From: Thermolongibacillus altinsuensis | Lineage (GTDB): Bacteria; Bacillota; Bacilli; Bacillales; Anoxybacillaceae | Direction: 5' to 3' | Length of the DNA stretch: 64,000 nt | Assembly (NCBI RefSeq): GCF_004341205.1 | Contig: NZ_SLUL01000004.1 | Location: 124,001 to 188,000, forward strand | Shown here: in pieces, positions 1-64,000 of the stretch | How the letters are laid out: each line of letters begins with the position of its first letter | How positions within the stretch are numbered: the first letter of the stretch is position 1 | The notes under the pieces: model-generated | Databases searched by the model: none | What the model was told of the DNA's origin: nothing | The model's input: only the letters and a program-made list of their open reading frames with translations | Made by a program: the position numbers and the translations under genes

Positions 1-168
1 GTTCACGTTGGTCATATTCATATTATCGGGGTGACAAGCTCATCGCTCGTACTTGTTGGCGACAGCGAAACGATTCAACTTGCTTCCGCCTTCGATACAC
101 CGCCAGAATCATTAATTATTGGCCCATTCGCTCCCATTGTTGTAACCGACGAAGGAAGCAAAAAATGA
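1..168 (+). CDS. gerPD: Spore germination protein GerPD, C-terminal part
   Basis: The window opens inside a reading frame that ends with TGA at 166-168. The visible 55 residues start VHVGHIHIIGVTSSSLVLVGD and end in DEGSKK, which fits the short GerPD protein. GerP proteins are made late in sporulation and are needed for germinants to pass through the spore coat. The stop overlaps the gerPE start (ATGA), showing translational coupling in the gerP operon. The 5' end lies outside the window, so the start cannot be seen. The identity rests on the short conserved Val/Gly/Asp pattern plus position directly before gerPE and gerPF. Confidence 0.8.
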   Translation, partial: VHVGHIHIIGVTSSSLVLVGDSETIQLASAFDTPPESLIIGPFAPIVVTDEGSKK

Positions 169-563
169 GCCGTCTATCACTTGTTCAATGGATTAACACA
201 AATGCTGTTGCATTCGGCTCTGTTCTTCAAATCGGAGACAGCAACCAAGTTATTTTGCGGTCGAAAGCGATCGCTTTACAGCGGCAATACGAATTTTTTG
301 ACACTCGTGAACTTCCAATGACATTTCCCGTTTTCACAAAACCGATTCCAAAACCGAATTTTGATGATGAACCAATGGTTTTTCATAAGCTCAATGAATG
401 TCCGACCATTTCCGTTCGTTCGATCCGCACTTTAGGGATTTCTTCCTCTTCAGCCGTTCATATCGGCTCCACTAAACTCGTTCAAACGGAAGTGCGCATT
501 AAACATATTCGACAACTAGCTGAAAAGGGTGAAAAAGATGCCAGCCATCGTCGGGCCGATTAA
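165..563 (+). CDS. gerPE: Spore germination protein GerPE
   Basis: This 132-residue protein carries the GerPE-type N-terminus (MSRLSLVQWINTNAVAFGSV) and the repeated phrase VLQIGDS near residue 21, also found in other GerP members. It is predicted to be a spore coat-associated protein that helps germinants reach their receptors. The start ATG at 165 overlaps the gerPD stop by four bases. The 3' end overlaps gerPF by 26 bp. No catalytic motif is seen and none is expected. The C-terminal tail is polar and lysine-rich. Confidence 0.85.
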   Translation: MSRLSLVQWINTNAVAFGSVLQIGDSNQVILRSKAIALQRQYEFFDTRELPMTFPVFTKPIPKPNFDDEPMVFHKLNECPTISVRSIRTLGISSSSAVHIGSTKLVQTEVRIKHIRQLAEKGEKDASHRRAD

Positions 564-759
564 AATTACAACCGTCAGTAGCGGAGCCGTTGTTCAAGTA
601 GGCGATTCTCTGTACATTTCCCCAAAAACGACAGCGAAAACGTATAGCGGTGCTGGGGCCTTTAATACAGGGGACTTTTTACAAACAAACAACGGTATTA
701 GCTTGACAAATACGTTAGATTCGGATGTATTTGACAGCAACGTTAAGCAAAATAATTAG
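538..759 (+). CDS. gerPF: Spore germination protein GerPF
   Basis: This is a 73-residue protein starting MPAIVGPIKITTVSSGAVVQ, with the typical GerPF pattern of VGDSLYISPK, NTGDF and NTLDSDVFDSN. GerPF and GerPA are paralogous small proteins of the spore coat permeability system. I chose ATG 538 rather than the upstream GTG 529. It has a GGGTGA ribosome binding site at 527-532, and the family starts with MPAIVG. It is the last gene of the gerP operon; a terminator hairpin overlaps its stop codon. Confidence 0.92.
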   Translation: MPAIVGPIKITTVSSGAVVQVGDSLYISPKTTAKTYSGAGAFNTGDFLQTNNGISLTNTLDSDVFDSNVKQNN

Positions 760-773
760 CGTTGCTTTTTTAT
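736..773 (+). terminator. Terminator after gerPF
   Basis: The 7-bp inverted repeat AGCAACG (736-742) / CGTTGCT (760-766) runs into a T tract. The loop includes the gerPF stop codon. Confidence 0.6.
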
Positions 774-791
774 TTTCTATACCTCCTGCAC

Positions 792-826
792 AAAAAAAGG
801 TTGAGGGATCATCCCCCAACCTTTTA
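792..826. terminator. Bidirectional terminator between gerPF and sbcC
   Basis: GGTTGAGGGAT (799-809) pairs with ATCCCCCAACC (811-821) with one mismatch. It has A's on the left and T's on the right, so it can stop both the gerP operon and the sbcC operon. Confidence 0.8.
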
Positions 827-3800
827 CATCGTTTCCAAACGGACGCGCGTTCCCCTTCCTGAAGGTTCCGCCGGTTCCACAATGAGGCGTTTCGGCAAGC
901 GGGCACGCAATTCTTGGACGTGGCTAATCACTCCGATCGCCATTTCTTTCGATTGCAGCTTCTCTAATGAGGTGATTACAACATCTAACAGCTCTCCATC
1001 GAGCGTACCGAATCCTTCATCTAAAAAGAAAAACTGTAACGGATACTCCCCGCGCAGCTGAATTTGCGCCGAGAGCGCAAGCGCCAGCGACAACGATGTT
1101 AAAAATGTCTCTCCCCCCGATAACGTCGTCACCGGGCGGCGCACTCCACCATTTGCGTCATCACGAATGATAAAGCCGCCTTCTGAATCGATTTCAATCG
1201 CATACCGTTGCCGCGTTAACGCTCCAAGCTGTTGGGAAGCGTAGCGCGTCACGTTAATCAGTTGCTCTTCAGCGATAAATTCGACAAAACTATTTCCGCG
1301 CAAAACCGTTTGCAATTCACGATATTGGTTCGCTAAACGCTCCAAATCAAGACGTTGCCGTTCAAGCTGTTCAAAGCGAGCATGCTTCGCTTCCAGCTCA
1401 TGGACGATTGTTCGCAAAGAAGCGACTTGTTCAATCAATGCGGTCGTTTTCTTTTCCATTTCTTCACGCAATCGCTCTGTCTCTCTCCACTGTTCTTCTG
1501 TCATTTCTTCTCCATTCATTGCTTGATTTAATCGTTCCCATTCATTTTGAAGCTTTGTCCATTTTTCTTTATATTGTTCGATCCGCTCGGCGATCATGGC
1601 TTTCTCTTCCGCCTTTAATCGCGCAGACCACACTTCCTCATGAGTGGCAAACGAGCTAGCGTTCAATTGTTTTTCCAATTCAGCATCAGCTTGTTCAAGG
1701 CGCTTTTCACTTTCCGCAAGCGCTAACTGAGCCGCTTGCTTTTCAGCCTGTAACGACTGGTACTGTCCTTGAATGACATTCCATCGTTCATACGCCTCTT
1801 CTTCTTGTTTTTGCAGCTGCGACAGATGTTGTTCCGCTTCCGCAAGCAATTGTTCAAGTTTTTCCCCATCAGTCGAAACAGGCAATGTTTTTTCATACTC
1901 TTTATATTGTTGTTGCTTCATTTGTGCTAATGAAGACCGCTCCGCTTTTGTTCGTTCCAGATGTTGCCACATTTCTTTCAATTTTTCCAGTTCCACGCTT
2001 TTTTCTTCTAAATAAACAATGCTTTTATCGATTCGTTCTTGTAAGGCTTGTGCTTCCCGTTCATCGGCGCGCAATTTTTCAATCGCAGCTTCAACCGTTT
2101 CAAATGATAAATCATCATACGTTTCTTGCCACTTTTTCATTCGCTCTTCGCGCAGACGGATACGTTCGTTATATTTTTCGATTTGTTCATTCACCTGTTG
2201 GTGAATCGTCGCAAGCTGATGAGACAAGTCTTGCTTTTGTTTTTCTAACGTTCTTAAATGGTTAAACAGTTCTTTCGTTTCTTCACGGTATTGCAAATAA
2301 TCTTGATGTAACGCCTTTACTTCAGCGGAAAGAATGCGAATTTGCTCATGAACCGAAACAGCCTGTTCCTTTTCGATTTCGTTTTTTATTTTTTCGACAT
2401 AACGAAGTTCGAGCGACTGTTCCTTTTCTTCTTGAATGATCGTTTGCGCTAATTGTTCGAGCTGAATTTTTAACGATTGAAGCGGTTGGGCAAGGCTTTG
2501 ACCTTCTTCCAATAATTGTTCAAGCTCATCCATTTGTTGTCCATCGACATGATCATCCTGTTTGGATGCAGGAGCCGGGTGTTCAAGCGAACCACAAACA
2601 GGGCAAGGCGCTCCATCGCTCAAATTTTCAGCTAGCATCGCGGCTAAATGATGAAGCCGGGCTTGTTCAGCTTTCTTTTGTTCTTGTTTTAACTTGTAAA
2701 GAAGTTTGCTAAGCTGCAAGTCTCGTTCACAAACGCGATGATAAAGCATTTCCACTTTCTTAAATTGTGCAATCCACTTTTTCTTCACGCTCTCCCACTG
2801 CTTCTCTTGACCATCCTGCGCTTTTTTCAACTGCTCATACCCATTTTGTTTTTGCTGCCATTCTTCTTTTAATTCTTGCAATGTTTCATCTAATGATTGA
2901 ATTTGCTTTTTCTCCTCGTACGCACGATAAAGCCGCTCTTTCACTTTGACGTCGACTTGTTTCGTTTGCCACTCTTCTTTTAATCGCTTTTGCTTTTCTT
3001 GCGCTCGCTTATAAAGCTCGGAAAGTTGTTGAAAATCGCTTTTCGCTTTTTCTTCTTGCACGCTAATCGCTTCAATTTGTTTGTTTAATTCATTCATTTC
3101 ATGCTCGATTTGTTTCATTCGCTCGAACGTTTGGCGCGCTTGCAAAAGTTGTTCTCTTTTTTGCAGCCATTTTGGCTCTTCTTCGCTCTTTTTGGCACGA
3201 ATGAGGCGATATTGTTCTGCCGCCTGTTCATATTGCTCGGCAAGGTGCTTTAAATGCTGCGATAACGTTTCCGTTTTTTCTTTCCACTTGCTCACTTCCT
3301 GCTTCGCTTGTTCGTATTGCTGAACATAAGGAAGCATGCGTTCCGCTTCCTCCGCTTTTCGTTGTTTTTGTTCTAACAACGCGATCATTCCTTCTTCGCG
3401 GCGGCACAGTTCTAATTGTTCAGCAATCGCTTCTTTTTCACATTGCCATTGCCAAAGCTGTTTTTCGCGTTCATAACGTTCTTTTATTTGTTGAAATTGT
3501 TGTTGCTGTTGTTCAAGTTCGCCTTCTAATGCATGCAGCCGCTTTTTTTGCTCTTCTAGCGCCTCTTTTGATGCATCTCCTACCCCTGCTTGTTCGGCTT
3601 TTACCGCTTCCAGTTTGGCTGTCACTTTTGCTAGCTTATTTTTAAGCTTTTTATTTAACTCATCACCATATCGTTCGAGATTAAATAGACGCTGAAGCAT
3701 TTGCCGGCGCTCTGCTCCTTTTAACGATAAAAACTCGGCAAATTTTCCTTGCGGCAACACAACGGCGCGAGTAAAATCCTTCATTTCTAAACCGAGCAGC

Positions 3801-4204
3801 TGTTTAATTTGTTCATCGACGTCTCTCGTTTTATCCGCTAAAACAATTCGTTCATCTCCTTCTTCAATCAAGCGGCTTAATGTTGTTTTTACGCGCAGTG
3901 CATCGCTTCGCTTAAAGCTTCGCTCAACGGTATATCGCTTTTTCCCGTTTGCATTCTGGAGCTCAAACGTAAACGATACGGACAATTCGTTTTCCGCATG
4001 GTTCATAATTCCGTGCGTCTGATTCGCCGCACGTTCGACATTTCCGTATAGAGCTAATGTCATTGCATCTAAAATCGATGATTTGCCGCTTCCCGTCGGA
4101 CCGAAAATGCCAAATAAACCGCCTTCACATAGTTTTTCGAATTCGATCGTTTGTTTTTCACGAAAGCTATGCAACCCTGCAATGGTTAACCGAATCGGTT
4201 TCAT
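824..4204 (-). CDS. sbcC: Exonuclease SbcC, ATPase subunit of SbcCD
   Basis: SbcC is the SMC-like ATPase partner of SbcD. Together they open and trim hairpins and blocked DNA ends. The 1126-residue protein has the expected order. Walker A GPTGSGKS lies at residues 35-42. Two long coiled-coil arms rich in Glu, Gln and Lys flank a zinc hook CPVC at Cys534/Cys537. The C-terminal signature TTLSGGETF is followed by Walker B FFFLDEGFGTLD. The ATG overlaps the sbcD stop by four bases, so the two subunits are translationally coupled. Length is typical for Bacillus SbcC (about 1130). It is the last gene of the addBA-sbcDC operon. Confidence 0.97.
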   Translation of the reverse strand: MKPIRLTIAGLHSFREKQTIEFEKLCEGGLFGIFGPTGSGKSSILDAMTLALYGNVERAANQTHGIMNHAENELSVSFTFELQNANGKKRYTVERSFKRSDALRVKTTLSRLIEEGDERIVLADKTRDVDEQIKQLLGLEMKDFTRAVVLPQGKFAEFLSLKGAERRQMLQRLFNLERYGDELNKKLKNKLAKVTAKLEAVKAEQAGVGDASKEALEEQKKRLHALEGELEQQQQQFQQIKERYEREKQLWQWQCEKEAIAEQLELCRREEGMIALLEQKQRKAEEAERMLPYVQQYEQAKQEVSKWKEKTETLSQHLKHLAEQYEQAAEQYRLIRAKKSEEEPKWLQKREQLLQARQTFERMKQIEHEMNELNKQIEAISVQEEKAKSDFQQLSELYKRAQEKQKRLKEEWQTKQVDVKVKERLYRAYEEKKQIQSLDETLQELKEEWQQKQNGYEQLKKAQDGQEKQWESVKKKWIAQFKKVEMLYHRVCERDLQLSKLLYKLKQEQKKAEQARLHHLAAMLAENLSDGAPCPVCGSLEHPAPASKQDDHVDGQQMDELEQLLEEGQSLAQPLQSLKIQLEQLAQTIIQEEKEQSLELRYVEKIKNEIEKEQAVSVHEQIRILSAEVKALHQDYLQYREETKELFNHLRTLEKQKQDLSHQLATIHQQVNEQIEKYNERIRLREERMKKWQETYDDLSFETVEAAIEKLRADEREAQALQERIDKSIVYLEEKSVELEKLKEMWQHLERTKAERSSLAQMKQQQYKEYEKTLPVSTDGEKLEQLLAEAEQHLSQLQKQEEEAYERWNVIQGQYQSLQAEKQAAQLALAESEKRLEQADAELEKQLNASSFATHEEVWSARLKAEEKAMIAERIEQYKEKWTKLQNEWERLNQAMNGEEMTEEQWRETERLREEMEKKTTALIEQVASLRTIVHELEAKHARFEQLERQRLDLERLANQYRELQTVLRGNSFVEFIAEEQLINVTRYASQQLGALTRQRYAIEIDSEGGFIIRDDANGGVRRPVTTLSGGETFLTSLSLALALSAQIQLRGEYPLQFFFLDEGFGTLDGELLDVVITSLEKLQSKEMAIGVISHVQELRARLPKRLIVEPAEPSGRGTRVRLETM

Positions 4205-5376
4205 TCCTCATCACCATCCTCGTCCTCATCGACAAGAAGCTCGAGAAAAAGCTGAACAAGTTCAGCGGTCGGTTTCGCACCGCCCGTCTGCCTTTCATAA
4301 AAGCGTTCAAATAACGTTTCAATCGGTACGTTCGAACGCGCTTCTGTTTTGATTTCTTCTTTTGTCAAATAATTTGGGCGAATGTTCACAAAGCCATCAT
4401 ACAGCTTGCGGAGCCTATGTATTTCTTCGATCGGCAATGAATGTTCCACGTCAATCTCCAAATCAATCCATGCATTTCGATCTTTTCCTTCTTCGATCCA
4501 GCGGTACACTTGAGCAATCCCTTCTGTCGCTTTCCATTTCACAAGCGGGCGACCGCACGATAGCGGAATTTCAGAGATGATCGCTTGTTCTTTCGGACGA
4601 ACATCGACAATCGTAACCGATTTGCTGTAACCGACTTCGGAAAAACTATAAGCAAGCGGAGAACCAGAATAGCGCGCTGGCATCGCTGCATGTTTCACAT
4701 ATTGCGGGCGATGCAAGTGGCCTAGCGCCACGTATTGCGCCTGCGATGGAAAACTTTCAGGTGACACCGTATAGGCGCCACCCATTTCAATCGGACGTTC
4801 CGAATCGGATGTGGCTCCTCCTGCGACATAAAGATGACTCATTGCCACATTTACCGTATCATGTCGAAACGATTCATTCATCATGGCAAAAATGCCGCGT
4901 ACTTTTTCATCGTAGCGCTCGCGCAGCAGACGCTCATCATTTTCGGAAGAAAGCAGCTCAGCCAACCGCGACTCCGAAGGATACGGAAGCGCCGCGAGCA
5001 TAAGCGTCTCATCACAAGACGGAACGTAAATCGCCTGCACATCGGTCGTTGGCAAACCGAGCAATGTAATCGAATGCTTCGCAGCTAACGTTGCGGCAGC
5101 GGATAAACGATCTGGATGGTCGTGATTGCCGGCAATGACGATAACAGGGCGCTTTCCGTAATCAGAAAGGCGCGCTAAACTTTCATAAAATAACTGTTCC
5201 GCAAGAGCAGGGGGATTGACCGAATCAAAGGCATCCCCCGCGATCAGAACCGCATCAACGCGTTCTTTTTCAACAATCGTTACTAGTTCATCAATAAATT
5301 GTTCTTGTTCAGAAAATCGGCTTCGTCCTTCCAGCGTCTTTCCTAAATGCCAATCGGCTGTATGCAAAATTCGCAC
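4201..5376 (-). CDS. sbcD: Exonuclease SbcD, nuclease subunit of SbcCD
   Basis: This is a calcineurin-like metallophosphoesterase of 391 residues. The metal-binding motifs appear in order: HTADWHLGK (residues 5-13), IAGDAFDS, IAGNHDHPDR, SHLYVAGG and LGHLHRP. It is the Mn-dependent nuclease half of SbcCD, which processes hairpins and protein-blocked double-strand ends. The stop overlaps the sbcC start by 4 bp, and the gene begins 13 bp after addA, consistent with a single repair operon. The acidic C-terminal tail (VDEDEDGDEE) is a local feature. Confidence 0.96.
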   Translation of the reverse strand: MRILHTADWHLGKTLEGRSRFSEQEQFIDELVTIVEKERVDAVLIAGDAFDSVNPPALAEQLFYESLARLSDYGKRPVIVIAGNHDHPDRLSAAATLAAKHSITLLGLPTTDVQAIYVPSCDETLMLAALPYPSESRLAELLSSENDERLLRERYDEKVRGIFAMMNESFRHDTVNVAMSHLYVAGGATSDSERPIEMGGAYTVSPESFPSQAQYVALGHLHRPQYVKHAAMPARYSGSPLAYSFSEVGYSKSVTIVDVRPKEQAIISEIPLSCGRPLVKWKATEGIAQVYRWIEEGKDRNAWIDLEIDVEHSLPIEEIHRLRKLYDGFVNIRPNYLTKEEIKTEARSNVPIETLFERFYERQTGGAKPTAELVQLFLELLVDEDEDGDEE

Positions 5377-5389
5377 TTATCTCCCTCCC

Positions 5390-8300
5390 TTACATCGGAA
5401 AAAGTTGTGCACAATCAAAAACGTATACATAACTTTCATCGATACGCTTTTTCCAAATTTGCTCAACGGCTCGTCGATACAACTCCATCTGCACGCGATA
5501 ACGCCGTTCTAACACCGCTTGAACGTTGTCCATCCAGCGAACGTGATCCGTTTTAAAGTCAATGAGCACAAGCCCATTCTCGTCTTCAAACAAACAATCG
5601 AACACTCCTTGAACCAACACCGCTTCTTCCGCTTCCGCCGTCCAATGACCATATGTTTCTTGGGCAGAAAGCGCTAAGCTAAACGGTACTTCACGCTCAA
5701 CGCGCGGAGCTCGACGAAGCCGCTGTCCAATATCCGTTTGGAAAAAAGCAACAATGCTAGCTACATCCACTTCTTTTGCCTGTTCTTCCGTCAGCCATTC
5801 CCCGTGAACCATCTTCGCTACTTGTTCACGAATGCTCTCTTCCGTGATTTCACTTTTTAAATCGACATGCTGCATCACAAGATGCATGACTGTTCCTTTT
5901 TCGGCTGGAGTGAGCTTCTTTGCTTGCATAAAGCGCGGACGCTCAATGATTTCTGTACGGAACGGGCGAAGAAGAGCGAGATCGCCGTCTGCACCAAAAA
6001 TTTCTCGCTGTCGCTTTAACTCGGATACGCTTTGCTTGGCGCGTGAAACGGTCGCGATTTCATGTTCATACGTCCACTTCATGCGTCGAGCGACTTCTTC
6101 CGCATATTCACTTTCGGTGGAAATCGGTTCTAATTTCCTTACCGCTTCGATCAGCGCTTCATTCCGTTCCGCTTCTTCTCGCTCTTTTTCCTCGATATGC
6201 GCCGCCGAAACCACTTCGATTTTCCACTTCGCTGGATGATTTACAATTTCTTCAGGAAGTGAACGGGCCATCGTCGGTTGAAGCGCCTCGCTCTGTCTGT
6301 GACGGATTAACGCATGACCAATCCAATCCAGATAACTGTTCGCTGAAGCAAGGATGTAATCCGGCAACAGCCAATGGTCCCAAGAATAAGCAGCTTGCCA
6401 GCGCTGTTTCTCTTTTTCTAAATCTTTTACGGTTGCGATCAAATACAACTTTTCCTTCGCGCGCGTCAAGGCAACATACAAAATTCGCATTTCTTCTGCC
6501 AACGAATGAAGCGCCAATTTTCGTTTGAGCGCAAGTTGCGCAATCGTCGGATAGCTGACGCGCAGCTTCGGATGAACATAACGAGCGGCAAAACCGAGCT
6601 CTTTATCCATTAAATAATTTTGGCGTAAATCTTGCGTATTGAAGCTTTTTCCGATTCCCGCAACGAAAACGACTGGGAATTCTAATCCTTTGCTTTTATG
6701 GATGGTCATAATCCGCACGACATCTTCTTGTTCGCTGAGCGCTCTTGCTGCTCCTAAATCGTCTTCACGTTGCTGCATCCGTTCAATAAAACGTAAAAAG
6801 CGAAAAATGCCACGAAACGCTGTTTTTTCAAATTGTCGGGCGCGGTCATAGAGGGCGCGCAAATTCGCTTGCCGCTGCTTTCCGCCAGGCATCCCGCCGA
6901 CAAAATCGTAGAAGTTTGTGTCGCGATATAACTGCCAAATCAAATCGGCTAATGAACCTTGGCGCGCTTTTGTTCGCCATGCTTCAAGTTGCTTTATGAA
7001 GGTCGATAGTTTTTCATGCAACTCTTTCTCTTCTTCCGTCGGTACTTTTGTTAGAAACATTGTCAGCGCTTCATAAAAACTGCCATCTTTTTTCTCCAAG
7101 CGAATACGCGCCAACTCATTTTCATCCAATCCAACGATAGGGGAACGCAATACAGCCGCAAGCGGAATGTCTTGATACGGATTATCGATCAATTTTAATA
7201 GCGACAACATAACCGAAACTTCCGTTGCTGAAAAATATCCTGAAGACAGTTCCGCATAAACAGGAATGCCTTGCTTGCGAAACTCTTCCATCATTTGTGA
7301 AGCCCACGGCATGGAACGTAATAAAATGACAATGTCGCGATACATAATACGACGCTCTTTTTGCAAATGACGGTCATATACATAGAACGGCTCATCGATA
7401 AGCTGCTTAATTTTTTTAGCAATAAAGCGCGCCTCAAGCTGAGCATTTTCCAATTCTTGTTCTTCGTTCTCCACTTGCCCTTCACTTTCGTTTTCTGCGC
7501 CATGATCCGCGCGATCAATCCATATGCACTCAATCGGCTGTTCTTTTTCCGGGTAATACGTTGCGCCAAAGCGCAGAGCGGCATCATCGTCATACGCAAT
7601 TTGGCCAACGGTTTCCCCCATGATTTGTTTAAAAATAAAGTTCGTTCCATCTAAAATTTCGCGGCGGCTGCGGAAGTTTTGCGCCAAATCAATGCGCACT
7701 CCTCCGTCTTTTTCATCTGTTGTAAAACGTTGATACTTGCTTAAGAAAAGGGACGGTTCAGCTAAGCGGAAGCCGTAAATCGATTGTTTCACGTCCCCAA
7801 CCATAAATAAGTTGCCCGTTGCTTCCTCATCATTCGTCACTAAACGTAAAATCGCTTCTTGCACCATGTTAACATCTTGATATTCATCGACGAGCACTTC
7901 GACAAATTGCGCCCGATAATCGAGCGCCGCATCGGACGGAATAAGACGATCAACCGTTGAAGACGGATCGCGCAAAATTTGCAAGCAATAGTGCTCCAAA
8001 TCAGAAAAGTCAACGATTCCTTTTTCCGCTTTTTTCGCCTGCAATCGCTCAGCAAATTGTTGAACAAGCTCCACAATTGTCGCCACAACGGGCTTCATTT
8101 CGCGCAAATGCCGAAGCCACGTTTCAGGCTTAAACGAAAACAATTCTTCTTTGACGCTTTTTATTTTTTCTTTTGCTTTATCTCTTAATTTCTTCACTTC
8201 ATCTACTAAACTTTCATCATATTCTTCGCCTTTTGGTTTTCGCTTGGCGGTCACCCATGCCAGTGATTGAAAGGTTTCATAAAGCCGTTGCCATGAAACG

Positions 8301-9130
8301 TGTCTTGCTTCTTTTAATTGCTGAATATTGATCAAATCTTGCTCAAGCGTTTCGCGCAAATAATCAGGTCCGTTTGGCTGCTTCGTTTTTTCAATCGCTT
8401 GTTTCAACATCTCTTCGGCTGCCTGCAACGAAAAATCAATATATTGGAACAAATAAGAAACATACGGAAGTTGATCAATCGTGACATCATCCGCTAGATC
8501 ATACATCTCCACAAGCTGGCTTAACCATTCGTTTGGATTTGGATGAGAGCGCGAAAACTCATATAAACGCAATACAATCGTCTGCAAATCGGCATCCGTT
8601 CGATCGCTCGTATAGCGATCAACCACATCTAAAAATGCCTCATTATCCGCTTTTCCATAATAATCTTCAAACAGCTCTTCAATGACTTCTTCCTTTAATA
8701 GTGCAATTTCGGTTTCATCCGCAATGCGAAATACAGGGTCAAGATCAATGAGATAATAATATTTGCGAATGACATCTAAGCAAAAAGAGTGAATCGTTGA
8801 AATGGACGCCTTTTGCAACAAGCTGAGCTGACGCCGTAAATGAAGCGAATGCGGCTCTGCCTCGAGCGCCTTCTCAAGCGCTTCGCCAATTCGCTGCCGC
8901 ATTTCTGCCGCTGCCGCATTCGTAAACGTCACGACAAGCAACCGATCGACATCGATCGGCTGTTGTTCATCCAAAAGTTTTTGAATAATCCGTTCAACAA
9001 GCACCGCTGTTTTCCCTGAACCAGCTGCCGCAGCAACGAGCGTATGCGCTCCAGAGGTCACAATCGCTTTCCATTGCGCATCCGTCCATTGACTTCCTGC
9101 TGGTTTCGGAGGAAACGTTTTTTTCATCAT
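5390..9130 (-). CDS. addA: ATP-dependent helicase/nuclease subunit AddA
   Basis: AddA is the helicase-nuclease subunit of AddAB, the Bacillus counterpart of RecBCD that resects double-strand breaks to Chi for recombination. The 1246-residue protein has a UvrD/Rep superfamily 1 helicase with Walker A AAAGSGKTAVL near residue 35, VLVDEYQDVN (motif II) and TIHKSKGLEFPVVF. The C-terminal RecB-family nuclease shows GTVMHLVMQHVDL and LIDFKTDH. Its ATG overlaps the addB TGA (ATGA). The GGGGGGATGA ribosome site lies inside the end of addB, indicating coupled translation. Confidence 0.97.
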   Translation of the reverse strand: MMKKTFPPKPAGSQWTDAQWKAIVTSGAHTLVAAAAGSGKTAVLVERIIQKLLDEQQPIDVDRLLVVTFTNAAAAEMRQRIGEALEKALEAEPHSLHLRRQLSLLQKASISTIHSFCLDVIRKYYYLIDLDPVFRIADETEIALLKEEVIEELFEDYYGKADNEAFLDVVDRYTSDRTDADLQTIVLRLYEFSRSHPNPNEWLSQLVEMYDLADDVTIDQLPYVSYLFQYIDFSLQAAEEMLKQAIEKTKQPNGPDYLRETLEQDLINIQQLKEARHVSWQRLYETFQSLAWVTAKRKPKGEEYDESLVDEVKKLRDKAKEKIKSVKEELFSFKPETWLRHLREMKPVVATIVELVQQFAERLQAKKAEKGIVDFSDLEHYCLQILRDPSSTVDRLIPSDAALDYRAQFVEVLVDEYQDVNMVQEAILRLVTNDEEATGNLFMVGDVKQSIYGFRLAEPSLFLSKYQRFTTDEKDGGVRIDLAQNFRSRREILDGTNFIFKQIMGETVGQIAYDDDAALRFGATYYPEKEQPIECIWIDRADHGAENESEGQVENEEQELENAQLEARFIAKKIKQLIDEPFYVYDRHLQKERRIMYRDIVILLRSMPWASQMMEEFRKQGIPVYAELSSGYFSATEVSVMLSLLKLIDNPYQDIPLAAVLRSPIVGLDENELARIRLEKKDGSFYEALTMFLTKVPTEEEKELHEKLSTFIKQLEAWRTKARQGSLADLIWQLYRDTNFYDFVGGMPGGKQRQANLRALYDRARQFEKTAFRGIFRFLRFIERMQQREDDLGAARALSEQEDVVRIMTIHKSKGLEFPVVFVAGIGKSFNTQDLRQNYLMDKELGFAARYVHPKLRVSYPTIAQLALKRKLALHSLAEEMRILYVALTRAKEKLYLIATVKDLEKEKQRWQAAYSWDHWLLPDYILASANSYLDWIGHALIRHRQSEALQPTMARSLPEEIVNHPAKWKIEVVSAAHIEEKEREEAERNEALIEAVRKLEPISTESEYAEEVARRMKWTYEHEIATVSRAKQSVSELKRQREIFGADGDLALLRPFRTEIIERPRFMQAKKLTPAEKGTVMHLVMQHVDLKSEITEESIREQVAKMVHGEWLTEEQAKEVDVASIVAFFQTDIGQRLRRAPRVEREVPFSLALSAQETYGHWTAEAEEAVLVQGVFDCLFEDENGLVLIDFKTDHVRWMDNVQAVLERRYRVQMELYRRAVEQIWKKRIDESYVYVFDCAQLFPM

Positions 9131-12100
9131 TCATCCCCCCTATCATGAAGCCATTCGTCCAATTTTTTCGTTTTGAAAAGTCGATAACGATCTTGTTCCA
9201 TTGCTTCATCAAATTGGCATACATCGCGAAACTCACAATATTGGCAAGCTGTACGGTCTTTCCATTTATATGGAGCAATAGCAGTGACTCCATCAACAAT
9301 TTGCTCCCCGACTTGTTGGAATGTAGCGCGAACATGGTTGCGCAACAACTGAAACTGCTGTTCTGTTATAACTTTTGAACCGTTTTTGGAAAATTGGCCG
9401 TCTTTTTTCAAACTTACTGGGATAATCATCGAGCTTTTTCCTGCTTCAAGTGTTTCGTCCATCAGCTTCGCTACTTCTTCATCCGCTAACACAACGCCGC
9501 CCATTTTAAATTGTTCCAATATCTTCTTCTCGATATCTGCTTCTTCCAATAGCACATCCGCTTTGATGATCGGATTATGAACAGGAAAGTATAACACGCC
9601 TGCCGGAAATGCCTTTGTCCCAACTAATTTTTCCGCATATTCGATCACAATGTCTAAATACGCAAGCATTTGCAATGCCAGTCCGTGGTACACTTCGGTA
9701 AAATCTAGCGTTTTGTTTCTAGATTTATAGTCAATGATGCGCAATAACATCCCTTTTTTGCTTTCCGCTTTGTCAATGCGGTCAATGCGGCCGATAAATT
9801 CCATTACCGTTCCGTCCGATAACGTAAATGTAAGCGGCGGAAGTGGATCGTTGTCACCAAAAGGCAACTCTAAGCCGACGGGCACAAACCCGCTTAGCTT
9901 CGCATGTTCGCTTAAAACCGTTGTCGTCCGCGCCATAATGTTTTGCAGCTTTCTTTTCATATAGCGATAGCGATGGGAGCTAAGCAAAACCTCTTGTTGA
10001 ATATACGGCGCAATTTGTTCGACCGCTTCATACGATAACTGCTCGCACTGTTTTTTTGAGAGATGCGCCCATTCAAGCTGCTCTGTCCGAATTCGATCGG
10101 CAATCGTTTTTAAAGCATAATGAAACAATTGCCCAATGTCAGGAGCCGCTAATTGAAACACTTTTCGTTCTTTTAAACGAAGACCGTGCGAAGCAAAATG
10201 AGCAAACGGACATTGATTGAACTTCTCAACGCGCGAAATGCTCGCTTTCACTTTTTGACCATATAGCTTTTTCGCCATCTCTTTTTCTAGCTTTTTCGTT
10301 TTATTTTCATAGAAAAGAGCGTTAATGACTTTTTTCGCACGCGTTCTCCATTCTTCATGTTGGGTATATACGTTATAGACATCCCACCAAATCGGTTCGA
10401 TCGGATATTGCCGTTTCCATGCTTCTAGCTGACCGACAAGCAAACCGAGCGTTGTGAGCGGATTCGTAATAAAATGAAGCTGTTCTTCAAGCGGCAATAA
10501 AAACGGCTCCGTTCCCCATTGTTTCTCTACAATGGTTGGGAACATCTCTTTTAACCGCTTAATGAACATCGAAGGCAGCAACGCTTTCCCTTCTCCATCG
10601 GCGAGCGAATAGGTGATATACAACCGCTCTTTTGGGCTTGCAAGCGCTAAATAAAGCGCAAACGGCTCATCAAGCAGCTGTTCTCGGCTCGTTGGCGCAA
10701 CGCGGACAGAAAAATGGTGAAGAAGCTCGCGGTCTTTTTCCGAAAGCATGCCGTCATCGCTTTTTTTCGCTGGAATGACGCCTTCGTTGACGCCTGCAAT
10801 AAAGACGCATTTTACATCCGTAAGACGCGAACGGTCAAAATGAGCGACAAGCACTTGATCGATCGCCGGTGGCACGAGTGAAAACTGCAAACTTTCAAGA
10901 CCTGTTTCGATGATCGTCGCAAATAACTTCAGCGGCAATGTTTCTTCGCCTAATATTTCAACGTATTGATCCAATAAGTCAATGACAGCACTCCATGCTT
11001 GTTCATGATGGCGAGCGATGAGCAGCTGCCCTTTTTGTTCCGCTTCATCGCGAAGTTTTTCAAGCTTTCTCGGGATTTGTAGCTGCTCAAAATACAAGTA
11101 AAGCGCCTCGCACATCTCTCGGCCTGTTTTTGCTTTTTGCAATCGTTTTTGCAGCGACAAAAGAGGGGCGGCGACAAGTTCACGCCATGAATTCAACTTT
11201 TCTTCATACTCTTTTTCTTCATTTGTTTGCGGAACGTTTATATCTTCCAGCCCGCGATAACGGCGGTACGTCCAGCGCTCCGTCCACTTTGCCCCTTGAA
11301 TGCCATGCGCCAACACATAGTTTTCAAGCTGATCCATCGCTTCGCGCATCGTTCTCGTGTCGCTTTCAAGCGGGAAAAAGAAATCGGTTTTCACCGCGCG
11401 AAAAACCGCTTCATAACGCCAATGGGTATTGATAACGTCAAGACTCGCGCGGATGAATTCGATGAACGGATGATGAACCATCGCCTCTTTTTCATCCATA
11501 AAATACGGAATTTGATAGTCAGCAAAAACCGTTGTTAAAACGTCGCGATAATCATCAAAATTGCGAATCAGCAGAGCCAAATCGCGATACCGATACCCTT
11601 CATCGCGCACAAGGCGAACGATTTCTCGAGCAATGCCTTCCACTTCCGCGCGGCGATGTGCCGCTTCGCAAATGTGAATAGAATCGGTCTGTTCTAAAAA
11701 TGGCACAGCAGGCCGAGCGTCGTAATGCGCTTCAAGGTGAAGAAGCGCGCGATCGCGATGGCGCACATTTTCACGCAAAAGTTCAACTTCTTCGATCGCT
11801 ACGTTATTAAGAAGCGCCATTTCGCGGAGATCATGATACGTCCGCCCAGTCATGCGGAAAAGATGAAGGTCATGCGGAAGCTGTTCGTTATACGGCGCAT
11901 CGACCGTTAAAGCAATGGTCACTCGTTTACAATGAATCAATAATTGTTCAAGCACCATATATTCTTGTGGAGTAAAATGATGAAAACCATCGACATACAC
12001 TTCGGCTTCTCTTAAATAGCGAGAGTGTTTTACTTTTTCCGCCAGTAGACGCAAATAGTCTTCAGAGTCGACATATTGACGTGAAATCTCTTGTTCAAAC

Positions 12101-12612
12101 TGTTCGTAGACGAGTCTGACATCGCTTAGTTTGTCAGCAAGCACTTTTTCAGCCGCCGTTGCCTCATTGCGCAATTGTTTTTCCGTTTCTTGCAGCTGCT
12201 CGGGCGTGATGCAATAGCGCTTACATTCCGTCATCATTTTTTCTAATTGCTCAATAAATCCATTTTTGTCAGCCGCGCGCCCAAACAAGACAAACTTGTC
12301 TTTATTTTGCTCAACAATTTTGCGCAAAAGCATATGTACACCCGTTTGACTTAAATGGTAGCGGCTCAGCCCTCCCGTTTCTTGCAACACGCGCCAAGCG
12401 AGGCGAGTGAAGCTAAACACTTGCGCTCGAATCATTCCGCCAAGGTTGGGTGTGCGAATGAGCGCATATTCGGATTGAAACGTCATTTGTTCAGGAACGA
12501 GATAAATGATGGGCGAACCGTCTGGCTGTTCAAATAGCTTTTGGCGAATTTCTTGTAAACACCTTGTTGTTTTGCCGCTTCCGGAGCGACCAAGTATAAA
12601 GCGTAGCGACAT
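9127..12612 (-). CDS. addB: ATP-dependent helicase/nuclease subunit AddB
   Basis: AddB is the second subunit of AddAB. It has a degenerate helicase used for Chi recognition plus a RecB-type nuclease. Visible are Walker A GRSGSGKTT near the N-terminus, the C-terminal nuclease core with IDRID and LLRIIDYKS, and the iron-sulfur cysteines: one in FNQCPFAHFASHG and three in CQYCEFRDVC. I prefer ATG 12612 (MSLRFILGRSGSGKT), with an AAAGGGTG ribosome site, giving 1161 residues. A GTG at 12621 overlaps the yhjE stop and would add three residues. Confidence 0.95.
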   Translation of the reverse strand: MSLRFILGRSGSGKTTRCLQEIRQKLFEQPDGSPIIYLVPEQMTFQSEYALIRTPNLGGMIRAQVFSFTRLAWRVLQETGGLSRYHLSQTGVHMLLRKIVEQNKDKFVLFGRAADKNGFIEQLEKMMTECKRYCITPEQLQETEKQLRNEATAAEKVLADKLSDVRLVYEQFEQEISRQYVDSEDYLRLLAEKVKHSRYLREAEVYVDGFHHFTPQEYMVLEQLLIHCKRVTIALTVDAPYNEQLPHDLHLFRMTGRTYHDLREMALLNNVAIEEVELLRENVRHRDRALLHLEAHYDARPAVPFLEQTDSIHICEAAHRRAEVEGIAREIVRLVRDEGYRYRDLALLIRNFDDYRDVLTTVFADYQIPYFMDEKEAMVHHPFIEFIRASLDVINTHWRYEAVFRAVKTDFFFPLESDTRTMREAMDQLENYVLAHGIQGAKWTERWTYRRYRGLEDINVPQTNEEKEYEEKLNSWRELVAAPLLSLQKRLQKAKTGREMCEALYLYFEQLQIPRKLEKLRDEAEQKGQLLIARHHEQAWSAVIDLLDQYVEILGEETLPLKLFATIIETGLESLQFSLVPPAIDQVLVAHFDRSRLTDVKCVFIAGVNEGVIPAKKSDDGMLSEKDRELLHHFSVRVAPTSREQLLDEPFALYLALASPKERLYITYSLADGEGKALLPSMFIKRLKEMFPTIVEKQWGTEPFLLPLEEQLHFITNPLTTLGLLVGQLEAWKRQYPIEPIWWDVYNVYTQHEEWRTRAKKVINALFYENKTKKLEKEMAKKLYGQKVKASISRVEKFNQCPFAHFASHGLRLKERKVFQLAAPDIGQLFHYALKTIADRIRTEQLEWAHLSKKQCEQLSYEAVEQIAPYIQQEVLLSSHRYRYMKRKLQNIMARTTTVLSEHAKLSGFVPVGLELPFGDNDPLPPLTFTLSDGTVMEFIGRIDRIDKAESKKGMLLRIIDYKSRNKTLDFTEVYHGLALQMLAYLDIVIEYAEKLVGTKAFPAGVLYFPVHNPIIKADVLLEEADIEKKILEQFKMGGVVLADEEVAKLMDETLEAGKSSMIIPVSLKKDGQFSKNGSKVITEQQFQLLRNHVRATFQQVGEQIVDGVTAIAPYKWKDRTACQYCEFRDVCQFDEAMEQDRYRLFKTKKLDEWLHDRGDE

Positions 12613-12617
12613 CCTTT

Positions 12618-13229
12618 TCACCCTTTCTTATTTTCGTCATTGATCGCCAAAATCGTCTCAACCTTTTTTCCAACGTACCAAAGAAGAAAAATGACGAGAG
12701 CAACGAACACCGTGCGCAGCGGTTGTTGAATAAGCGCAACAATGTCATAACCAATAAAGCTGATCACAAACACCATCACCATTTTGCCAAAAACGACAGC
12801 AAGCATATATTGTTGAACGCTAATGCGCGACAATCCCGCAACCACGTTAACCGCCGCCGATGGCGTAAACGGGAAACAAAGAAGTAAAAAGAGCGGGCCA
12901 AATCCGCGCCTCTCGATCCAGTTGATCATGCGCCGAATTTTCGGATGGCGATGAAGAAAAGAAAAAAAGCGTTGTTGTCCAACTTTGCGCACGCCTAAAA
13001 AGACAAGAAGCGCGCCAAGACTTGTCCCAAACCATGAGATGAAAAATCCTTTCCAAAGGCCAAACGCCGCTGCATTCGCCATGACGAATACAAACAGCGG
13101 CAAAAACGGCAAAAATGCCTCAGCCATCGGCAACGCAATTCCAGGAACAATGCCGAATGAGCGGTATTCGTCTAGCATTTTCAACATATTGGAAATGGTA
13201 AACCATTGTTTTAATTCTTCTAACCCCAT
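12618..13229 (-). CDS. yhjE: TVP38/TMEM64 family membrane protein (YhjE-like)
   Basis: This is a 203-residue integral membrane protein of the SNARE-associated/VTT (TVP38/TMEM64, DedA-related) family. The core contains GTSLGALLVFLGVRK and the conserved FGPLFLLLCFPFTPSAAVNVVAGLS, where the Phe-Pro-x3-Pro-x2 pattern is typical. Several hydrophobic segments are obvious. These proteins are thought to act in membrane lipid handling, but the bacterial role is not settled. ATG 13229 follows an AAAGGGGA ribosome site. The gene heads the addB-addA-sbcD-sbcC unit, with no visible functional link. The same neighbourhood occurs in B. subtilis. Confidence 0.85.
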   Translation of the reverse strand: MGLEELKQWFTISNMLKMLDEYRSFGIVPGIALPMAEAFLPFLPLFVFVMANAAAFGLWKGFFISWFGTSLGALLVFLGVRKVGQQRFFSFLHRHPKIRRMINWIERRGFGPLFLLLCFPFTPSAAVNVVAGLSRISVQQYMLAVVFGKMVMVFVISFIGYDIVALIQQPLRTVFVALVIFLLWYVGKKVETILAINDENKKG

Positions 13230-13310
13230 ACGCAATCCCCTTTGTTCGTTAACATCGTGCTTATGCTTCTATTGTACAGGTTTAGAAGGAAATAGGAAAT
13301 GGGATTGCGT

Positions 13311-13850
13311 TTAGGAAAAATATTGTTCTTTTTCTCTTAGATGAAACATGTATGCAAGCTTCCTCTCTCGCGCTTCCAATCGTTCTCGCAATTTTGTCCG
13401 AAGCTGTGCGGTGCGATGCAGTTGGTTGACAAAGGAATGATGGGAGATGTTCAGCTCGATGATATGACCATTGGAGAATGTCACACGCGTCTTTCCTAAA
13501 GCGGCATGTTCATGATGGTGAATGTGCAAATGCGATAGCCAAATGCATTGAGGATCGCTTGGGGAAATCGTTGGGAAAAAGAAAATTTCATTCGATGGTT
13601 CGATCGCAAGCGGGGCTTTGTGCGAAATGCCTATAATCTCTTTCGTTCCGTCCTTTCTGCCTTTCAAGCTTGCTCCATAGTAAAGGCAACTTTGTTCAAT
13701 TACATCGATCGGGCGCATTTGAACCATATACTCCCCGTCTTCTTCGATCACTTTCGACCAGACGGAAGTGTGATGATGAATTGGAAAAATGCCCATCGTA
13801 TAGCGGCTAGCAGCAAAATCATTCACAACTAAAAATTCGCTTATTTTCAC
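13311..13850 (-). CDS. comK: Competence transcription factor ComK
   Basis: ComK is the master activator of DNA-uptake genes in Bacillus and binds paired AT-boxes. The 179-residue product matches the family along its length. Examples are EYMVQMRPIDVIEQSCLYYG, LKGRKDGTKEI, ISHKAPLAIEPSN, FFPTISPSDPQCIWLSH, VTFSNG and the C-terminal RTAQLRTKLRERL. The start is GTG 13850 with GGAAGGAG nine bases upstream. It is about 13 residues shorter than B. subtilis ComK. It ends soon after YMFHLREKEQ, so the last helix and the FMLYPK-type MecA recognition segment are altered or missing. Surface loops also contain an extra histidine cluster (HLHIHHHEH). Confidence 0.93.
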   Translation of the reverse strand: MKISEFLVVNDFAASRYTMGIFPIHHHTSVWSKVIEEDGEYMVQMRPIDVIEQSCLYYGASLKGRKDGTKEIIGISHKAPLAIEPSNEIFFFPTISPSDPQCIWLSHLHIHHHEHAALGKTRVTFSNGHIIELNISHHSFVNQLHRTAQLRTKLRERLEARERKLAYMFHLREKEQYFS

Positions 13851-13883
13851 AATTTTTTACTCCTTCCATTTTTATTATCAAAG

Positions 13884-13896
13884 AAAATATTATTTT
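13884..13896 (-). promoter_or_regulatory. ComK AT-box upstream of comK
   Basis: A perfect AAAA-N5-TTTT half of a ComK box (AAAATATTATTTT) lies about 35 bp upstream of the comK start. This fits the known autoactivation of comK. A second perfect box at one of the usual spacings is not clear, and the region is AT-rich, so chance is possible. Confidence 0.4.
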
Positions 13897-14893
13897 ATCT
13901 ATTTTTCTTTCTAAACTAGTCGTATAAGTTAAAGAACCGATATTAAACGGGTATGTGACTTGCCTTCAGGAAGAAGAGGATTTCCTAAAATAAAATTGAT
14001 TATTCGTAATTAAAAAATTATTCTTATGTTCTTTTAGCGAAAGGTCGAGATAATAATAAAAAGCTAAAAAATTCAAATTTGCACACTAGGTTTCTCGATT
14101 AGCCCTTTCCTGTTACTAAGATTGCGTAAGAACCAAAAATGTACCAAACGGCAAATAAGAGTATGCGTTTGATTGAATATTAACTCATACACCACGTGTT
14201 ACTTGATATGGAGCATCTGTGGGCATGATTCTACACAAAGAGGCAAAGTTGTACGGATTAATTATCAAAATGTACATTTTCTTATTACCTCTAACATCAA
14301 CCGATATACGAAAATGGATTCGTAATATGTTAAAATCTGCCAAGAGAAAACTACTGGCCATTACGACAATCAGTCGTCAAACTAAACATGAGCGAATAGA
14401 ACAGAATCCCATTGAGAATTTCGATGTCACTGATCAATTGTATTTTTTGGAATATCGGTAACGTTGAAAATATTCTTTCATAATTTAACACTCTATTTCC
14501 AAATTTTTGGTAATTAACTTTAATTGAATGGAGTCGGTTTGACGTATAGGAGTCTATTGCGTTTATAAATAAAGGCGTCCGTTCCAATTAGGAACAAACG
14601 CCTTTGAGTCTTTTCTTCAAATTTTAATTTTCAATTCACAAACGGCGAGTTTTTCATATTAATAATTATTAAGATGTTGAATTTTTTTATTGCTTACGAA
14701 CTTGATTCGTTTGTTCACAGTAAACAATAATATTCTCGAACTTTATGATCGTCTGTCAAACCTCATTTAAAATAAGCAGTTGAACATCTTTCATCCCTTT
14801 GAAAGTTCTCACATTTGAACGTGTGTGGCGAAAACAACGATTGTGGCAATAGAAATTGAATAACCGATAATTTTCGAAGCGACTGTTGCTTAT
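13897..14893. other. Roughly 1-kb AT-rich spacer without a supported gene
   Basis: Between the comK upstream box and the methyltransferase gene there is no convincing coding sequence. An 80-codon plus-strand frame at 14219-14461 begins with GTG after a GGAG. It resembles no family I know, and other frames of similar length overlap it, so I do not call it. The stretch contains a hairpin at 14571-14605 and a 16-bp motif at 14525-14540 that recurs beyond the other end of the restriction-modification genes. It is probably decayed DNA at the edge of an acquired island. Confidence 0.5.
14571..14605 (-). terminator. Hairpin downstream of the methyltransferase gene
   Basis: AAAGGCG (14571-14577) pairs with CGCCTTT (14599-14605), with inner GTTCC/GGAAC pairing. 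On the minus strand it is followed by a T-rich stretch, so it may terminate the methyltransferase transcript about 290 bp after its stop. Confidence 0.5.
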
Positions 14894-16627
<1,734 letters not shown>

Positions 16628-16710
16628 TTATTTTCACCTGCAAAATTCTATTATTATCAATTTACTTATTATAACTATACCACACCTAACTAAAAAATAA
16701 AAACAAAAAT

Positions 16711-16738
16711 GCTATTCATAGTCTGTCGATTTATAAGC
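16711..16738. promoter_or_regulatory. Candidate C-box operator of the restriction-modification system
   Basis: A partly symmetrical sequence around ATAGTCTGTCGAT lies just upstream of the controller gene, between the divergent methyltransferase and controller starts. It resembles C-protein operators, in which AGTC and GACT-like half sites flank a TGT-type centre. Position and motif suggest that the controller binds here; the exact half sites are uncertain. Confidence 0.45.
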
Positions 16739-16760
16739 ATCAAGAAAGGAAAATATATAC

Positions 16761-17006
16761 ATGAGAAATATAAATGATAGGGACAAAGTATTAAAAATAA
16801 TTGGAAATAATATTCGTTCAATAAGAACCTGTTTGAATTTATCACAAGAAGAATTGGCCTTTAAATCCGGACTTCATAGAACCTACATTGGGGCTGTTGA
16901 AAGGGGAGAAAAAAATATAACAATTTTAAATCTCATCAAGATAGCAAATGCTCTAGAAGTTCGAGTACAAGATTTGCTAGACCTAGATAAAGAGGAGGAT
17001 AAATAA
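16761..17006 (+). CDS. Restriction-modification controller (C) protein, XRE-type HTH
   Basis: This is an 81-residue single-domain helix-turn-helix protein. The core is IGNNIRSIRTCLNLSQEELAF, then SGLHRTYIGAVERGEKNITI and LIKIANALEVRVQDLL, the layout of the Xre/Cro family and of small C proteins. C proteins activate their own and the nuclease genes after a delay, so that methylation comes first. The gene sits immediately before the nuclease (3-bp gap) and divergent from the methyltransferase, the usual place. The ribosome site AAAGGA lies ten bases before ATG. Confidence 0.88.
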   Translation: MRNINDRDKVLKIIGNNIRSIRTCLNLSQEELAFKSGLHRTYIGAVERGEKNITILNLIKIANALEVRVQDLLDLDKEEDK

Positions 17007-17009
17007 TTA

Positions 17010-18134
17010 ATGCATGATATGATGTCCTTTCCACCAATTTCAAAAGATGCTCTTACACCCCCTGAAGAATTATGTAAACGTCTTTCTAGTTTAATAGGCA
17101 AAAAATTTCCGTTATCAGGAAAAACTAGAACAGATGGATCAAAAATGAGAAAATTAATTGAATGTACTTTGATTTCAGAAGGCGGGCTTCCTGCTCCTGC
17201 TCCAGAAGGAACGTATCAAATTGTGCCCCCGAAAGCTAAAGGCGTTCCGAAAATAAGATTAGAATTCATTGATTCATATATTGTTACATCTGGAAAATCT
17301 TATAATCTACAAGTATGGAACAGAAACCCAGCAACCGATTCTATACAAATTGAATATTCAAATGGTCAATCTCTTTCAGCAAATGACGTAAGATTTGTCT
17401 TTACAAAAGTAAATGTAACAACTCACGAAATTGAATCAGTTGTAATTCTAAGCCCAGATTATATAGTCAAAAACTTTGGTCAATTTGGAAAACCGACTAT
17501 TAAGCACCAACTAATAATCACTGAAACTATGCGACAAAAGATCTTATCTAATAATGAGCCTATATTATTTTATTCTGATTCACAAAGTGTTCAGGGTTTA
17601 TTGTCCGAAGATTTACCATGTGAGGGAATAAGTATTCACGATGAACCAACAAATGGAAAGATCCTAAAACTAGAGGTTATACGTGATATTGTACTAAAAA
17701 ATCTAATTGGCACAAAATTAGATGCAATGCCAACAAAAAATAGAGGACAAGCCTTGGAATTAAAAGTTTCGCAACTATTAGGGTATAAACCTAGTGATCA
17801 AGAATTACTTGCAGGGGGATATCCTGATATTAGAAATCAAATGTTAGAAGTCAAAGTTCAAGATTCACCAACAGTTGATTTAGGTAAATACAGCCCTCAA
17901 TTTGAAGAAGAATTACCATCATATCCTAAATTTACAACACTTTCTGTAAGATATCTTATTGCTTTAACAGACAAAGATAGCGGTATCGTTAAAGGAGCTG
18001 TATTGTGTCCTGGTGAACATTTAGGGGAACATTTCACTTATGTCGGGGATAAAAGCTTCAAATGTCAACGTTCCATTCCTATGTCTTTTTTTGAACAATT
18101 CAAAGGAAAAGCTGTTTATAATCCAGATATATAA
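17010..18134 (+). CDS. Type II restriction endonuclease, PD-(D/E)XK fold
   Basis: The 374-residue protein is co-transcribed with the controller. It contains a PD-(D/E)XK nuclease core: an acidic helix GQALELKVSQLLG, then PD at 272-273, then EVK at 280-282 (PD-X6-EVK). This is the expected Mg-binding active site. The N-terminal half has no motif I recognise and probably carries target recognition. The site is unknown; similarity to a named restriction enzyme was not established. The ribosome site GAGGAGG lies at the end of the controller gene. The gene shares the AT-rich composition of the island. Confidence 0.82.
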   Translation: MHDMMSFPPISKDALTPPEELCKRLSSLIGKKFPLSGKTRTDGSKMRKLIECTLISEGGLPAPAPEGTYQIVPPKAKGVPKIRLEFIDSYIVTSGKSYNLQVWNRNPATDSIQIEYSNGQSLSANDVRFVFTKVNVTTHEIESVVILSPDYIVKNFGQFGKPTIKHQLIITETMRQKILSNNEPILFYSDSQSVQGLLSEDLPCEGISIHDEPTNGKILKLEVIRDIVLKNLIGTKLDAMPTKNRGQALELKVSQLLGYKPSDQELLAGGYPDIRNQMLEVKVQDSPTVDLGKYSPQFEEELPSYPKFTTLSVRYLIALTDKDSGIVKGAVLCPGEHLGEHFTYVGDKSFKCQRSIPMSFFEQFKGKAVYNPDI

Positions 18135-18171
18135 TCCACTTTTTGATTATGAGTTATTTTGTAATTTGTAA

Positions 18172-18351
18172 GTGAATGGAGTTGGCTTTGTTGATTCGCT
18201 TAAGACTCAAAGAACTGTATGCAGAAAAGAAAAAAAAACGAAAGAGTGTCTCACGAAAGAGGAATTCGACGTCATTATAAATAAAAAACGGGCAGAACTA
18301 TTTGGAGATATCCTATCTGAAGGTAATAAAGGTTCTATGTTACTTAATTGA
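18172..18351 (+). CDS. Possible small protein or coding remnant, 59 codons
   Basis: A frame from GTG 18172 to TGA 18349-18351 encodes 59 residues. It is basic in the first half and ends with a helix-like segment CLTKEEFDVIINKKRAELFG. That segment faintly recalls the Thr/Glu-Glu-Phe helix of SHOCT-type domains, but I cannot assign it. No clear ribosome site precedes the GTG. It may be the 3' remnant of a lost gene at the island edge. The terminator hairpin at 18426 lies 75 bp downstream. Confidence 0.3.
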   Translation: MNGVGFVDSLKTQRTVCRKEKKTKECLTKEEFDVIINKKRAELFGDILSEGNKGSMLLN

Positions 18352-18425
18352 CACAACATATTTAATCGTGTTTCATGCATTGCGTGGAATGAAATTCTTC
18401 ACCTTGAAAATAAATCGATTGAAAA

Positions 18426-18455
18426 GATGCCCTGCGGAGGGGGCGTCTTTATTAT
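18426..18455 (+). terminator. Terminator after the nuclease/59-codon ORF
   Basis: GATGCCC (18426-18432) pairs with GGGCGTC (18441-18447), followed by a T-rich tract. Confidence 0.6.
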
Positions 18456-18477
18456 TTTACTAAAATATTACCCTTTA

Positions 18478-18508
18478 TAAAAAAATCCCCCTCTTTTTCG
18501 GAGGGGGC
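18478..18508 (-). terminator. aceA terminator
   Basis: On the minus strand CCCCCTC pairs with GAGGGGG around a CGAAAAA loop and runs into seven T's, directly after the aceA stop. Confidence 0.85.
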
Positions 18509-18517
18509 GTTCCTACT

Positions 18518-19804
18518 TTAAGCCGTTGTAAATTGTTCTTCTTCCGTTGATCCTTTAAGCGCAACAGTCGATGATTGGCCGCCAGAGATGACTTGAGCGA
18601 CTTCGTCGAAGTAGCCTGTACCGACTTCTCGTTGATGGCGAGTCGCAGTGTAGCCGTATTTTTCGGCCTCGAATTCGGCTTGTTGCAGTTCGGAGTAGGC
18701 TGCCATGCCGCGCTCTTTGTAGCCGTGCGCCAACATAAACATGCTGTAGTTGAGCGCGTGGAATCCTGCCAATGTGACGAATTGGAACTTGTAACCCATT
18801 TTGCCGAGTTCGACTTGGAAGTTGGCGATTGTTTTGTCGTCCAACTTTTTCTTCCAGTTGAATGACGGCGAGCAGTTGTAGGCAAGCAGTTTGCCTGGGA
18901 ATTTTTCGTGAATCGCTTCGGCGAAGCGGCGCGCTTCTTCTAGGTTTGGTTCGCTTGTTTCGCACCAAATTAAGTCTGCATATGGCGCGTATGCTAAGCC
19001 CCGAGCGATCGCTTGATCGAGTCCGGCACGCGTGCGGAAAAATCCTTCTGGTGTGCGCTCGCCTGTAATGAATTCTTGGTCGCGCGGATCGATGTCGCTT
19101 GTAATTAAGTCCGCTGCATTCGCATCCGTGCGCGCGATTAACACCGTCGGTACGCCCATGACATCCGCCGCAAGACGCGCCGCAATTAAATTGCGAATGG
19201 CTGTTTGTGTCGGCAGCAATACTTTTCCGCCTAAATGGCCGCATTTTTTCTCGGAAGAAAGCTGATCTTCAAAGTGAACGCCAGCCGCTCCCGCTTCAAT
19301 CATTGCCTTCATCAACTCAAACACGTTCAACTGACCGCCAAAGCCCGCTTCCGCATCGGCAACGATCGGCACGAAAAAGTCGATGTCGCCGCTTCCTTCC
19401 GAATGCTGAATTTGGTCCGCACGCTGCAACGCTTGGTTAATGCGCTTGACGACATGCGGAACGCTGTTTGCAGGATATAAGCTTTGGTCAGGATACATAT
19501 GTCCTGCAAGGTTCGCATCCGCTGCCACTTGCCAACCGCTCAAATAAATCGCCTTTAACCCTGCCTTTACTTGCTGAATGGCTTGGTTTCCTGTCAACGC
19601 GCCAAGCGCATGCACATAATCTTCCGTATTCAATAAATGCCAAAGCTTTTCTGCGCCGCGGCGTGCGAGCGTATATTCAATATCGATTGAACCGCGCAAA
19701 CGAATGACATCTTCTGCCGTATACGGGCGCTTAATTCCTTTCCAACGCTCATCGTTTTTCCAGCTTTCTTCTAACTTTTTAATTCTTTCATCATTGCGTG
19801 TCAT
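18518..19804 (-). CDS. aceA: Isocitrate lyase
   Basis: Isocitrate lyase splits isocitrate into succinate and glyoxylate, the first glyoxylate-shunt step. The 428-residue protein shows the N-terminal helix [15 protein letters not shown], the substrate region [21 protein letters not shown] and the catalytic signature KKCGH at 186-190 with Cys188. The length is typical. A GGGGGAG ribosome site precedes the ATG. The second shunt gene, malate synthase, should lie just upstream, but only a small remnant is left there. So this copy of isocitrate lyase depends on malate synthase from elsewhere or serves another role. Confidence 0.97.
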
Positions 19805-19855
19805 TTCTCTTCTCCCCCTTATTGGTTTACAAAATCTTATACCCCGGAATGGATT

Positions 19856-20035
19856 GACCTCTTTAAAGCGGCCATTGTGAAACGCTTCTTCACCGACTTC
19901 AAGCTTAATTTAGTTCGGCTTTCCGAAGTTTCGCTCAAGCTTTTCGACGAACTGGAGTGCTTCTGGTGTCAAAATTTCTACGTCCCACTCATTCATTCGA
20001 CCGTGCACTTGAAGTCCAGATATTTACGTCGGCAT
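19856..20035 (-). pseudogene. aceB: Malate synthase remnant (aceB), ends joined by a large deletion
   Basis: Reading the minus strand from ATG 20035 gives MPT, a stop, then ISGLQVHGRMNEWDVEILTP, EALQFVEKLERNFGKPN, a second stop, and [18 protein letters not shown]. The first block matches the malate synthase N-terminus (EILTPEAL-x-F-x-x-KLER-x-FG). The last block matches its C-terminus (EE-x-GEE-x-F-x-x-G+FKE). All are in one frame, with about 480 codons missing between them. A GGGAGG ribosome site remains before the ATG. The remnant sits directly upstream of aceA, where an intact aceB is found in related aceB-aceA operons. It cannot make an enzyme. Confidence 0.85.
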
Positions 20036-20160
20036 TCCTCCCATCCTTTTGTTATAATACACATTTAATTAATCACGCTCTTATTGTATAACAGAATTTT
20101 AAAAAAAGAAAGTATTTTTTGAAAATTTATCAAAAAAAATTAGAAGGGAACCAATCCCCT

Positions 20161-21411
20161 CTATTCGTAGCGTTCTAAAAATATAATTCGCTCCAAAATG
20201 GTTGGATGACTGTAACGAAACAGCTTTACTAAATACGGTGGATGGACTTGGCTTAAACTGGATCGCGTCAATTCTTGGAACGTAGAAACGGCCGCTTCTT
20301 TATTTTCCGTAAGCTCAATCGCATACCGATCCGCCGCATGCTCTTCATAACGCGACGCCGCATTCATCGCAGGACTGACCGCAAAGCTTAACAGCGAAAT
20401 AAGCAACAAAAAAAGCGGCAGAGAAGACATTTCATTCAACTTACGAATATGCAACCAATCGCCCCAGCGCGCAATGATGCGCTTCATCCAATGATTTGTT
20501 ATATACAAGCCGATTAACGTTAAGACAATATATCCTCCTACTCCCCAATAAATATGCTTCATCACATAGTGGGCCATTTCGTGTGCCATAATAAACAAAA
20601 TTTCATCTTCGCCAAGCTGCTGCAGCGTCGTATCCCAAAGAACGATGCGCGAGTTCCCGCCAATTCCTGTCACATACGCATTCAACGCGTTCGTTTTTTC
20701 GGACATGTCCACTTCAAACACATGATTCGCTGGAATGTTCGCCTCTTTCGCCAGCTCCAAAATTTTATCTTCTAGCTGCTTATTTTTGAGCGGATAAAAA
20801 TCGTTATAGAGCGGATCAATGACAATGGGTTGAATGAAAGTTAAAAAAATGGTAAACGGAATTGACAGCAACCACGCATATACCCACCATCGTTTTTCAT
20901 ATTTGCGCATGAGCGTATATAACACATATACAATGACGATCATAATCGCATAATTCACCCAAAAATCGATGATCTCGTCGCGCATCCAGCTTGAAAACGT
21001 CTGCGTCGAAATATGATACGCTTTTGAAAAATAGTAGCCTGCATAGCTGAGCGGAAACGTTAAAACAGTGGCAAGAAGCGATAGACAAAACAAATAAATG
21101 GATGTTTGTACGAATCGCCATTTGGTTGTCTGTTCGGCCCATTGTTGAAACTTAGCGGACAAACCGAAAACAAGCACGAGGAGATAAATGACCCATTCAT
21201 ACGGAATGGATAAAAAGAATAGAAAATTTTTAATTTGCGAAAACTGCTCGCTCAATAAAAGCTCTCGTTTCGTTAAAAACATGGCAGGGTCCGCACTCGT
21301 CCCTTTATATTCGCTCGGAATGGATACATCAGCCCAGGAAAACAAATAAAAAGCAAAAAATAAGGCATATACGGCGTATAGCAATAACGTCCAACGAACA
21401 ACTTTTTTCAA
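20161..21411 (-). CDS. yhfN: M48 family membrane zinc metallopeptidase (YhfN/Ste24-like)
   Basis: This is a 416-residue integral membrane protease. Hydrophobic segments lie near residues 6-25, 60-82, 103-125, 153-167, 178-196 and 295-315. The zinc motif HEMAH is at 277-281, with the third ligand probably in RYEEHAADRYA near residue 358. The conserved substrate-groove phrase NALNAYVTGIGGNSRIVLWDT precedes it. Ste24-type proteases cleave membrane or prenylated proteins in eukaryotes; the bacterial substrate is unknown. It is transcribed away from the SCO gene and ends near the aceA leader. Confidence 0.9.
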   Translation of the reverse strand: MKKVVRWTLLLYAVYALFFAFYLFSWADVSIPSEYKGTSADPAMFLTKRELLLSEQFSQIKNFLFFLSIPYEWVIYLLVLVFGLSAKFQQWAEQTTKWRFVQTSIYLFCLSLLATVLTFPLSYAGYYFSKAYHISTQTFSSWMRDEIIDFWVNYAIMIVIVYVLYTLMRKYEKRWWVYAWLLSIPFTIFLTFIQPIVIDPLYNDFYPLKNKQLEDKILELAKEANIPANHVFEVDMSEKTNALNAYVTGIGGNSRIVLWDTTLQQLGEDEILFIMAHEMAHYVMKHIYWGVGGYIVLTLIGLYITNHWMKRIIARWGDWLHIRKLNEMSSLPLFLLLISLLSFAVSPAMNAASRYEEHAADRYAIELTENKEAAVSTFQELTRSSLSQVHPPYLVKLFRYSHPTILERIIFLERYE

Positions 21412-21560
21412 AAGCCCATCCCCTTTTTGTCCAACTTTTTATTATTAGTTTAGTTTAAAAAACACAATTTAGAACAACGTTAAAAATTCAAATAATGTTC
21501 ATTCGTTTTTCCCCTCATTGTCATGTTGATTATGTATGATAGAAAAAGGGAGGGATTCAT

Positions 21561-22154
21561 TTGAAAAAGCTATACATTACATTTTTCAGTTTATTAGCAA
21601 TCTGTATTGGAGTTGGCATTTTTTATTTTACGGTTTACCGTCAGGCAAAAATGGAGTTTCCATCCGATGTGACAATGGAAACGGCATGGGGAAAGCCATA
21701 TTCGTTTAGCGAAATGGAGCCAAAGGTACGCCTGTTAGAGTTTGTGTATACGAATTGTCCTGATATTTGCCCAAACACCACCTTTCAAATGAAACAGCTA
21801 AAAGAGCGGCTTGAAAAAGACGGTTTATTCGGCAAGAAAGTGGAATTTTTAACGATTACGATCGATCCAAAACGTGACACAAGCGAAGTCATGCAAGCAT
21901 ATGCGAAAATGTTTGAAGTCGAAAGCGATGAGGAAGGATGGATATTCTTGCGCGGCAATGAAGATGATACAAAAAAAGTGGCTGATGCCTTTAACTTCCA
22001 ATATCGTGATCCAGGAAACGGCATGTTGATTCATACAACATTGACATACTTCCTCGATGAAAACAATCGCGTCATCGACACATTCGGCATGGGCGAAAAA
22101 GGATTTGATAAGGAGAAAGTATACAAGGCTATTTTAGAAGAAGTCAAGGAATAG
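21561..22154 (+). CDS. SCO1/SenC family copper chaperone for cytochrome oxidase
   Basis: The 197-residue protein has an N-terminal membrane anchor (about residues 5-25) and a thioredoxin-fold domain. The copper ligands are Cys66 and Cys70 (TNCPDICPNT) and His158 (LIHTTLTYF). SCO proteins deliver copper to the CuA site of cytochrome c oxidase outside the membrane. The start is a TTG with GGGAGGG six bases before it; no ATG is better placed. The protein lacks the lipoprotein cysteine seen in some Bacillus SCO proteins and is anchored by a helix instead. Confidence 0.9.
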   Translation: MKKLYITFFSLLAICIGVGIFYFTVYRQAKMEFPSDVTMETAWGKPYSFSEMEPKVRLLEFVYTNCPDICPNTTFQMKQLKERLEKDGLFGKKVEFLTITIDPKRDTSEVMQAYAKMFEVESDEEGWIFLRGNEDDTKKVADAFNFQYRDPGNGMLIHTTLTYFLDENNRVIDTFGMGEKGFDKEKVYKAILEEVKE

Positions 22155-22168
22155 GGCCTTGTTGTAAA

Positions 22169-22203
22169 TAAGAGGGTGTCGCTTGAAGACACCCTCTTAT
22201 CCT
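22169..22203. terminator. Bidirectional terminator between SCO and chemoreceptor genes
   Basis: A 12-bp perfect stem, 22169-22180 with 22188-22199, has a 7-base loop and sits between convergent genes. Confidence 0.85.
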
Positions 22204-24164
22204 TTTAACTTGAATGCACTCATCATATCGGATAATTCATCTGCTAATTGCTCAACTTGTTTTGCTTGTTCAAAAATTTGGTGAGCTGCAGCTGCTTGTT
22301 GTTCTGTCGATGCGCTAACTTCCTCAATGCTTGCTGATGCTTCTTCGGTCACCGCTGCAACATCTTGCATATTTTCTGAAATCGTCATGCTGTCTGATTG
22401 AATCATTTTAATGCGGTTGATAACTTTTTCACTTATTTTGCTTGTACCTAATAAGTTGTTGGAAATTTGATTAAACGCTTTTTTCGCTTCTTCCATATGT
22501 TCTGAAGCCAGCTTCGTTACTTTGCTTCCTTCGGATACAATATGAATAGCTTGCTCTGTTTCAACATACGTCTGTTGAATCATATGAGCAATTTTCTCCG
22601 TTGCCCGCTCGGTTTCTTCCGCTAATTTTCGCACTTCATCTGCAACAACTGCAAACCCTCTTCCCGCTTCTCCTGCACGTGCGGCTTCAATGGATGCATT
22701 TAACGCAAGCAAATTTGTTTGGGACATAATATGGTTGATGACGTTGACAATTTCTTTTACTTGTTGCGAACGCTCACCTAATTGTTTCATTGCTTCTACC
22801 GCATCGTTTGAACTTCTGGCGACAGATGTAATCGTGTCACTCATCGTTTTTAAAACGTTCATTCCTTTTGTCGACACATCGATCGTCTCCAACATCGCTC
22901 GTTCCATTTGCTCCGCTTCAGCGATTAAGCAGTCTAACTCGTTCATCATCTTTTTCACCCGTTCGGTTACATCTTGAACGGATTGAGCGATAGCAACAGA
23001 CCCGTGTGACATTTCACTCATCGTAATCGCTACTTGGTTTGTTGCTTGTTTTGTTTCCTCGCTCGTGATCTCAAAGGTTTGGGCACATTGGTGAAGCCGT
23101 TCGGCAGAATCGTGCAACTGATGCAACATATCCCGCATTTTATATACCATATGTTGAAAATGATTGCTTAACTGACCCACTTCATCTCCGCTTTTATGTT
23201 CAATTTCTACCGTTAAATCACCGCTCGCTACTTTTTTCGTCAATTGGCTTAACTGCTGTAATGGACGAACAAGGCGAGAAGCAAACATAATGACGATGAC
23301 CGCAGCGAAAAGAAGCACAACCGCCGCTGTCACGAATGAAAGAAGCGCCAAATAATAAAGCTGTTCCGTTGCCTCTTCAACCGGAACTGTCAACACAAGC
23401 CCCCAACCTGTTGATTGAATCGGTGCATAAAACGCATATTTTTTAATCCCTTCAAACTCATATATGCCTTGCCCTTTATGTCCGGCTAATACGCTTTTCA
23501 ACAGCGAAACGAGCTTTTCATTTTTTTCTTGTAACAAGTTTTTTTCAAGTATATATTCTTTTTTCGGATGGGCGATGAGCACACCGTCTCGTTGTATTAA
23601 ATAACCATATCCTGTTTTCCCGACTTCTACGTTTAAAACAAGATCGGTTATTTTCTCTGTTTTCACTGTTCCAAACAACACACCGACGATCTTTCCTTGT
23701 TCACGAATTGGCGTGGCGATGACAATCACCTTTTCGTTTGTCGCTCGTGAAACAACGACATCGGAAATGACCGTTTTCCCTTTCATCGCTTCTTGAAAAT
23801 AAGGACGATCACTAATTGAAACCGCTTTCCCATCTGCATGAACTTGACCAGTTGCATCAGCAATAGCAATCATCTCAAAGCTTGTCCATGTTTCTTGCAC
23901 TTGCTTGAGCCGCTGCAAGTTATGTTCCGAATGCGTTACATCCCATCCCCCTTCTAAACTCAATCCTTCAATTAGTTTTTGATGATAATCAATCCATTCA
24001 GAAACTGCAACTTGCAAGCGACCAAGCTCTGCTTCTGCTGTTGCTTCAAACTGTTTTTCTAAAAATTCCTTCGCTTTTTGGTGATTTAAAAAAGCAACCA
24101 TAAACAACGAAAGCATAACAATTGGTATGATGACGATTAACAACTTGCTGCGAACCGTCCGCAT
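22197..24164 (-). CDS. Methyl-accepting chemotaxis protein with dCache-type sensor
   Basis: This is a 655-residue chemoreceptor. The first membrane helix spans about residues 7-26. A roughly 245-residue extracellular region follows, with Cache features ([36 protein letters not shown]). The second helix is near 278-300, then a HAMP domain ([20 protein letters not shown]). The signalling coiled coil has its conserved tip [20 protein letters not shown]. It should bind a small ligand outside and control CheA inside; the ligand cannot be told. No chemotaxis genes adjoin it. Six or so Gln/Glu-rich sites may be methylated. Confidence 0.93.
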
Positions 24165-24284
24165 AGCATCCTCTCCCCCTCCCAGTCGTATTCGTAGCTT
24201 ATATAATGTTAATATTAATCGAAATTAGTATGTAACAAAAGTAAGCAAAAAGGACTATTTTTATGATATTTTTGAAAATTAAAA

Positions 24285-24326
24285 CACAAAAAATAAGTTG
24301 TCTCCACAAATCGCTGTGGAAACAAC
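24285..24326 (-). terminator. azlD terminator
   Basis: On the minus strand GTTGTTTCCACA pairs with TGTGGAGACAAC, followed by a T-rich run just after the azlD stop. Confidence 0.8.
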
Positions 24327-24329
24327 CTC

Positions 24330-24629
24330 TCACCACGCCGTATACCCTGCTAAAACAATAATCGTTACGAGCACAACAATCGTGACGTTCGCACCTAAAA
24401 ATGCAACGAGAAAAGCGACAACGAAGCCAATAACCCCAAACAATGGATCATCTTGGACAAGGAAAATGCCAGGAACGATTAACGCACCGAGCATCGCGTA
24501 CGGAACGTTCTTCAACACTCCTTGCAAAAATGGCGGCAACGACCATTTTTCAAATAACACAAAAGGCAGCATCCTTGGTACATACGTCACCGCTCCCATC
24601 GCAAGGATCAACCAAATGAGGTTATCCAT
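24330..24629 (-). CDS. azlD: AzlD family small subunit of an amino-acid exporter
   Basis: This is a 99-residue, four-helix membrane protein with the AzlD pattern VTYVPRMLPF near residue 16 and YAMLGALIVPGIF. It pairs with AzlC to export branched-chain amino acids or analogues. It overlaps azlC by 8 bp, so both are made together. The substrate here is inferred only from the family. Confidence 0.88.
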   Translation of the reverse strand: MDNLIWLILAMGAVTYVPRMLPFVLFEKWSLPPFLQGVLKNVPYAMLGALIVPGIFLVQDDPLFGVIGFVVAFLVAFLGANVTIVVLVTIIVLAGYTAW

Positions 24630-25335
24630 CTGTTCGCTCCCCTTTCATCATCCATTCAACCATAAATGCCGAAAGCAATGTTGCGCTTACAATCGCCCAA
24701 CCGGTCGAAAATTTGAAAACGAGAGCAAAAAGCGAATGAAACAACGCAGCAAAGACAGCAAGCCAAATCGCTTTTTTGTTCACCTTCAACGCAGGGACAA
24801 GCAAGCCGATAAACATCGCATAAAGAGCGATAGACATGCTTTCTTGCAAGTTTTGAGGCAAGCTTGCTCCAAGCACGTAGCCAAGCGCAGAATGAATGAC
24901 CCAGCTTCCGTAGGCAGGAATGATGATGCCGAGCAAATAGGAAGTCGATACCGTTCCTTCTTTTGTTGCCGCAACCGAAAACGTTTCGTCTGTAATGCCG
25001 AACGCATACATTATTTTTTTCCAAATTTTATCTTTCTCCATTCTCTCATTCAATGAAGCGGACAGTAAAAAATGGCGAATATTGACGATGAACGTTGTCA
25101 ACACAATTTCGAACATTCCCGTTCCAAGCGCAAGCAAATTTAAGCAAATGTATTGCGATGCCCCTGCATACACAATCGCACTCATCAGCACTGTTTCGAC
25201 GAGCGTCAACCCTGTCGTTTTCGCAAGCAAACCAAACGTAAGCGCAATCGGCATATACCCGAGAACAATACTGATGCTCGCTTGCATTCCTTGGCGAAAT
25301 GGCGAACGTTTTTTCTGCGCATAGGCAATTTCCAT
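24622..25335 (-). CDS. azlC: AzlC family branched-chain amino-acid exporter, large subunit
   Basis: The 237-residue membrane protein has the AzlC signature GYMPIALTFGLLAKTTGL near residue 28 and MSAIVYAGASQYICLNLL. Further on is the conserved FGITDETFSVA. It forms the transport channel with AzlD. The start ATG is followed by a short basic tail (AQKKRSPFRQGMQ). There is no regulator gene beside it, unlike the azlBCD cluster of B. subtilis, so this may be a paralogue of the YgaZH type. Confidence 0.9.
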   Translation of the reverse strand: MEIAYAQKKRSPFRQGMQASISIVLGYMPIALTFGLLAKTTGLTLVETVLMSAIVYAGASQYICLNLLALGTGMFEIVLTTFIVNIRHFLLSASLNERMEKDKIWKKIMYAFGITDETFSVAATKEGTVSTSYLLGIIIPAYGSWVIHSALGYVLGASLPQNLQESMSIALYAMFIGLLVPALKVNKKAIWLAVFAALFHSLFALVFKFSTGWAIVSATLLSAFMVEWMMKGERTDG

Positions 25336-25401
25336 TCTTTCACCCCATCCCCAATTATTGTTACTATGCCTCTATTGTTAATCAATTTTGATTAAGGAGC
25401 A

Positions 25402-25428
25402 AGAAAAAATCCGCATGTCTGCGGATTA
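25402..25428 (-). terminator. Terminator of the ABC importer operon
   Basis: On the minus strand ATCCGCA-GACA-TGCGGAT is followed by six T's. The stem overlaps the stop codon of the ATPase gene. Confidence 0.8.
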
Positions 25429-26220
25429 AACAAGCACAGCTCGATCACTGGCAAATTGGCTGCCGCGTATGCGTTGAAATTCTTGCAGCAATTTTTCAAC
25501 CGTTAACTTTTCTTTTTCTTTGCCGCTCGCTTCAAAAATGATTTGGCCTCGGTCCATCATAATGAGCCGATTGCCAAGCTGAAGCGCTTGCTCCATGTTA
25601 TGAGTGACCATTAGCGTCGTGAGCCTCTCCTTCTCAACAATTTGTTTCGTCAACTCGGTAATGAGTTGCGCACGAGCAGGGTCTAATGCCGCGGTATGCT
25701 CATCGAGTAAAAGCAAGTGCGGTTTTGTAAATGTCGCTATTAATAACGACAACGCTTGCCGCTCCCCGCCTGAGAGAAGTCCAACTTTTGCGTTTAAACG
25801 ATTCTCTAGCCCAAGTTGTAACGTTTGTAGCGTTTCTTTGAAAAATTCACGTCGCTTTTTTGTCACACCAAAGCGAAGCGTTCGCTTCATCGTTCGGTTA
25901 TACGCCAGCGCTAAATTTTCTTCAATCGTCATATTGGGAGCTGTTCCCGCCATCGGGTCTTGAAAGACGCGCCCGATATATCGAGCTCGCTCATGTTCGC
26001 TCATATTTGTCACGTTTTCTCCTTTAATGATCACTTCGCCTGTATCTGGAGTTAAACGACCAGAAATAATGTTCATCAACGTTGATTTTCCCGCGCCGTT
26101 GCTGCCAATAATCGTCACAAAATCGCCCGGCTCTAACGTTAAATTAATGTGTTTCAGCGCAACTTTTTCATCGAGCGTTCCTTCATTAAACGCTTTTGTA
26201 ATCTGTTTGAGAGTTAGCAA
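25426..26220 (-). CDS. ABC transporter ATP-binding protein
   Basis: This 264-residue ATPase belongs to the importer encoded by the two genes upstream. Walker A GSNGAGKST, signature LLSGGERQALSLL and Walker B LLLLDEHTAALDP are complete. I place the start at TTG 26220 (MLTLKQITKAF), with AGAGGTGA six bases before it. The longer open frame upstream is just read-through into the permease frame. The gene overlaps the permease by 35 bp. The family (TrpXYZ-like, PF04392 binding protein) includes importers of aromatic amino acids and other small molecules. Confidence 0.9.
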   Translation of the reverse strand: MLTLKQITKAFNEGTLDEKVALKHINLTLEPGDFVTIIGSNGAGKSTLMNIISGRLTPDTGEVIIKGENVTNMSEHERARYIGRVFQDPMAGTAPNMTIEENLALAYNRTMKRTLRFGVTKKRREFFKETLQTLQLGLENRLNAKVGLLSGGERQALSLLIATFTKPHLLLLDEHTAALDPARAQLITELTKQIVEKERLTTLMVTHNMEQALQLGNRLIMMDRGQIIFEASGKEKEKLTVEKLLQEFQRIRGSQFASDRAVLV

Positions 26221-27184
26221 CGCTCTCACCTCTCTTTTCTGCTTGCAGCTTACGCCTTTTTTCCATTCTTGCTGATAAAAATTGCGGAAGAATAAGAGCC
26301 ATGATGACAATGAAAGCGGTAATCAGCTTCACATCGCCCGTCTCAAGAAATTGTATGCGTAACGCCAACGTAATGACGATGCGATAAACGATCGCTCCGC
26401 CGATGACCGCAAACGTCGCACGCGCGATGGTCCGAGCTCCAAAAAGCGCTTCCCCGATAATAACGGAAGCTAAGCCGATGACGATCATCCCGATTCCCAT
26501 GCCAATATCGCTAAATCCGCTATATTGTGCAATCAGGGCTCCTGAAAACGCCACGAGCGCATTGGATATACCTAATCCAACAATCGTCAATTGATCTGTA
26601 TTTCCTGAAAAGCTGGCAATCATTTTTTTGTTATCCCCTGTCGCCCTCAATGCTAGACCGATCTCGGTTTTTAAGAACAAATCGATCAACATTTTCAAAA
26701 CAATGACAAATAAAAACATGACGATGACGATCGCCCATGTCTTCGGCACAAAACTTGGAATGATATTCGCTAGCGCTTGATCGACACCGATCCCTTTCCA
26801 CCAATCGCTTATGATGGTCACAACCGTTTCTTGTTGTAACAGTGGAACGTTCGGTTTTCCCATAATGCGCAAGTTAATGGAATAAAGGGCGATCATCATC
26901 AAAATGCCAGACAAAAGGGGATTAATTTTCCCTTTCGTATGAAGAAGCCCCGTCGCGCAACCTGCTAGAAACCCTGCCAGCAAAGCAGCAAATGAGGCTA
27001 AAAACGGATTGGTTCCGTTGACAATCAACACGGAAGCGACCGCCGCTCCCGTGACAAAGCTCCCGTCAACGGTTAAATCAGGAAAGTCCAAAATTCGAAA
27101 CGATAAATACACGCCAAGCGCCATAATCGCATACAACAACCCTGCTTCAACGGAACTAAACAATGCAGTCAGCATACCATCCAT
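26186..27184 (-). CDS. ABC transporter permease (branched-chain/LivH-like fold)
   Basis: This 332-residue permease has around nine hydrophobic segments. The N-terminal signature SFRILDFPDLTVDGSFVTGA is characteristic of the permease that pairs with PF04392 binding proteins. It forms the membrane channel of the importer. Only one permease gene is present, so it should act as a homodimer. It lies 23 bp after the binding-protein gene and overlaps the ATPase gene. Confidence 0.9.
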   Translation of the reverse strand: MDGMLTALFSSVEAGLLYAIMALGVYLSFRILDFPDLTVDGSFVTGAAVASVLIVNGTNPFLASFAALLAGFLAGCATGLLHTKGKINPLLSGILMMIALYSINLRIMGKPNVPLLQQETVVTIISDWWKGIGVDQALANIIPSFVPKTWAIVIVMFLFVIVLKMLIDLFLKTEIGLALRATGDNKKMIASFSGNTDQLTIVGLGISNALVAFSGALIAQYSGFSDIGMGIGMIVIGLASVIIGEALFGARTIARATFAVIGGAIVYRIVITLALRIQFLETGDVKLITAFIVIMALILPQFLSARMEKRRKLQAEKRGESVANSQTDYKSV

Positions 27185-27207
27185 CCTTTAGACATAATCT
27201 CGTTGCC

Positions 27208-28194
27208 TTATTCAATATATTCAGCGATCGAATCCCATTCTGGATTGAGCTCCACTCCCATTTCTTTTGCTGCTTTTTTATTAATCAACAATTTCAATTT
27301 CTGTGGATATTGAACAGGAAGTTCTGACGGCTTTTTCTTTCCTTTTAAAATCTCTGCAGCCATCACGCCTGCTTCATAGCCAATATCGTAGTAATCAAAA
27401 CCATACGCCGCAAATCCGCCGCGTTTCACTGAATCTAATTCGCCGACAAACAACGGAAGATCTTTATCATTCGCGACTTGAACAACAGACTCAAGCGCAG
27501 AGACAACGGTATTATCCGTAATAATATAAATACAATCCACTTTGCCAATGAGCGATTCAGCTGCCTGCTTCACTTCGGACGATGTGGAAACCGACACAGG
27601 AACAATCGTTAAATCGGTTCCTTCCATCGCTTTTTTGACCGCATCAACTTGTGCCACAGAGTTTTGCTCTCCCGCATTATAAATCATGCCGACCCGATTT
27701 CCGTTCACATATTTGTCAATGAATTGAACTGTTTTTGGAATTGCATCCGGGTGTGTATCGGTCGTTCCTGTCACATTTCCACCTGGCTTTTCCATTGATT
27801 CGACTAGTTTAGCTCCGACAGGATCGGTCACCGATGTAAACACGATTGGAATGTCTTTTGTCGCATTCAATGCTCCAAGCGCACTCGGCGTCGAGTTCGC
27901 AAAAATTAAATCAACGCCATCCGCCACAAAATTGTTGGCGATCGTTTGGTTATTATTCATATCTCCTTGGGCAATTTGAACATCGTACTCCACTTTTAAT
28001 CCTTGATCTTCCAGCGCTTTCTTAAATCCGTTAAACGCCGCATCCAAAGAAGGATGTTCGACGATTTGTGTCACTCCAACTTTATACGTTTTGTCTCCTT
28101 CTTCATTTTTTTCAGACGTTTCTTTCGCTCCGCAGCTCGCAAGGACAATTCCCGCTAACAACAAAGCACTGAACATTTTGATCCTTTTTTTCAT
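27208..28194 (-). CDS. ABC transporter substrate-binding lipoprotein (TrpX-like)
   Basis: This lipoprotein has signal sequence MKKRIKMFSALLLAGIVLAS followed by the lipidated Cys21. The mature part is a type 1 periplasmic-binding fold (PF04392), with YKVGVTQIVEHPSLDAAFNG, IVFTSVTDPVGAKLV and GTTDTHPDAIPKTVQFI. Related proteins bind tryptophan, tyrosine or other small organics; the ligand here is not determined. I prefer ATG 28194 because GAGGGGG lies at a proper distance; an in-frame ATG at 28203 is too close to it. It is the first gene of the operon. Confidence 0.9.
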   Translation of the reverse strand: MKKRIKMFSALLLAGIVLASCGAKETSEKNEEGDKTYKVGVTQIVEHPSLDAAFNGFKKALEDQGLKVEYDVQIAQGDMNNNQTIANNFVADGVDLIFANSTPSALGALNATKDIPIVFTSVTDPVGAKLVESMEKPGGNVTGTTDTHPDAIPKTVQFIDKYVNGNRVGMIYNAGEQNSVAQVDAVKKAMEGTDLTIVPVSVSTSSEVKQAAESLIGKVDCIYIITDNTVVSALESVVQVANDKDLPLFVGELDSVKRGGFAAYGFDYYDIGYEAGVMAAEILKGKKKPSELPVQYPQKLKLLINKKAAKEMGVELNPEWDSIAEYIE

Positions 28195-28300
28195 AACCCT
28201 CATCCCCCTCTATACAAATTACTTTTTCACTGTTTCGCTTTTATGCGTTAAATTATACAAATATATTTTCAAAATATCAAGTAAATTCTGATTTTTATAA

Positions 28301-28333
28301 TAAAAAAAGAAAGCGATGCCTTTACGCATCGCT
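28301..28333 (-). terminator. lcfB terminator
   Basis: AGCGATGC (28312-28319) pairs with GCATCGCT (28326-28333); on the minus strand it is followed by a T-rich tract. Confidence 0.85.
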
Positions 28334-28339
28334 GTTTTT

Positions 28340-29884
28340 CTACTGCACGGATGATGTGAATCGCTCTTTTAATGCTCGTCTTAAAATTTTTCCTGTCGTA
28401 TTTTTCGGAATTTCTTCTAAAAACTCGATCGAACTTGGCAATTTATATTTGGCAAGATGTTCGCTGCAATACGCAATCAGCTCTTGTTCCGTTAAATTCG
28501 GATTTTTCGAAACGACGAAGCACTTCACCGCTTCGCCAAAGTTTGGATCAGGTACACCGATAACCGCCGCTTCGACGATATCGGGATGGCTATAAAGCAC
28601 CTCCTCTACTTCACGAGGATAGACGTTATAACCGCCAACAATAATCATATCTTTTTTCCGGTCAACAATGTAAAAATATCCTTCTTCATCCATCTTCGCT
28701 AAATCACCTGTATATAACCAACCATCGCGAATCGTATGCGCTGTCTCCTCCGGCATTTTGTAATAACCTTTCATCACATTCGGGCCGCGAACAATTAACT
28801 CCCCGACTTCACCGACAGGCACTTCTTCGCCAAATTCATTCACCACTTTATTTTCGACGTTGATGACGCTTGTCCCAATCGAACCTGGCTTGCGCGGGCG
28901 ATCGAGCGGATTAAAGCATGTAACCGGTGAAGCCTCAGACAAGCCATAGCCTTCAGAAACAATGACTTGAAACTTTTTCTCAAAGTTTTTCAACAAAGCA
29001 ACCGGCATCGAAGCGCCACCCGAAATACAAAGGCGAACCGTCGCAAAATCTTCCGCCTTTCCGTCTGGATATTGGTATAAAAAGTTATACATCGTCGGCA
29101 CGCCCACAAACACGGTCGCTTTCTTTTCCCTGGCAATCTTAAAAATTTCCGCCGGACTAAATTTCGGTATAATGAGCACCGTCCCGCCATTCATCAGCGG
29201 AGCGTTTAAAGCAACGGTTAAACAAAACACATGAAACATCGGCAATGTCGCAATGACGCGGTCGCTTTCATTAAATTTTAAATAGTTTGCAACGTCCTGC
29301 GCATTGCTGTAAAGGTTTTTATGCGTAAGCATGGCCCCTTTCGGCTTTCCAGTTGTTCCTGACGTGTAAAGAATGACCGCAACATCATCATCCGCTAGCG
29401 AAGGGCCTTCAAAAGGAGTATCTCCTTGTTCAATGATAGTTGTAAACGATTTCATTTTTTCGGGCAAAACAATGCCGTTTTCTTTTCCTTGCGGCGTCTC
29501 ACAAATGATGATATGCTCCACCTGCGGAATGCGCTCGATCATTTTTGCAAGCGTTGGCACAAGCAAATCAATAGCAATGACCGCCTTCACATCCCCATTG
29601 TTTAAAATGTAGCTAATCTCATCTGGCGTATAAATCGGATTAATGGGAATGGCGGTCGCTCCCACCCGCATGGCTCCGTACAAGCTGATGACAAAATACG
29701 GTGAATTCCCAAGCAATAAAGCGACATGATCCCCTTTACTGATCCCTATCTTTTCCAATCCGCTCGCAAATTTCATCACGGCTCCGTTCAACTCGCGGTA
29801 TGTACTCTCCGTCTGTCCAAATACATACGCTACTTTTTGCGGCTTTTCTTGCGCAATTTGTTCCAACCGTGAAACCAAATTCAT
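28340..29884 (-). CDS. lcfB: Long-chain fatty acid--CoA ligase LcfB
   Basis: LcfB activates fatty acids with ATP and CoA for beta-oxidation. The 514-residue protein has the AMP-binding signature [18 protein letters not shown] near residue 172, [15 protein letters not shown], the [20 protein letters not shown] motif and the C-terminal catalytic lysine region [11 protein letters not shown]. Length and sequence fit B. subtilis YhfL/LcfB. A FadR-type palindrome lies 20 bp upstream of the start. This indicates repression that is lifted by long-chain acyl-CoA. Confidence 0.95.
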
Positions 29885-29903
29885 TGCTCCCCCACCCTTT
29901 TTA

Positions 29904-29921
29904 TGAATGAATAATCATTCA
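29904..29921. promoter_or_regulatory. FadR operator in front of lcfB
   Basis: The sequence TGAATGAATAATCATTCA is an inverted repeat of TGAATGA around ATAA. It matches the known binding site of the Bacillus fatty-acid repressor FadR (YsiA), which controls lcfB in B. subtilis. Confidence 0.85.
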
Positions 29922-30208
29922 TTTTAAAATTTAAAAAATTCTAAACATATTATAGATAAAAAGAGAAAAGAGAGCAAGAGAAACAATGGGAGTATCTCCT
30001 GTTCATTTATATATGATGAGCTTAAATTTCCGACATGAACAAGCTTTTCTGCCTATGGTATTCTATCCATGATGAGATATGTCGGAAACTCAACTTGAAT
30101 TTATATAAAAATTTAAGATAAACAAATAAAAATAGCTCATTTTTCCTACAATCTTCTGCTCTAAACAAAAAACAGTTCATTTTTCTTACTAAATGTGCTA
30201 ATATGTAC

Positions 30209-30248
30209 TAGACAAAATTAGACATGATTAGACAAAATTAGACAAAAA
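30209..30248 (+). repeat. Four tandem 10-bp repeats, TAGACAAAAT
   Basis: Consecutive units read TAGACAAAAT, TAGACATGAT, TAGACAAAAT and TAGACAAAAA. The period equals one DNA helical turn. The array starts four bases after an extended -10 and so would cover the transcription start. A protein operator is the simplest idea. Confidence 0.85.
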
Positions 30249-30387
30249 CACGTTCAAATAAAATCACCAATATTTCCTATAAATCTTTATTTTAAATTTT
30301 AAATGATTAAATTTTCCTAATAAACATGCTAGTATATACAACGTGACATTATAGACGACATTATTCGACAAGATTCTATATCGAATT

Positions 30388-30468
30388 GGCAAACTACTCG
30401 AAAGGGTAGGACGCAAAGCTAAAGGGGCTACATCTATTTTCAAAATAGATATGCCAGCCAGCTGCCCT
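30388..30468 (+). ncRNA. c-di-GMP-I (GEMM-I) riboswitch aptamer
   Basis: The conserved elements are present: GGCAAAC, then a 6-bp stem CTACTC/GGGTAG capped by a GAAA tetraloop. Next comes the hallmark GGACGCAAAGC, then GGGGCTAC as the tetraloop-receptor arm. A 9-bp stem (ATCTATTTT/AAAATAGAT) precedes ATGCCAGCCAGCTGCC, closing the structure. It lies in the leader of a cheW-like, chemoreceptor and EAL gene cluster. The last bases, CTGCCC, can also pair with the 3' arm of the terminator at 30524-30560, giving a plausible switch. Confidence 0.94.
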
Positions 30469-30505
30469 TCCTAGGAAAAATCATTGTGATTTTTTTAGAA
30501 GGTTC
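30466..30505 (+). terminator. Hairpin 1 of the riboswitch expression platform
   Basis: CCTTC pairs with GAAGG enclosing a stem AAAAATCA/TGATTTTT with a T run on its 3' side. It follows the aptamer directly. Confidence 0.5.
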
Positions 30506-30522
30506 TTTATTTAGTTGGTATC

Positions 30523-30560
30523 AACTGCCCTCTTTAGCATTCTAGAGAGGGCAGTTTTTT
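30523..30560 (+). terminator. Hairpin 2: strong terminator before the cheW-like gene
   Basis: ACTGCCCTCT pairs with AGAGGGCAGT, followed by seven T's, about 25 bp before the ribosome site of the cheW-like gene. It is the likely off state of the riboswitch. Confidence 0.85.
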
Positions 30561-30590
30561 TAGTTAGTAATTAATTAGAAAGGAGCTGTG

Positions 30591-31082
30591 ATGATGGAGC
30601 AAAATATAAAATGTGTTGTTATCAAGCTACATAACGAACAATTTGGAATTGATATTCATCAGGTTCGTTCTATTGAACGATTGAAAAGTATTACAGCCAT
30701 TCCTCAGACTCCCCACTATGTCAAAGGGATTGTGAATCTTCGAGGAAATGTGATTCCTGTGATCGATTTATGCAAACGCCTTTCAATGAAATCGAGTTCT
30801 TATACTGATCAAACTAGATTAGTAGTAGTAACAGTCAAGGAGACAGATGTAGGGCTTATTGTCGATGCAGCAAACGAAGTAATGGATATCAACGGAGAGC
30901 AAATTCAACCTACACCTACTATTACACAAGACAAGAAAATAGATTTTTTATATGGAATAGCAAAATTAGAAAATCAAATTTTAATTCTATTAGATGTAGA
31001 AAAATTGTTAAGCAATGATGATGTCATTCATTTAGAACAGCTAAAAGAGTTGAAAGAAAACCTAAGAATGGAGGATGAATAA
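30591..31082 (+). CDS. CheW-like chemotaxis coupling protein
   Basis: This 163-residue protein is a single CheW-like domain: [54 protein letters not shown] and [12 protein letters not shown]. CheW domains link receptors to the kinase CheA. An AAAGGAG ribosome site precedes ATG 30591. The gene lies behind a c-di-GMP riboswitch and its stop abuts the receptor gene ATG at 31082. So the pair probably forms a dedicated coupling unit whose amount depends on c-di-GMP. A CheV role is excluded because no receiver domain follows. Confidence 0.92.
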
Positions 31083-32353
31083 TGAAAAGCCTTCGATTAA
31101 AGATTATTAGTGGATTTTTAGTTGTCAATTTTTTATTAATCATCGTATCAATTTTTAGTTTAATAGAAATCAATCAATTAAATACAAATGAAGCAGAAAG
31201 AGCATATACCTTGATTCTAACTCTTACTATTATTTCTATCATTATTGGCTTAGGGGTTGCCTTTGCCCTTTCTAACATGATTGTAAAACCGATTTTCCAA
31301 GTAGTAGATCGTATGAAAATGGTAGCTGAAGGAGATTTGTCGGCAAAGTTACTTGAAACAAAATCCAAAGATGAGATTGGTCAATTAACTCAATCAATGA
31401 ATAAAATGATTTTAAACTTACGAAATGTCGTTGGTGAAGTAAGAAGCACGGCGGAACAAGTCGCTGCATCTTCAGAGGAATTAACAGCAAGTGCAGATCA
31501 GACAACAGCTGCAACGGAACAAATCGCTTCTGCAATTCAACAAGTAGCAAGTGGAGCTGAAACGCAATCGAATGGAATTGAACGAAATTCTACTTCTTTA
31601 GAAGAAATTACACAAGGTATTATCCGTGTTGCTGATAGTTCTAATCAGGTTACAGAACTTGCAAAACAAACTACTCAACAAGCTGAAGATGGCGGAGATT
31701 CTGTTGCACGTACAGTTGACCAAATGAATTCAATCTATAAATCGGTTATAGAAACTGATAAAATGATTAAGTCTTTATATGAACGTTCAAAAGAAATTAG
31801 TCAAATTCTTGATGTGATTAGTGGAATTGCCGATCAAACGAACCTTCTTGCTTTAAATGCAGCAATTGAAGCAGCAAGAGCAGGAGAGCATGGAAAAGGT
31901 TTTGCGGTCGTAGCCGATGAAGTACGAAAACTTGCTGAACAATCTCAAGCATCAGCGAAGCAAATAGCTGAATTAATTCTAAAAATCCAAAACGACACCG
32001 AAAATTCTGTTAAATTAATGACGGGAGTTACACAAAACGTAGAAAATGGTCTTGAAATATCGAAAGAAACATCTGAAAAATTTGCACAAATCGTCCAAAA
32101 TATGAAAGATATTGCGCCGCAAATTGAAGAAATTTCTGCCATCTCTCAACAAGTCTCAGCGGAAGTACAAGAAATCACATCTACAGCGCATGAGCTTGCA
32201 AAAATAGCAACAGAAAATGCCGCTACATCTGAAGAAGTAGCAGCCTCTACAGAGGAACAACTAGCTTCGATGGAGGAAATTACATCATCTGCAAAAGTTC
32301 TTGCGCAGATGGCTGAGGAGTTACGAGAAAGCGTTATTAAATTCAAATTATAA
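31082..32353 (+). CDS. Methyl-accepting chemotaxis protein with almost no extracellular domain
   Basis: The 423-residue chemoreceptor has two membrane helices (about residues 8-28 and 42-63) separated by only about 13 outside residues, so there is no normal ligand-binding domain. HAMP ([20 protein letters not shown]) and a full signalling domain follow, with the tip [20 protein letters not shown]. It may sense membrane or internal state, or act through a partner. It overlaps the cheW-like gene by one base and shares its riboswitch. Its many Thr/Ser/Gln/Glu methylation-type segments are intact. Confidence 0.93.
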
Positions 32354-32377
32354 ACGGTCCAATTTTATTTTGTAGAC

Positions 32378-32418
32378 AAGGGAGCATATATTTTCACCAA
32401 AAGCTCCCTTTATCTACA
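32378..32418 (+). terminator. Hairpin between receptor and EAL genes
   Basis: GGGAGC pairs with GCTCCC (loop of about 20 bases) followed by TTTAT. It could end the receptor transcript or reduce expression of the EAL gene. Confidence 0.6.
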
Positions 32419-32462
32419 TTTTATTCAGAATAAATTGAATAATAGAAAAGGAAGTGAAATCA

Positions 32463-33194
32463 ATGAATATCGATTTAATCAAAAAAATTATTAAAGAACA
32501 ATTTTTTACTAATTTTTTTCAACCTATCTATCACCTTGTCAATCAGAAAGTGCTCGGTTATGAAAGTTTATTTCGCTGTACACTTGTAAAAAATCCTGAA
32601 CATCTTTTTAACTATGCACTTCAACATGGACTTGTACATGAACTTGATACAGCGTCCATTACTAATTCTTTAAGGGAATTTAAAAAATATCATTCACATC
32701 ACTTATTTCTATCCCTAAATGTTTATCCATCCACAATTTCTATGTCCTTTTTTACACAATTTTTAGAAGAGTTAGTAAATTCCTTTTCCATTCCAAGTAG
32801 ACAAATTGTATTAGAAATAAATGAATCGGAGCGATTGACAAACTTGGACAAGTTATCAAAAAGCATATGTTTATTGCAAGAAAAAGGGTTTCTAATTGCA
32901 TTAGATGATTTCGGGAAGGGAGAGTATTCATTTCACTCATTAACAGAAATTAACCCTGATATCATTAAATTAGATCGTTGTTTTGCTAAAAATTTAGCAA
33001 ATGATCCAAAAAAGCAAGAAACTTTATTATATGCTCTAAATCTTTTAGGAGAAAGTAACAAAATTATATTAGAGGGGATTGAAACGGAAGAAGATATGCG
33101 ATGTGCAAAAAGTTTAGGGGTTTCTTATGGTCAAGGATATTACTTTGCTAAGCCTCTGCCACTACATATGATAAATGTACATAGTGCTACATAA
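32463..33194 (+). CDS. EAL-domain cyclic di-GMP phosphodiesterase
   Basis: This 243-residue stand-alone EAL domain should hydrolyse c-di-GMP to pGpG. The catalytic residues appear retained: Glu in YESLFR (an ExL form of EAL), Asn in SLNVYPST, Glu in LEINES, the DDFG motif (ALDDFGKGEYS), Lys in IIKLDR, Glu in LEGIETEED and Gln in YGQGYYFAKPLP. An AAAAGGAAGTG ribosome site precedes ATG 32463; an in-frame upstream codon at 32454 is less likely. It follows the receptor by 109 bp. With the riboswitch upstream, it would link c-di-GMP sensing and removal in one locus. Confidence 0.9.
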   Translation: MNIDLIKKIIKEQFFTNFFQPIYHLVNQKVLGYESLFRCTLVKNPEHLFNYALQHGLVHELDTASITNSLREFKKYHSHHLFLSLNVYPSTISMSFFTQFLEELVNSFSIPSRQIVLEINESERLTNLDKLSKSICLLQEKGFLIALDDFGKGEYSFHSLTEINPDIIKLDRCFAKNLANDPKKQETLLYALNLLGESNKIILEGIETEEDMRCAKSLGVSYGQGYYFAKPLPLHMINVHSAT

Positions 33195-33216
33195 GTCTGT
33201 ATTGATTTTTCGACAT

Positions 33217-33271
33217 GTCTCATAATGCCATTAGCGGCAAGATTTTTTTCTTACCGCTAATAGCATGAGAC
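33217..33271. terminator. Long hairpin between the EAL gene and the peptide gene
   Basis: GTCTCAT-ATGC-ATTAGCGG-AAGA pairs with its complement across a loop of T's, with a few mismatches. It lies between the convergent EAL and peptide transcripts. The T run is in the loop rather than after the stem, so it is not a standard terminator. Confidence 0.55.
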
Positions 33272-33346
33272 GTGAAATGCATACGATATTTTTATTTGGA
33301 GAAGTAGAAGGAAAATTTTAAGCTAATTCTTAAACTATAAAACTTT

Positions 33347-33433
33347 TTATTTTAAGTTACCAGGAACAGATTTAGAAAGTCTTCCTGAATTAGACGCTGC
33401 GACTGGAGATACCGCTGGACGTAAAATACGCAT
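33347..33433 (-). CDS. 28-residue peptide, candidate RiPP precursor
   Basis: ATG 33433 to TAA 33347-33349 encodes a peptide beginning MRILRPAVSPVAASNSGR, followed by ten residues rich in Ser, Lys, Pro and Asn. The ribosome site GGGAGGTG at ideal distance is among the strongest in the window. It starts one base after the stop of the radical SAM/SPASM gene, so the two are surely co-transcribed. It has no Cys, Trp, Tyr or Phe, carries a net charge of about +5 and has three prolines. The pairing with a peptide-modifying enzyme suggests a precursor. I know no matching family. Confidence 0.7.
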   Translation of the reverse strand: MRILRPAVSPVAASNSGRLSKSVPGNLK

Positions 33434-33434
33434 C

Positions 33435-34793
33435 TCATTCACCTCCCCCTACTTCAACATTTTCTATGTTAGAGTTGCATAAAGATTGCTGCGCATGAAT
33501 CAAGCGCAACACTTGTTTGATTTTTCGCTTTTCGTAAGAACATGGACGCTTTCCTTTACGTATGCGATACAACGGACAGTGATTTCCTTGACAAGCAGGA
33601 CGGAAAAAGCATGCTTGACACGTTTCATCCTGCTCTTCGCCCGAAGTAACCCACAATGCCAATTTATCAAAGTCGATGTCCATTGTCCCATCGGCATCAA
33701 GCCATCCAACATGGTTGTATTCTTCATGAAGAAAACAAGTACATTTATATACTTGGCCGTTTGAGCCAATCACGAACGAATGTGGTTTGGCAGCATAACA
33801 AATCGCCCCAGTAGGCATCAATATCGACTCTATAATCGAACTCATACTTAACCCTTTGTTGATTCCGAATTCCGTAAACTCCCATATTTTCGTTTCTGCT
33901 GTACGATGATCGCAGATCGGTAAACCTTCATCGTTCGCTCCTCCCCATCTTCCAACAGGGCGGCAGAAAATTTGAAAACGCGAGTCTCCCGCAAAATAAC
34001 CTGCAAGCTCTTCTAAAAAAGATGGAACGTGCGAAAGATTATCTTCATCAAAATTAATGCGAATGTAAATTTCAAAGGAGTCATCTAATTTTTGTATTTC
34101 TAATAAATGGTTCAAGATCGTTTCGTACGTAGGACCACCGTTCGTCAAAGCTCTGCGGGAATCATGCACATCTTTGCTTCCATCAAGCGTAATCATAAAG
34201 CGATTGACTTTATATTTTAATAACTTTTGCAACGTTTCTTTGGATAAAAAGTATCCATTTGTCGACATTTCAGCTTGATAGGTGACGCCATGACGGCTCG
34301 TCAATTCTAATACCGTTTCGCTTAATTCTTCAATGATGTCATATGCTAATAACGGTTCCCCACCGAACCAACTGATTGTAAGATGCTCTAATTTAGGAAT
34401 TTTATTGGTTAAAAAGCGTTTTAAACCGTCGATCACATCACGGCTCATGTTTCCGCGCGAAAAATCTTGATAACAGTATGTACAACGGAAATTGCATGCT
34501 TCTGTAGGAAGTATAATTAAATGCATCGCGTCCGTTCTATGTAATGTTTGGTGCAAAAACTGCGCCCGCTTCTCCTCATTTACGTGCTCTGGAACGAGAA
34601 ACCCACACTCGGCAAGCATTTTTTCAATAGGTAATAATTCTCGATCGATCCCGTTACGCTTTAATGCTTGCAAAACAACCTCTTTCTCTTCCTCTGTCAC
34701 CGTACAGATTGCCCCTGTATAACTGTTGTATAGAATAAGTTCGCCGTTTTCTGCTTGCGAAATCGCATTAAATCTCGATGGAATCCATTTCAT
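33435..34793 (-). CDS. Radical SAM/SPASM peptide-modifying enzyme
   Basis: The 452-residue protein has an N-terminal region MKWIPSRFNAISQAENGELI like other peptide maturases. The radical SAM cluster motif CNFRCTYC follows (Cys100, Cys104, Cys107), then SWFGGEPLL and the barrel segment STNGYFLSK. A C-terminal SPASM domain has many cysteines (ICYAAKPHSF, VYKCTCF, CQACFFRPACQGNHCP), which should hold auxiliary iron-sulfur clusters. Such enzymes crosslink or epimerise small ribosomal peptides, or mature quinohaem proteins. I prefer ATG 34793 with AGAAGGG; GTG 34805 is an alternative. The only adjacent substrate candidate is the peptide just downstream. Confidence 0.92.
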   Translation of the reverse strand: MKWIPSRFNAISQAENGELILYNSYTGAICTVTEEEKEVVLQALKRNGIDRELLPIEKMLAECGFLVPEHVNEEKRAQFLHQTLHRTDAMHLIILPTEACNFRCTYCYQDFSRGNMSRDVIDGLKRFLTNKIPKLEHLTISWFGGEPLLAYDIIEELSETVLELTSRHGVTYQAEMSTNGYFLSKETLQKLLKYKVNRFMITLDGSKDVHDSRRALTNGGPTYETILNHLLEIQKLDDSFEIYIRINFDEDNLSHVPSFLEELAGYFAGDSRFQIFCRPVGRWGGANDEGLPICDHRTAETKIWEFTEFGINKGLSMSSIIESILMPTGAICYAAKPHSFVIGSNGQVYKCTCFLHEEYNHVGWLDADGTMDIDFDKLALWVTSGEEQDETCQACFFRPACQGNHCPLYRIRKGKRPCSYEKRKIKQVLRLIHAQQSLCNSNIENVEVGGGE

Positions 34794-35011
34794 CGGTTCT
34801 AACACCCTTCTTTATAAAATCATAGAAGCAAACAAGCGGTTTAACCGTTAAATACGTCACATAACCGAATATCTTTTTGCCTTCTTTTTCATTTCGTCTA
34901 TCACAAAAGCTTCGACGCTACGGAACTATTGTAAGAAAATAAATAGACATCTCCCCATCACTTTCTTGAACGTTATATGAACATTTTGCAAAAAAAATTT
35001 GACATGAAATC

Positions 35012-35043
35012 AAAAAACGCAACGGAATGAACTCCGTTGCGTT
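35012..35043 (-). terminator. yhfI terminator
   Basis: An 11-bp stem (35016-35026 with 35033-35043) is followed on the minus strand by six T's, separating yhfI from the radical SAM operon. Confidence 0.85.
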
Positions 35044-35044
35044 A

Positions 35045-35779
35045 CTATTTCTCCCAAACAAAACCTGATGAAGCGAGATATACGGGACCATCAAAGATCG
35101 TTTTTGCTTCACTTACTAGCTGTTGAACATCGCCAAAATGCGGCAAATGCGTTAACAATAAAGCCCCAACCTTTGCATCGCGCGCAATTGTCGCCGCTTC
35201 TTCACTTGTCATATGTCCAGCTTGAGCAGCGTTTTGTCCCGCATAAAAATTACATTCGCAAATGAGCAAATCAGCACGGTCAGAAAATGAAACAAATTGA
35301 GGTAAATAGCTCGAATCTGCGGTGTACACAACCGTCGCATCTCCAGCTTGAATGCGCATCGCATAACAAATAGCCGGGTGCTCCGTTTTCATAAATTCAA
35401 TCGTAAACGGTCCGATCGTTAACGGTTTGTCCGGATCATAGGCAATGTTTTTCGTCACCCCTTTATGAGCTAAACGCACAAATCCATCTTTATCAAAATC
35501 ATGTCCGTAAATCGGTAATTCTTGCAAATCGGCTCCTAAATTTTTCTTAATCAATCGCGCATATTGAAGCGGTCCAATATCAGCAACATGATCGTGATGA
35601 TAATGCGAAACAATGACAGCATCTAACTGCTCAATATCGACATAATTTTGTAATTGTGCTAATGCACCGCTGCCGCAATCGACCAATAAATGAAATCCAT
35701 CATGCTCGATTAAATAACAAGATGTCGCTTCGTTTTTTTTCGGAAACGCTCCCCAAAAGCCGACGACAGTGACCTTCAT
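35045..35779 (-). CDS. yhfI: MBL-fold metal-dependent hydrolase YhfI
   Basis: This 244-residue metallo-beta-lactamase fold protein is of the RNase Z-like branch. The metal motif SHYHHDHVADI is present, with LVDCGSGALAQL before it, VVYTADSSYL, CECNFY and LLTHLPHFG after it. The start ATG 35779 (MKVTVVGFWGAFP) has AGGAAGGG upstream; the longer frame is unlikely. Function in B. subtilis is not established. It is divergent from yhfH, as in related genomes. Confidence 0.9.
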   Translation of the reverse strand: MKVTVVGFWGAFPKKNEATSCYLIEHDGFHLLVDCGSGALAQLQNYVDIEQLDAVIVSHYHHDHVADIGPLQYARLIKKNLGADLQELPIYGHDFDKDGFVRLAHKGVTKNIAYDPDKPLTIGPFTIEFMKTEHPAICYAMRIQAGDATVVYTADSSYLPQFVSFSDRADLLICECNFYAGQNAAQAGHMTSEEAATIARDAKVGALLLTHLPHFGDVQQLVSEAKTIFDGPVYLASSGFVWEK

Positions 35780-35878
35780 TTCTTTCCCTTCCTTTCGTCT
35801 CAATTATTTCTTTCCACTAACGAATATAATCGATTTTCTTTTTCTTTGCACATGCGAAAAAATGTTGTAAAACAGCTA

Positions 35879-35908
35879 TTGACATTTCAAATCCTGTTAT
35901 AATACAAT
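35879..35908 (+). promoter_or_regulatory. SigmaA-type promoter of yhfH
   Basis: TTGACA (35879-35884) and TACAAT (35903-35908) are separated by 18 bp, 32 bp before the yhfH GTG start. Confidence 0.65.
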
Positions 35909-35940
35909 ACAAATAACAACAATACGGAGGGGATGTAAAA

Positions 35941-36072
35941 GTGTTAGAAAAAATGTCTGAATTTTATAAAAAATTACCACCAAAAACGTGCATGGAATGC
36001 GGAAAAGAGATCGAAGAACAACATGAATGCTACGGCAATACATGCTCCAACTGCTTAAAAGTCACATGCTAA
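35941..36072 (+). CDS. yhfH: YhfH family small zinc-ribbon protein
   Basis: This 43-residue protein (GTG start, GGAGGGG nine bases before) contains two cysteine pairs, TCMECGK and CYGNTCSNC, and the conserved LPPK and IEEQHECYGN phrases of the YhfH family. The cysteines suggest one bound zinc ion. The function is unknown. Its position beside yhfI matches B. subtilis. It is too short for most automatic gene calls. Confidence 0.9.
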   Translation: MLEKMSEFYKKLPPKTCMECGKEIEEQHECYGNTCSNCLKVTC

Positions 36073-36079
36073 AAGAAGA

Positions 36080-36105
36080 AGCAGCCAATCGGCTGCTTTT
36101 TATTT
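36080..36105. terminator. Terminator between yhfH and malL
   Basis: AGCAGCC (36080-36086) pairs with GGCTGCT (36091-36097), followed by TTTTATTTT. It serves yhfH and may also serve the convergent malL. Confidence 0.85.
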
Positions 36106-37806
36106 TAGCTTATACACACGCGCTTCATACGGCTTCAATACAATGGTTTCAATTCCCTCATTTTCATCGACAGGGTAGTTGCTAATTAACAATTGCTTTT
36201 CTGTAAATTGAATATGGTTCGGCAGTACAAACGTTGGCGTCTCTGCACTAAAGTTTGTGATCACGAGCAGCTGTTCATCGTTTAGCCTTCTCATGTAAGC
36301 GTAAATTTGCTCGTCATCTTCTAAAATTAATTCATATGAACCGTACACAATAATTTCGTGTTCCTTGCGCAAGCGAATGAGCTTTTTATAGTAGTGGAAA
36401 ATAGAATTTTCATCTTTTAAGGCTTGCTCCACGTTAATTTCGCGATAATTTGGATTCACATTAATCCATGGCGTTCCCGTTGTAAACCCAGCATTCTCCG
36501 TTGCATCCCACTGCATCGGGGTTCTCGCGTTGTCACGGCCACGATAATGAATCGCTTTTAGAATTTTGTCTGGATCATATCCTTTTTCAACCACTAAATC
36601 TTTCCATAAATTATGAATTTCAACATCACGATAATACTCAATCGATGGGAAGGCAACGTTTGTCATCCCGATTTCTTGTCCTTGATAAATGTATGGCGTT
36701 CCTTGCATCATATGAAGCCAAGTTGCTAACATTTTCGCACTTTCGACACGATAACGTTTGTCATCCCCAAATCGTGAAACAGAACGCGGTTGGTCATGAT
36801 TTTCAAGATAGAGAGAATTCCATCCTTTTCCGTGCAACTCTGTTTGCCATTTGCTCATAATTTTTTTCAAGTCGGTTAATTTCCACGGCTGAATATCCCA
36901 TTTTCCAAGAGGGCTTCCCGGTTTTGAGTCTACATCCATATGTTCAAAATGGAACAGCATGTTCATCACGCCATCTTGCTCATTGGTAAAGCGAATCGCA
37001 TCCTCTGTATTGACAAACGGCGTTTCACCAACCGTCATAATATCGTATTTGCTTAACACTTTCTCTTTCATTTCTCGTAAATAGTCCATCAACTTTGGAC
37101 CGTTGACAAAATATTGTCCTCCCCATTGATAGCGATCATTCGGATTGGTCACTGGCGCATCAGGAAGCCCTTCCACTTTTGACAACACGTTGATGACGTC
37201 CATGCGAAAACCGTCAACGCCTCGATCGAGCCACCAAGTCATCATCTCAAAAATTTCTTTACGAACGTTAGGATTTTCCCAGTTTAAATCAGGCTGCTTT
37301 TTGGAGAAAAGGTGCAAGTAATATTCTCCTGTCGCCTCATCATATTGCCATGCAGAGCCGCTAAAGAACGATAGCCAGTTGTTCGGCTCTTTTCCATCTT
37401 TCCCTGGACGCCAAATATAATAATCGCGATACGGATTATCTTTGGATTTCCGCGATTCAATAAACCAAGGATGTTCATCAGACGTATGATTGACGACTAA
37501 ATCCATCACTAATTTCATGCCGCGCGCATGCATTTGCGCAAGTAGCTCATCCCAATCATCAAGCGTTCCAAACTCATCCATAATCGCTTGATAATCGCTA
37601 ATATCGTAGCCATTATCGTCATTTGGTGATTTATACACCGGAGATAACCAAACGACATCGACTCCAAGTTCTTGTAAGTAATCCAATTTTTCAATAATGC
37701 CTCGTAAATCCCCGATTCCGTCTCCATTCGAATCTTTAAAACTGCGTGGATAAATTTGATAGACAACCGCTTCTTTCCACCATTTTTTTGAAATCGATTC
37801 CATCAT
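36100..37806 (-). CDS. malL: GH13 alpha-glucosidase / oligo-1,6-glucosidase (MalL-like)
   Basis: This 568-residue cytoplasmic enzyme hydrolyses maltose, isomaltose or short oligosaccharides. GH13 regions are DLVVNHTSDEHPWF (103-115), GFRMDVINV with nucleophile Asp203, TVGETPFV with acid/base Glu261, and LENHDQPRSVSRFGD with Asp338. No signal peptide is present. It is the last gene of the maltose uptake operon, so it likely works on imported sugars. The linkage preference (alpha-1,4 or alpha-1,6) cannot be settled by eye. GGGGGAG precedes the start. Confidence 0.92.
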   Translation of the reverse strand: MMESISKKWWKEAVVYQIYPRSFKDSNGDGIGDLRGIIEKLDYLQELGVDVVWLSPVYKSPNDDNGYDISDYQAIMDEFGTLDDWDELLAQMHARGMKLVMDLVVNHTSDEHPWFIESRKSKDNPYRDYYIWRPGKDGKEPNNWLSFFSGSAWQYDEATGEYYLHLFSKKQPDLNWENPNVRKEIFEMMTWWLDRGVDGFRMDVINVLSKVEGLPDAPVTNPNDRYQWGGQYFVNGPKLMDYLREMKEKVLSKYDIMTVGETPFVNTEDAIRFTNEQDGVMNMLFHFEHMDVDSKPGSPLGKWDIQPWKLTDLKKIMSKWQTELHGKGWNSLYLENHDQPRSVSRFGDDKRYRVESAKMLATWLHMMQGTPYIYQGQEIGMTNVAFPSIEYYRDVEIHNLWKDLVVEKGYDPDKILKAIHYRGRDNARTPMQWDATENAGFTTGTPWINVNPNYREINVEQALKDENSIFHYYKKLIRLRKEHEIIVYGSYELILEDDEQIYAYMRRLNDEQLLVITNFSAETPTFVLPNHIQFTEKQLLISNYPVDENEGIETIVLKPYEARVYKLK

Positions 37807-37824
37807 CCATTCTCCCCCTTATCA

Positions 37825-38652
37825 TTATTCTTTTACTGAACCAGATGTTAATCCTGAAACAATGTGACGTTGGAACAATAATACCATGATGACCAGTGGA
37901 ATCGTCACGATGACCGTTGCAGCCGAAATTTCACCCCATGGGATCGTGTACTGGCCGCGGAACATCGCAATTCCAACTGGAACCGTCTTATAGCTTTCCG
38001 CTGTATTAATGGTTAAAGCGAATAAAAATTCGTTCCACGCTGCGATAAACACAAGAATCGATGTGGTGAAAATTCCCGGAACGGTTAACGGCAAAATGAC
38101 TTTAAAGTAAGTTTGCAACGGTGTCGCTCCGTCTATTTTTGCCGCTTCTTCTAAATCAAATGGAATTTTACGGAAGAATGTTACCAATAACCAAATAGAG
38201 AGCGGCAAAGCAAAGGTTGTATACGGAATAATTAATCCTAAATAACTGTTTGTTAATTCAAACTTTTTCACAAACATATAAATAGGCGAAATCGTCGCAA
38301 TTTGCGGAAACATCGATACGGATAAAACAATGCCAAGAATGATGGACTTCCCTTTAAAATTAAGCCGAGCGATCGCATACGCAGCAAAGGCAGCCACGAA
38401 CACCGTATATGCCGTCGTAATCGTCGCAATCACCGTACTGTTCCACAAATATTTTAAAAACGGATAGTTTGCAAAAACGGATACGTAACTTTTTAGCGTT
38501 GGATGGCTCGTAAACCAATTAAACGCTTCTTCACCAAACAATTCGGTTAAAGGTTTTATGGAGCTCAATAAAATCCATAAAAACGGAAACATGACTAAAA
38601 AGACGAACGCGGCTAAAAACACGTAAAATAACGGACCTGCTTTTTTCTTCAT
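37825..38652 (-). CDS. Maltose/maltodextrin ABC transporter permease (MalG/MdxG-like)
   Basis: This is a 275-residue inner permease with six hydrophobic segments. The conserved loop that docks on the ATPase, EEAAKIDGATPLQTYFKVILPL, lies in the second half. It ends in RHIVSGLTSGSVKE, typical of MalG. I prefer ATG 38652 (MKKKAGPLFYVFL) with GGGGGTG upstream; ATG 38670 overlaps the previous stop. No ATPase gene is in the operon, so a shared ATPase such as MsmX is expected from elsewhere, as known for Bacillus sugar importers. Confidence 0.93.
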   Translation of the reverse strand: MKKKAGPLFYVFLAAFVFLVMFPFLWILLSSIKPLTELFGEEAFNWFTSHPTLKSYVSVFANYPFLKYLWNSTVIATITTAYTVFVAAFAAYAIARLNFKGKSIILGIVLSVSMFPQIATISPIYMFVKKFELTNSYLGLIIPYTTFALPLSIWLLVTFFRKIPFDLEEAAKIDGATPLQTYFKVILPLTVPGIFTTSILVFIAAWNEFLFALTINTAESYKTVPVGIAMFRGQYTIPWGEISAATVIVTIPLVIMVLLFQRHIVSGLTSGSVKE

Positions 38653-38666
38653 TTTCGCACCCCCTA

Positions 38667-39962
38667 TCATTTTCGGTCAGAAACAAGGTCAGCACCTAAA
38701 AGCTTGATATAAATCGTCGAAATAATCGCTACGCAAATAAAGACGATGACCGCTAAAGCTGAACCTTCGCCGAAATTCGTTTGTGAGAACATGACTTTGT
38801 ACGCTAAAATGGAAATCGTTTCGGTTGAGTTTGCTGGTCCGCCGCCCGTCAAAACGAAAATTAAGTCAAAGACGCGGAATGCATCTAGCGTACGGAACAA
38901 TAACGCTACAAGAATGCTAGACTTTAAAAGTGGTAATGTAATTTTTGTGAATTGTTGCCACTTGGTCGCTCCATCGATGGAAGCCGCTTCATAAAGCGAA
39001 TTTGGAATTGTCTGCAATCCAGCGAGCAACAGCAACGCCATATAAGGAGTTGTTTTCCATACATCCGCGAAAATTACCGCAAACATTGCTCCTGAACCTG
39101 TTGTTAATAGATCGCTCATTCGTTCAACAATACCGAGATCGGCAAAATATTTTGCCACAATTCCGTTTTGACCATCATATAAAAATTTCCACATTAATGC
39201 AGAAACAGCTGTCGGAATCGCCCAAGGAATTAAAATGGTTGCCCGAACAAGACCACGTCCAAAAAAGGCTTTATTAATTAAAAGCGCAATCGCTAAACCA
39301 AGCACTAATTCCGCTGCAACGGAAATAACGGTGAAAACGGTTGTATTCCATAGCGCTTTCCACATTCGACTGTCCGAAAAATACTTTTTATAATGATCCA
39401 GACCGATGAAGTTTGGTTCAACGATCGTTCCCTTCAGTCCTTCAGCGAGCCCCGTTACTTTATCCCCTTGTTTTAATTCACCATTTTCGTTCAATGTTTT
39501 TAACGTTTGTCTCGTTTCTTTGATCGTTTGCTCAAATTTTTTTGCGGTATCTTTATCTAATTCGACAATTCGAATTTCTTCACTTGGGACTTCAAAATTA
39601 TTTAAAATTTCGTCAACCTGTTCATATCGTTTCGCAACTTCTTGATCCGCACGAAGCTCTTCATCTGCTCGTTTCAAATCTTTTTGTAATTTTTCAAGCG
39701 TTTCTTTCGTTTCTCCGCTTGCTTGTGCAGATTCTTGCTTCAATGCGTTCATTAAAAACGGATAGTTTTCTAAATAGCGCTCCAAGTCAAGACTGTAATT
39801 TAAATGAAGTGCAGATTTTGCGGGGTTATTTAAACGATAATCAAACAAGCTAAAATAAAAAGATTGAATAACCGGCCAAATCGCGACCGCTAAAATCAGC
39901 AATAACGATGGAGCAACGAGCAGATAAGCTAATAAACGCTCCGATTTTTTTTCGTTTTTCAC
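38667..39962 (-). CDS. Maltose/maltodextrin ABC transporter permease (MalF/MdxF-like)
   Basis: This is a 431-residue permease. The first membrane helix (about 15-36) is followed by a roughly 150-residue charged extracytoplasmic insertion, predicted coiled coil (KETLEKLQKDLKRADEELRA). The remaining helices and the EAA loop YEAASIDGATKWQQFTKITL come next. The insertion is the MalF-type P2 region that helps the binding protein dock. It lies 74 bp after the binding-protein gene and 14 bp before the second permease. Confidence 0.93.
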   Translation of the reverse strand: MKNEKKSERLLAYLLVAPSLLLILAVAIWPVIQSFYFSLFDYRLNNPAKSALHLNYSLDLERYLENYPFLMNALKQESAQASGETKETLEKLQKDLKRADEELRADQEVAKRYEQVDEILNNFEVPSEEIRIVELDKDTAKKFEQTIKETRQTLKTLNENGELKQGDKVTGLAEGLKGTIVEPNFIGLDHYKKYFSDSRMWKALWNTTVFTVISVAAELVLGLAIALLINKAFFGRGLVRATILIPWAIPTAVSALMWKFLYDGQNGIVAKYFADLGIVERMSDLLTTGSGAMFAVIFADVWKTTPYMALLLLAGLQTIPNSLYEAASIDGATKWQQFTKITLPLLKSSILVALLFRTLDAFRVFDLIFVLTGGGPANSTETISILAYKVMFSQTNFGEGSALAVIVFICVAIISTIYIKLLGADLVSDRK

Positions 39963-39989
39963 AAGTTGTTCCCCCTTTTCGCAAAGGAT

Positions 39990-40026
39990 TTAGCCTTCAG
40001 CGCTGAACAAGCAGGCTGAAGGCTAA
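39990..40026 (-). terminator. Intercistronic hairpin between malE-like and malF-like genes
   Basis: A perfect 12-bp inverted repeat (39990-40001 with 40015-40026) lies directly after the binding-protein gene, without a strong T run. Such hairpins often protect the upstream mRNA and lower read-through, giving more binding protein than permease. Confidence 0.7.
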
Positions 40027-40036
40027 TGTGCAAACG

Positions 40037-41344
40037 TTATTTCAATACCGCTTTAATTTCTTTTTCCATATTTGCAACCGCTTCTTCTACTGTGATTTCT
40101 CCAGCAATCGCTTTCGATACGTTAATTTGAATAATTTCAGACACTTCTGGATAGTTTGGTACAACTGGACGAGGCACAGCTGCATTTAATCCCTCAACAA
40201 ATCCTTTTTCTCCAAAGAATGGGTTTGCTTCAAGAACTTCTTTATCTTCAAATAATGCAGGGATGGTTGGTGCTAAACCGCCATAGATCGCAGAAATTTT
40301 TTGGCCTTCTGGACCAGTCATAAATTTCACAAATTCCCAAGCTTCTTCTTTATGTTTAGAATATTTGTTGATCGCTGTCATCCATCCGCCTAATGTAGCT
40401 GCTGAGCCTGCATCACCAGCTGGCAGCGGAGCCACTCCTACTTTACCAACAATTTTAGATTGCTCTTTGTCGTTCGCTAACGCATATTGATATGGCCAGT
40501 TACGAATGAATGGAGCTTGACCTTCGATAAATGCTGTATGAGATTCTGGTTCAGTAAATGTTGTAATGTTGCTTGGAACCACATCAGATTTCACAATCTC
40601 AACCATTTTTTTCAACCCTTTGATTGCTTCAGGGCTGTTGATGACGACGTTGTTATTTTCATCAACAATTTTTCCGCCATAAGAAGCGATAAATTCAACC
40701 GCATTACATACTAATCCTTCGTATTGTTTTGCTTGCATTAAGTAGCCGAACTTCGTGCCGCCTTTACCTTTAAATTCACGCGCAGCGGCTAACAATTCAT
40801 CCCATGTTTTTGGCACTTTATCTTTTGGTACAATATCGGTGCGATAGAATAATAATCCTGCATCAATAAATTTCGGCATCGCCCATTGTTTGCCGCCGAA
40901 GTTTCCAGCCGCAAGCGCTCCTTGGTTGTATGTACTTAAATCGATGCCGTCTTTTTCGATGAAGCGATCAAGCGGCAATACATATCCTGCTTGTGCAAAT
41001 TCTGCAGGCCAAACAACGTCAAGGTCCATGACGTCAATTTCAGATGATTGAGCGTTCAACATTGTGACGTATGCATCGTGCTGTGCTCCTGTATCTGACG
41101 GCATTTCACGCAATTCAACATCGATGTTTGGATGTTTCTTTTCAAACTCTTCAATGATTTTTTCAGTTGCTTTTGTTGCATCTTGACCGCGAGCATAAAC
41201 AATTTTGACAACTTCTTCAGACTTTTTCGCTGTATCTTTTTCTCCCGTTTCTTTTTTCGCCGGCTCCGCATCTCCTTGAGAGCACGCCGTTAAGCCTAAC
41301 GTAAGCGCTAACAAAGCAGAAGATACTTTTGTCACTTTTTTCAT
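40037..41344 (-). CDS. Maltose/maltodextrin-binding lipoprotein
   Basis: This is a 435-residue family 1 extracellular solute-binding protein. The signal MKKVTKVSSALLALTLGLTA ends at lipidated Cys21. The mature domain includes ATEKIIEEFEKKHPNIDVEL, ETWD-like PKTWDELLAAAREFK and the C-terminal AWEFVKFMTGPEGQK. It should capture maltose or related oligosaccharides outside the membrane and hand them to the two permeases. It is the first transporter gene after the LacI regulator (33-bp gap). Confidence 0.92.
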   Translation of the reverse strand: MKKVTKVSSALLALTLGLTACSQGDAEPAKKETGEKDTAKKSEEVVKIVYARGQDATKATEKIIEEFEKKHPNIDVELREMPSDTGAQHDAYVTMLNAQSSEIDVMDLDVVWPAEFAQAGYVLPLDRFIEKDGIDLSTYNQGALAAGNFGGKQWAMPKFIDAGLLFYRTDIVPKDKVPKTWDELLAAAREFKGKGGTKFGYLMQAKQYEGLVCNAVEFIASYGGKIVDENNNVVINSPEAIKGLKKMVEIVKSDVVPSNITTFTEPESHTAFIEGQAPFIRNWPYQYALANDKEQSKIVGKVGVAPLPAGDAGSAATLGGWMTAINKYSKHKEEAWEFVKFMTGPEGQKISAIYGGLAPTIPALFEDKEVLEANPFFGEKGFVEGLNAAVPRPVVPNYPEVSEIIQINVSKAIAGEITVEEAVANMEKEIKAVLK

Positions 41345-41377
41345 TGTGAATCCCCCTTATGTTTTAAAAATTTATTT

Positions 41378-42391
41378 TTAAGCTTTTGCAAGCTTTTTTG
41401 ACACTGTTGACTCGCGCACAATCAATTGAAGCGGAAACTCGTAAATTTCTTTTTTTCGATATTTTCTTGACTGGATTTTTTCAACGATGATATCAACTGC
41501 TTTTTGTGCCATTTCTTTAACCGGTTGGTGAACTGTCGTAATCATCGGATCCATCAATTCAGTAATCGCTTGATTATCAAAGCCCACAATGGCTAAATCT
41601 TCCGGAACGCGATACCCGTGTTTCCGCGCCTCGGACAAAATGCCTGCTGCTACTTCATCGCTTCCCGTAAAAACAGCTGTCGGCGGATCCGGAAGCGTTA
41701 TCATTTTTTGAAACACTCTCTTGCCATCAGCGATATTAAAGGCATCGCGAAAAGCATATCGCTCATCAAATGAAAGCTTATGTTCGGATAGCGCTTGACG
41801 GAAACCGATTTCACGGCTTTTTGCAACATTGCTTCGATATCCGCCACAACAATAAGCGATCTTTGTATGGCCTTGCTCAATCAAATGCTTCGTAGCAATG
41901 TATCCACCGTATACTTGGTCAAGCTTAACAGTAGGAACGTTTGCACGATCTTCAAATTCATTGCAAAGGACAATTGGGCCATAATCAAGGAAAGGTTCAA
42001 TCTTTTCCCAATCATTTTGTAAAGAAGCGAGGATGACCCCGTCCACTTGCTTTGTTTTTAATAGATTCATATAGTTTAACTCTTTTTCTGGCGAATATCT
42101 TGTTTGACAAATGATAAGCTGATATCCATGATCAGCAGCAGCGATTTCCGTCGATTCGACCAACTGGCTAAAAAATGGGTTTGTAATTCTTGGAACGAAC
42201 AGTGCAATGACATCTGTTTTTTGATTCCGCAAACTTCTTGCCGATGAATTAGGAACATACCCCAATTTGTTCATCGCTTCAATGACAAGCTTTCGTTTAT
42301 CTTCTGATACGTATGGGTGATTATTAATCACGCGCGATACGGTCGTTCGCGAAAGCCCTGTCAATTTCGCAACATCTTCAATCGTAGACAT
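41378..42391 (-). CDS. LacI-family regulator of the maltose operon
   Basis: This 337-residue repressor has an N-terminal HTH (STIEDVAKLTGLSRTTVSRV, then INNHPYVSEDKR). A type 1 sugar-binding core follows, with VDGVILASLQNDW, PPTAVFTGSDEVAAG and LAIVGFDNQAITELMDPMITTVHQP. It is the first gene of the operon and so is probably autoregulated. The palindrome at 42438-42451 overlaps the start of transcription; either this protein or CcpA could bind it. Likely inducers are maltose or maltodextrins. Confidence 0.93.
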   Translation of the reverse strand: MSTIEDVAKLTGLSRTTVSRVINNHPYVSEDKRKLVIEAMNKLGYVPNSSARSLRNQKTDVIALFVPRITNPFFSQLVESTEIAAADHGYQLIICQTRYSPEKELNYMNLLKTKQVDGVILASLQNDWEKIEPFLDYGPIVLCNEFEDRANVPTVKLDQVYGGYIATKHLIEQGHTKIAYCCGGYRSNVAKSREIGFRQALSEHKLSFDERYAFRDAFNIADGKRVFQKMITLPDPPTAVFTGSDEVAAGILSEARKHGYRVPEDLAIVGFDNQAITELMDPMITTVHQPVKEMAQKAVDIIVEKIQSRKYRKKEIYEFPLQLIVRESTVSKKLAKA

Positions 42392-42437
42392 TCTCCCTTA
42401 CCCCCTTCTTGCAAAAGTGGATCCCCCCCTTTAAATA

Positions 42438-42451
42438 TGAAAACGTTTTCA
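42438..42451. promoter_or_regulatory. cre/LacI-type operator TGAAAACGTTTTCA
   Basis: This perfect 14-bp palindrome fits the CcpA cre consensus TGWAANCGNTNWCA. It lies 5 bp downstream of the -10, overlapping the transcription start, a blocking position for CcpA or the local LacI-type repressor. Confidence 0.85.
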
Positions 42452-42456
42452 CAAAA

Positions 42457-42486
42457 ATTATAGATTAAAAGAGCTTGTATATGCAA
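42457..42486 (-). promoter_or_regulatory. Promoter of the maltose operon
   Basis: On the minus strand TTGCAT (42481-42486) and TATAAT (42457-42462) are separated by 18 bp, just upstream of the palindromic operator. Confidence 0.8.
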
Positions 42487-42517
42487 GTAGTCATCGTAAA
42501 AAATTTTAAACTTTTTT

Positions 42518-42557
42518 TGATAAAAAAACTTCTGAAGCTTACATCGCTTCAGAAGTT
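42518..42557 (-). terminator. yhgE terminator
   Basis: A perfect 12-bp stem (42527-42538 with 42546-42557) overlaps the end of yhgE and is followed on the minus strand by seven T's. Confidence 0.85.
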
Positions 42558-44854
42558 TCTTTTTCAACGATGGTTGTAAATTGACGCTTATGTTGAATGG
42601 TAAAGTAGAAAAGCGTACCCGCAACCATAACGATAATAAACATCGCTAATTTTCCAACGTTTTCCCACATAAATGCGAAATCGCCGCTTGAAATGACCGC
42701 TTTAAAGCCAAATACCGAATACGTCATCGGCAACCATGCATTAAATGGTTGCAATGCTTTTGGAATGAGCTCAACCGGGAACGTTCCAGCGCTCGTTGTT
42801 AATTGTAAAATCAATACGATAATCGCAATAAATCGTCCCGGATCGCCAAAGACCGTAACGAGAAATTGAATAACAGAAAGAAATGTAATGCTTGTCGCAA
42901 TGCTAAAGAAAATGAATCTCGGCACACTTTGCACCTCAATGTCTAAACCGATTAATAAAACCGAGTCGGCCAAAAGCGCTTGAAGAATGCCTACAATCAC
43001 AAGCACACCAAACTTCGCAAAGAACCAGCTAAATGGTGAACGCGGTGTAGCTGCTGGTTCGCGCAACGGGAAGACAATCGATAAAAGAAGCGCCCCTACA
43101 AATAAACCTAACGATAAGAAATAAGGAGTAAAACCTGTTCCGTAGTTTGGCACTTCATTGATTTTTTCGTTTTTCACTTTCACCGGTTCAGCAAACATAT
43201 CATATACATCTTTATTCGCTTTTACATCGCTCGCTTCTTTGGCGCCATCTTTCAATTTTGCTGCCAACTCGGCAGAACCTTCATCTAACTTTTTCATTCC
43301 GTCGTTTAGCTCGGTTGTACCATTTGTCAACTTTTCCATGCCGTCCACTAGCTGCCCAGAGCCATCCGCAAGCTGTTGCGCACCATCTTGAAGCTTATGA
43401 GAGCCCGAAGCAAGCTGTTCTAATCCGGAGGCGAGTCCGCCGCTTCCCTCCGCAAGTTTTTCTACTCCACTTTTCGCCTCAGCCATTTTTTCATTCAATG
43501 TTGTCATTCCTTGCACAAGTTGAGTCTGACCGCTTGCTAACACTTTCGCTCCATCGGCAAGCTGTTGTTGACCAGCAAGCAAGCGTTTCACGCCGTCACT
43601 TAACGCTACATGTCCTTGATGCAGTTGTGTGGCCCCTTGCGCGAGCTGATCAGCCCCGCCTTTTATTTTCACGGCTCCGGTCGCCAATTGATCGATTCCG
43701 TCCGCTACTTGCTTGCTTCCTGCAGCTAATTGAGCGATGTTCGCCTTTAACGCCTCATATGTTGCTTTTTGTTGCGGATCGGTTGTTTGAGCAATCAGCG
43801 CATCCAGTTGAACGACTAATTGCTCTAACCCCCCGCTCACTTTAGCCGCTCCTGCTTTTGTTTGCTCCGCTCCTTGCTGCCATTGAGTAAGGGATGCGGC
43901 AAGTTGGTTCGCGCCATGGCTCAATTGCTCAGAACCTTGCGCAAGTTGCGGAAGTTTTTCATCCATTTGCTTCATGCCACCAAGAACTTCATTTAACCCT
44001 GAAGAAAGCTGTTTGGAACCAACCTCTGCCTTTTTCGCTCCTGCAAGCAACTGCGATTGCCCTTCTTGCATGCGAACAAAACCATCATTTAATTGCCCTA
44101 GGCCGCTATTTAACTGTTCAGAACCGGAAGATGCTTTTTGTAATCCATCTTTAAATGCAATCGATTTTTCCGCTAACAACGTCAAATTTTTATAAATTTC
44201 TTCTGAACCATCTTTGGCTTGATTCATTCCATCATAAAGCTGCTCGGTTCCGTCTTTTGCCGAGCGAATGCCATCGTTTAATTGTTTTGCCCCATCACTC
44301 GCCTCACTTAATCCGTTTGCCATCTTTTTAATGTTGTCAAACATCGCTTCGGCGTACGTTGTCGTCAACGTGTTCGCGACTTCTTCCTTTATTTTCTCGA
44401 CAGCAGTTCCGCCGATTTGCGCGGATAAAAAGTTAAAACTTTCATTCGGCATATAAATCAGTTTTAACTTTTCTGGATGATCCTCTTGCAATGTCGTTGC
44501 GTTTTTTGAAAAATCCTCTGGAATTTCAATAAGCATATAATATTTTTGTTGTTTTAATCCTTCTTTCCCCTCTTTTTCATCGACAAAATGCCAATCAAAT
44601 TGCTTATTTTCCTTTAGCTTTTCAACGAGATCATCGCCGATGTGAAGCTCTTCACCGTTGAATGCGGCGCCTTTGTCGTTGTTCACAACAGCCACTGGCA
44701 GCTCATCTAAATGATCGTACGGATCCCAAAACGCCCATAAAAACATGCCGCTATATAAAAGCGGAATAAACAATACGGCAATAACAGGAATCAACATTTT
44801 TCGATTCGATGCCATCGCTTTGATCTCTTGAAAAAACAATGAAATTCCACGCAA
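42539..44854 (-). CDS. yhgE: YhgE/Pip family membrane protein with tandem coiled-coil repeats
   Basis: This 771-residue protein has an N-terminal membrane helix (about 18-38), a very long extracellular part and five C-terminal helices (from about 585), which resemble ABC-2 permeases. The outside region from about 185 to 550 is a series of 7- or 14-residue units of the type L-x-x-G-x-x-x-L (SGSEQLNSGLGQLNDG, AQGATQLHQGHVALSDG). Homologues include the lactococcal phage infection protein Pip and type VII-associated EsaA-like proteins. Its job in Bacillus is unclear, perhaps export. It is controlled with the TetR gene beside it. Confidence 0.92.
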   Translation of the reverse strand: MRGISLFFQEIKAMASNRKMLIPVIAVLFIPLLYSGMFLWAFWDPYDHLDELPVAVVNNDKGAAFNGEELHIGDDLVEKLKENKQFDWHFVDEKEGKEGLKQQKYYMLIEIPEDFSKNATTLQEDHPEKLKLIYMPNESFNFLSAQIGGTAVEKIKEEVANTLTTTYAEAMFDNIKKMANGLSEASDGAKQLNDGIRSAKDGTEQLYDGMNQAKDGSEEIYKNLTLLAEKSIAFKDGLQKASSGSEQLNSGLGQLNDGFVRMQEGQSQLLAGAKKAEVGSKQLSSGLNEVLGGMKQMDEKLPQLAQGSEQLSHGANQLAASLTQWQQGAEQTKAGAAKVSGGLEQLVVQLDALIAQTTDPQQKATYEALKANIAQLAAGSKQVADGIDQLATGAVKIKGGADQLAQGATQLHQGHVALSDGVKRLLAGQQQLADGAKVLASGQTQLVQGMTTLNEKMAEAKSGVEKLAEGSGGLASGLEQLASGSHKLQDGAQQLADGSGQLVDGMEKLTNGTTELNDGMKKLDEGSAELAAKLKDGAKEASDVKANKDVYDMFAEPVKVKNEKINEVPNYGTGFTPYFLSLGLFVGALLLSIVFPLREPAATPRSPFSWFFAKFGVLVIVGILQALLADSVLLIGLDIEVQSVPRFIFFSIATSITFLSVIQFLVTVFGDPGRFIAIIVLILQLTTSAGTFPVELIPKALQPFNAWLPMTYSVFGFKAVISSGDFAFMWENVGKLAMFIIVMVAGTLFYFTIQHKRQFTTIVEKETSEAM

Positions 44855-44881
44855 ACGACCTACCCCCTTTTTTTAGAATAT

Positions 44882-44904
44882 TGACCATTTTGTTCATTTA
44901 GTCA
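44882..44904. promoter_or_regulatory. YhgD operator in front of yhgE
   Basis: A 23-bp near-palindrome has half sites TGACCATTTTG and CATTTAGTCA. It lies 28 bp upstream of the yhgE start and is nearly identical (inverted) to the copy in front of yhgD, so it is the likely TetR-family binding site. Confidence 0.8.
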
Positions 44905-44932
44905 TTTTTTCTTAAAAAAATAGAAGGATCAT

Positions 44933-45502
44933 CTATTTTGACAATCCTTTTAAAAAATATAACTCAAACAATTCGGCGATTTGTTCTTTTGACAGCGGCT
45001 CATGGGTTTGTTCCCATTCGAATACAAGAGCGATATACATTTTAAACATTAAAAAAGCAGTAATTTCTGGATTGCAATTTTTAATTTCACCTTTTTCAAT
45101 GGCTGCTTCAATTTTTTGCTTAATGTAAGCGAGAATGGTCGATTCCAGCCGTTTCATGACTTCCTGCACAGCTGGCGTTCCGATTTCTTTTTCTTCCTGC
45201 AGCAATTTGATCAATAACTGATGCTTTTTGCGAAATTCTAAAAAACGATATAAGGCCCGATGAGCATTTTCAAAAAAGGAAAGATGCGGATCCACAACCT
45301 CTTCAGCCGCTTCTTTCATTTCGACAATCAATGATGACACAATTTCGTCCAATAGCTCTTCTTTGCTTTTAAAAAACGTATAAATGGTTCCTTTACCGAC
45401 ATTGGCAACTTTCGCGACTTGATCCATTGTCGTCGCCTTGTATCCGAATAATGAGAACGATTTCGTGGCCGCTTCAATAATTTGTTGTTTTTTATTTGAC
45501 AT
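44933..45502 (-). CDS. yhgD: TetR family repressor YhgD
   Basis: The 189-residue regulator has an N-terminal TetR HTH (IIEAATKSFSLFGYKATTMD, QVAKVANVGKGTIYTFFKSK) and a helical ligand domain. It lies 78 bp upstream of yhgE on the same strand. Matching palindromes stand before both genes, so it probably represses itself and yhgE until a ligand, unknown, releases it. Confidence 0.93.
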   Translation of the reverse strand: MSNKKQQIIEAATKSFSLFGYKATTMDQVAKVANVGKGTIYTFFKSKEELLDEIVSSLIVEMKEAAEEVVDPHLSFFENAHRALYRFLEFRKKHQLLIKLLQEEKEIGTPAVQEVMKRLESTILAYIKQKIEAAIEKGEIKNCNPEITAFLMFKMYIALVFEWEQTHEPLSKEQIAELFELYFLKGLSK

Positions 45503-45520
45503 TGTGCATCATCCTCTAAT

Positions 45521-45543
45521 TGACTAAATGAACATTTTGGTCA
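45521..45543. promoter_or_regulatory. YhgD operator in front of yhgD
   Basis: Half sites TGACTAAATG and CATTTTGGTCA form a palindrome around AA, 18 bp upstream of the yhgD start. It differs from the yhgE copy at only three central or edge positions after inversion. Confidence 0.8.
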
Positions 45544-45583
45544 CTACGTTCAAAATCGTAGCATAACGGAAATGAAAATGCAA

Positions 45584-45613
45584 CAAAAAAGAGGCTAACA
45601 TTAGTTAACCTCT
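45584..45613 (-). terminator. hemEHY operon terminator
   Basis: AGAGGTTAAC pairs with GTTAGCCTCT on the minus strand (one G-T pair), followed by six T's. It overlaps the hemY stop. Confidence 0.8.
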
Positions 45614-47028
45614 AAAAGCGACTTTTCATTCAAATACTGAAGCACTTTTTTCACCGCTTCTTCTCCTTGGTCAATGCAATCAGGTAAGCCTAGCCCTTCG
45701 TAAGAACTTCCCGCTAAGAAAACTCCCGGAAGCTGTTCATTCATTTGTTCTTTCACACGTTCCATTCGTTCGCGATGTCCGACAATGTATTGCGGCATCG
45801 ATTGTTTCCATCTCGTCACAACAAAAAACTCTGGTTTTTGTGTGATATTCATAATTTTATTTAAATCATCCATCACGACTTTCACAATTTCTTCATCCGT
45901 TTGTTCGACAATCGCTTCATCTCCCGCGCGACCAACATAACAGCGCAATAACACTTTTCCTTCTGGAGTCGTATGCGGCCACTTTTTGTGCGTCCACGTA
46001 CAAGCGGTAATCGTATAATCGCTGTCACGAGAAACGACAAATCCGGTTCCGTTAATATCTTTTACGATCGCTTCTTTCGGAAAAGCAAGCGCCACCGTTG
46101 CCACCGATGTGGATGGCATCGTTTGAAACGAAGCAAAGAAAGAGCATTGCGGGAATAAAGAAGGCAATGCCATGTGCGGCACAGCGAGAATAACGCTGTC
46201 CGCTTCCATTTTTTCACCGCTGCTTAAAAGCAATTCATAACGATTCCCGCTTTTTTCAATTCGTTCTACACGTACTCCTTTTCGTACCGTTCCGCGCTCC
46301 AATTTTTGCTCGATCGCTTCTACTAACGATTCAAGACCTGTTTTTAACGTTTGAAAGATTCCTTTTTCTTTCTTTTCCTTTCCTGTTTTCTTCGGTGTGG
46401 AGCGCTTCATTCCCAACACCAGGCTTCCGTGTTTTTGTTCTAAATGGAAAAATTGCGGGAATGTCGCCATTAAGCTTAGTTGATCAATATCCCCTGCATA
46501 AATTCCTGACAAAAGCGGTTCAATTAAATGATCAACCACTTCATCTCCTAAACGGCGGCGAAAAAATTGACCAAGCGAAATGTCCCCTTCTGTTTTTGTC
46601 GGCGGCAAAATGAAATCAGCTGCCGCGCGCAATTTTCCAAGCGGAGAAAATAACCCTGTCGTCACAAACGGAAGGATTTGTGTTGGAATGCCCATCACAG
46701 CTCCGCCAGGGATCGGATACAATTTTCGTTTGACGAGAACATACGATGTCCCAGTGGCGTTATGAACAAGCTGATCATCAAGGCCAACTTCATGGACAAG
46801 GCGAGAAGCGCTTAACTTTCTCGCCAAAAATGAATCAGGTCCCCGCTCAATAATAAAACCATCCTGATAAGCCGTTTGAATTTTCCCGCCAAGACGATGG
46901 CTTGCTTCAATCAAATGACACTCAATCGGAAGTTGTTTCGTGCGCGCTTCTTTTTGCAAATAATAAGCAGCCGTTAATCCTGTAATTCCTCCACCGATGA
47001 CGACAACCTTCTGCTTTGCCTCGCTCAT
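45601..47028 (-). CDS. hemY: Coproporphyrinogen III / protoporphyrinogen oxidase HemY (CgoX)
   Basis: This 475-residue FAD enzyme oxidises coproporphyrinogen III to coproporphyrin III in the Gram-positive haem pathway. The FAD-binding motif [16 protein letters not shown] is at residues 9-24. [11 protein letters not shown], the C-terminal [18 protein letters not shown] and conserved Arg/Gly patterns complete the fold. The start overlaps the hemH stop by four bases (ATGA), so hemE-hemH-hemY is one operon. Confidence 0.95.
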
Positions 47029-47972
47029 TTTGAATCGCCTTCTTTACCTAGATGTTTTAAAACAACGGTTGCTAAAGCATCAATAAATTGTGGTTGAGCA
47101 TTTGGCATTTCCGGACGATAATAGCTAGCTCCAATTTCTTCAGTCACCTGTTTGCACTCGATGTCATTATCATAAAGAACTTCCAAATGTTCAGAAACAA
47201 AGCCCACTGGAATATAAACAAAGGCGGTATACCCTTTTTCTTCGTGAAGTTGACGCGTTAGATCTTGCACATCTGGACCTAGCCAAGGTTCCGGCGTATT
47301 TCCTGCGCTTTGCCATCCAATGACATAGTTTTGTATTCCTGCTTTTTCGGCGATTAAATCCGCTGTTTCCTGCAATTGCTGCGGATATGGATCGCCCATT
47401 TCAATAATCTTTTCAGGCAAGCTGTGCGCTGAAACGATCAGCACTGCTTTCTCGCGCTCTTCTTCCGACATTTTTGCATACGTTTCTTTTACTTTATTCA
47501 CCCAATAGTCAATGAATTTCGGCTCTTGATACCAACTTTCAATCGAATGGATGCGCGGCCCGCCTAAACGTTCCGCTTCTGCTTTCGCTCGTCCATTATA
47601 CGATTGGACGCTAAACGTTGAAAAATGCGGAGCAAGCACAATGCTCACGGCTTCCTCGATTCCATCTTCATGCATTTGGCGCACCGCATCTTCCACAAAC
47701 GGTTCAATATGCTTTAATCCAAGGTACATTTTAAACTCGATTTCATCTTGCACTTCGTTTAATCGTTCCTCTAATTTTTTTGCTTGCTCAAGCGTAATTT
47801 TCGCAAGCGGAGAAATGCCTCCGATCGCTTCATAACGTGCTCGCAACTCTGCAAGCATCTCTTCTGACGGCTTTCTGCCGCGGCGAATATGCGTATAATA
47901 ACGTTCTAAATCTTCTTCTTTATAAGGCGTTCCGTACGCCATCACAAGCAATCCCATTACTCTTCTCGACAT
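47025..47972 (-). CDS. hemH: Ferrochelatase HemH (coproporphyrin ferrochelatase)
   Basis: HemH inserts iron into coproporphyrin III. The 315-residue protein matches B. subtilis HemH closely: [39 protein letters not shown] with the metal-site His, [11 protein letters not shown] and [17 protein letters not shown] start at ATG 47972 (MSRRVMGLL) as in B. subtilis. An in-frame ATG at 47984 sits too close to the AAAGG ribosome site. It lies 34 bp after hemE. Confidence 0.96.
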
Positions 47973-48006
47973 ACACCCACTCATCCTTTATCGTCTCCTA
48001 ATCTTT

Positions 48007-49044
48007 TCACGCTTTTTTTGCAGAATAATCATGAATAAAAGCGGTTAAACGCTTTAACGTTTCTGGCTTGATTTGTGGGAAAATTCCATGCCCCAAATTA
48101 AAAATATATCCGCCTGGATGAGACATGCCCTCATCTAAAATTCGCTTGACACGCTCTTCAATCACTTCCCACGGTGCCAGTAAGACGGCTGGGTCAAGAT
48201 TTCCTTGCAACGCTTTTGTCATTCCCATCTCCCGCGCTTCTTTAATGGAAAGACGCCAATCAAGCCCAACAACGTCTAACGGCAAGTCATGCCATTCTTT
48301 CGCTAAATGGCTTGCTCCGACGCCAAACATAATGAGAGGAACATTTTCTTCGCGAAGCGCTGAAAAAATTCGTTCCATTGTCGGTTTAATAAAGTAGCGA
48401 TAATCTTGCGCGTTGACAGCACCGACCCAAGAATCGAAAATTTGAATCGCGCTCGCCCCAGCACGAATTTGCGCTTTTACATAGCGAATCGTCATATCCG
48501 CTAATTTATCCATTAACGCAAACCATGCTTTTGGCTCAGCGTACATAAACGCTTTCGTTTTATTGTAGTTTTTCGATGGCCCACCTTCAATCATGTAGCT
48601 AGCAAGAGTAAATGGTGCACCCGCAAAGCCGATGAGCGGAACATTCAGTTGTTCGGTCGTTAACAAGCGAATCGTTTCTAATACATACGGAACATCATGT
48701 TCTGGATCGATTTCTCCCAATCGTTCGACATCGGCAAGGGAACGAATCGGGTTTGAAATAACCGGGCCAATTCCGGCTTTAATATCGACATCGACGCCGA
48801 TCGCTGGAAGCGGTGACATAATATCTTTATAAAGAATCGCTGCATCGACATTATATTGTTCAACTGGCAAACGAGTAACATAAGCGCACAACTCTGGTTG
48901 ATGCGTAATTTCAAAAAGTGAATACTTTTCTTTTAACGCTCGATACTCAGGCTGCGATCTTCCTGCTTGTCTCATGTACCATACTGGCACATGCTCTGTT
49001 TTTTCTCCGCGACAGGCGCGCAAAAATGTATCGTTAAATTTCAT
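48007..49044 (-). CDS. hemE: Uroporphyrinogen decarboxylase
   Basis: HemE converts uroporphyrinogen III to coproporphyrinogen III. The 345-residue protein carries the substrate motif [17 protein letters not shown] near residue 20, [34 protein letters not shown] and GLDWRLS. It is the first gene of hemEHY. The upstream 210 bp to hmoB holds the divergent promoters, but I see no recognised operator there. Confidence 0.97.
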
Positions 49045-49256
49045 TCATCTTCCATCCTTCCTACTTTAATCACTATACGCCTAGTTTATCGAAAACCGTC
49101 GATAGTTTCCACCAACTAAAAATATACCATTTTTTTGTTCTCTGTATAGCAACAATGTTAAACGTTCGAAAAATCGACATGAGTTCAAAAATGGAGCCGT
49201 TTATGAAGAAAATGGTAAAATAAACACGGAACAAGTGAATCAGGGAGGAAATTGCA

Positions 49257-49769
49257 ATGAAAAAAATCTTTATCACAAACGGAACAATTGATTATTTGCA
49301 TCAGCTGCGTGAACGCTATCCATCCGAAACCATGTTGTTGCTTAGCGAAGGCGACGGAGCTCTATTAGTTCATGAAACCGATGGAGAAACCGTTTTTAAT
49401 GAACCTCGGCCATACGAAATATTAGATGCGGCAGGCGAGCTTGGCGGGGCATTTGCGGTTTTCAACAATATTCCCGTTACCGATGAAGGCCGTCCATTAT
49501 TTGAACATCGCTTTAGCCAACGCGCTCGCTTGATTGAAAAAGAACCGGGATTTGTCGCCATTCGCGTTCTTCGTCCATTGAAAAGCGATACATACATCAT
49601 TATGACGCTTTGGGAAAATGAAACTGCCTTTAAAAACTGGCAACAATCAAAAGCATACGAAAAAGCGCATCAAAAACGAGGAACAGAAGAAGGAAGCAGC
49701 CAACAACCGTCCATTTTCCCTCGCCCTTCTTATGTAACCACGTATGTCATTGCAAACGAAAAAGAATAA
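49257..49769 (+). CDS. hmoB: Haem-degrading monooxygenase HmoB
   Basis: The 170-residue protein ends in an antibiotic biosynthesis monooxygenase (ABM) fold (PGFVAIRVLRPLKSDTYIIM, TLWENETAFKNWQQSKAYEK). An N-terminal extension is like that of Bacillus HmoB (YhgC). HmoB opens haem and releases iron. It is divergent from the haem synthesis operon, a sensible location. The ribosome site GGGAGG lies eight bases before ATG. The IsdG-type Asn and Trp positions are plausible (NWQQ) but were not aligned. Confidence 0.87.
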   Translation: MKKIFITNGTIDYLHQLRERYPSETMLLLSEGDGALLVHETDGETVFNEPRPYEILDAAGELGGAFAVFNNIPVTDEGRPLFEHRFSQRARLIEKEPGFVAIRVLRPLKSDTYIIMTLWENETAFKNWQQSKAYEKAHQKRGTEEGSSQQPSIFPRPSYVTTYVIANEKE

Positions 49770-49770
49770 A

Positions 49771-49793
49771 AGGCTGACTCCCCGTCAGCCTTT
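49771..49793. terminator. Bidirectional terminator between hmoB and the rhodanese gene
   Basis: GGCTGAC (49772-49778) pairs with GTCAGCC (49784-49790) between convergent genes. Confidence 0.75.
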
Positions 49794-50166
49794 AATCATT
49801 CCACGCATTCATTCCGCCTTTGACGTTAATGACATTTTTAAATCCATTTTTCACCAATATTTTCGTTGCTTGATTGCTGCGCATGCCACTTTGACAAATG
49901 ACGACCGTTTCTTTTTCACGGTCAAGTTCATGAAGCCGTGAAGAAAGTTCATGAAGCGGAATATTTTTAAATGGCTTAATGTGTCGAGCACGAAATTCAG
50001 CGGTTGTGCGCACATCTACAAACTGGCGATTTTTTCGATCGTTTAACAATGCTTTTAATTCATCTGGAGTGATATGTTTGACCCCTTTTGTTGGCAACAT
50101 TTTCGTAATAACCAAATAGAATAGCAGCAAAATGAGAATGCCATTCACAATCATGCTTATCATCAT
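49792..50166 (-). CDS. Membrane-anchored rhodanese-like protein
   Basis: The 124-residue protein has one N-terminal membrane helix (MMISMIVNGILILLLFYLVI) and a single rhodanese domain with VDVRTTAEFRARHI and the catalytic loop VICQSGMRSNQA containing the active-site cysteine. It may carry persulfide sulfur at the membrane face. The topology puts the domain inside or outside depending on the anchor and is not clear. Start ATG 50166 has GGAGGGTG before it; the longer frame to 50178 is unlikely. Confidence 0.88.
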   Translation of the reverse strand: MMISMIVNGILILLLFYLVITKMLPTKGVKHITPDELKALLNDRKNRQFVDVRTTAEFRARHIKPFKNIPLHELSSRLHELDREKETVVICQSGMRSNQATKILVKNGFKNVINVKGGMNAWND

Positions 50167-50263
50167 TTCACCCTCCACTAATACATATATGGGTATATTA
50201 ATTTGTTTTTATGCCATTTGTCAATTCCTCATGATATAATGGAAACAAAAACCAAAGGAGCGA

Positions 50264-51445
50264 ATGCCCGTGATTGAAAAGTTATTTGCTCGCTTGCAAT
50301 CGTATTACGACGAAATGGTCGCCATTCGCCGCTATCTTCATCAACATCCAGAGCTTTCCTTTCAGGAATATAAAACTGCCAAATACATCGCTGACTATTA
50401 TAAAAAGTTAGGCATTCCGGTGCGCGAGAATGTCGGCGGCAATGGGGTCGTCGCCAAAATCGTTGGAAAAAACGAAGGAAAGACCGTCGCTTTGCGCGCA
50501 GATTTTGATGCATTGCCTATTCAAGATGAAAAAGACGTCCCGTATAAATCCACCGTTCCAGGTGTTATGCATGCATGCGGGCACGATGGCCATACCGCCA
50601 CATTACTTGTGCTTGCAAAAGTGCTACATGAATTGCGTGACGAATGGGAAGGCACGATCGTCCTTATTCACCAACATGCAGAGGAATATGCGCCAGGCGG
50701 AGCCATTTCCATGATTGAAGATGGATGTTTGGAAGGAGTCGAAGTCATTTTCGGCACGCATTTATGGGCAACAGAACCAACGGGAACGATTCAATATCGG
50801 GTTGGACCGATTATGGCCGCAGCGGACCGTTTTGAAATCGTCATTCAAGGGTCAGGAGGACATGGAGCCCAACAGCATAAAACAAAAGATGCGATCGTCA
50901 TTGCTTCCCAACTTGTTTTAAACTTGCAGCAAATTGTAAGCCGACGCGTGAATCCGTTGCAGCCGGCTGTTGTTTCGATCGGTTCGTTTGTCGCTGATAA
51001 CGCTTTTAATGTCATTGCGGATACAGCCAAACTTGTCGGAACCGTGCGCACATTCGATGAAAAAACACGCACGGACATCGAACATGAAATTGAACGCATT
51101 GTCAAAGGGACGTGCTTGGCAGCCGATTGTACGTACAGCTATACGTATACGCGCGGATATCCACCTGTTGTCAATCATGAAGAAGAAACAAACTTTTTAA
51201 TCAAAATAGCCGAACGAGTCCCTGAAGTGACGCATATTGTGGAAGCTGAACCGCACATGGGCGGGGAAGATTTTGCTTACTATTTACAACATGTAAAAGG
51301 AACGTTTTTCATCACAGGAGCGAAATCGGAACAAACAACCAATCCATTTCCACATCATCATCCAAAATTTGATTTCGATGAAAAAGCGATGCTCATCGCT
51401 GCCAAAACGCTCGGTTTGGCTGCGATTGAATACATGAAAAAATAA
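50264..51445 (+). CDS. yhaA: M20 family amidohydrolase YhaA
   Basis: This 393-residue metallopeptidase is related to N-acyl-amino-acid amidohydrolases. Metal and catalytic motifs are DFDALPI, HACGHDGHTATLL, HQHAEEYAPGG and EPHMGGEDFAYY, in the usual order, with the dimerisation domain in the middle. The substrate is not known. AAAGGAG precedes ATG 50264; GTG 50270 is an alternative start. It is convergent with ecsB and matches yhaA next to ecs in B. subtilis. Confidence 0.9.
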   Translation: MPVIEKLFARLQSYYDEMVAIRRYLHQHPELSFQEYKTAKYIADYYKKLGIPVRENVGGNGVVAKIVGKNEGKTVALRADFDALPIQDEKDVPYKSTVPGVMHACGHDGHTATLLVLAKVLHELRDEWEGTIVLIHQHAEEYAPGGAISMIEDGCLEGVEVIFGTHLWATEPTGTIQYRVGPIMAAADRFEIVIQGSGGHGAQQHKTKDAIVIASQLVLNLQQIVSRRVNPLQPAVVSIGSFVADNAFNVIADTAKLVGTVRTFDEKTRTDIEHEIERIVKGTCLAADCTYSYTYTRGYPPVVNHEEETNFLIKIAERVPEVTHIVEAEPHMGGEDFAYYLQHVKGTFFITGAKSEQTTNPFPHHHPKFDFDEKAMLIAAKTLGLAAIEYMKK

Positions 51446-51472
51446 GAAGCGGATCTCCCGCTTCTTATTTTT
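51444..51472. terminator. Terminator between yhaA and ecsB
   Basis: A 9-bp stem AAGAAGCGG/CCGCTTCTT (51444-51452 with 51458-51466) is followed by ATTTTTATTT on the plus strand. Confidence 0.8.
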
Positions 51473-52658
51473 ATTTCCATCTTTTCGGTGTATATATAAA
51501 CAAGAAGATCCAAAGAAAGAACATTCCTCCAGCAAAGGAAAGAAGCGCAGCTAACCTGCTTTCTGTCCATAAAACAATGAGCGAAAAAACGAGCAATTGC
51601 ACCGTTAGTAAGCAAAACAAGAAGCGGAAAAACGACTTTTTCTTTTGGTGATCATCTAACGGATACAACTGCAATAACGTATGTCCGCGATGATGGTGAA
51701 ACAACGGAAGCAGCTGAAGTGCTGTGGCGTAAAGAAAAAGGATTGCGATCAGCACTTTTCCGTATGAGATGGCATAAATCAACAATGACCCAATGATCGT
51801 CAATCGAACGTATATCCCGAAATAATCACCTGCTCGGAAAAACGTACGGGCATGTAAATAAACATACGCATTTTCTTGTTTTTCGCCGATGAACGACAGC
51901 AAAAAATCAAGCCATTTTCTCCGTTTCACCGTTTGTTTTAAATGCGGAACATCCGTAAATAAATTGGCTAAGCGATAAAACGCATGCATTCGTTTTCGTT
52001 CCTGTTCAAGCAACCGCTCCCACTTTAATCCTTTTTGTTTCGTCGCTTTATGAAAATAAAGAATCAAAGCAGCCATGATCAAAATCAAACTAACCAAAAA
52101 AGGAAAAGATTTCGTTAATGTAAAATAAACGAAAAGGAAATTGAGCATCGCCCGCGCAACAAAACTAAGACGATGCGTAAGCGGCTCCACAAAAAAGTTT
52201 CCCTTCCACTCGATCATCATATTCCACGCTTTTAGCATAAGCAAACCGAGGAAAAAAAGCAGCCATGATGATTCCGCAAATTTTAAATGAAGCGGAGTGA
52301 AAGCAACAAGTAACATCAACAACACATATGCCTGCATAACAAAGCTAAAAATGCATGCTCGAAGGAAATAAGGCGCTAATGCTTTTTCCGCTGGCAACAA
52401 GAAAACAAGATCCGCTTCTTTTGATAACGTTCGTACGGGACTGCGCGTCAAAAAGAATGAAAAAAAGAGCGACGCAACGAACGCATAAGGAAATGACTCG
52501 AGCTCATCGACCCATCGTTTATAAAAAACAGCACCTGCACCGATTCCAATCAACAATACAAATAGCAAATGATCGTTCAACATATAGCGTAAATAGCGCT
52601 TGATTTCATGGAAATGTGCAATAAAGCGTTGTTTCCATAATTGTTTTCCGTCAATCAT
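51471..52658 (-). CDS. ecsB: ABC transporter permease EcsB
   Basis: This is a 395-residue membrane protein with multiple hydrophobic segments in two clusters (about 35-130 and 290-390). It matches EcsB by position and features such as KQLWKQRFIAHFHEIKRYLR at the N-terminus. The Ecs transporter affects secretion, protease regulation and pheromone peptide processing or export in Bacillus and relatives. It overlaps ecsA by 8 bp. The third gene of the B. subtilis operon, ecsC, is absent; yhaA follows directly. Confidence 0.9.
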   Translation of the reverse strand: MIDGKQLWKQRFIAHFHEIKRYLRYMLNDHLLFVLLIGIGAGAVFYKRWVDELESFPYAFVASLFFSFFLTRSPVRTLSKEADLVFLLPAEKALAPYFLRACIFSFVMQAYVLLMLLVAFTPLHLKFAESSWLLFFLGLLMLKAWNMMIEWKGNFFVEPLTHRLSFVARAMLNFLFVYFTLTKSFPFLVSLILIMAALILYFHKATKQKGLKWERLLEQERKRMHAFYRLANLFTDVPHLKQTVKRRKWLDFLLSFIGEKQENAYVYLHARTFFRAGDYFGIYVRLTIIGSLLIYAISYGKVLIAILFLYATALQLLPLFHHHRGHTLLQLYPLDDHQKKKSFFRFLFCLLTVQLLVFSLIVLWTESRLAALLSFAGGMFFLWIFLFIYTPKRWK

Positions 52659-53397
52659 CTTCCTCTTCCTTCGTCAATTGTAAATAAATTTCATCTAACG
52701 TTGCATTCGGCAACTGCAATTGCTGTTGCAACATCGGCAATGAGCCTTTCGCTTTTACTTTGCCATTATGCAAAATGACGAATGAATCGCAGTAGCGCTC
52801 AGCTGTCGCTAAAATATGCGTTGACATTAAAATTCCTGCACCTTTTTCCTTCATCTCGTTTAACAAATCAAGGAGAGATTGAATGCCAAGCGGATCTAAG
52901 CCGACAAACGGCTCGTCAATGATATATAACCGCGGCTCTACTAAAAAGGCGCACATAATCATGACTTTTTGCTTCATTCCTTTAGAAAAATGAGCAGGAA
53001 ACCATTTTAACTTCTTTTCCATTCGAAATTTTTTCAATAAAAGCGGCAACCGCCGTTCATAGTCGGCTTTTTTCACCCCATACGCCATCGCTGTCAACTG
53101 AAGATGTTCTTCTAACGTTAACTCTTCGTAAAGCAACGGCATTTCCGGAATGTATGTAAATTGTTTTCGATACTCATGTGGCTCTTGTTGAAACGTTTTT
53201 CCGTTAATGGATATCGTCCCTTTTCGCGGCTCCATTAACCCGATAATATGCTTAATGGTCGTACTCTTCCCCGCCCCATTTAAACCAATTAAACCAACTA
53301 TTTCTTTTTCATTTACTGTAAACGAAAGGTCATTTAAAACATTTTGATTGGTATAACCACCGTAAAGATTTTTCACTTCCAGCAACGCCATATTCAT
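52651..53397 (-). CDS. ecsA: ABC transporter ATP-binding protein EcsA
   Basis: The 248-residue ATPase has Walker A GLNGAGKSTT, the degenerate signature FSKGMKQKVMIM, Walker B LYIIDEPFVGLDP and the switch region STHILATAERYCDS, all close to B. subtilis EcsA. It powers the Ecs transporter. Both ATG 53397 and ATG 53391 are possible starts; AAAGGG lies four and ten bases before them. It is the first gene of the ecsAB operon. Confidence 0.95.
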   Translation of the reverse strand: MNMALLEVKNLYGGYTNQNVLNDLSFTVNEKEIVGLIGLNGAGKSTTIKHIIGLMEPRKGTISINGKTFQQEPHEYRKQFTYIPEMPLLYEELTLEEHLQLTAMAYGVKKADYERRLPLLLKKFRMEKKLKWFPAHFSKGMKQKVMIMCAFLVEPRLYIIDEPFVGLDPLGIQSLLDLLNEMKEKGAGILMSTHILATAERYCDSFVILHNGKVKAKGSLPMLQQQLQLPNATLDEIYLQLTKEEEDD

Positions 53398-53851
53398 TGA
53401 TCCCTTTCTACATCATTATTTTTTATTTTAACAAATCCGATGAATAAGCAAAAGTGAAAGAGGATAGGATAATAACCGAAGAGGGACAAACAATCAAAAG
53501 TAGTGATTCGCAATGTCAAAAGCAGAGAAGTTCAAGAACATGATGAAATGAGGTGTCTACGGGCCGCACATTTGTTAGCCTGTAACAACTTGCCAATGAG
53601 GTGTTCACAAAAGTCACCAAATGCACTCCCGATCAAAAGGGGATGGTCATCTTGAACAAGAAATTGCTCGCATTTGCGTAAAAAATCTACTGATAAATGA
53701 GGTGTTTCCAAAAGACACTGAATAACCTTCCCTCTTCAACGCGAGCAGGATGCTTCCTTCAACGGATTTTGCATCCTGCTCTTTCCGTTTTCATCACAAA
53801 ACAATTCTATGTTAAAATGAAGCTAAAAATGGAAAGAAAGGTGGAATTTTT
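53398..53851. other. Gene-free spacer with three ATGAGGTGT repeats
   Basis: No convincing gene is seen between ecsA and hit. The 9-mer ATGAGGTGT occurs at 53548, 53596 and 53697, spaced 48 and 101 bp. The last two copies extend into a shared CAAAAG-x-CAC. A separate 10-11-bp inverted repeat, AGCAGGATGC with GCATCCTGCT, lies at about 53746-53783. The stretch may hold promoters for both neighbours or a decayed element. Confidence 0.5.
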
Positions 53852-54271
53852 ATGAGCGACTGTATTTTTTGCAAAATCATTAACGGAGAAATTCCTTGTG
53901 CAAAAGTATTTGAAAACGAACATGTTCTTGCATTTCTCGATATTAGCCAAGTAACGAAAGGGCATACGCTCGTTGTTCCAAAAGTACATAAAGAAAATAT
54001 ATTTGAGCTTACTCCAGAAATTGCAAGCCATTTATTCGAAGTTGTTCCAAAGATTGCAAATGCCATTCAAAAACAATTTTCTCCTCTCGGTTTAAATGTG
54101 TTAAGCAACAACGGAGAAGTTGCCGGACAAACCGTATTCCACTACCATATGCACTTAATTCCGCGCTACGGCAAAGGCGACGGCTTTGGTGCGGTATGGA
54201 AATCGCATGAAAGCGAATATACATTCGCTGATTTAAAAGAAATTGCCGAACAAATTCAACAAGCATTATAA
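53852..54271 (+). CDS. hit: HIT family nucleotide-binding hydrolase Hit
   Basis: The 139-residue HIT protein has the zinc/N-terminal motif CIFCKIINGEIPCAKV and the catalytic histidine triad HYHMHLIPRY near residue 98. HIT proteins hydrolyse nucleoside phosphoramidates or adenylates. AAAGGTGG precedes the ATG. The gene stands between ecsA (divergent) and prsA (convergent), as in B. subtilis. Confidence 0.95.
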   Translation: MSDCIFCKIINGEIPCAKVFENEHVLAFLDISQVTKGHTLVVPKVHKENIFELTPEIASHLFEVVPKIANAIQKQFSPLGLNVLSNNGEVAGQTVFHYHMHLIPRYGKGDGFGAVWKSHESEYTFADLKEIAEQIQQAL

Positions 54272-54303
54272 AAAGGAGTCGATTTCGTCGACTCCTTTTT
54301 TTA
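54271..54303. terminator. Bidirectional terminator between hit and prsA
   Basis: GGAGTCGA (54275-54282) pairs with TCGACTCC (54288-54295), followed by seven T's; A's stand on the other side. Confidence 0.9.
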
Positions 54304-55140
54304 TTTCGCTTCCTCTAAAGCGCCTTTTAGCGATTCGTCTTTTACTTTGACATCTGCTTTTTTCATTAGTTTCTCTAATTCAGATTGTACTTTCGTTTGG
54401 TCTAGCTTGCTTCGTTTTACTTCAAACTCAATTTCATCTTTCATTTCTTCAAATGATTTTTTCTCTTCCTTATCCGTTACCTTAATGATATGGTAACCGT
54501 AATCCGTTTTAACAGGGTCGCTAATTTCGCCTACTTTCAATGAATAAGCAGCATCCTCAAATTCCTTAACCATTTTTCCAGGACCGAACCAGCCCAAGTC
54601 ACCGCCATTCGCTGCCGAACCCGCATCTTTTGAGTATTCTTTCGCTAATTTTGCGAAATCCTCGCCTTTTTCGAGTTTTTCTTTAATTTCTCTTGCCGTT
54701 TTCTCATCATCGACTAAAATATGGCTCGCCTTTATTTTCGGTTTATATTCATCATAATACTTTTTCAATTCTTCTTCTGTCACTTTTACGTCTTTCATCG
54801 CGGCTTTTTGGCGTAATAAATCTAATTTCACCATTTTACGAATCGCTTCTTCTCCGTTTTGCTGCACAGCGAGCTCATATTGCATGCCATACATTTCTTT
54901 TAACTTGTCCATTTCTTTTTCGATTTCTTTGTCTGTTACTTTAAATTCTTTGCTCAACACTTTTTCATGCACGAGATCACGCAACACTTCTTTACCGAAG
55001 CGAGCCTTCATTTCGTTATAAAGCTCTTCTTTTGTAATGTTTCCTGCCTTCGTTTCAACGATCACATCCGCATCGCTGTTGCAAGCGGAAAGAGCTAAAA
55101 TGGTTGCCGCCGTTGAAACTGCAATTACCCACTTTTTCAT
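54301..55140 (-). CDS. prsA: Foldase lipoprotein PrsA
   Basis: PrsA folds secreted proteins outside the membrane. The 279-residue protein has a lipoprotein signal ending LALSAC with lipidated Cys20. A SurA-like chaperone N-domain follows, then a parvulin prolyl isomerase domain (about residues 130-230: [44 protein letters not shown]). The C-terminal tail is rich in Lys and Glu. It is transcribed alone toward hit. Confidence 0.97.
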
Positions 55141-55314
55141 TTTTTCTCACAACTCCTACTATTAATTTATTCGCATCAAAAATCACAACATTAACTATAA
55201 TACCATATTTTTTCACGAAGCTAAAACGTTTTAGTCACAAATCCGCCCATACATTTCCTTCACATTGAACATAAGATACAGTGTCGAAAGTGCTACGAAA
55301 AGGAGGTGGCCTAC

Positions 55315-55404
55315 ATGAGCGCAGGTTGTGGCGGAGGATTTGCGTTAATCGTTGTGTTGTTCATTTTATTAATTATTGTCGGCTGTGCATGTTTATTTTA
55401 TTAA
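55315..55404 (+). CDS. YjcZ family tiny sporulation membrane protein
   Basis: This is a 29-residue protein with MSAGCGGGFALIVVLFILLI at the start, the characteristic glycine-rich head followed by a single membrane helix ending VGCACLFY. Members of this family are made during sporulation in Bacillus; the function is unknown. A very strong AAAGGAGGTGG ribosome site precedes ATG. Two extra cysteines at the helix end are unusual for the family. Confidence 0.9.
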   Translation: MSAGCGGGFALIVVLFILLIIVGCACLFY

Positions 55405-55421
55405 GCATACTAAAAACGGGA

Positions 55422-55450
55422 AAGCTGACAGGAAAACTGTCAGCTTTTTT
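55422..55450. terminator. Terminator after the YjcZ-like gene
   Basis: AAGCTGACAG (55422-55431) pairs with CTGTCAGCTT (55437-55446), followed by T's. Confidence 0.9.
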
Positions 55451-55628
55451 ACGTAAATAGCACTTCAATGTAGGAAGAAATAAGCAAAATGGTAATGAGC
55501 ACATTGATCGTTCGAAAAACTTTCGGCTGTTTTTCTTCCGGGATTTCTTTTTGAATACAAAGCGTATTCGTGAGCTGGTTAATAAAAAATAAAATGACGG
55601 TTGCAAGGGGTATGAAATACAAAGTCAA
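55449..55628 (-). CDS. Small two-helix membrane protein
   Basis: This 59-residue product starts at TTG 55628, six bases after a strong AGGAGGGG. It has two hydrophobic helices (LYFIPLATVILFFI and TINVLITILLISSYIEVLF) joined by a charged loop, EIPEEKQPK. I do not recognise the family. It converges on the YjcZ-like gene. A longer frame upstream to 55670 lacks a ribosome site. Confidence 0.65.
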   Translation of the reverse strand: MTLYFIPLATVILFFINQLTNTLCIQKEIPEEKQPKVFRTINVLITILLISSYIEVLFT

Positions 55629-55788
55629 TATGATTCCCCTCCTATTTCTCTCTTTCCCTTTTATGTACAAAAGACTTACTCAAATACTTTACAACGATTT
55701 TCCTAATAAATCAATAACATCATTTCATTATCGCGCTCATTCCGCTAAAATAATACACATGATGATACAAAAAGGAGCAAAAAAAGAA

Positions 55789-56157
55789 ATGGACACGTTA
55801 AAAAAGAAAATGAGCACGTTAGAAGAACGAATAGCGAAACTGGAATATTATCATTCTTTATTGCTGCAAATGATCGACCGTGAAAAGAAACCGTTTTATT
55901 ATTTAATTATGCAAGCTGGACTAACAAAAGAAGAAGTGGATGAAACGTTAAAGCTATGCGAAACCTTAAGTGAAGAATACGAAAAACAAAAAGCGGAAGG
56001 ATTGATCGTCTTCACTCCGCTTTTAACTCATTTTGCTGGAATGCTTCATCCGAAACTTCCGCTCGAACAAACAATCGACGCTTTATTGAAACAGCAAATG
56101 TTTGTTCCTTTGATGACCGAATTCCAGCAATTATTACAAAAACTTGATGAATTATAA
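55789..56157 (+). CDS. yhaI: YhaI family protein (DUF1878)
   Basis: This is a 122-residue soluble, mainly helical protein with an N-terminal coiled coil ([20 protein letters not shown]) and conserved ITR-like [17 protein letters not shown]. It is known only as a conserved Bacillus protein next to scoC. Start ATG 55789 is preceded by GGAG; the open frame further upstream is AT-rich and not coding-like. Its end overlaps the convergent scoC end by 6 bp. Confidence 0.85.
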
Positions 56158-56745
56158 ACTCTCTACTTCTTCTTTTTCTTTACGCTCATTTTTCTTTCTT
56201 AAACTCCCGTCTTCCTCGATAAATTCGTTTTCGATATTTTGAAAAGAACGCTCAAAGATTTGCATAAAGTCGTCTCCGTAAATATTTCGAATAATACACA
56301 TCATTTCTAAAAATTCCGGAAATTTTCCGTATAAATCATATAACGGTAACGCTCCATTAAATACAGAGTTATGTTTTGGATCATATGATTCCATTAATTT
56401 TAATAAAATTTCTTCCCCTTTTTCGGTTAATTCGATATACGTATTTCGCTTATCATCTTCTTTTTTAGAAAAGGAAAGCAATCCTCGTTCCTCTAATTTT
56501 TTTGAAAAGTTAAATGCTGTTGATACGTGCATCACACCAAACTTAGCAATCTCTGAAATAGATGCTCCTTTTAAATGATAAGCAATCCATAAAATGTGAT
56601 GCTCGTTAATGTTGAGGTCAAAAGGCTTAATCCATTGCTGCCAATCTTTTTCGATCGACTTCCATAACGCTTTGCTTAGTTGTGCAATTCGTTGGCTAAA
56701 TAGCATTGCCTCTTTTATAGAATAATGTCGTTCCGTGATTTTCAT
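56152..56745 (-). CDS. scoC: Transition-state regulator ScoC (Hpr), MarR family
   Basis: This is a 197-residue winged-helix repressor. The segments [60 protein letters not shown] and the wing [17 protein letters not shown] match B. subtilis ScoC. ScoC represses extracellular proteases, oligopeptide uptake and sporulation-related genes. ATG 56745 ([13 protein letters not shown]) has GGTGGAG before it; the frame continues upstream without signal. Confidence 0.94.
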
Positions 56746-56892
56746 CTCTCCACCCACTTTTCTATGTTCACTTCTTTTATTTCTTATTATGCCAGTAAAA
56801 TAACAATTAATAAAGATGGAAATTTTAGAATTTTTCAATAATGTTTCAAATAAAAATAGATGATGAACACCCCTTACATAGGAGGAGGGAAT

Positions 56893-57075
56893 ATGATTAT
56901 TGGAAGTTTCATCATCAGTTTTTTTTGTCTTTGTTTCATGATCGCAACACTTTTATCATTAAATAAAGCGCGAATGTATCCACCAAAAAAAGTGTTGAGA
57001 CAGCGGATCGGGCTATACGGTAGTCTTGCCTTCCTGTTTTTGATCATCGCTCTTATTTCCATCCGTTTTCAATAA
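56893..57075 (+). CDS. Small two-helix membrane protein
   Basis: The 60-residue product begins [20 protein letters not shown] and has a second helix, [18 protein letters not shown], after a basic loop [24 protein letters not shown] lies three bases before ATG. I do not recognise it. It sits between divergent scoC and convergent trpP, without operon partners. Confidence 0.65.
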
Positions 57076-57114
57076 GGAAAAAACCGATCGAAAAGGATCG
57101 GGTTTTTCTCTATT

Positions 57115-57639
57115 TTATTGCTGCACAGCCAGTTTGGCACGCCTAAAAATCGATTGCACAATTGGATAAAGAACGATCATGACAATCGTATTGACAACTG
57201 TAGCAGGAAGCACGACAGCAACAAATAAACTAGAGAACGTTGTTCCACCTGGCAGACCGACAATGAGAAGCGCTGCCGTCAAGAACACGATTCCAGAAAT
57301 GACTGTGCCGATCGCTGTAAGTAAAGAGGCTGTTACAGTCGAAGACACCCTCTTTTTCACAATTAATAAAAGTGTAAAAAAGAAGAAAGCGGTCACGAGT
57401 TTATCAATTACATTCGGAAGAAAGCCTCCCGGAAAACTCGTTGTCATCCCTGAAATAATTCCTGTCGCTATCGCCAACAAACCGACTGCTGTTTTGTTTG
57501 GAAATAGCAAAATGCCCAAAAACATCATCGTTAACATCATGTCAGGCTTCATTCCGAAGAAAAATCCCGGAATAACAGCGTGCAATACCGCCCCGATCCC
57601 AACAAACAAAGCTAGTAACACTAACACTCTCGTATTCAT
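57115..57639 (-). CDS. trpP: Tryptophan transporter TrpP
   Basis: This is a 174-residue membrane protein with about five helices and the TrpP signature of VLLALFVGIGAVLHAVIPGF, FFGMKPDMMLTMMFLGILLF and GLPGGTTFSSLFVAVVLPATVVN. It imports tryptophan. Seven GAG/TAG triplets cover the leader and ribosome site, which is the arrangement TRAP uses to block trpP translation in B. subtilis when tryptophan is plentiful. Confidence 0.93.
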   Translation of the reverse strand: MNTRVLVLLALFVGIGAVLHAVIPGFFFGMKPDMMLTMMFLGILLFPNKTAVGLLAIATGIISGMTTSFPGGFLPNVIDKLVTAFFFFTLLLIVKKRVSSTVTASLLTAIGTVISGIVFLTAALLIVGLPGGTTFSSLFVAVVLPATVVNTIVMIVLYPIVQSIFRRAKLAVQQ

Positions 57640-57641
57640 TT

Positions 57642-57675
57642 CTCATCTCTCCTCGTCTAATCTCTTACTCATCTC
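57642..57675 (-). promoter_or_regulatory. TRAP-binding site of trpP
   Basis: On the minus strand seven triplets (six GAG, one TAG) follow each other with 2-base spacers (one of 3), ending two bases before the ATG and including the ribosome site. Tryptophan-loaded TRAP should wrap this RNA and stop translation. Confidence 0.9.
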
Positions 57676-57730
57676 AAATAAATTTAGTATCATTATATCA
57701 CTTTAAAGTAATAAGGTGAAGAAAAAATTT

Positions 57731-58813
57731 TCAGGAAACATTCTTTTTAAATTTCTGCATAAAGTCTACTAGCACTTCGCACGCTTCATAATCGACTGCA
57801 TTATAAATCGAAGCACGGCATCCACCGACAGAACGATGGCCGGCTAAACCGATCAATCCTCTCTCTTTGGCCTCGGTTAAAAACTTTTTTGTCAGCTCCT
57901 CGTTCGGTAATGTAAACGTGACATTCATAAATGAACGGCTTCCTTTTTCTGCATGTGCCCGATAAAAACCGTCGCTTTCATCGATGCAGTTATATAAAAG
58001 AGCAGCTTTTTCTCTGTTTCGTTTTTCAATCGCTTTCACACCACCTTGCTCTTCTACCCATTCTAACACAAGCGATAGCATATAAATCGCAAATGTTGGC
58101 GGCGTATTGTAAAGCGAACGGCTCTCGCTATATGTTTTGTAGTTTAACATGGTCGGAAGCGAGTCAGAACTTTTCTCAAGCAAATCTTTGCGAATAATGA
58201 CAACCGTTACACCAGAAGGCCCTAAATTTTTTTGCGCCCCCGCATAAATAAGCGCAAATTTCTCAACATCAATTTCACGGCTCAAAATATCACTGGACAT
58301 ATCAGCAATTAAATTTGTCACTACGTTCGGAAATTCATGCCACTGTGTTCCAGCGATCGTATTGTTCGATGTAATATGCAAATAAGCAGCATGATCGGAA
58401 AGACGAATATCATCGATTTTTGGAATATATTTGTAACGATCTTCTTTCGATGATGCCGCAACATGCGTCTTTCCGACTTTTTTCGCTTCTTTCAATGCTT
58501 TATCTGACCAAGAGTCCGTTAATACGTAGTTTCCTACTTCGCCCTCATGAAGCAAATTCATCGGTACCATTGAAAATTGCAAGCTTGCTCCGCCTTGTAA
58601 AAATAAAATATCATGTGTTTCGGGAACGTTCATTAGTTTTCTCAATAGCGTTTGCGCTCGATTATGTACAGCATCATATTCTTTGCTGCGATGGCTTAAT
58701 TCCATCACCGACATGCCCGTATTTTGAAAGTTCAGCAATTCTTCTTGCGCTCGCTTCAAAACAGAAAGCGGAAGCGATGACGGACCTGCATTGAAATTGT
58801 ACGCTCGTTTCAC
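57731..58813 (-). CDS. serC: Phosphoserine aminotransferase
   Basis: SerC makes phosphoserine from 3-phosphohydroxypyruvate and glutamate, and serves serine synthesis. The 360-residue PLP enzyme begins YNFNAGPSSLPLSVLK and has LFLQGGASLQFSMVPMNLL, the lysine region ALIYAGAQKNLGPSGVTVVI with the PLP-binding Lys, and GHRSVGGCRASIYNA. The length is normal. No riboswitch or T-box is seen in the 100-bp leader. Confidence 0.97.
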   Translation of the reverse strand: MKRAYNFNAGPSSLPLSVLKRAQEELLNFQNTGMSVMELSHRSKEYDAVHNRAQTLLRKLMNVPETHDILFLQGGASLQFSMVPMNLLHEGEVGNYVLTDSWSDKALKEAKKVGKTHVAASSKEDRYKYIPKIDDIRLSDHAAYLHITSNNTIAGTQWHEFPNVVTNLIADMSSDILSREIDVEKFALIYAGAQKNLGPSGVTVVIIRKDLLEKSSDSLPTMLNYKTYSESRSLYNTPPTFAIYMLSLVLEWVEEQGGVKAIEKRNREKAALLYNCIDESDGFYRAHAEKGSRSFMNVTFTLPNEELTKKFLTEAKERGLIGLAGHRSVGGCRASIYNAVDYEACEVLVDFMQKFKKNVS

Positions 58814-58918
58814 TGTTTTCTCCCCCTCAAAATATTCTCAAAAATTTAATAATATATATCCTAACATGAAAAGAGAAAAAGTGAAGCGAATTTTTTGTGA
58901 ATTTAGAAAAAATAAAAT

Positions 58919-59083
58919 TTACAAGGACCCTTGCTGTTTTGCACGCGCTTGGCGAATTCGCTCCATATACACTTCTCCTTCTTTTTCAATCATCGCCTCG
59001 TCGATTGCTCTTTCTTTCGCAGCTGTCCGAATCGCCATGTATCCGCTAACGATAATTCCCAAAATGATAAGTGCTACAAACAT
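58919..59083 (-). CDS. yhaL: Sporulation protein YhaL
   Basis: This is a 54-residue protein with an N-terminal membrane helix (MFVALIILGIIVSGYMAIRT) and a charged tail, KEGEVYMERIRQARAKQQG, that matches the YhaL family. In B. subtilis yhaL is a sporulation gene beside prsA/yhaI. A perfect GAGGAGG ribosome site precedes ATG 59083. It is too short for usual ORF cut-offs. Confidence 0.85.
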   Translation of the reverse strand: MFVALIILGIIVSGYMAIRTAAKERAIDEAMIEKEGEVYMERIRQARAKQQGSL

Positions 59084-59222
59084 CTTTCTACCTCCTCATT
59101 CGCTTGTCTTAGTTCACAATTATGCAAAAAACGAACAAAATAGAAGCATTTTAAGAAGGAAAACGAACATTTTTAACGAATAGTCCATAAAAAAGAGTTT
59201 TCACAAAGGGGATGTCGCGGAG

Positions 59223-59408
59223 ATGAAAACATATACATTAACGGTTTTTGAAAAAACGGGAGAAAAATTGCTTGAAGAAACGTTCACAGCGGCAAGCGAT
59301 GAAGAGGCCAAAAAAATTGGCGAACAAAAACTAAAAGAGAAACATTATGAAGAAAAGACGCACCGTTGCACGTCATCAAGCGGAAAGCTCATTCTTTTTC
59401 ATCGATAA
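59223..59408 (+). CDS. yhzD: YhzD family small protein
   Basis: This 61-residue soluble protein has TYTLTVFEKTGEKLLEETF and the conserved end KTHRCTSSSGKLILFHR, matching B. subtilis YhzD. The function is unknown. It is convergent with hemZ and shares a bidirectional terminator with it. Confidence 0.85.
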   Translation: MKTYTLTVFEKTGEKLLEETFTAASDEEAKKIGEQKLKEKHYEEKTHRCTSSSGKLILFHR

Positions 59409-59437
59409 AAGCCCCGATCAAACGTCGGGGCTTTTAA
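59407..59437. terminator. Bidirectional terminator between yhzD and hemZ
   Basis: AAAAGCCCCGA and TCGGGGCTTTT form an 11-bp stem around a 7-base loop. Confidence 0.9.
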
Positions 59438-60935
59438 ACAATTCATCCATAATTTTTAATTTTTCATTTGTATAGTGCACATAATTTTCGTTGTATACTT
59501 TCGGCTCTTTCGGATTCGCAAAGCGCGTAATTTTTCCTGTTTGCGGATGAACAAATTTGCTCGCTGCTCCACAACCAAGCCCAATAATCGCTTGTTGCTC
59601 CTCCATGATCATAATGTTATAAATACTTTCTTGTCCTGGAAGCGCATAACCGACATTTTCAAGGTTGCCGAGAATATTTTTTTGACGATACAAATAGTAA
59701 GGAACATATCCATTTTTCTTCGTCCAATGTTGAGCATTTTTCATCATCGCGCTAATTTCATCGCGATCTGCAACTTTGTACTTTTCCTTGTTTTTTGTCA
59801 TTTCTGAAGCACGCTTAAATGACAACGTATGAACGGTTACGGACTCTGGCATTAATTTTTCTGTCTCCGCTAACGTATAGTTAAACTCGTCGACTCCTTC
59901 GCCTGGAAGGCCAATAATTAAATCCATGTTAATATTGTTCATTCCCATTTCCCGCGCCAGATGGAACTTTTCGATCGTCTCTTCCACTGTATGATGACGA
60001 CCGATCGCTTTTAACGTTTCTTGAATATATGACTGCGGATTAATACTAATCCGATCAATGTTCCACTTTTTTAATACAGCTAGTTTTTCCGGTGTAATCG
60101 TGTCAGGTCGGCCAGCTTCAACCGTAATTTCACGAACGTTTTCAACATTTGGAAACGACTTATACATGTGTTCATACAACATGTCCATTTCCTCGGCCGT
60201 AATGCTTGTCGGCGTACCGCCGCCATAATAAATGGTCGTAATGTTGATGCCGCGCTCTTTTAAAAAGCGCCCGATTTCTTGCATTTCATAATGAAGCCCG
60301 CCAAGAAACGAATCAACAGACCCTTGACGGCCGTTAATCGCATAAGCCGGAAACGTGCAATAAGCGCACTTGGTCGGACAGAATGGAATTCCGATATAAA
60401 TGCTCACTTCATGAGACAAATTGTACAAATCTGGAACAACTGCTAATTGCCGATCCACAATTTCCTGCATTAATTGGATTTTTTCGTCCGTTACTAAATA
60501 GTCTTCTCGCAATTGTCGATGCGCTTCTTCCTTTGTTAAACCGGAACGCAATTTTTGGTGAAGCAATTTAACGGGACGAACTCCTGTTAAAATTCCCCAA
60601 TGCTGCAACAATCCCGTATAATCTTGAAACAATGTTAAATACACATGAGAAACCGCATTTTTTATTTGCTTCAAACGTTCCTTCTCGTCATTCGTTCTCC
60701 ATTCTCTTTCATAATGAGCGGTGAACGTTTTTCCTGTTTTCACTTCTTGCAATATTCCTTCAACAACCAAAGAAGAACCTTCATTTATATTCATCGTCAC
60801 GAGTACATCCGCATGCTCCATCGGCAACAGCGACACTTCTTTTTCTTCAAAAAACAAATCCGTAATGACTTCCATCGGACGCTGAAACAGCTCAATCGGA
60901 TATAATCCGCTAATTTGAATGCGCAATTGAATCAC
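59418..60935 (-). CDS. hemZ: Radical SAM protein HemZ
   Basis: The 505-residue radical SAM enzyme of the HemN-like group has the cluster motif CPTKCAYC, the YYGGGTPTSI motif and VEAGRPDTIT, plus a distinctive N-terminal domain of about 160 residues shared by HemZ (YhaV) proteins. B. subtilis HemZ is linked to coproporphyrinogen oxidation under anaerobic conditions. However, some HemN-like proteins act as haem chaperones, so activity is not certain. Confidence 0.93.
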   Translation of the reverse strand: MIQLRIQISGLYPIELFQRPMEVITDLFFEEKEVSLLPMEHADVLVTMNINEGSSLVVEGILQEVKTGKTFTAHYEREWRTNDEKERLKQIKNAVSHVYLTLFQDYTGLLQHWGILTGVRPVKLLHQKLRSGLTKEEAHRQLREDYLVTDEKIQLMQEIVDRQLAVVPDLYNLSHEVSIYIGIPFCPTKCAYCTFPAYAINGRQGSVDSFLGGLHYEMQEIGRFLKERGINITTIYYGGGTPTSITAEEMDMLYEHMYKSFPNVENVREITVEAGRPDTITPEKLAVLKKWNIDRISINPQSYIQETLKAIGRHHTVEETIEKFHLAREMGMNNINMDLIIGLPGEGVDEFNYTLAETEKLMPESVTVHTLSFKRASEMTKNKEKYKVADRDEISAMMKNAQHWTKKNGYVPYYLYRQKNILGNLENVGYALPGQESIYNIMIMEEQQAIIGLGCGAASKFVHPQTGKITRFANPKEPKVYNENYVHYTNEKLKIMDELFKSPDV

Positions 60936-61007
60936 CTTTCACTTCAAAGTGTCAAACTCATTTAAGTTTACAGAAGAAGTGAAAAGTTCGTCAAGAAACA
61001 ACAAAAG

Positions 61008-61035
61008 GAAAGCGGAGAATCATTTCTGCTCCGCT
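61008..61035 (-). terminator. yhaX terminator
   Basis: AGCGGAG (61011-61017) and CTCCGCT (61029-61035) form a stem overlapping the yhaX stop; on the minus strand it is followed by a T-rich run. Confidence 0.7.
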
Positions 61036-61892
61036 ATACGTATTTTTTGTAAAAATTCAGGGCGTTGCTGCTTGCGAAAATGTTCCTTAATCATGTAAGC
61101 GACACCGAGCTGCTCGTTTGAACGAGTCACCCAATTCGCTGCTTTTTTCGCTTCGTTCGGCGCATTTCCCATCGCGACTCCCAATCCAGCTGCTTCAATG
61201 GCTGGAATATCATCCATTCCATCGCCAATGACAACCATTTCTTTTAGCGAAATGTTCAGTTCTTTTCCAAGGCGGATTAACCCATTTAACTTCGAAACAC
61301 CGCTTGGTAAAATTTCTATTCTTCCTTGTTGCTGTTTTTTTAATTGAATGCCCGTAAATGCGTTTTGCAACGTTTCAACAGCTTCCTCTCGCTCTTCTTC
61401 ACTTGCGAAAAAAACATCGATTTTAGCAACGTCAATCGGTTCATCACGCAATACATCACCAAGAGAATCGACAAATTGCGTCGGATAAAAAAACGGATCG
61501 CCATAAGTTAAGATCGTCTTTGCGACCATGTTGTTTTGTATTTTTTTACGGTTGCCAAGTGAGTATCGTTCATGCAAAAGACGAATATTGCAATCAAAAT
61601 TTTCTAATATTTGCACAATATTGAATGCTTTTTCTGCTGGAATCATCGATTCATATAATTTTTCATCAAGCGATCTTCCAATGACCGCTCCGTGAAATGT
61701 AATGAGAAATGAATCAAGCTTCAACGCTTTTGCCACTTTTTTGGCGGACATAAAATTGCGCCCTGTCATAAGCGTAATATATACATCTTTTTTCTTAACA
61801 AATTCAATCGCTTCTTTCGTTCCTCGTTCCAGACGACCATTATTTTTTAATAATGTTCCATCAATGTTCAGCGCAAGCAACTTATAGATCAT
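61020..61892 (-). CDS. yhaX: Cof-type HAD family protein YhaX
   Basis: This is a 290-residue HAD-superfamily protein with a type IIB cap. The first motif reads LALNIDGTLL, so the usual nucleophilic Asp is Asn9, while the second Asp11 is kept. Motif II (LMTGRN), motif III (Lys in GKELN) and motif IV (VIGDGMDDIPAI) are present. With Asn in place of Asp, phosphatase activity should be weak or lost, unless deamidation or another acid substitutes. Related YhaX proteins may share this change; I could not check. Confidence 0.88.
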   Translation of the reverse strand: MIYKLLALNIDGTLLKNNGRLERGTKEAIEFVKKKDVYITLMTGRNFMSAKKVAKALKLDSFLITFHGAVIGRSLDEKLYESMIPAEKAFNIVQILENFDCNIRLLHERYSLGNRKKIQNNMVAKTILTYGDPFFYPTQFVDSLGDVLRDEPIDVAKIDVFFASEEEREEAVETLQNAFTGIQLKKQQQGRIEILPSGVSKLNGLIRLGKELNISLKEMVVIGDGMDDIPAIEAAGLGVAMGNAPNEAKKAANWVTRSNEQLGVAYMIKEHFRKQQRPEFLQKIRIAEQK

Positions 61893-61950
61893 TTTGTCTC
61901 CCCCTCGATGTCGTCATATCTCTTCATCACCATAGCTATGACAACTTCAT

Positions 61951-61980
61951 AAAAAAAAGAACACTCATTTTCATGAGCGT
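61951..61980 (-). terminator. yheA terminator
   Basis: ACGCTCAT-GAAA-ATGAGTGT on the minus strand is followed by a T-rich run and overlaps the yheA stop. Confidence 0.85.
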
Positions 61981-62321
61981 CCTGCATACAAATCTTCAAT
62001 CGGGCGAAACATCGCGTTTGTTACTTGTGCAAATAGCTCATTCAAACGCTGTTCCGCTTGAATGAGCTTTCCTAATTTGCCATTTGCTTCGATTGATGCC
62101 ATTGCCCGTTGTAATGCCTCTATTTCCCTCTCAGTTACTTCGAATCCGTTCATCTGTTTTGTCTGTATCTCCTGCTGCATCGATCGAAAATGCTCGAACA
62201 TTTGCCTCGCTGCGCTGTCCCGTTGAATCTCCGCATACGCTTGACGAAGCTGCGCAAACGGTTGGCTGTGGCGAATCGCTTCTTCTAAATGTTTCGCTGC
62301 TTCAAGAACGGTCATGGACAT
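61971..62321 (-). CDS. yheA: YheA family protein (YlbF/YmcA-like)
   Basis: The 116-residue all-helical protein belongs to the YlbF/YmcA/YheA family (VLEAAKHLEEAIRHSQPFAQ, MFEHFRSMQQEIQTKQMNGF). YmcA and YlbF form the Y-complex that helps RNase Y; a role for YheA is not defined. A GGAGG ribosome site precedes the ATG. It follows yheB with a 62-bp gap. Confidence 0.92.
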   Translation of the reverse strand: MSMTVLEAAKHLEEAIRHSQPFAQLRQAYAEIQRDSAARQMFEHFRSMQQEIQTKQMNGFEVTEREIEALQRAMASIEANGKLGKLIQAEQRLNELFAQVTNAMFRPIEDLYAGRS

Positions 62322-62383
62322 ACAAATGCCTCCCTTATTGTACTCTCCTCTTTACCTTATGAACCCAAATCCATTTGTATGCC

Positions 62384-63520
62384 TTATTGAATGACCATTC
62401 CGATGATTCCTTGCAATAATCCAATGATCCCGCCTAACAAAGCTCCCACATATGTAATCATTTTAAATTCTCGTCGGGAAATCTCTAAAATCATCGCTTC
62501 TAATCGTTCGACAGAAAACGACTCTACTTCCGTTCGCACAATCTCTTCTAACTGAAGGCGTTCCACCCACACATCCACTCGTTCTGTTAATGCTTGAATA
62601 AACGAACGAACGAGCTTTGGAATCCATTCATTTCGTAAACGTTCATGATAAGGAAGAATAATCTGACCGATTGGTTTGGTAAGATATTGTTCAAAGCCGA
62701 TGTTTGGAATGACTTTTTCCTTTAAGAAAACGACAACCGTTTCACGATCAATCCAACGCTCCAAGTCCGAAACGCGATACGTTTTTACTTTTTCCCATTC
62801 TTGCATAAGCAAATTGAGCAATAATTGTTTTGCACCGTCACTGTGCAAAAATTTAATGATTTCTGGCTGCACTTTGTCGGCTAAACTGACATTGCCAAGA
62901 AACATTTGAATCATATTTCCAAACATTCCGCGGCTTTGTAAAAATTCATTAATCATCGCATCAATTCGCTGCTTTCCTTCTTCGCTTTCAAAATACTCGC
63001 TTATTTTTGCCAAAATATAGCTCGCTACAGAAGGAATCGTTTCTTCTACTTTATACAATACCGATTGAGGAAATACCTCATGAATCGGACGATTTTGATT
63101 TCTTTCTGCTATTTCGCCATATCTTTTTTCCACATATTCGCCTATTTTTTCATTCATTTTTTTGATCGGTTGTTCAACGCCTACCTTTTCAAGCCATTCC
63201 GCAATCGTCCGTTCGCTTTGAAGCCACTTTTCAACTTCCTTTTGCGCTCCATTTACCATTTCTTGTATAAACTTCTCATCGTTCATTTTCCGGCGAATTC
63301 CTTCCGGTGTCAGTAAATGTTCAACAACCATTCGTCCAAGTTGCTGGGCTAATTCTTGACGTCGTTTTGGAATTAATCCAGGTGTAAACGGCAAACGCTT
63401 TCCGCCTATATAAATCGGTTTGTATGGTCTAAACAACATTTTAATCGCTAATGCATTCGTTACCCCGCCGATTAAAGCGCCGACAACAATCATAAACAAT
63501 AAATAGAAAAAAAGCCCCAT
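62384..63520 (-). CDS. yheB: DUF445 family membrane protein YheB
   Basis: This is a 378-residue protein with membrane helices at both ends (residues 3-25 and about 352-376) and a long helical middle. The N-terminal [20 protein letters not shown] and [20 protein letters not shown] are hallmarks of DUF445. B. subtilis YheB is of similar length; its function is unknown. It is the likely first gene of a yheB-yheA unit. Confidence 0.92.
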
Positions 63521-63590
63521 AATGATCTCCTTTCTTTCAAAGGATTACCCTAAACATTCATTATAGGGCTTGTCCGTAGGAAGCGCAAAT

Positions 63591-63896
63591 TTAATCGTGA
63601 CGAATGCGCTGAATGAGCTGTTGAGCGGTATCCATACAATGAGTTAATAACTGAAGAAACATTTCTTTTTCCGTCTTATTTTTCGTATGAAGCAACGCTT
63701 GTTCATATAAACCAATTTTTCTTAACTCTTTGATCAATAAGTCAAAATCATTCAAATGGCTTTCATCTTTTTCGTTGTTTTGTTTTTCATAGTAATGTCC
63801 CGCATTCAACAAATAAATATACTGAAGAAACGCTTCCTCCTCCTTACTGAGCGCCTCATCTTGTTCCATTAAATTTCGTAACACTTGAACCATCAT
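63591..63896 (-). CDS. Small helical protein of unknown function
   Basis: The 101-residue protein starting MMVQVLRNLMEQDEALSKEE is acidic in the first half and basic in the second, all helix-like (LIKELRKIGLYEQALLHTKN). AGAGGTG lies six bases before ATG 63896; the frame extends to a GTG at 63905. I do not recognise the family. It precedes yheB by 70 bp and may be co-transcribed. Confidence 0.7.
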   Translation of the reverse strand: MMVQVLRNLMEQDEALSKEEEAFLQYIYLLNAGHYYEKQNNEKDESHLNDFDLLIKELRKIGLYEQALLHTKNKTEKEMFLQLLTHCMDTAQQLIQRIRHD

Positions 63897-64000
63897 TGTT
63901 TTCACCTCTAAAATATATAAATTCGAATTGCCGATGACATTTTTGTTCGGGGGAAGTGGCAGAAGTTTATCACCTCTTTAAAAGAGCTATGCAACAGAAA

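Follow-up and report, generated by a model that had tools for sequence, protein, structure and literature searches.

A 64,000-nucleotide stretch of the genome of Thermolongibacillus altinsuensis (the window, by which we mean this whole stretch) carries on its minus strand two adjoining genes, one for a radical SAM/SPASM peptide maturase of 452 aa (33435..34793) and one, directly behind it, for a conserved 28-residue peptide, MRILRPAVSPVAASNSGRLSKSVPGNLK (33347..33433, stop codon included), and by sequence comparison numerous Bacilli have the same pair, with only slight changes in the peptide. It is very likely that the peptide is the enzyme's substrate, although this is inferred and no modification or product has been seen, and it is highly likely that the two genes form a RiPP cassette, in which the peptide would be gripped by its N-terminus and modified in its core by the radical SAM/SPASM enzyme. 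The Cys-free peptide very probably represents a novel type of modified peptide, the chemistry of which is unproven; that its modification is undescribed is an inference, no residue having been shown to be modified. The preliminary description of this DNA had already proposed a RiPP, a reading which is now supported by conservation and co-occurrence, with the modification itself still inferred.

The two genes are tightly packed. The enzyme frame runs uninterrupted from a conserved ATG at 34793 (the mechanical ORF opens instead at a GTG at 34805) to a stop at 33435, one base before the peptide ATG at 33433, and the peptide stop ends at 33347. The 20 bases 5' of this ATG (agtagggggaggtgaatgag) contain a GGAGGTG-type ribosome site, GGGGGAGGTGA (33439..33449, minus strand, read from the sequence), and so both the one-base spacing and the strong ribosome site noted in the preliminary description hold. 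An alternative GTG at 33442 would give a peptide of 31 aa, the common start in relatives being the ATG, and a second, overlapping 28-aa frame (33352-33438) is interrupted in most relatives. The direct neighbours of the pair are an EAL gene and a metallo-hydrolase gene. Between the EAL and peptide genes lies an imperfect long inverted repeat (gtctcat...atgagac, 33218-33272), which was seen by eye and not scored as a terminator.

The cysteines of the CxxxCxxC core (C100, C104 and C107; PF04055, 68.9 bits) and of the SPASM region (C332, C351, C392, C395, C401, C406 and C418) are invariant in 19/19 aligned enzymes, with a CX4C at one spacing where the SPASM pattern has CX3C. The enzyme also has about 85 extra N-terminal residues, which is where RRE domains lie in such enzymes. 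It passes no curated NCBIfam cut-off among the best 25 of 77 families, TIGR04463, TIGR04334 and NF052473 included. The highest scores, those for TIGR04463 (216.7 bits, cut-off 525) and the Clo7bot maturases (178.3 bits, cut-off 600), fall far short, and the name of TIGR04463 refers to Cys-rich peptides whereas the window peptide is Cys-free.

Enzyme relatives occur in 20/41 family genomes (E up to 1e-20, which lets in 45% relatives and fragments), in 14/299 order and 21/398 class genomes (both E up to 1e-60) and at 18 loci of a named collection; a phylum search at E up to 1e-60 found the enzyme in 2/398 genomes (the window's own and one with a 40% relative), and 79 plasmid records carry relatives, every one below 60% identity. 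The peptide is present at 33 of 38 enzyme loci, or 31/36 once duplicate places (L034/L046 and L035/L047) are merged, always on the enzyme's strand and starting between 53 bases before and 349 after the enzyme end; this set leaves out L020, L021, L022, L024, L026 and L027 (copies, partial or broken) and L028-L033, which are named copies of genomes already included. The loci without a peptide are L050, whose contig stops 272 bases past the enzyme, and L019, L023, L053 and L054, whose enzymes are 40-45% identical. Furthermore, separate class-level searches of 398 genomes with the enzyme (at least 50% identity) and with a peptide profile (E < 1e-5) returned the identical 12 genomes (G000, G005, G821, G884, G892, G907, G931, G978, G1064, G1080, G1135 and G1143), the match in G884 being a partial enzyme with two stops, and none of the nine class genomes whose best enzyme relative is 36-43% identical has a peptide match under E 1e-5. 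A peptide frame not conserved next to orthologous enzymes, which the preliminary description had named as grounds for refutation, is thus not what is found.

At order level, the peptide search gave 14 strong matches in 13/397 genomes, and an enzyme, whether intact or broken, adjoins every match except one. The exception, L059 (G030:C49:21010-21093), is an intact peptide gene with a ribosome site and no enzyme within 3 kb, in a genome which elsewhere has only a 45% enzyme relative; save for this orphan, the pair meets what is expected of a RiPP precursor, a short conserved gene paired with a modifying enzyme. Nine weak rows of the 23 at order level (E 0.002-0.01), seven of which lie inside frames of at least 184 aa, were set aside as chance, as was the class-level match L111. 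These searches scored only the best candidates per genome, namely 20 when the peptide was sought and 4 or 5 when the enzyme was, and absences are therefore not complete. Since broken or partial enzyme copies occur in G021, G023 and G884, the system is dispensable. On contig C1 of G023 (L022, L026 and L027), there are two broken enzyme copies with a peptide frame behind each, one of which overruns the usual stop.

The peptides themselves were compared as 30 distinct sequences from 38 peptide-bearing loci, 31 of which encode 28 aa, six 27 and one 29. The collecting pattern, which demanded M1, V/I-P-G, N/S/H and L/I/F, matched all 38 loci supplied, and these cover the strong order- and class-level profile matches, directly or as the same place. 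The corresponding columns owe part of their constancy to this demand: Val (29) or Ile (1) at position 23, Pro24 and Gly25 in 30/30, Asn (23), Ser (6) or His (1) at position 26 and Leu (28), Ile (1) or Phe (1) at position 27. Lys21 (window numbering) was not required and is nonetheless found in 30/30, position 22 is Ser in 26, Thr in three and Ala in one, so that Ser/Thr precedes position 23 in 29/30, and Arg18 is replaced by Lys or Gln in some. The idea of a peptide always of 28 aa with an invariant Gly17 was discarded, as lengths run from 27 to 29 and both Gly17 and Ser22 vary.

That the peptide gene is under purifying selection is indicated by its substitutions, with a pN/pS of 0.14 for 15 family sequences (14 distinct at the DNA level) and 0.37 for 28 peptide sequences. 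The two other forward frames are broken in 29/38 and 32/38 loci (last two codons excluded), and pN/pS, the co-occurrence of enzyme and peptide and these interrupted alternative frames together rule out a chance ORF. Genes of 28 codons are easily overlooked in annotation, and the peptide has no family match in NCBIfam or Pfam at E up to 0.1.

Cys, Tyr and Asp are absent from all 30 distinct sequences, Trp occurs only at residue 3 of two Paenibacillus peptides, Phe once, at position 27, and Glu in one, so that neither the core Cys of sactipeptides and ranthipeptides nor the aromatic core residue of cyclophanes and Trp or Tyr crosslinks is available. The preliminary description had excluded these classes from the single window peptide, which is indeed without Cys, Trp, Tyr and Phe, and the residue content of the wider set excludes Cys-, Trp- and Tyr-based classes likewise. 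The peptide is undescribed among the literature matches listed, those for its core strings being unrelated throughout, with the reservation that it could figure among the 22 pathways in the supplement of PMC9062424.

How might such a peptide be recognised? The enzyme model (pLDDT 73.6) has a core closest to anSME and ChlB. anSME tops the structure list (Z 18.3) and shares the radical SAM/SPASM fold; it aligns only to model residues 88-442, and its Asp following the position of SPASM Cys351, presumably the catalytic D277, is absent from the window enzyme, which has Thr352 there (Thr or Ser in 19/19 aligned enzymes). The best full-length folds, N-terminal part included, are TigE (PDB 8vpo; Z 17.2 over 362 residues) and CteB (5wgg/5why; Z 16.2-16.7), at an identity of only 14-18%. 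In a fusion model, in which one stop codon of the Kurthia locus L045 was read through so as to join enzyme and peptide, a strand is predicted for peptide residues 2-5, which are numbered 454-457 in the fusion (block mean pLDDT 74), and residues 463-480 (peptide from residue 11) are unplaced (pLDDT <50). Because the model turns peptide residues 2-5 into a strand, the peptide N-terminus is likely to be the enzyme's handle, a prediction for which the strand partner was not seen. Leaders bind RRE-type domains by strand addition, with which this strand fits. The enzyme's N-terminal domain would thus grip the peptide start, M-K/R-aliphatic-aliphatic-R/K-P-A (in the window, putatively residues 2-6, RILRP, 33416..33430, minus strand, by inference from the Kurthia model), and the radical SAM/SPASM core would then modify the fixed C-terminal K-S-V-P-G-N-L (proposed core, residues 21-28, KSVPGNLK, 33350..33373, minus strand, which rests on conservation in the 30 distinct peptides).

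Further hints come from descent. In a 46-row tree (without L056, near-copies, L055, L127 and L129), a branch supported at 100/100 sets the 36 peptide-bearing enzymes apart from the remaining rows; long branches come together in the outgroup and leave the true sister group uncertain. Outside this VPG group, three of six enzymes belonging to a single family (L122, L124 and L125; 42-43% identical) have tiny downstream peptides of 21-23 aa in one to three copies, preceded by GGAGGTGA ribosome sites and ending in NCNC or NCNCG (e.g. MKWIVKAAQERKATGNNNNCNCG). The same script found none downstream at L121, L123 and L126. As in the window pair, the enzyme comes first, an order which the preliminary description had considered less common, and the N-terminus is similar (MKWIVKA, against MKWIRPA in Paenibacillus VPG peptides), but the end is Cys-Asn-Cys instead of VPGNL. 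These peptides match no named family that we know of and are perhaps another unannotated precursor family. At L019, L021 and L023, and likewise at L121, peptides lie about 240 bases upstream of related enzymes and end in NTNCGGC or GNCHIC (NCGGC at L019, NCHIC at L121). On Deinococcus plasmids (L055 and L056), a 39-40% enzyme sits directly behind a gene labelled as MsnO8-family oxidoreductase or alkane 1-monooxygenase, and one of these loci lies near lantibiotic dehydratase genes. As several enzyme relatives adjoin Cys peptides, the window group looks, from these comparisons, like a Cys-free offshoot of a family with Cys peptides. Production of thioethers by these relatives is an inference, as is the direction of the change in the window group, a loss of Cys and not a gain.

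Since Ala occurs at position 22 and the anSME base is missing, Ser22 is unlikely to be a common target, and Lys21, Val23, Pro24 and Leu27 therefore remain the likely first candidates, none of which has been shown to be modified. Lys21 is favoured by its invariance, Val23, the site that we prefer, because only Val or Ile occurs there in a T/S-V context as in TvgA. Chemistry on aliphatic residues has precedent because TvgB converts Val to cyclopropylglycine in the TVGG repeats of TvgA, these proteins being encoded in a five-gene cluster with a peptidase and transporters (PMC9062424). TvgB is of SPASM type like our enzyme, and its target, an aliphatic residue with T-V-G surroundings, is comparable to the proposed one; it differs in its repeated motif and five genes, where the window pair has one site and two genes. 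Hydrogen abstraction at Val23, which might lead to cyclopropylglycine as in TvgB or to a bond that links Val23 with Lys21 or its neighbours, is inferred and should be seen as a serious possibility with somewhat less than an even chance.

Formation of cyclopropylglycine at Val23 as in TvgB, or of the methyl form which TigE reportedly makes from Ile, would agree with a position 23 that is Val in 29 peptides and Ile in one, nearly always after Ser or Thr, and with the rank of TigE among the two best full-length folds; it is made doubtful by Pro, not Gly, following Val23, by a single site without repeats and by CteB, a thioether enzyme said to work on Cys peptides, scoring equally well or better. 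Equally doubtful is the alternative that Lys21 or Arg18 replaces the lost Cys and is joined to a side chain close by through a C-N or C-C crosslink, for which speak a Lys21 retained in every peptide with no demand for it in the collecting pattern and the Cys borne at the same end by the peptides of the three related enzymes. An invariant Lys may serve only for binding, however, Arg18 is not fixed, and we know of no SPASM enzyme that crosslinks Lys through a C-N bond. It is also conceivable, and to us improbable, that the peptide is an unmodified small functional protein or regulator, with the enzyme acting elsewhere or being bound and controlled by it: conservation extends over much of the peptide and variability is not clearly divided between leader and core, no protease is linked across genera and one peptide is an orphan, yet the peptide tracks one enzyme group only, no other gene is common to all loci, and three related enzymes have downstream Cys-core peptides of like N-terminus. 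Oxidation of Ser/Thr22 as in anaerobic sulfatase maturation, suggested by the likeness of S-V-P-G-N to the sulfatase motif S/C-x-P-x-R and by the top rank of anSME, is excluded as a common function by the Ala22 variant and the missing catalytic Asp, and with the motif's Arg replaced by Asn, Ser or His it keeps only a very slim chance.

Beyond the pair, little is shared. A conserved operon was rejected, since among ORFs of at least 70 aa in 19 stretches (flanks up to 5 kb) the enzyme alone is common to all. Recurring ORF families sit at differing places across genera and none is found in more than five stretches (e.g. an EAL-type family in the window, L031 and L032, F13 in L028, L031 and L032, F23 and F24 in the window and L028, F27-F29 in Calidifontibacillus and Schinkia). 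No protease or exporter recurring across genera was found in these 19 stretches, with Pfam run on 22 neighbours. The earlier claim that no transporter or protease adjoins the pair is right for the window's direct neighbours, though in Paenibacillus stretches Pfam identifies MFS, FecCD-type and ABC genes, the MFS and FecCD-type genes some kb from the pair. The gene order in Paenibacillus is YwiC, enzyme, peptide, ScdA/hemerythrin, radical SAM (NrdG-like) and NRDD. A core that hardly varies and the lack of a protease or exporter recurring across genera argue against a bacteriocin, and the nearly fixed core favours a conserved product, either a signal or something like a cofactor, over a diversifying bacteriocin.

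Expression of the pair may respond to oxygen. Upstream of the enzyme gene lies an Fnr-type box, TGTGACGTATTTAACG (34846..34861, minus strand), which has 9/10 consensus positions (one mismatch) and is equalled by 4/300 shuffles, followed after 21 bases by the -10-like hexamer TATGAT (34819..34824, minus strand). The motif, TGTGA-N6-T(A/C)ACA with 10 scored positions, corresponds to the Fnr consensus and was defined after viewing an alignment. Tests on the window plus 28 loci and then on nine near and six distant loci (excluding L022, L041, L043, L044, L046, L047 and L066) gave 9-10 positions in 20/38 loci with enzymes of at least 50% identity (19/29 and 1/9), in 19 of which the distance from the box to a TANNNT hexamer is 21 or 22 bases, presumably class II activator spacing. 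In 18/38, with Kurthia, Calidifontibacillus, Schinkia and Paenibacillus represented, the box is absent or weak, matching at most 8 positions (loci below 9 include L008, which has lost part of it, L034, L035, L048, the Kurthia loci, L039, L040 and L113-L120), and none of the six distant loci reaches 9, their scores being 7 or 8. Paenibacillus has an 8/10 box upstream of YwiC. Seven of the 20 boxes are equalled by 2.7-4% of shuffles (first-order Markov samples), the counts are inflated by related rows, and the names of box-bearing neighbour genes and of the YwiC-like gene beside L082 were assigned by eye.

In the window's own genome the exact motif is found 17+15 times, at 19 distinct sites, and the reversed control 1+1 times. 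Seven of the 19 fall within C1:37-58 kb, shortly ahead of narG (C1:58747); TGTGAAATATTTCACA-like sites in this genome may be Rex instead of Fnr sites. Two of its three CRP/FNR proteins end in CxxCxxxxC, as does Bacillus Fnr, and anaerobic NRDD is absent from it. Among family genomes, narG is found in 13/14 with a full enzyme of this group versus 15/27 others (Fisher p 0.015, with no correction for kinship; G021 and G023, whose copies are partial or broken, were placed among the enzyme-less genomes), and G040 has the enzyme-peptide pair without narG. Low-oxygen expression through an Fnr-type regulator is therefore probable in many hosts, as an inference for which no transcript has been seen.

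Going further is speculative. A lineage of Cys-peptide maturases may have lost the Cys of its substrate and now carry out an undescribed reaction on K-S/T-V-P-G-N-L (a Lys-to-Val or Lys-to-Pro bond, for example), the product of which would be a low-oxygen signal or cofactor for Bacilli and not an antibiotic, a possible scenario and no more than that. As a two-gene system with a probable substrate, fixed residues and a known natural Cys-bearing comparison, the pair is tractable in the laboratory. If a SPASM enzyme does act on a peptide without Cys or aromatic core residues, this would extend the known range of radical chemistry, and the physiological role of a RiPP that hardly varies and is linked to low oxygen would, if true, be an unusual one.
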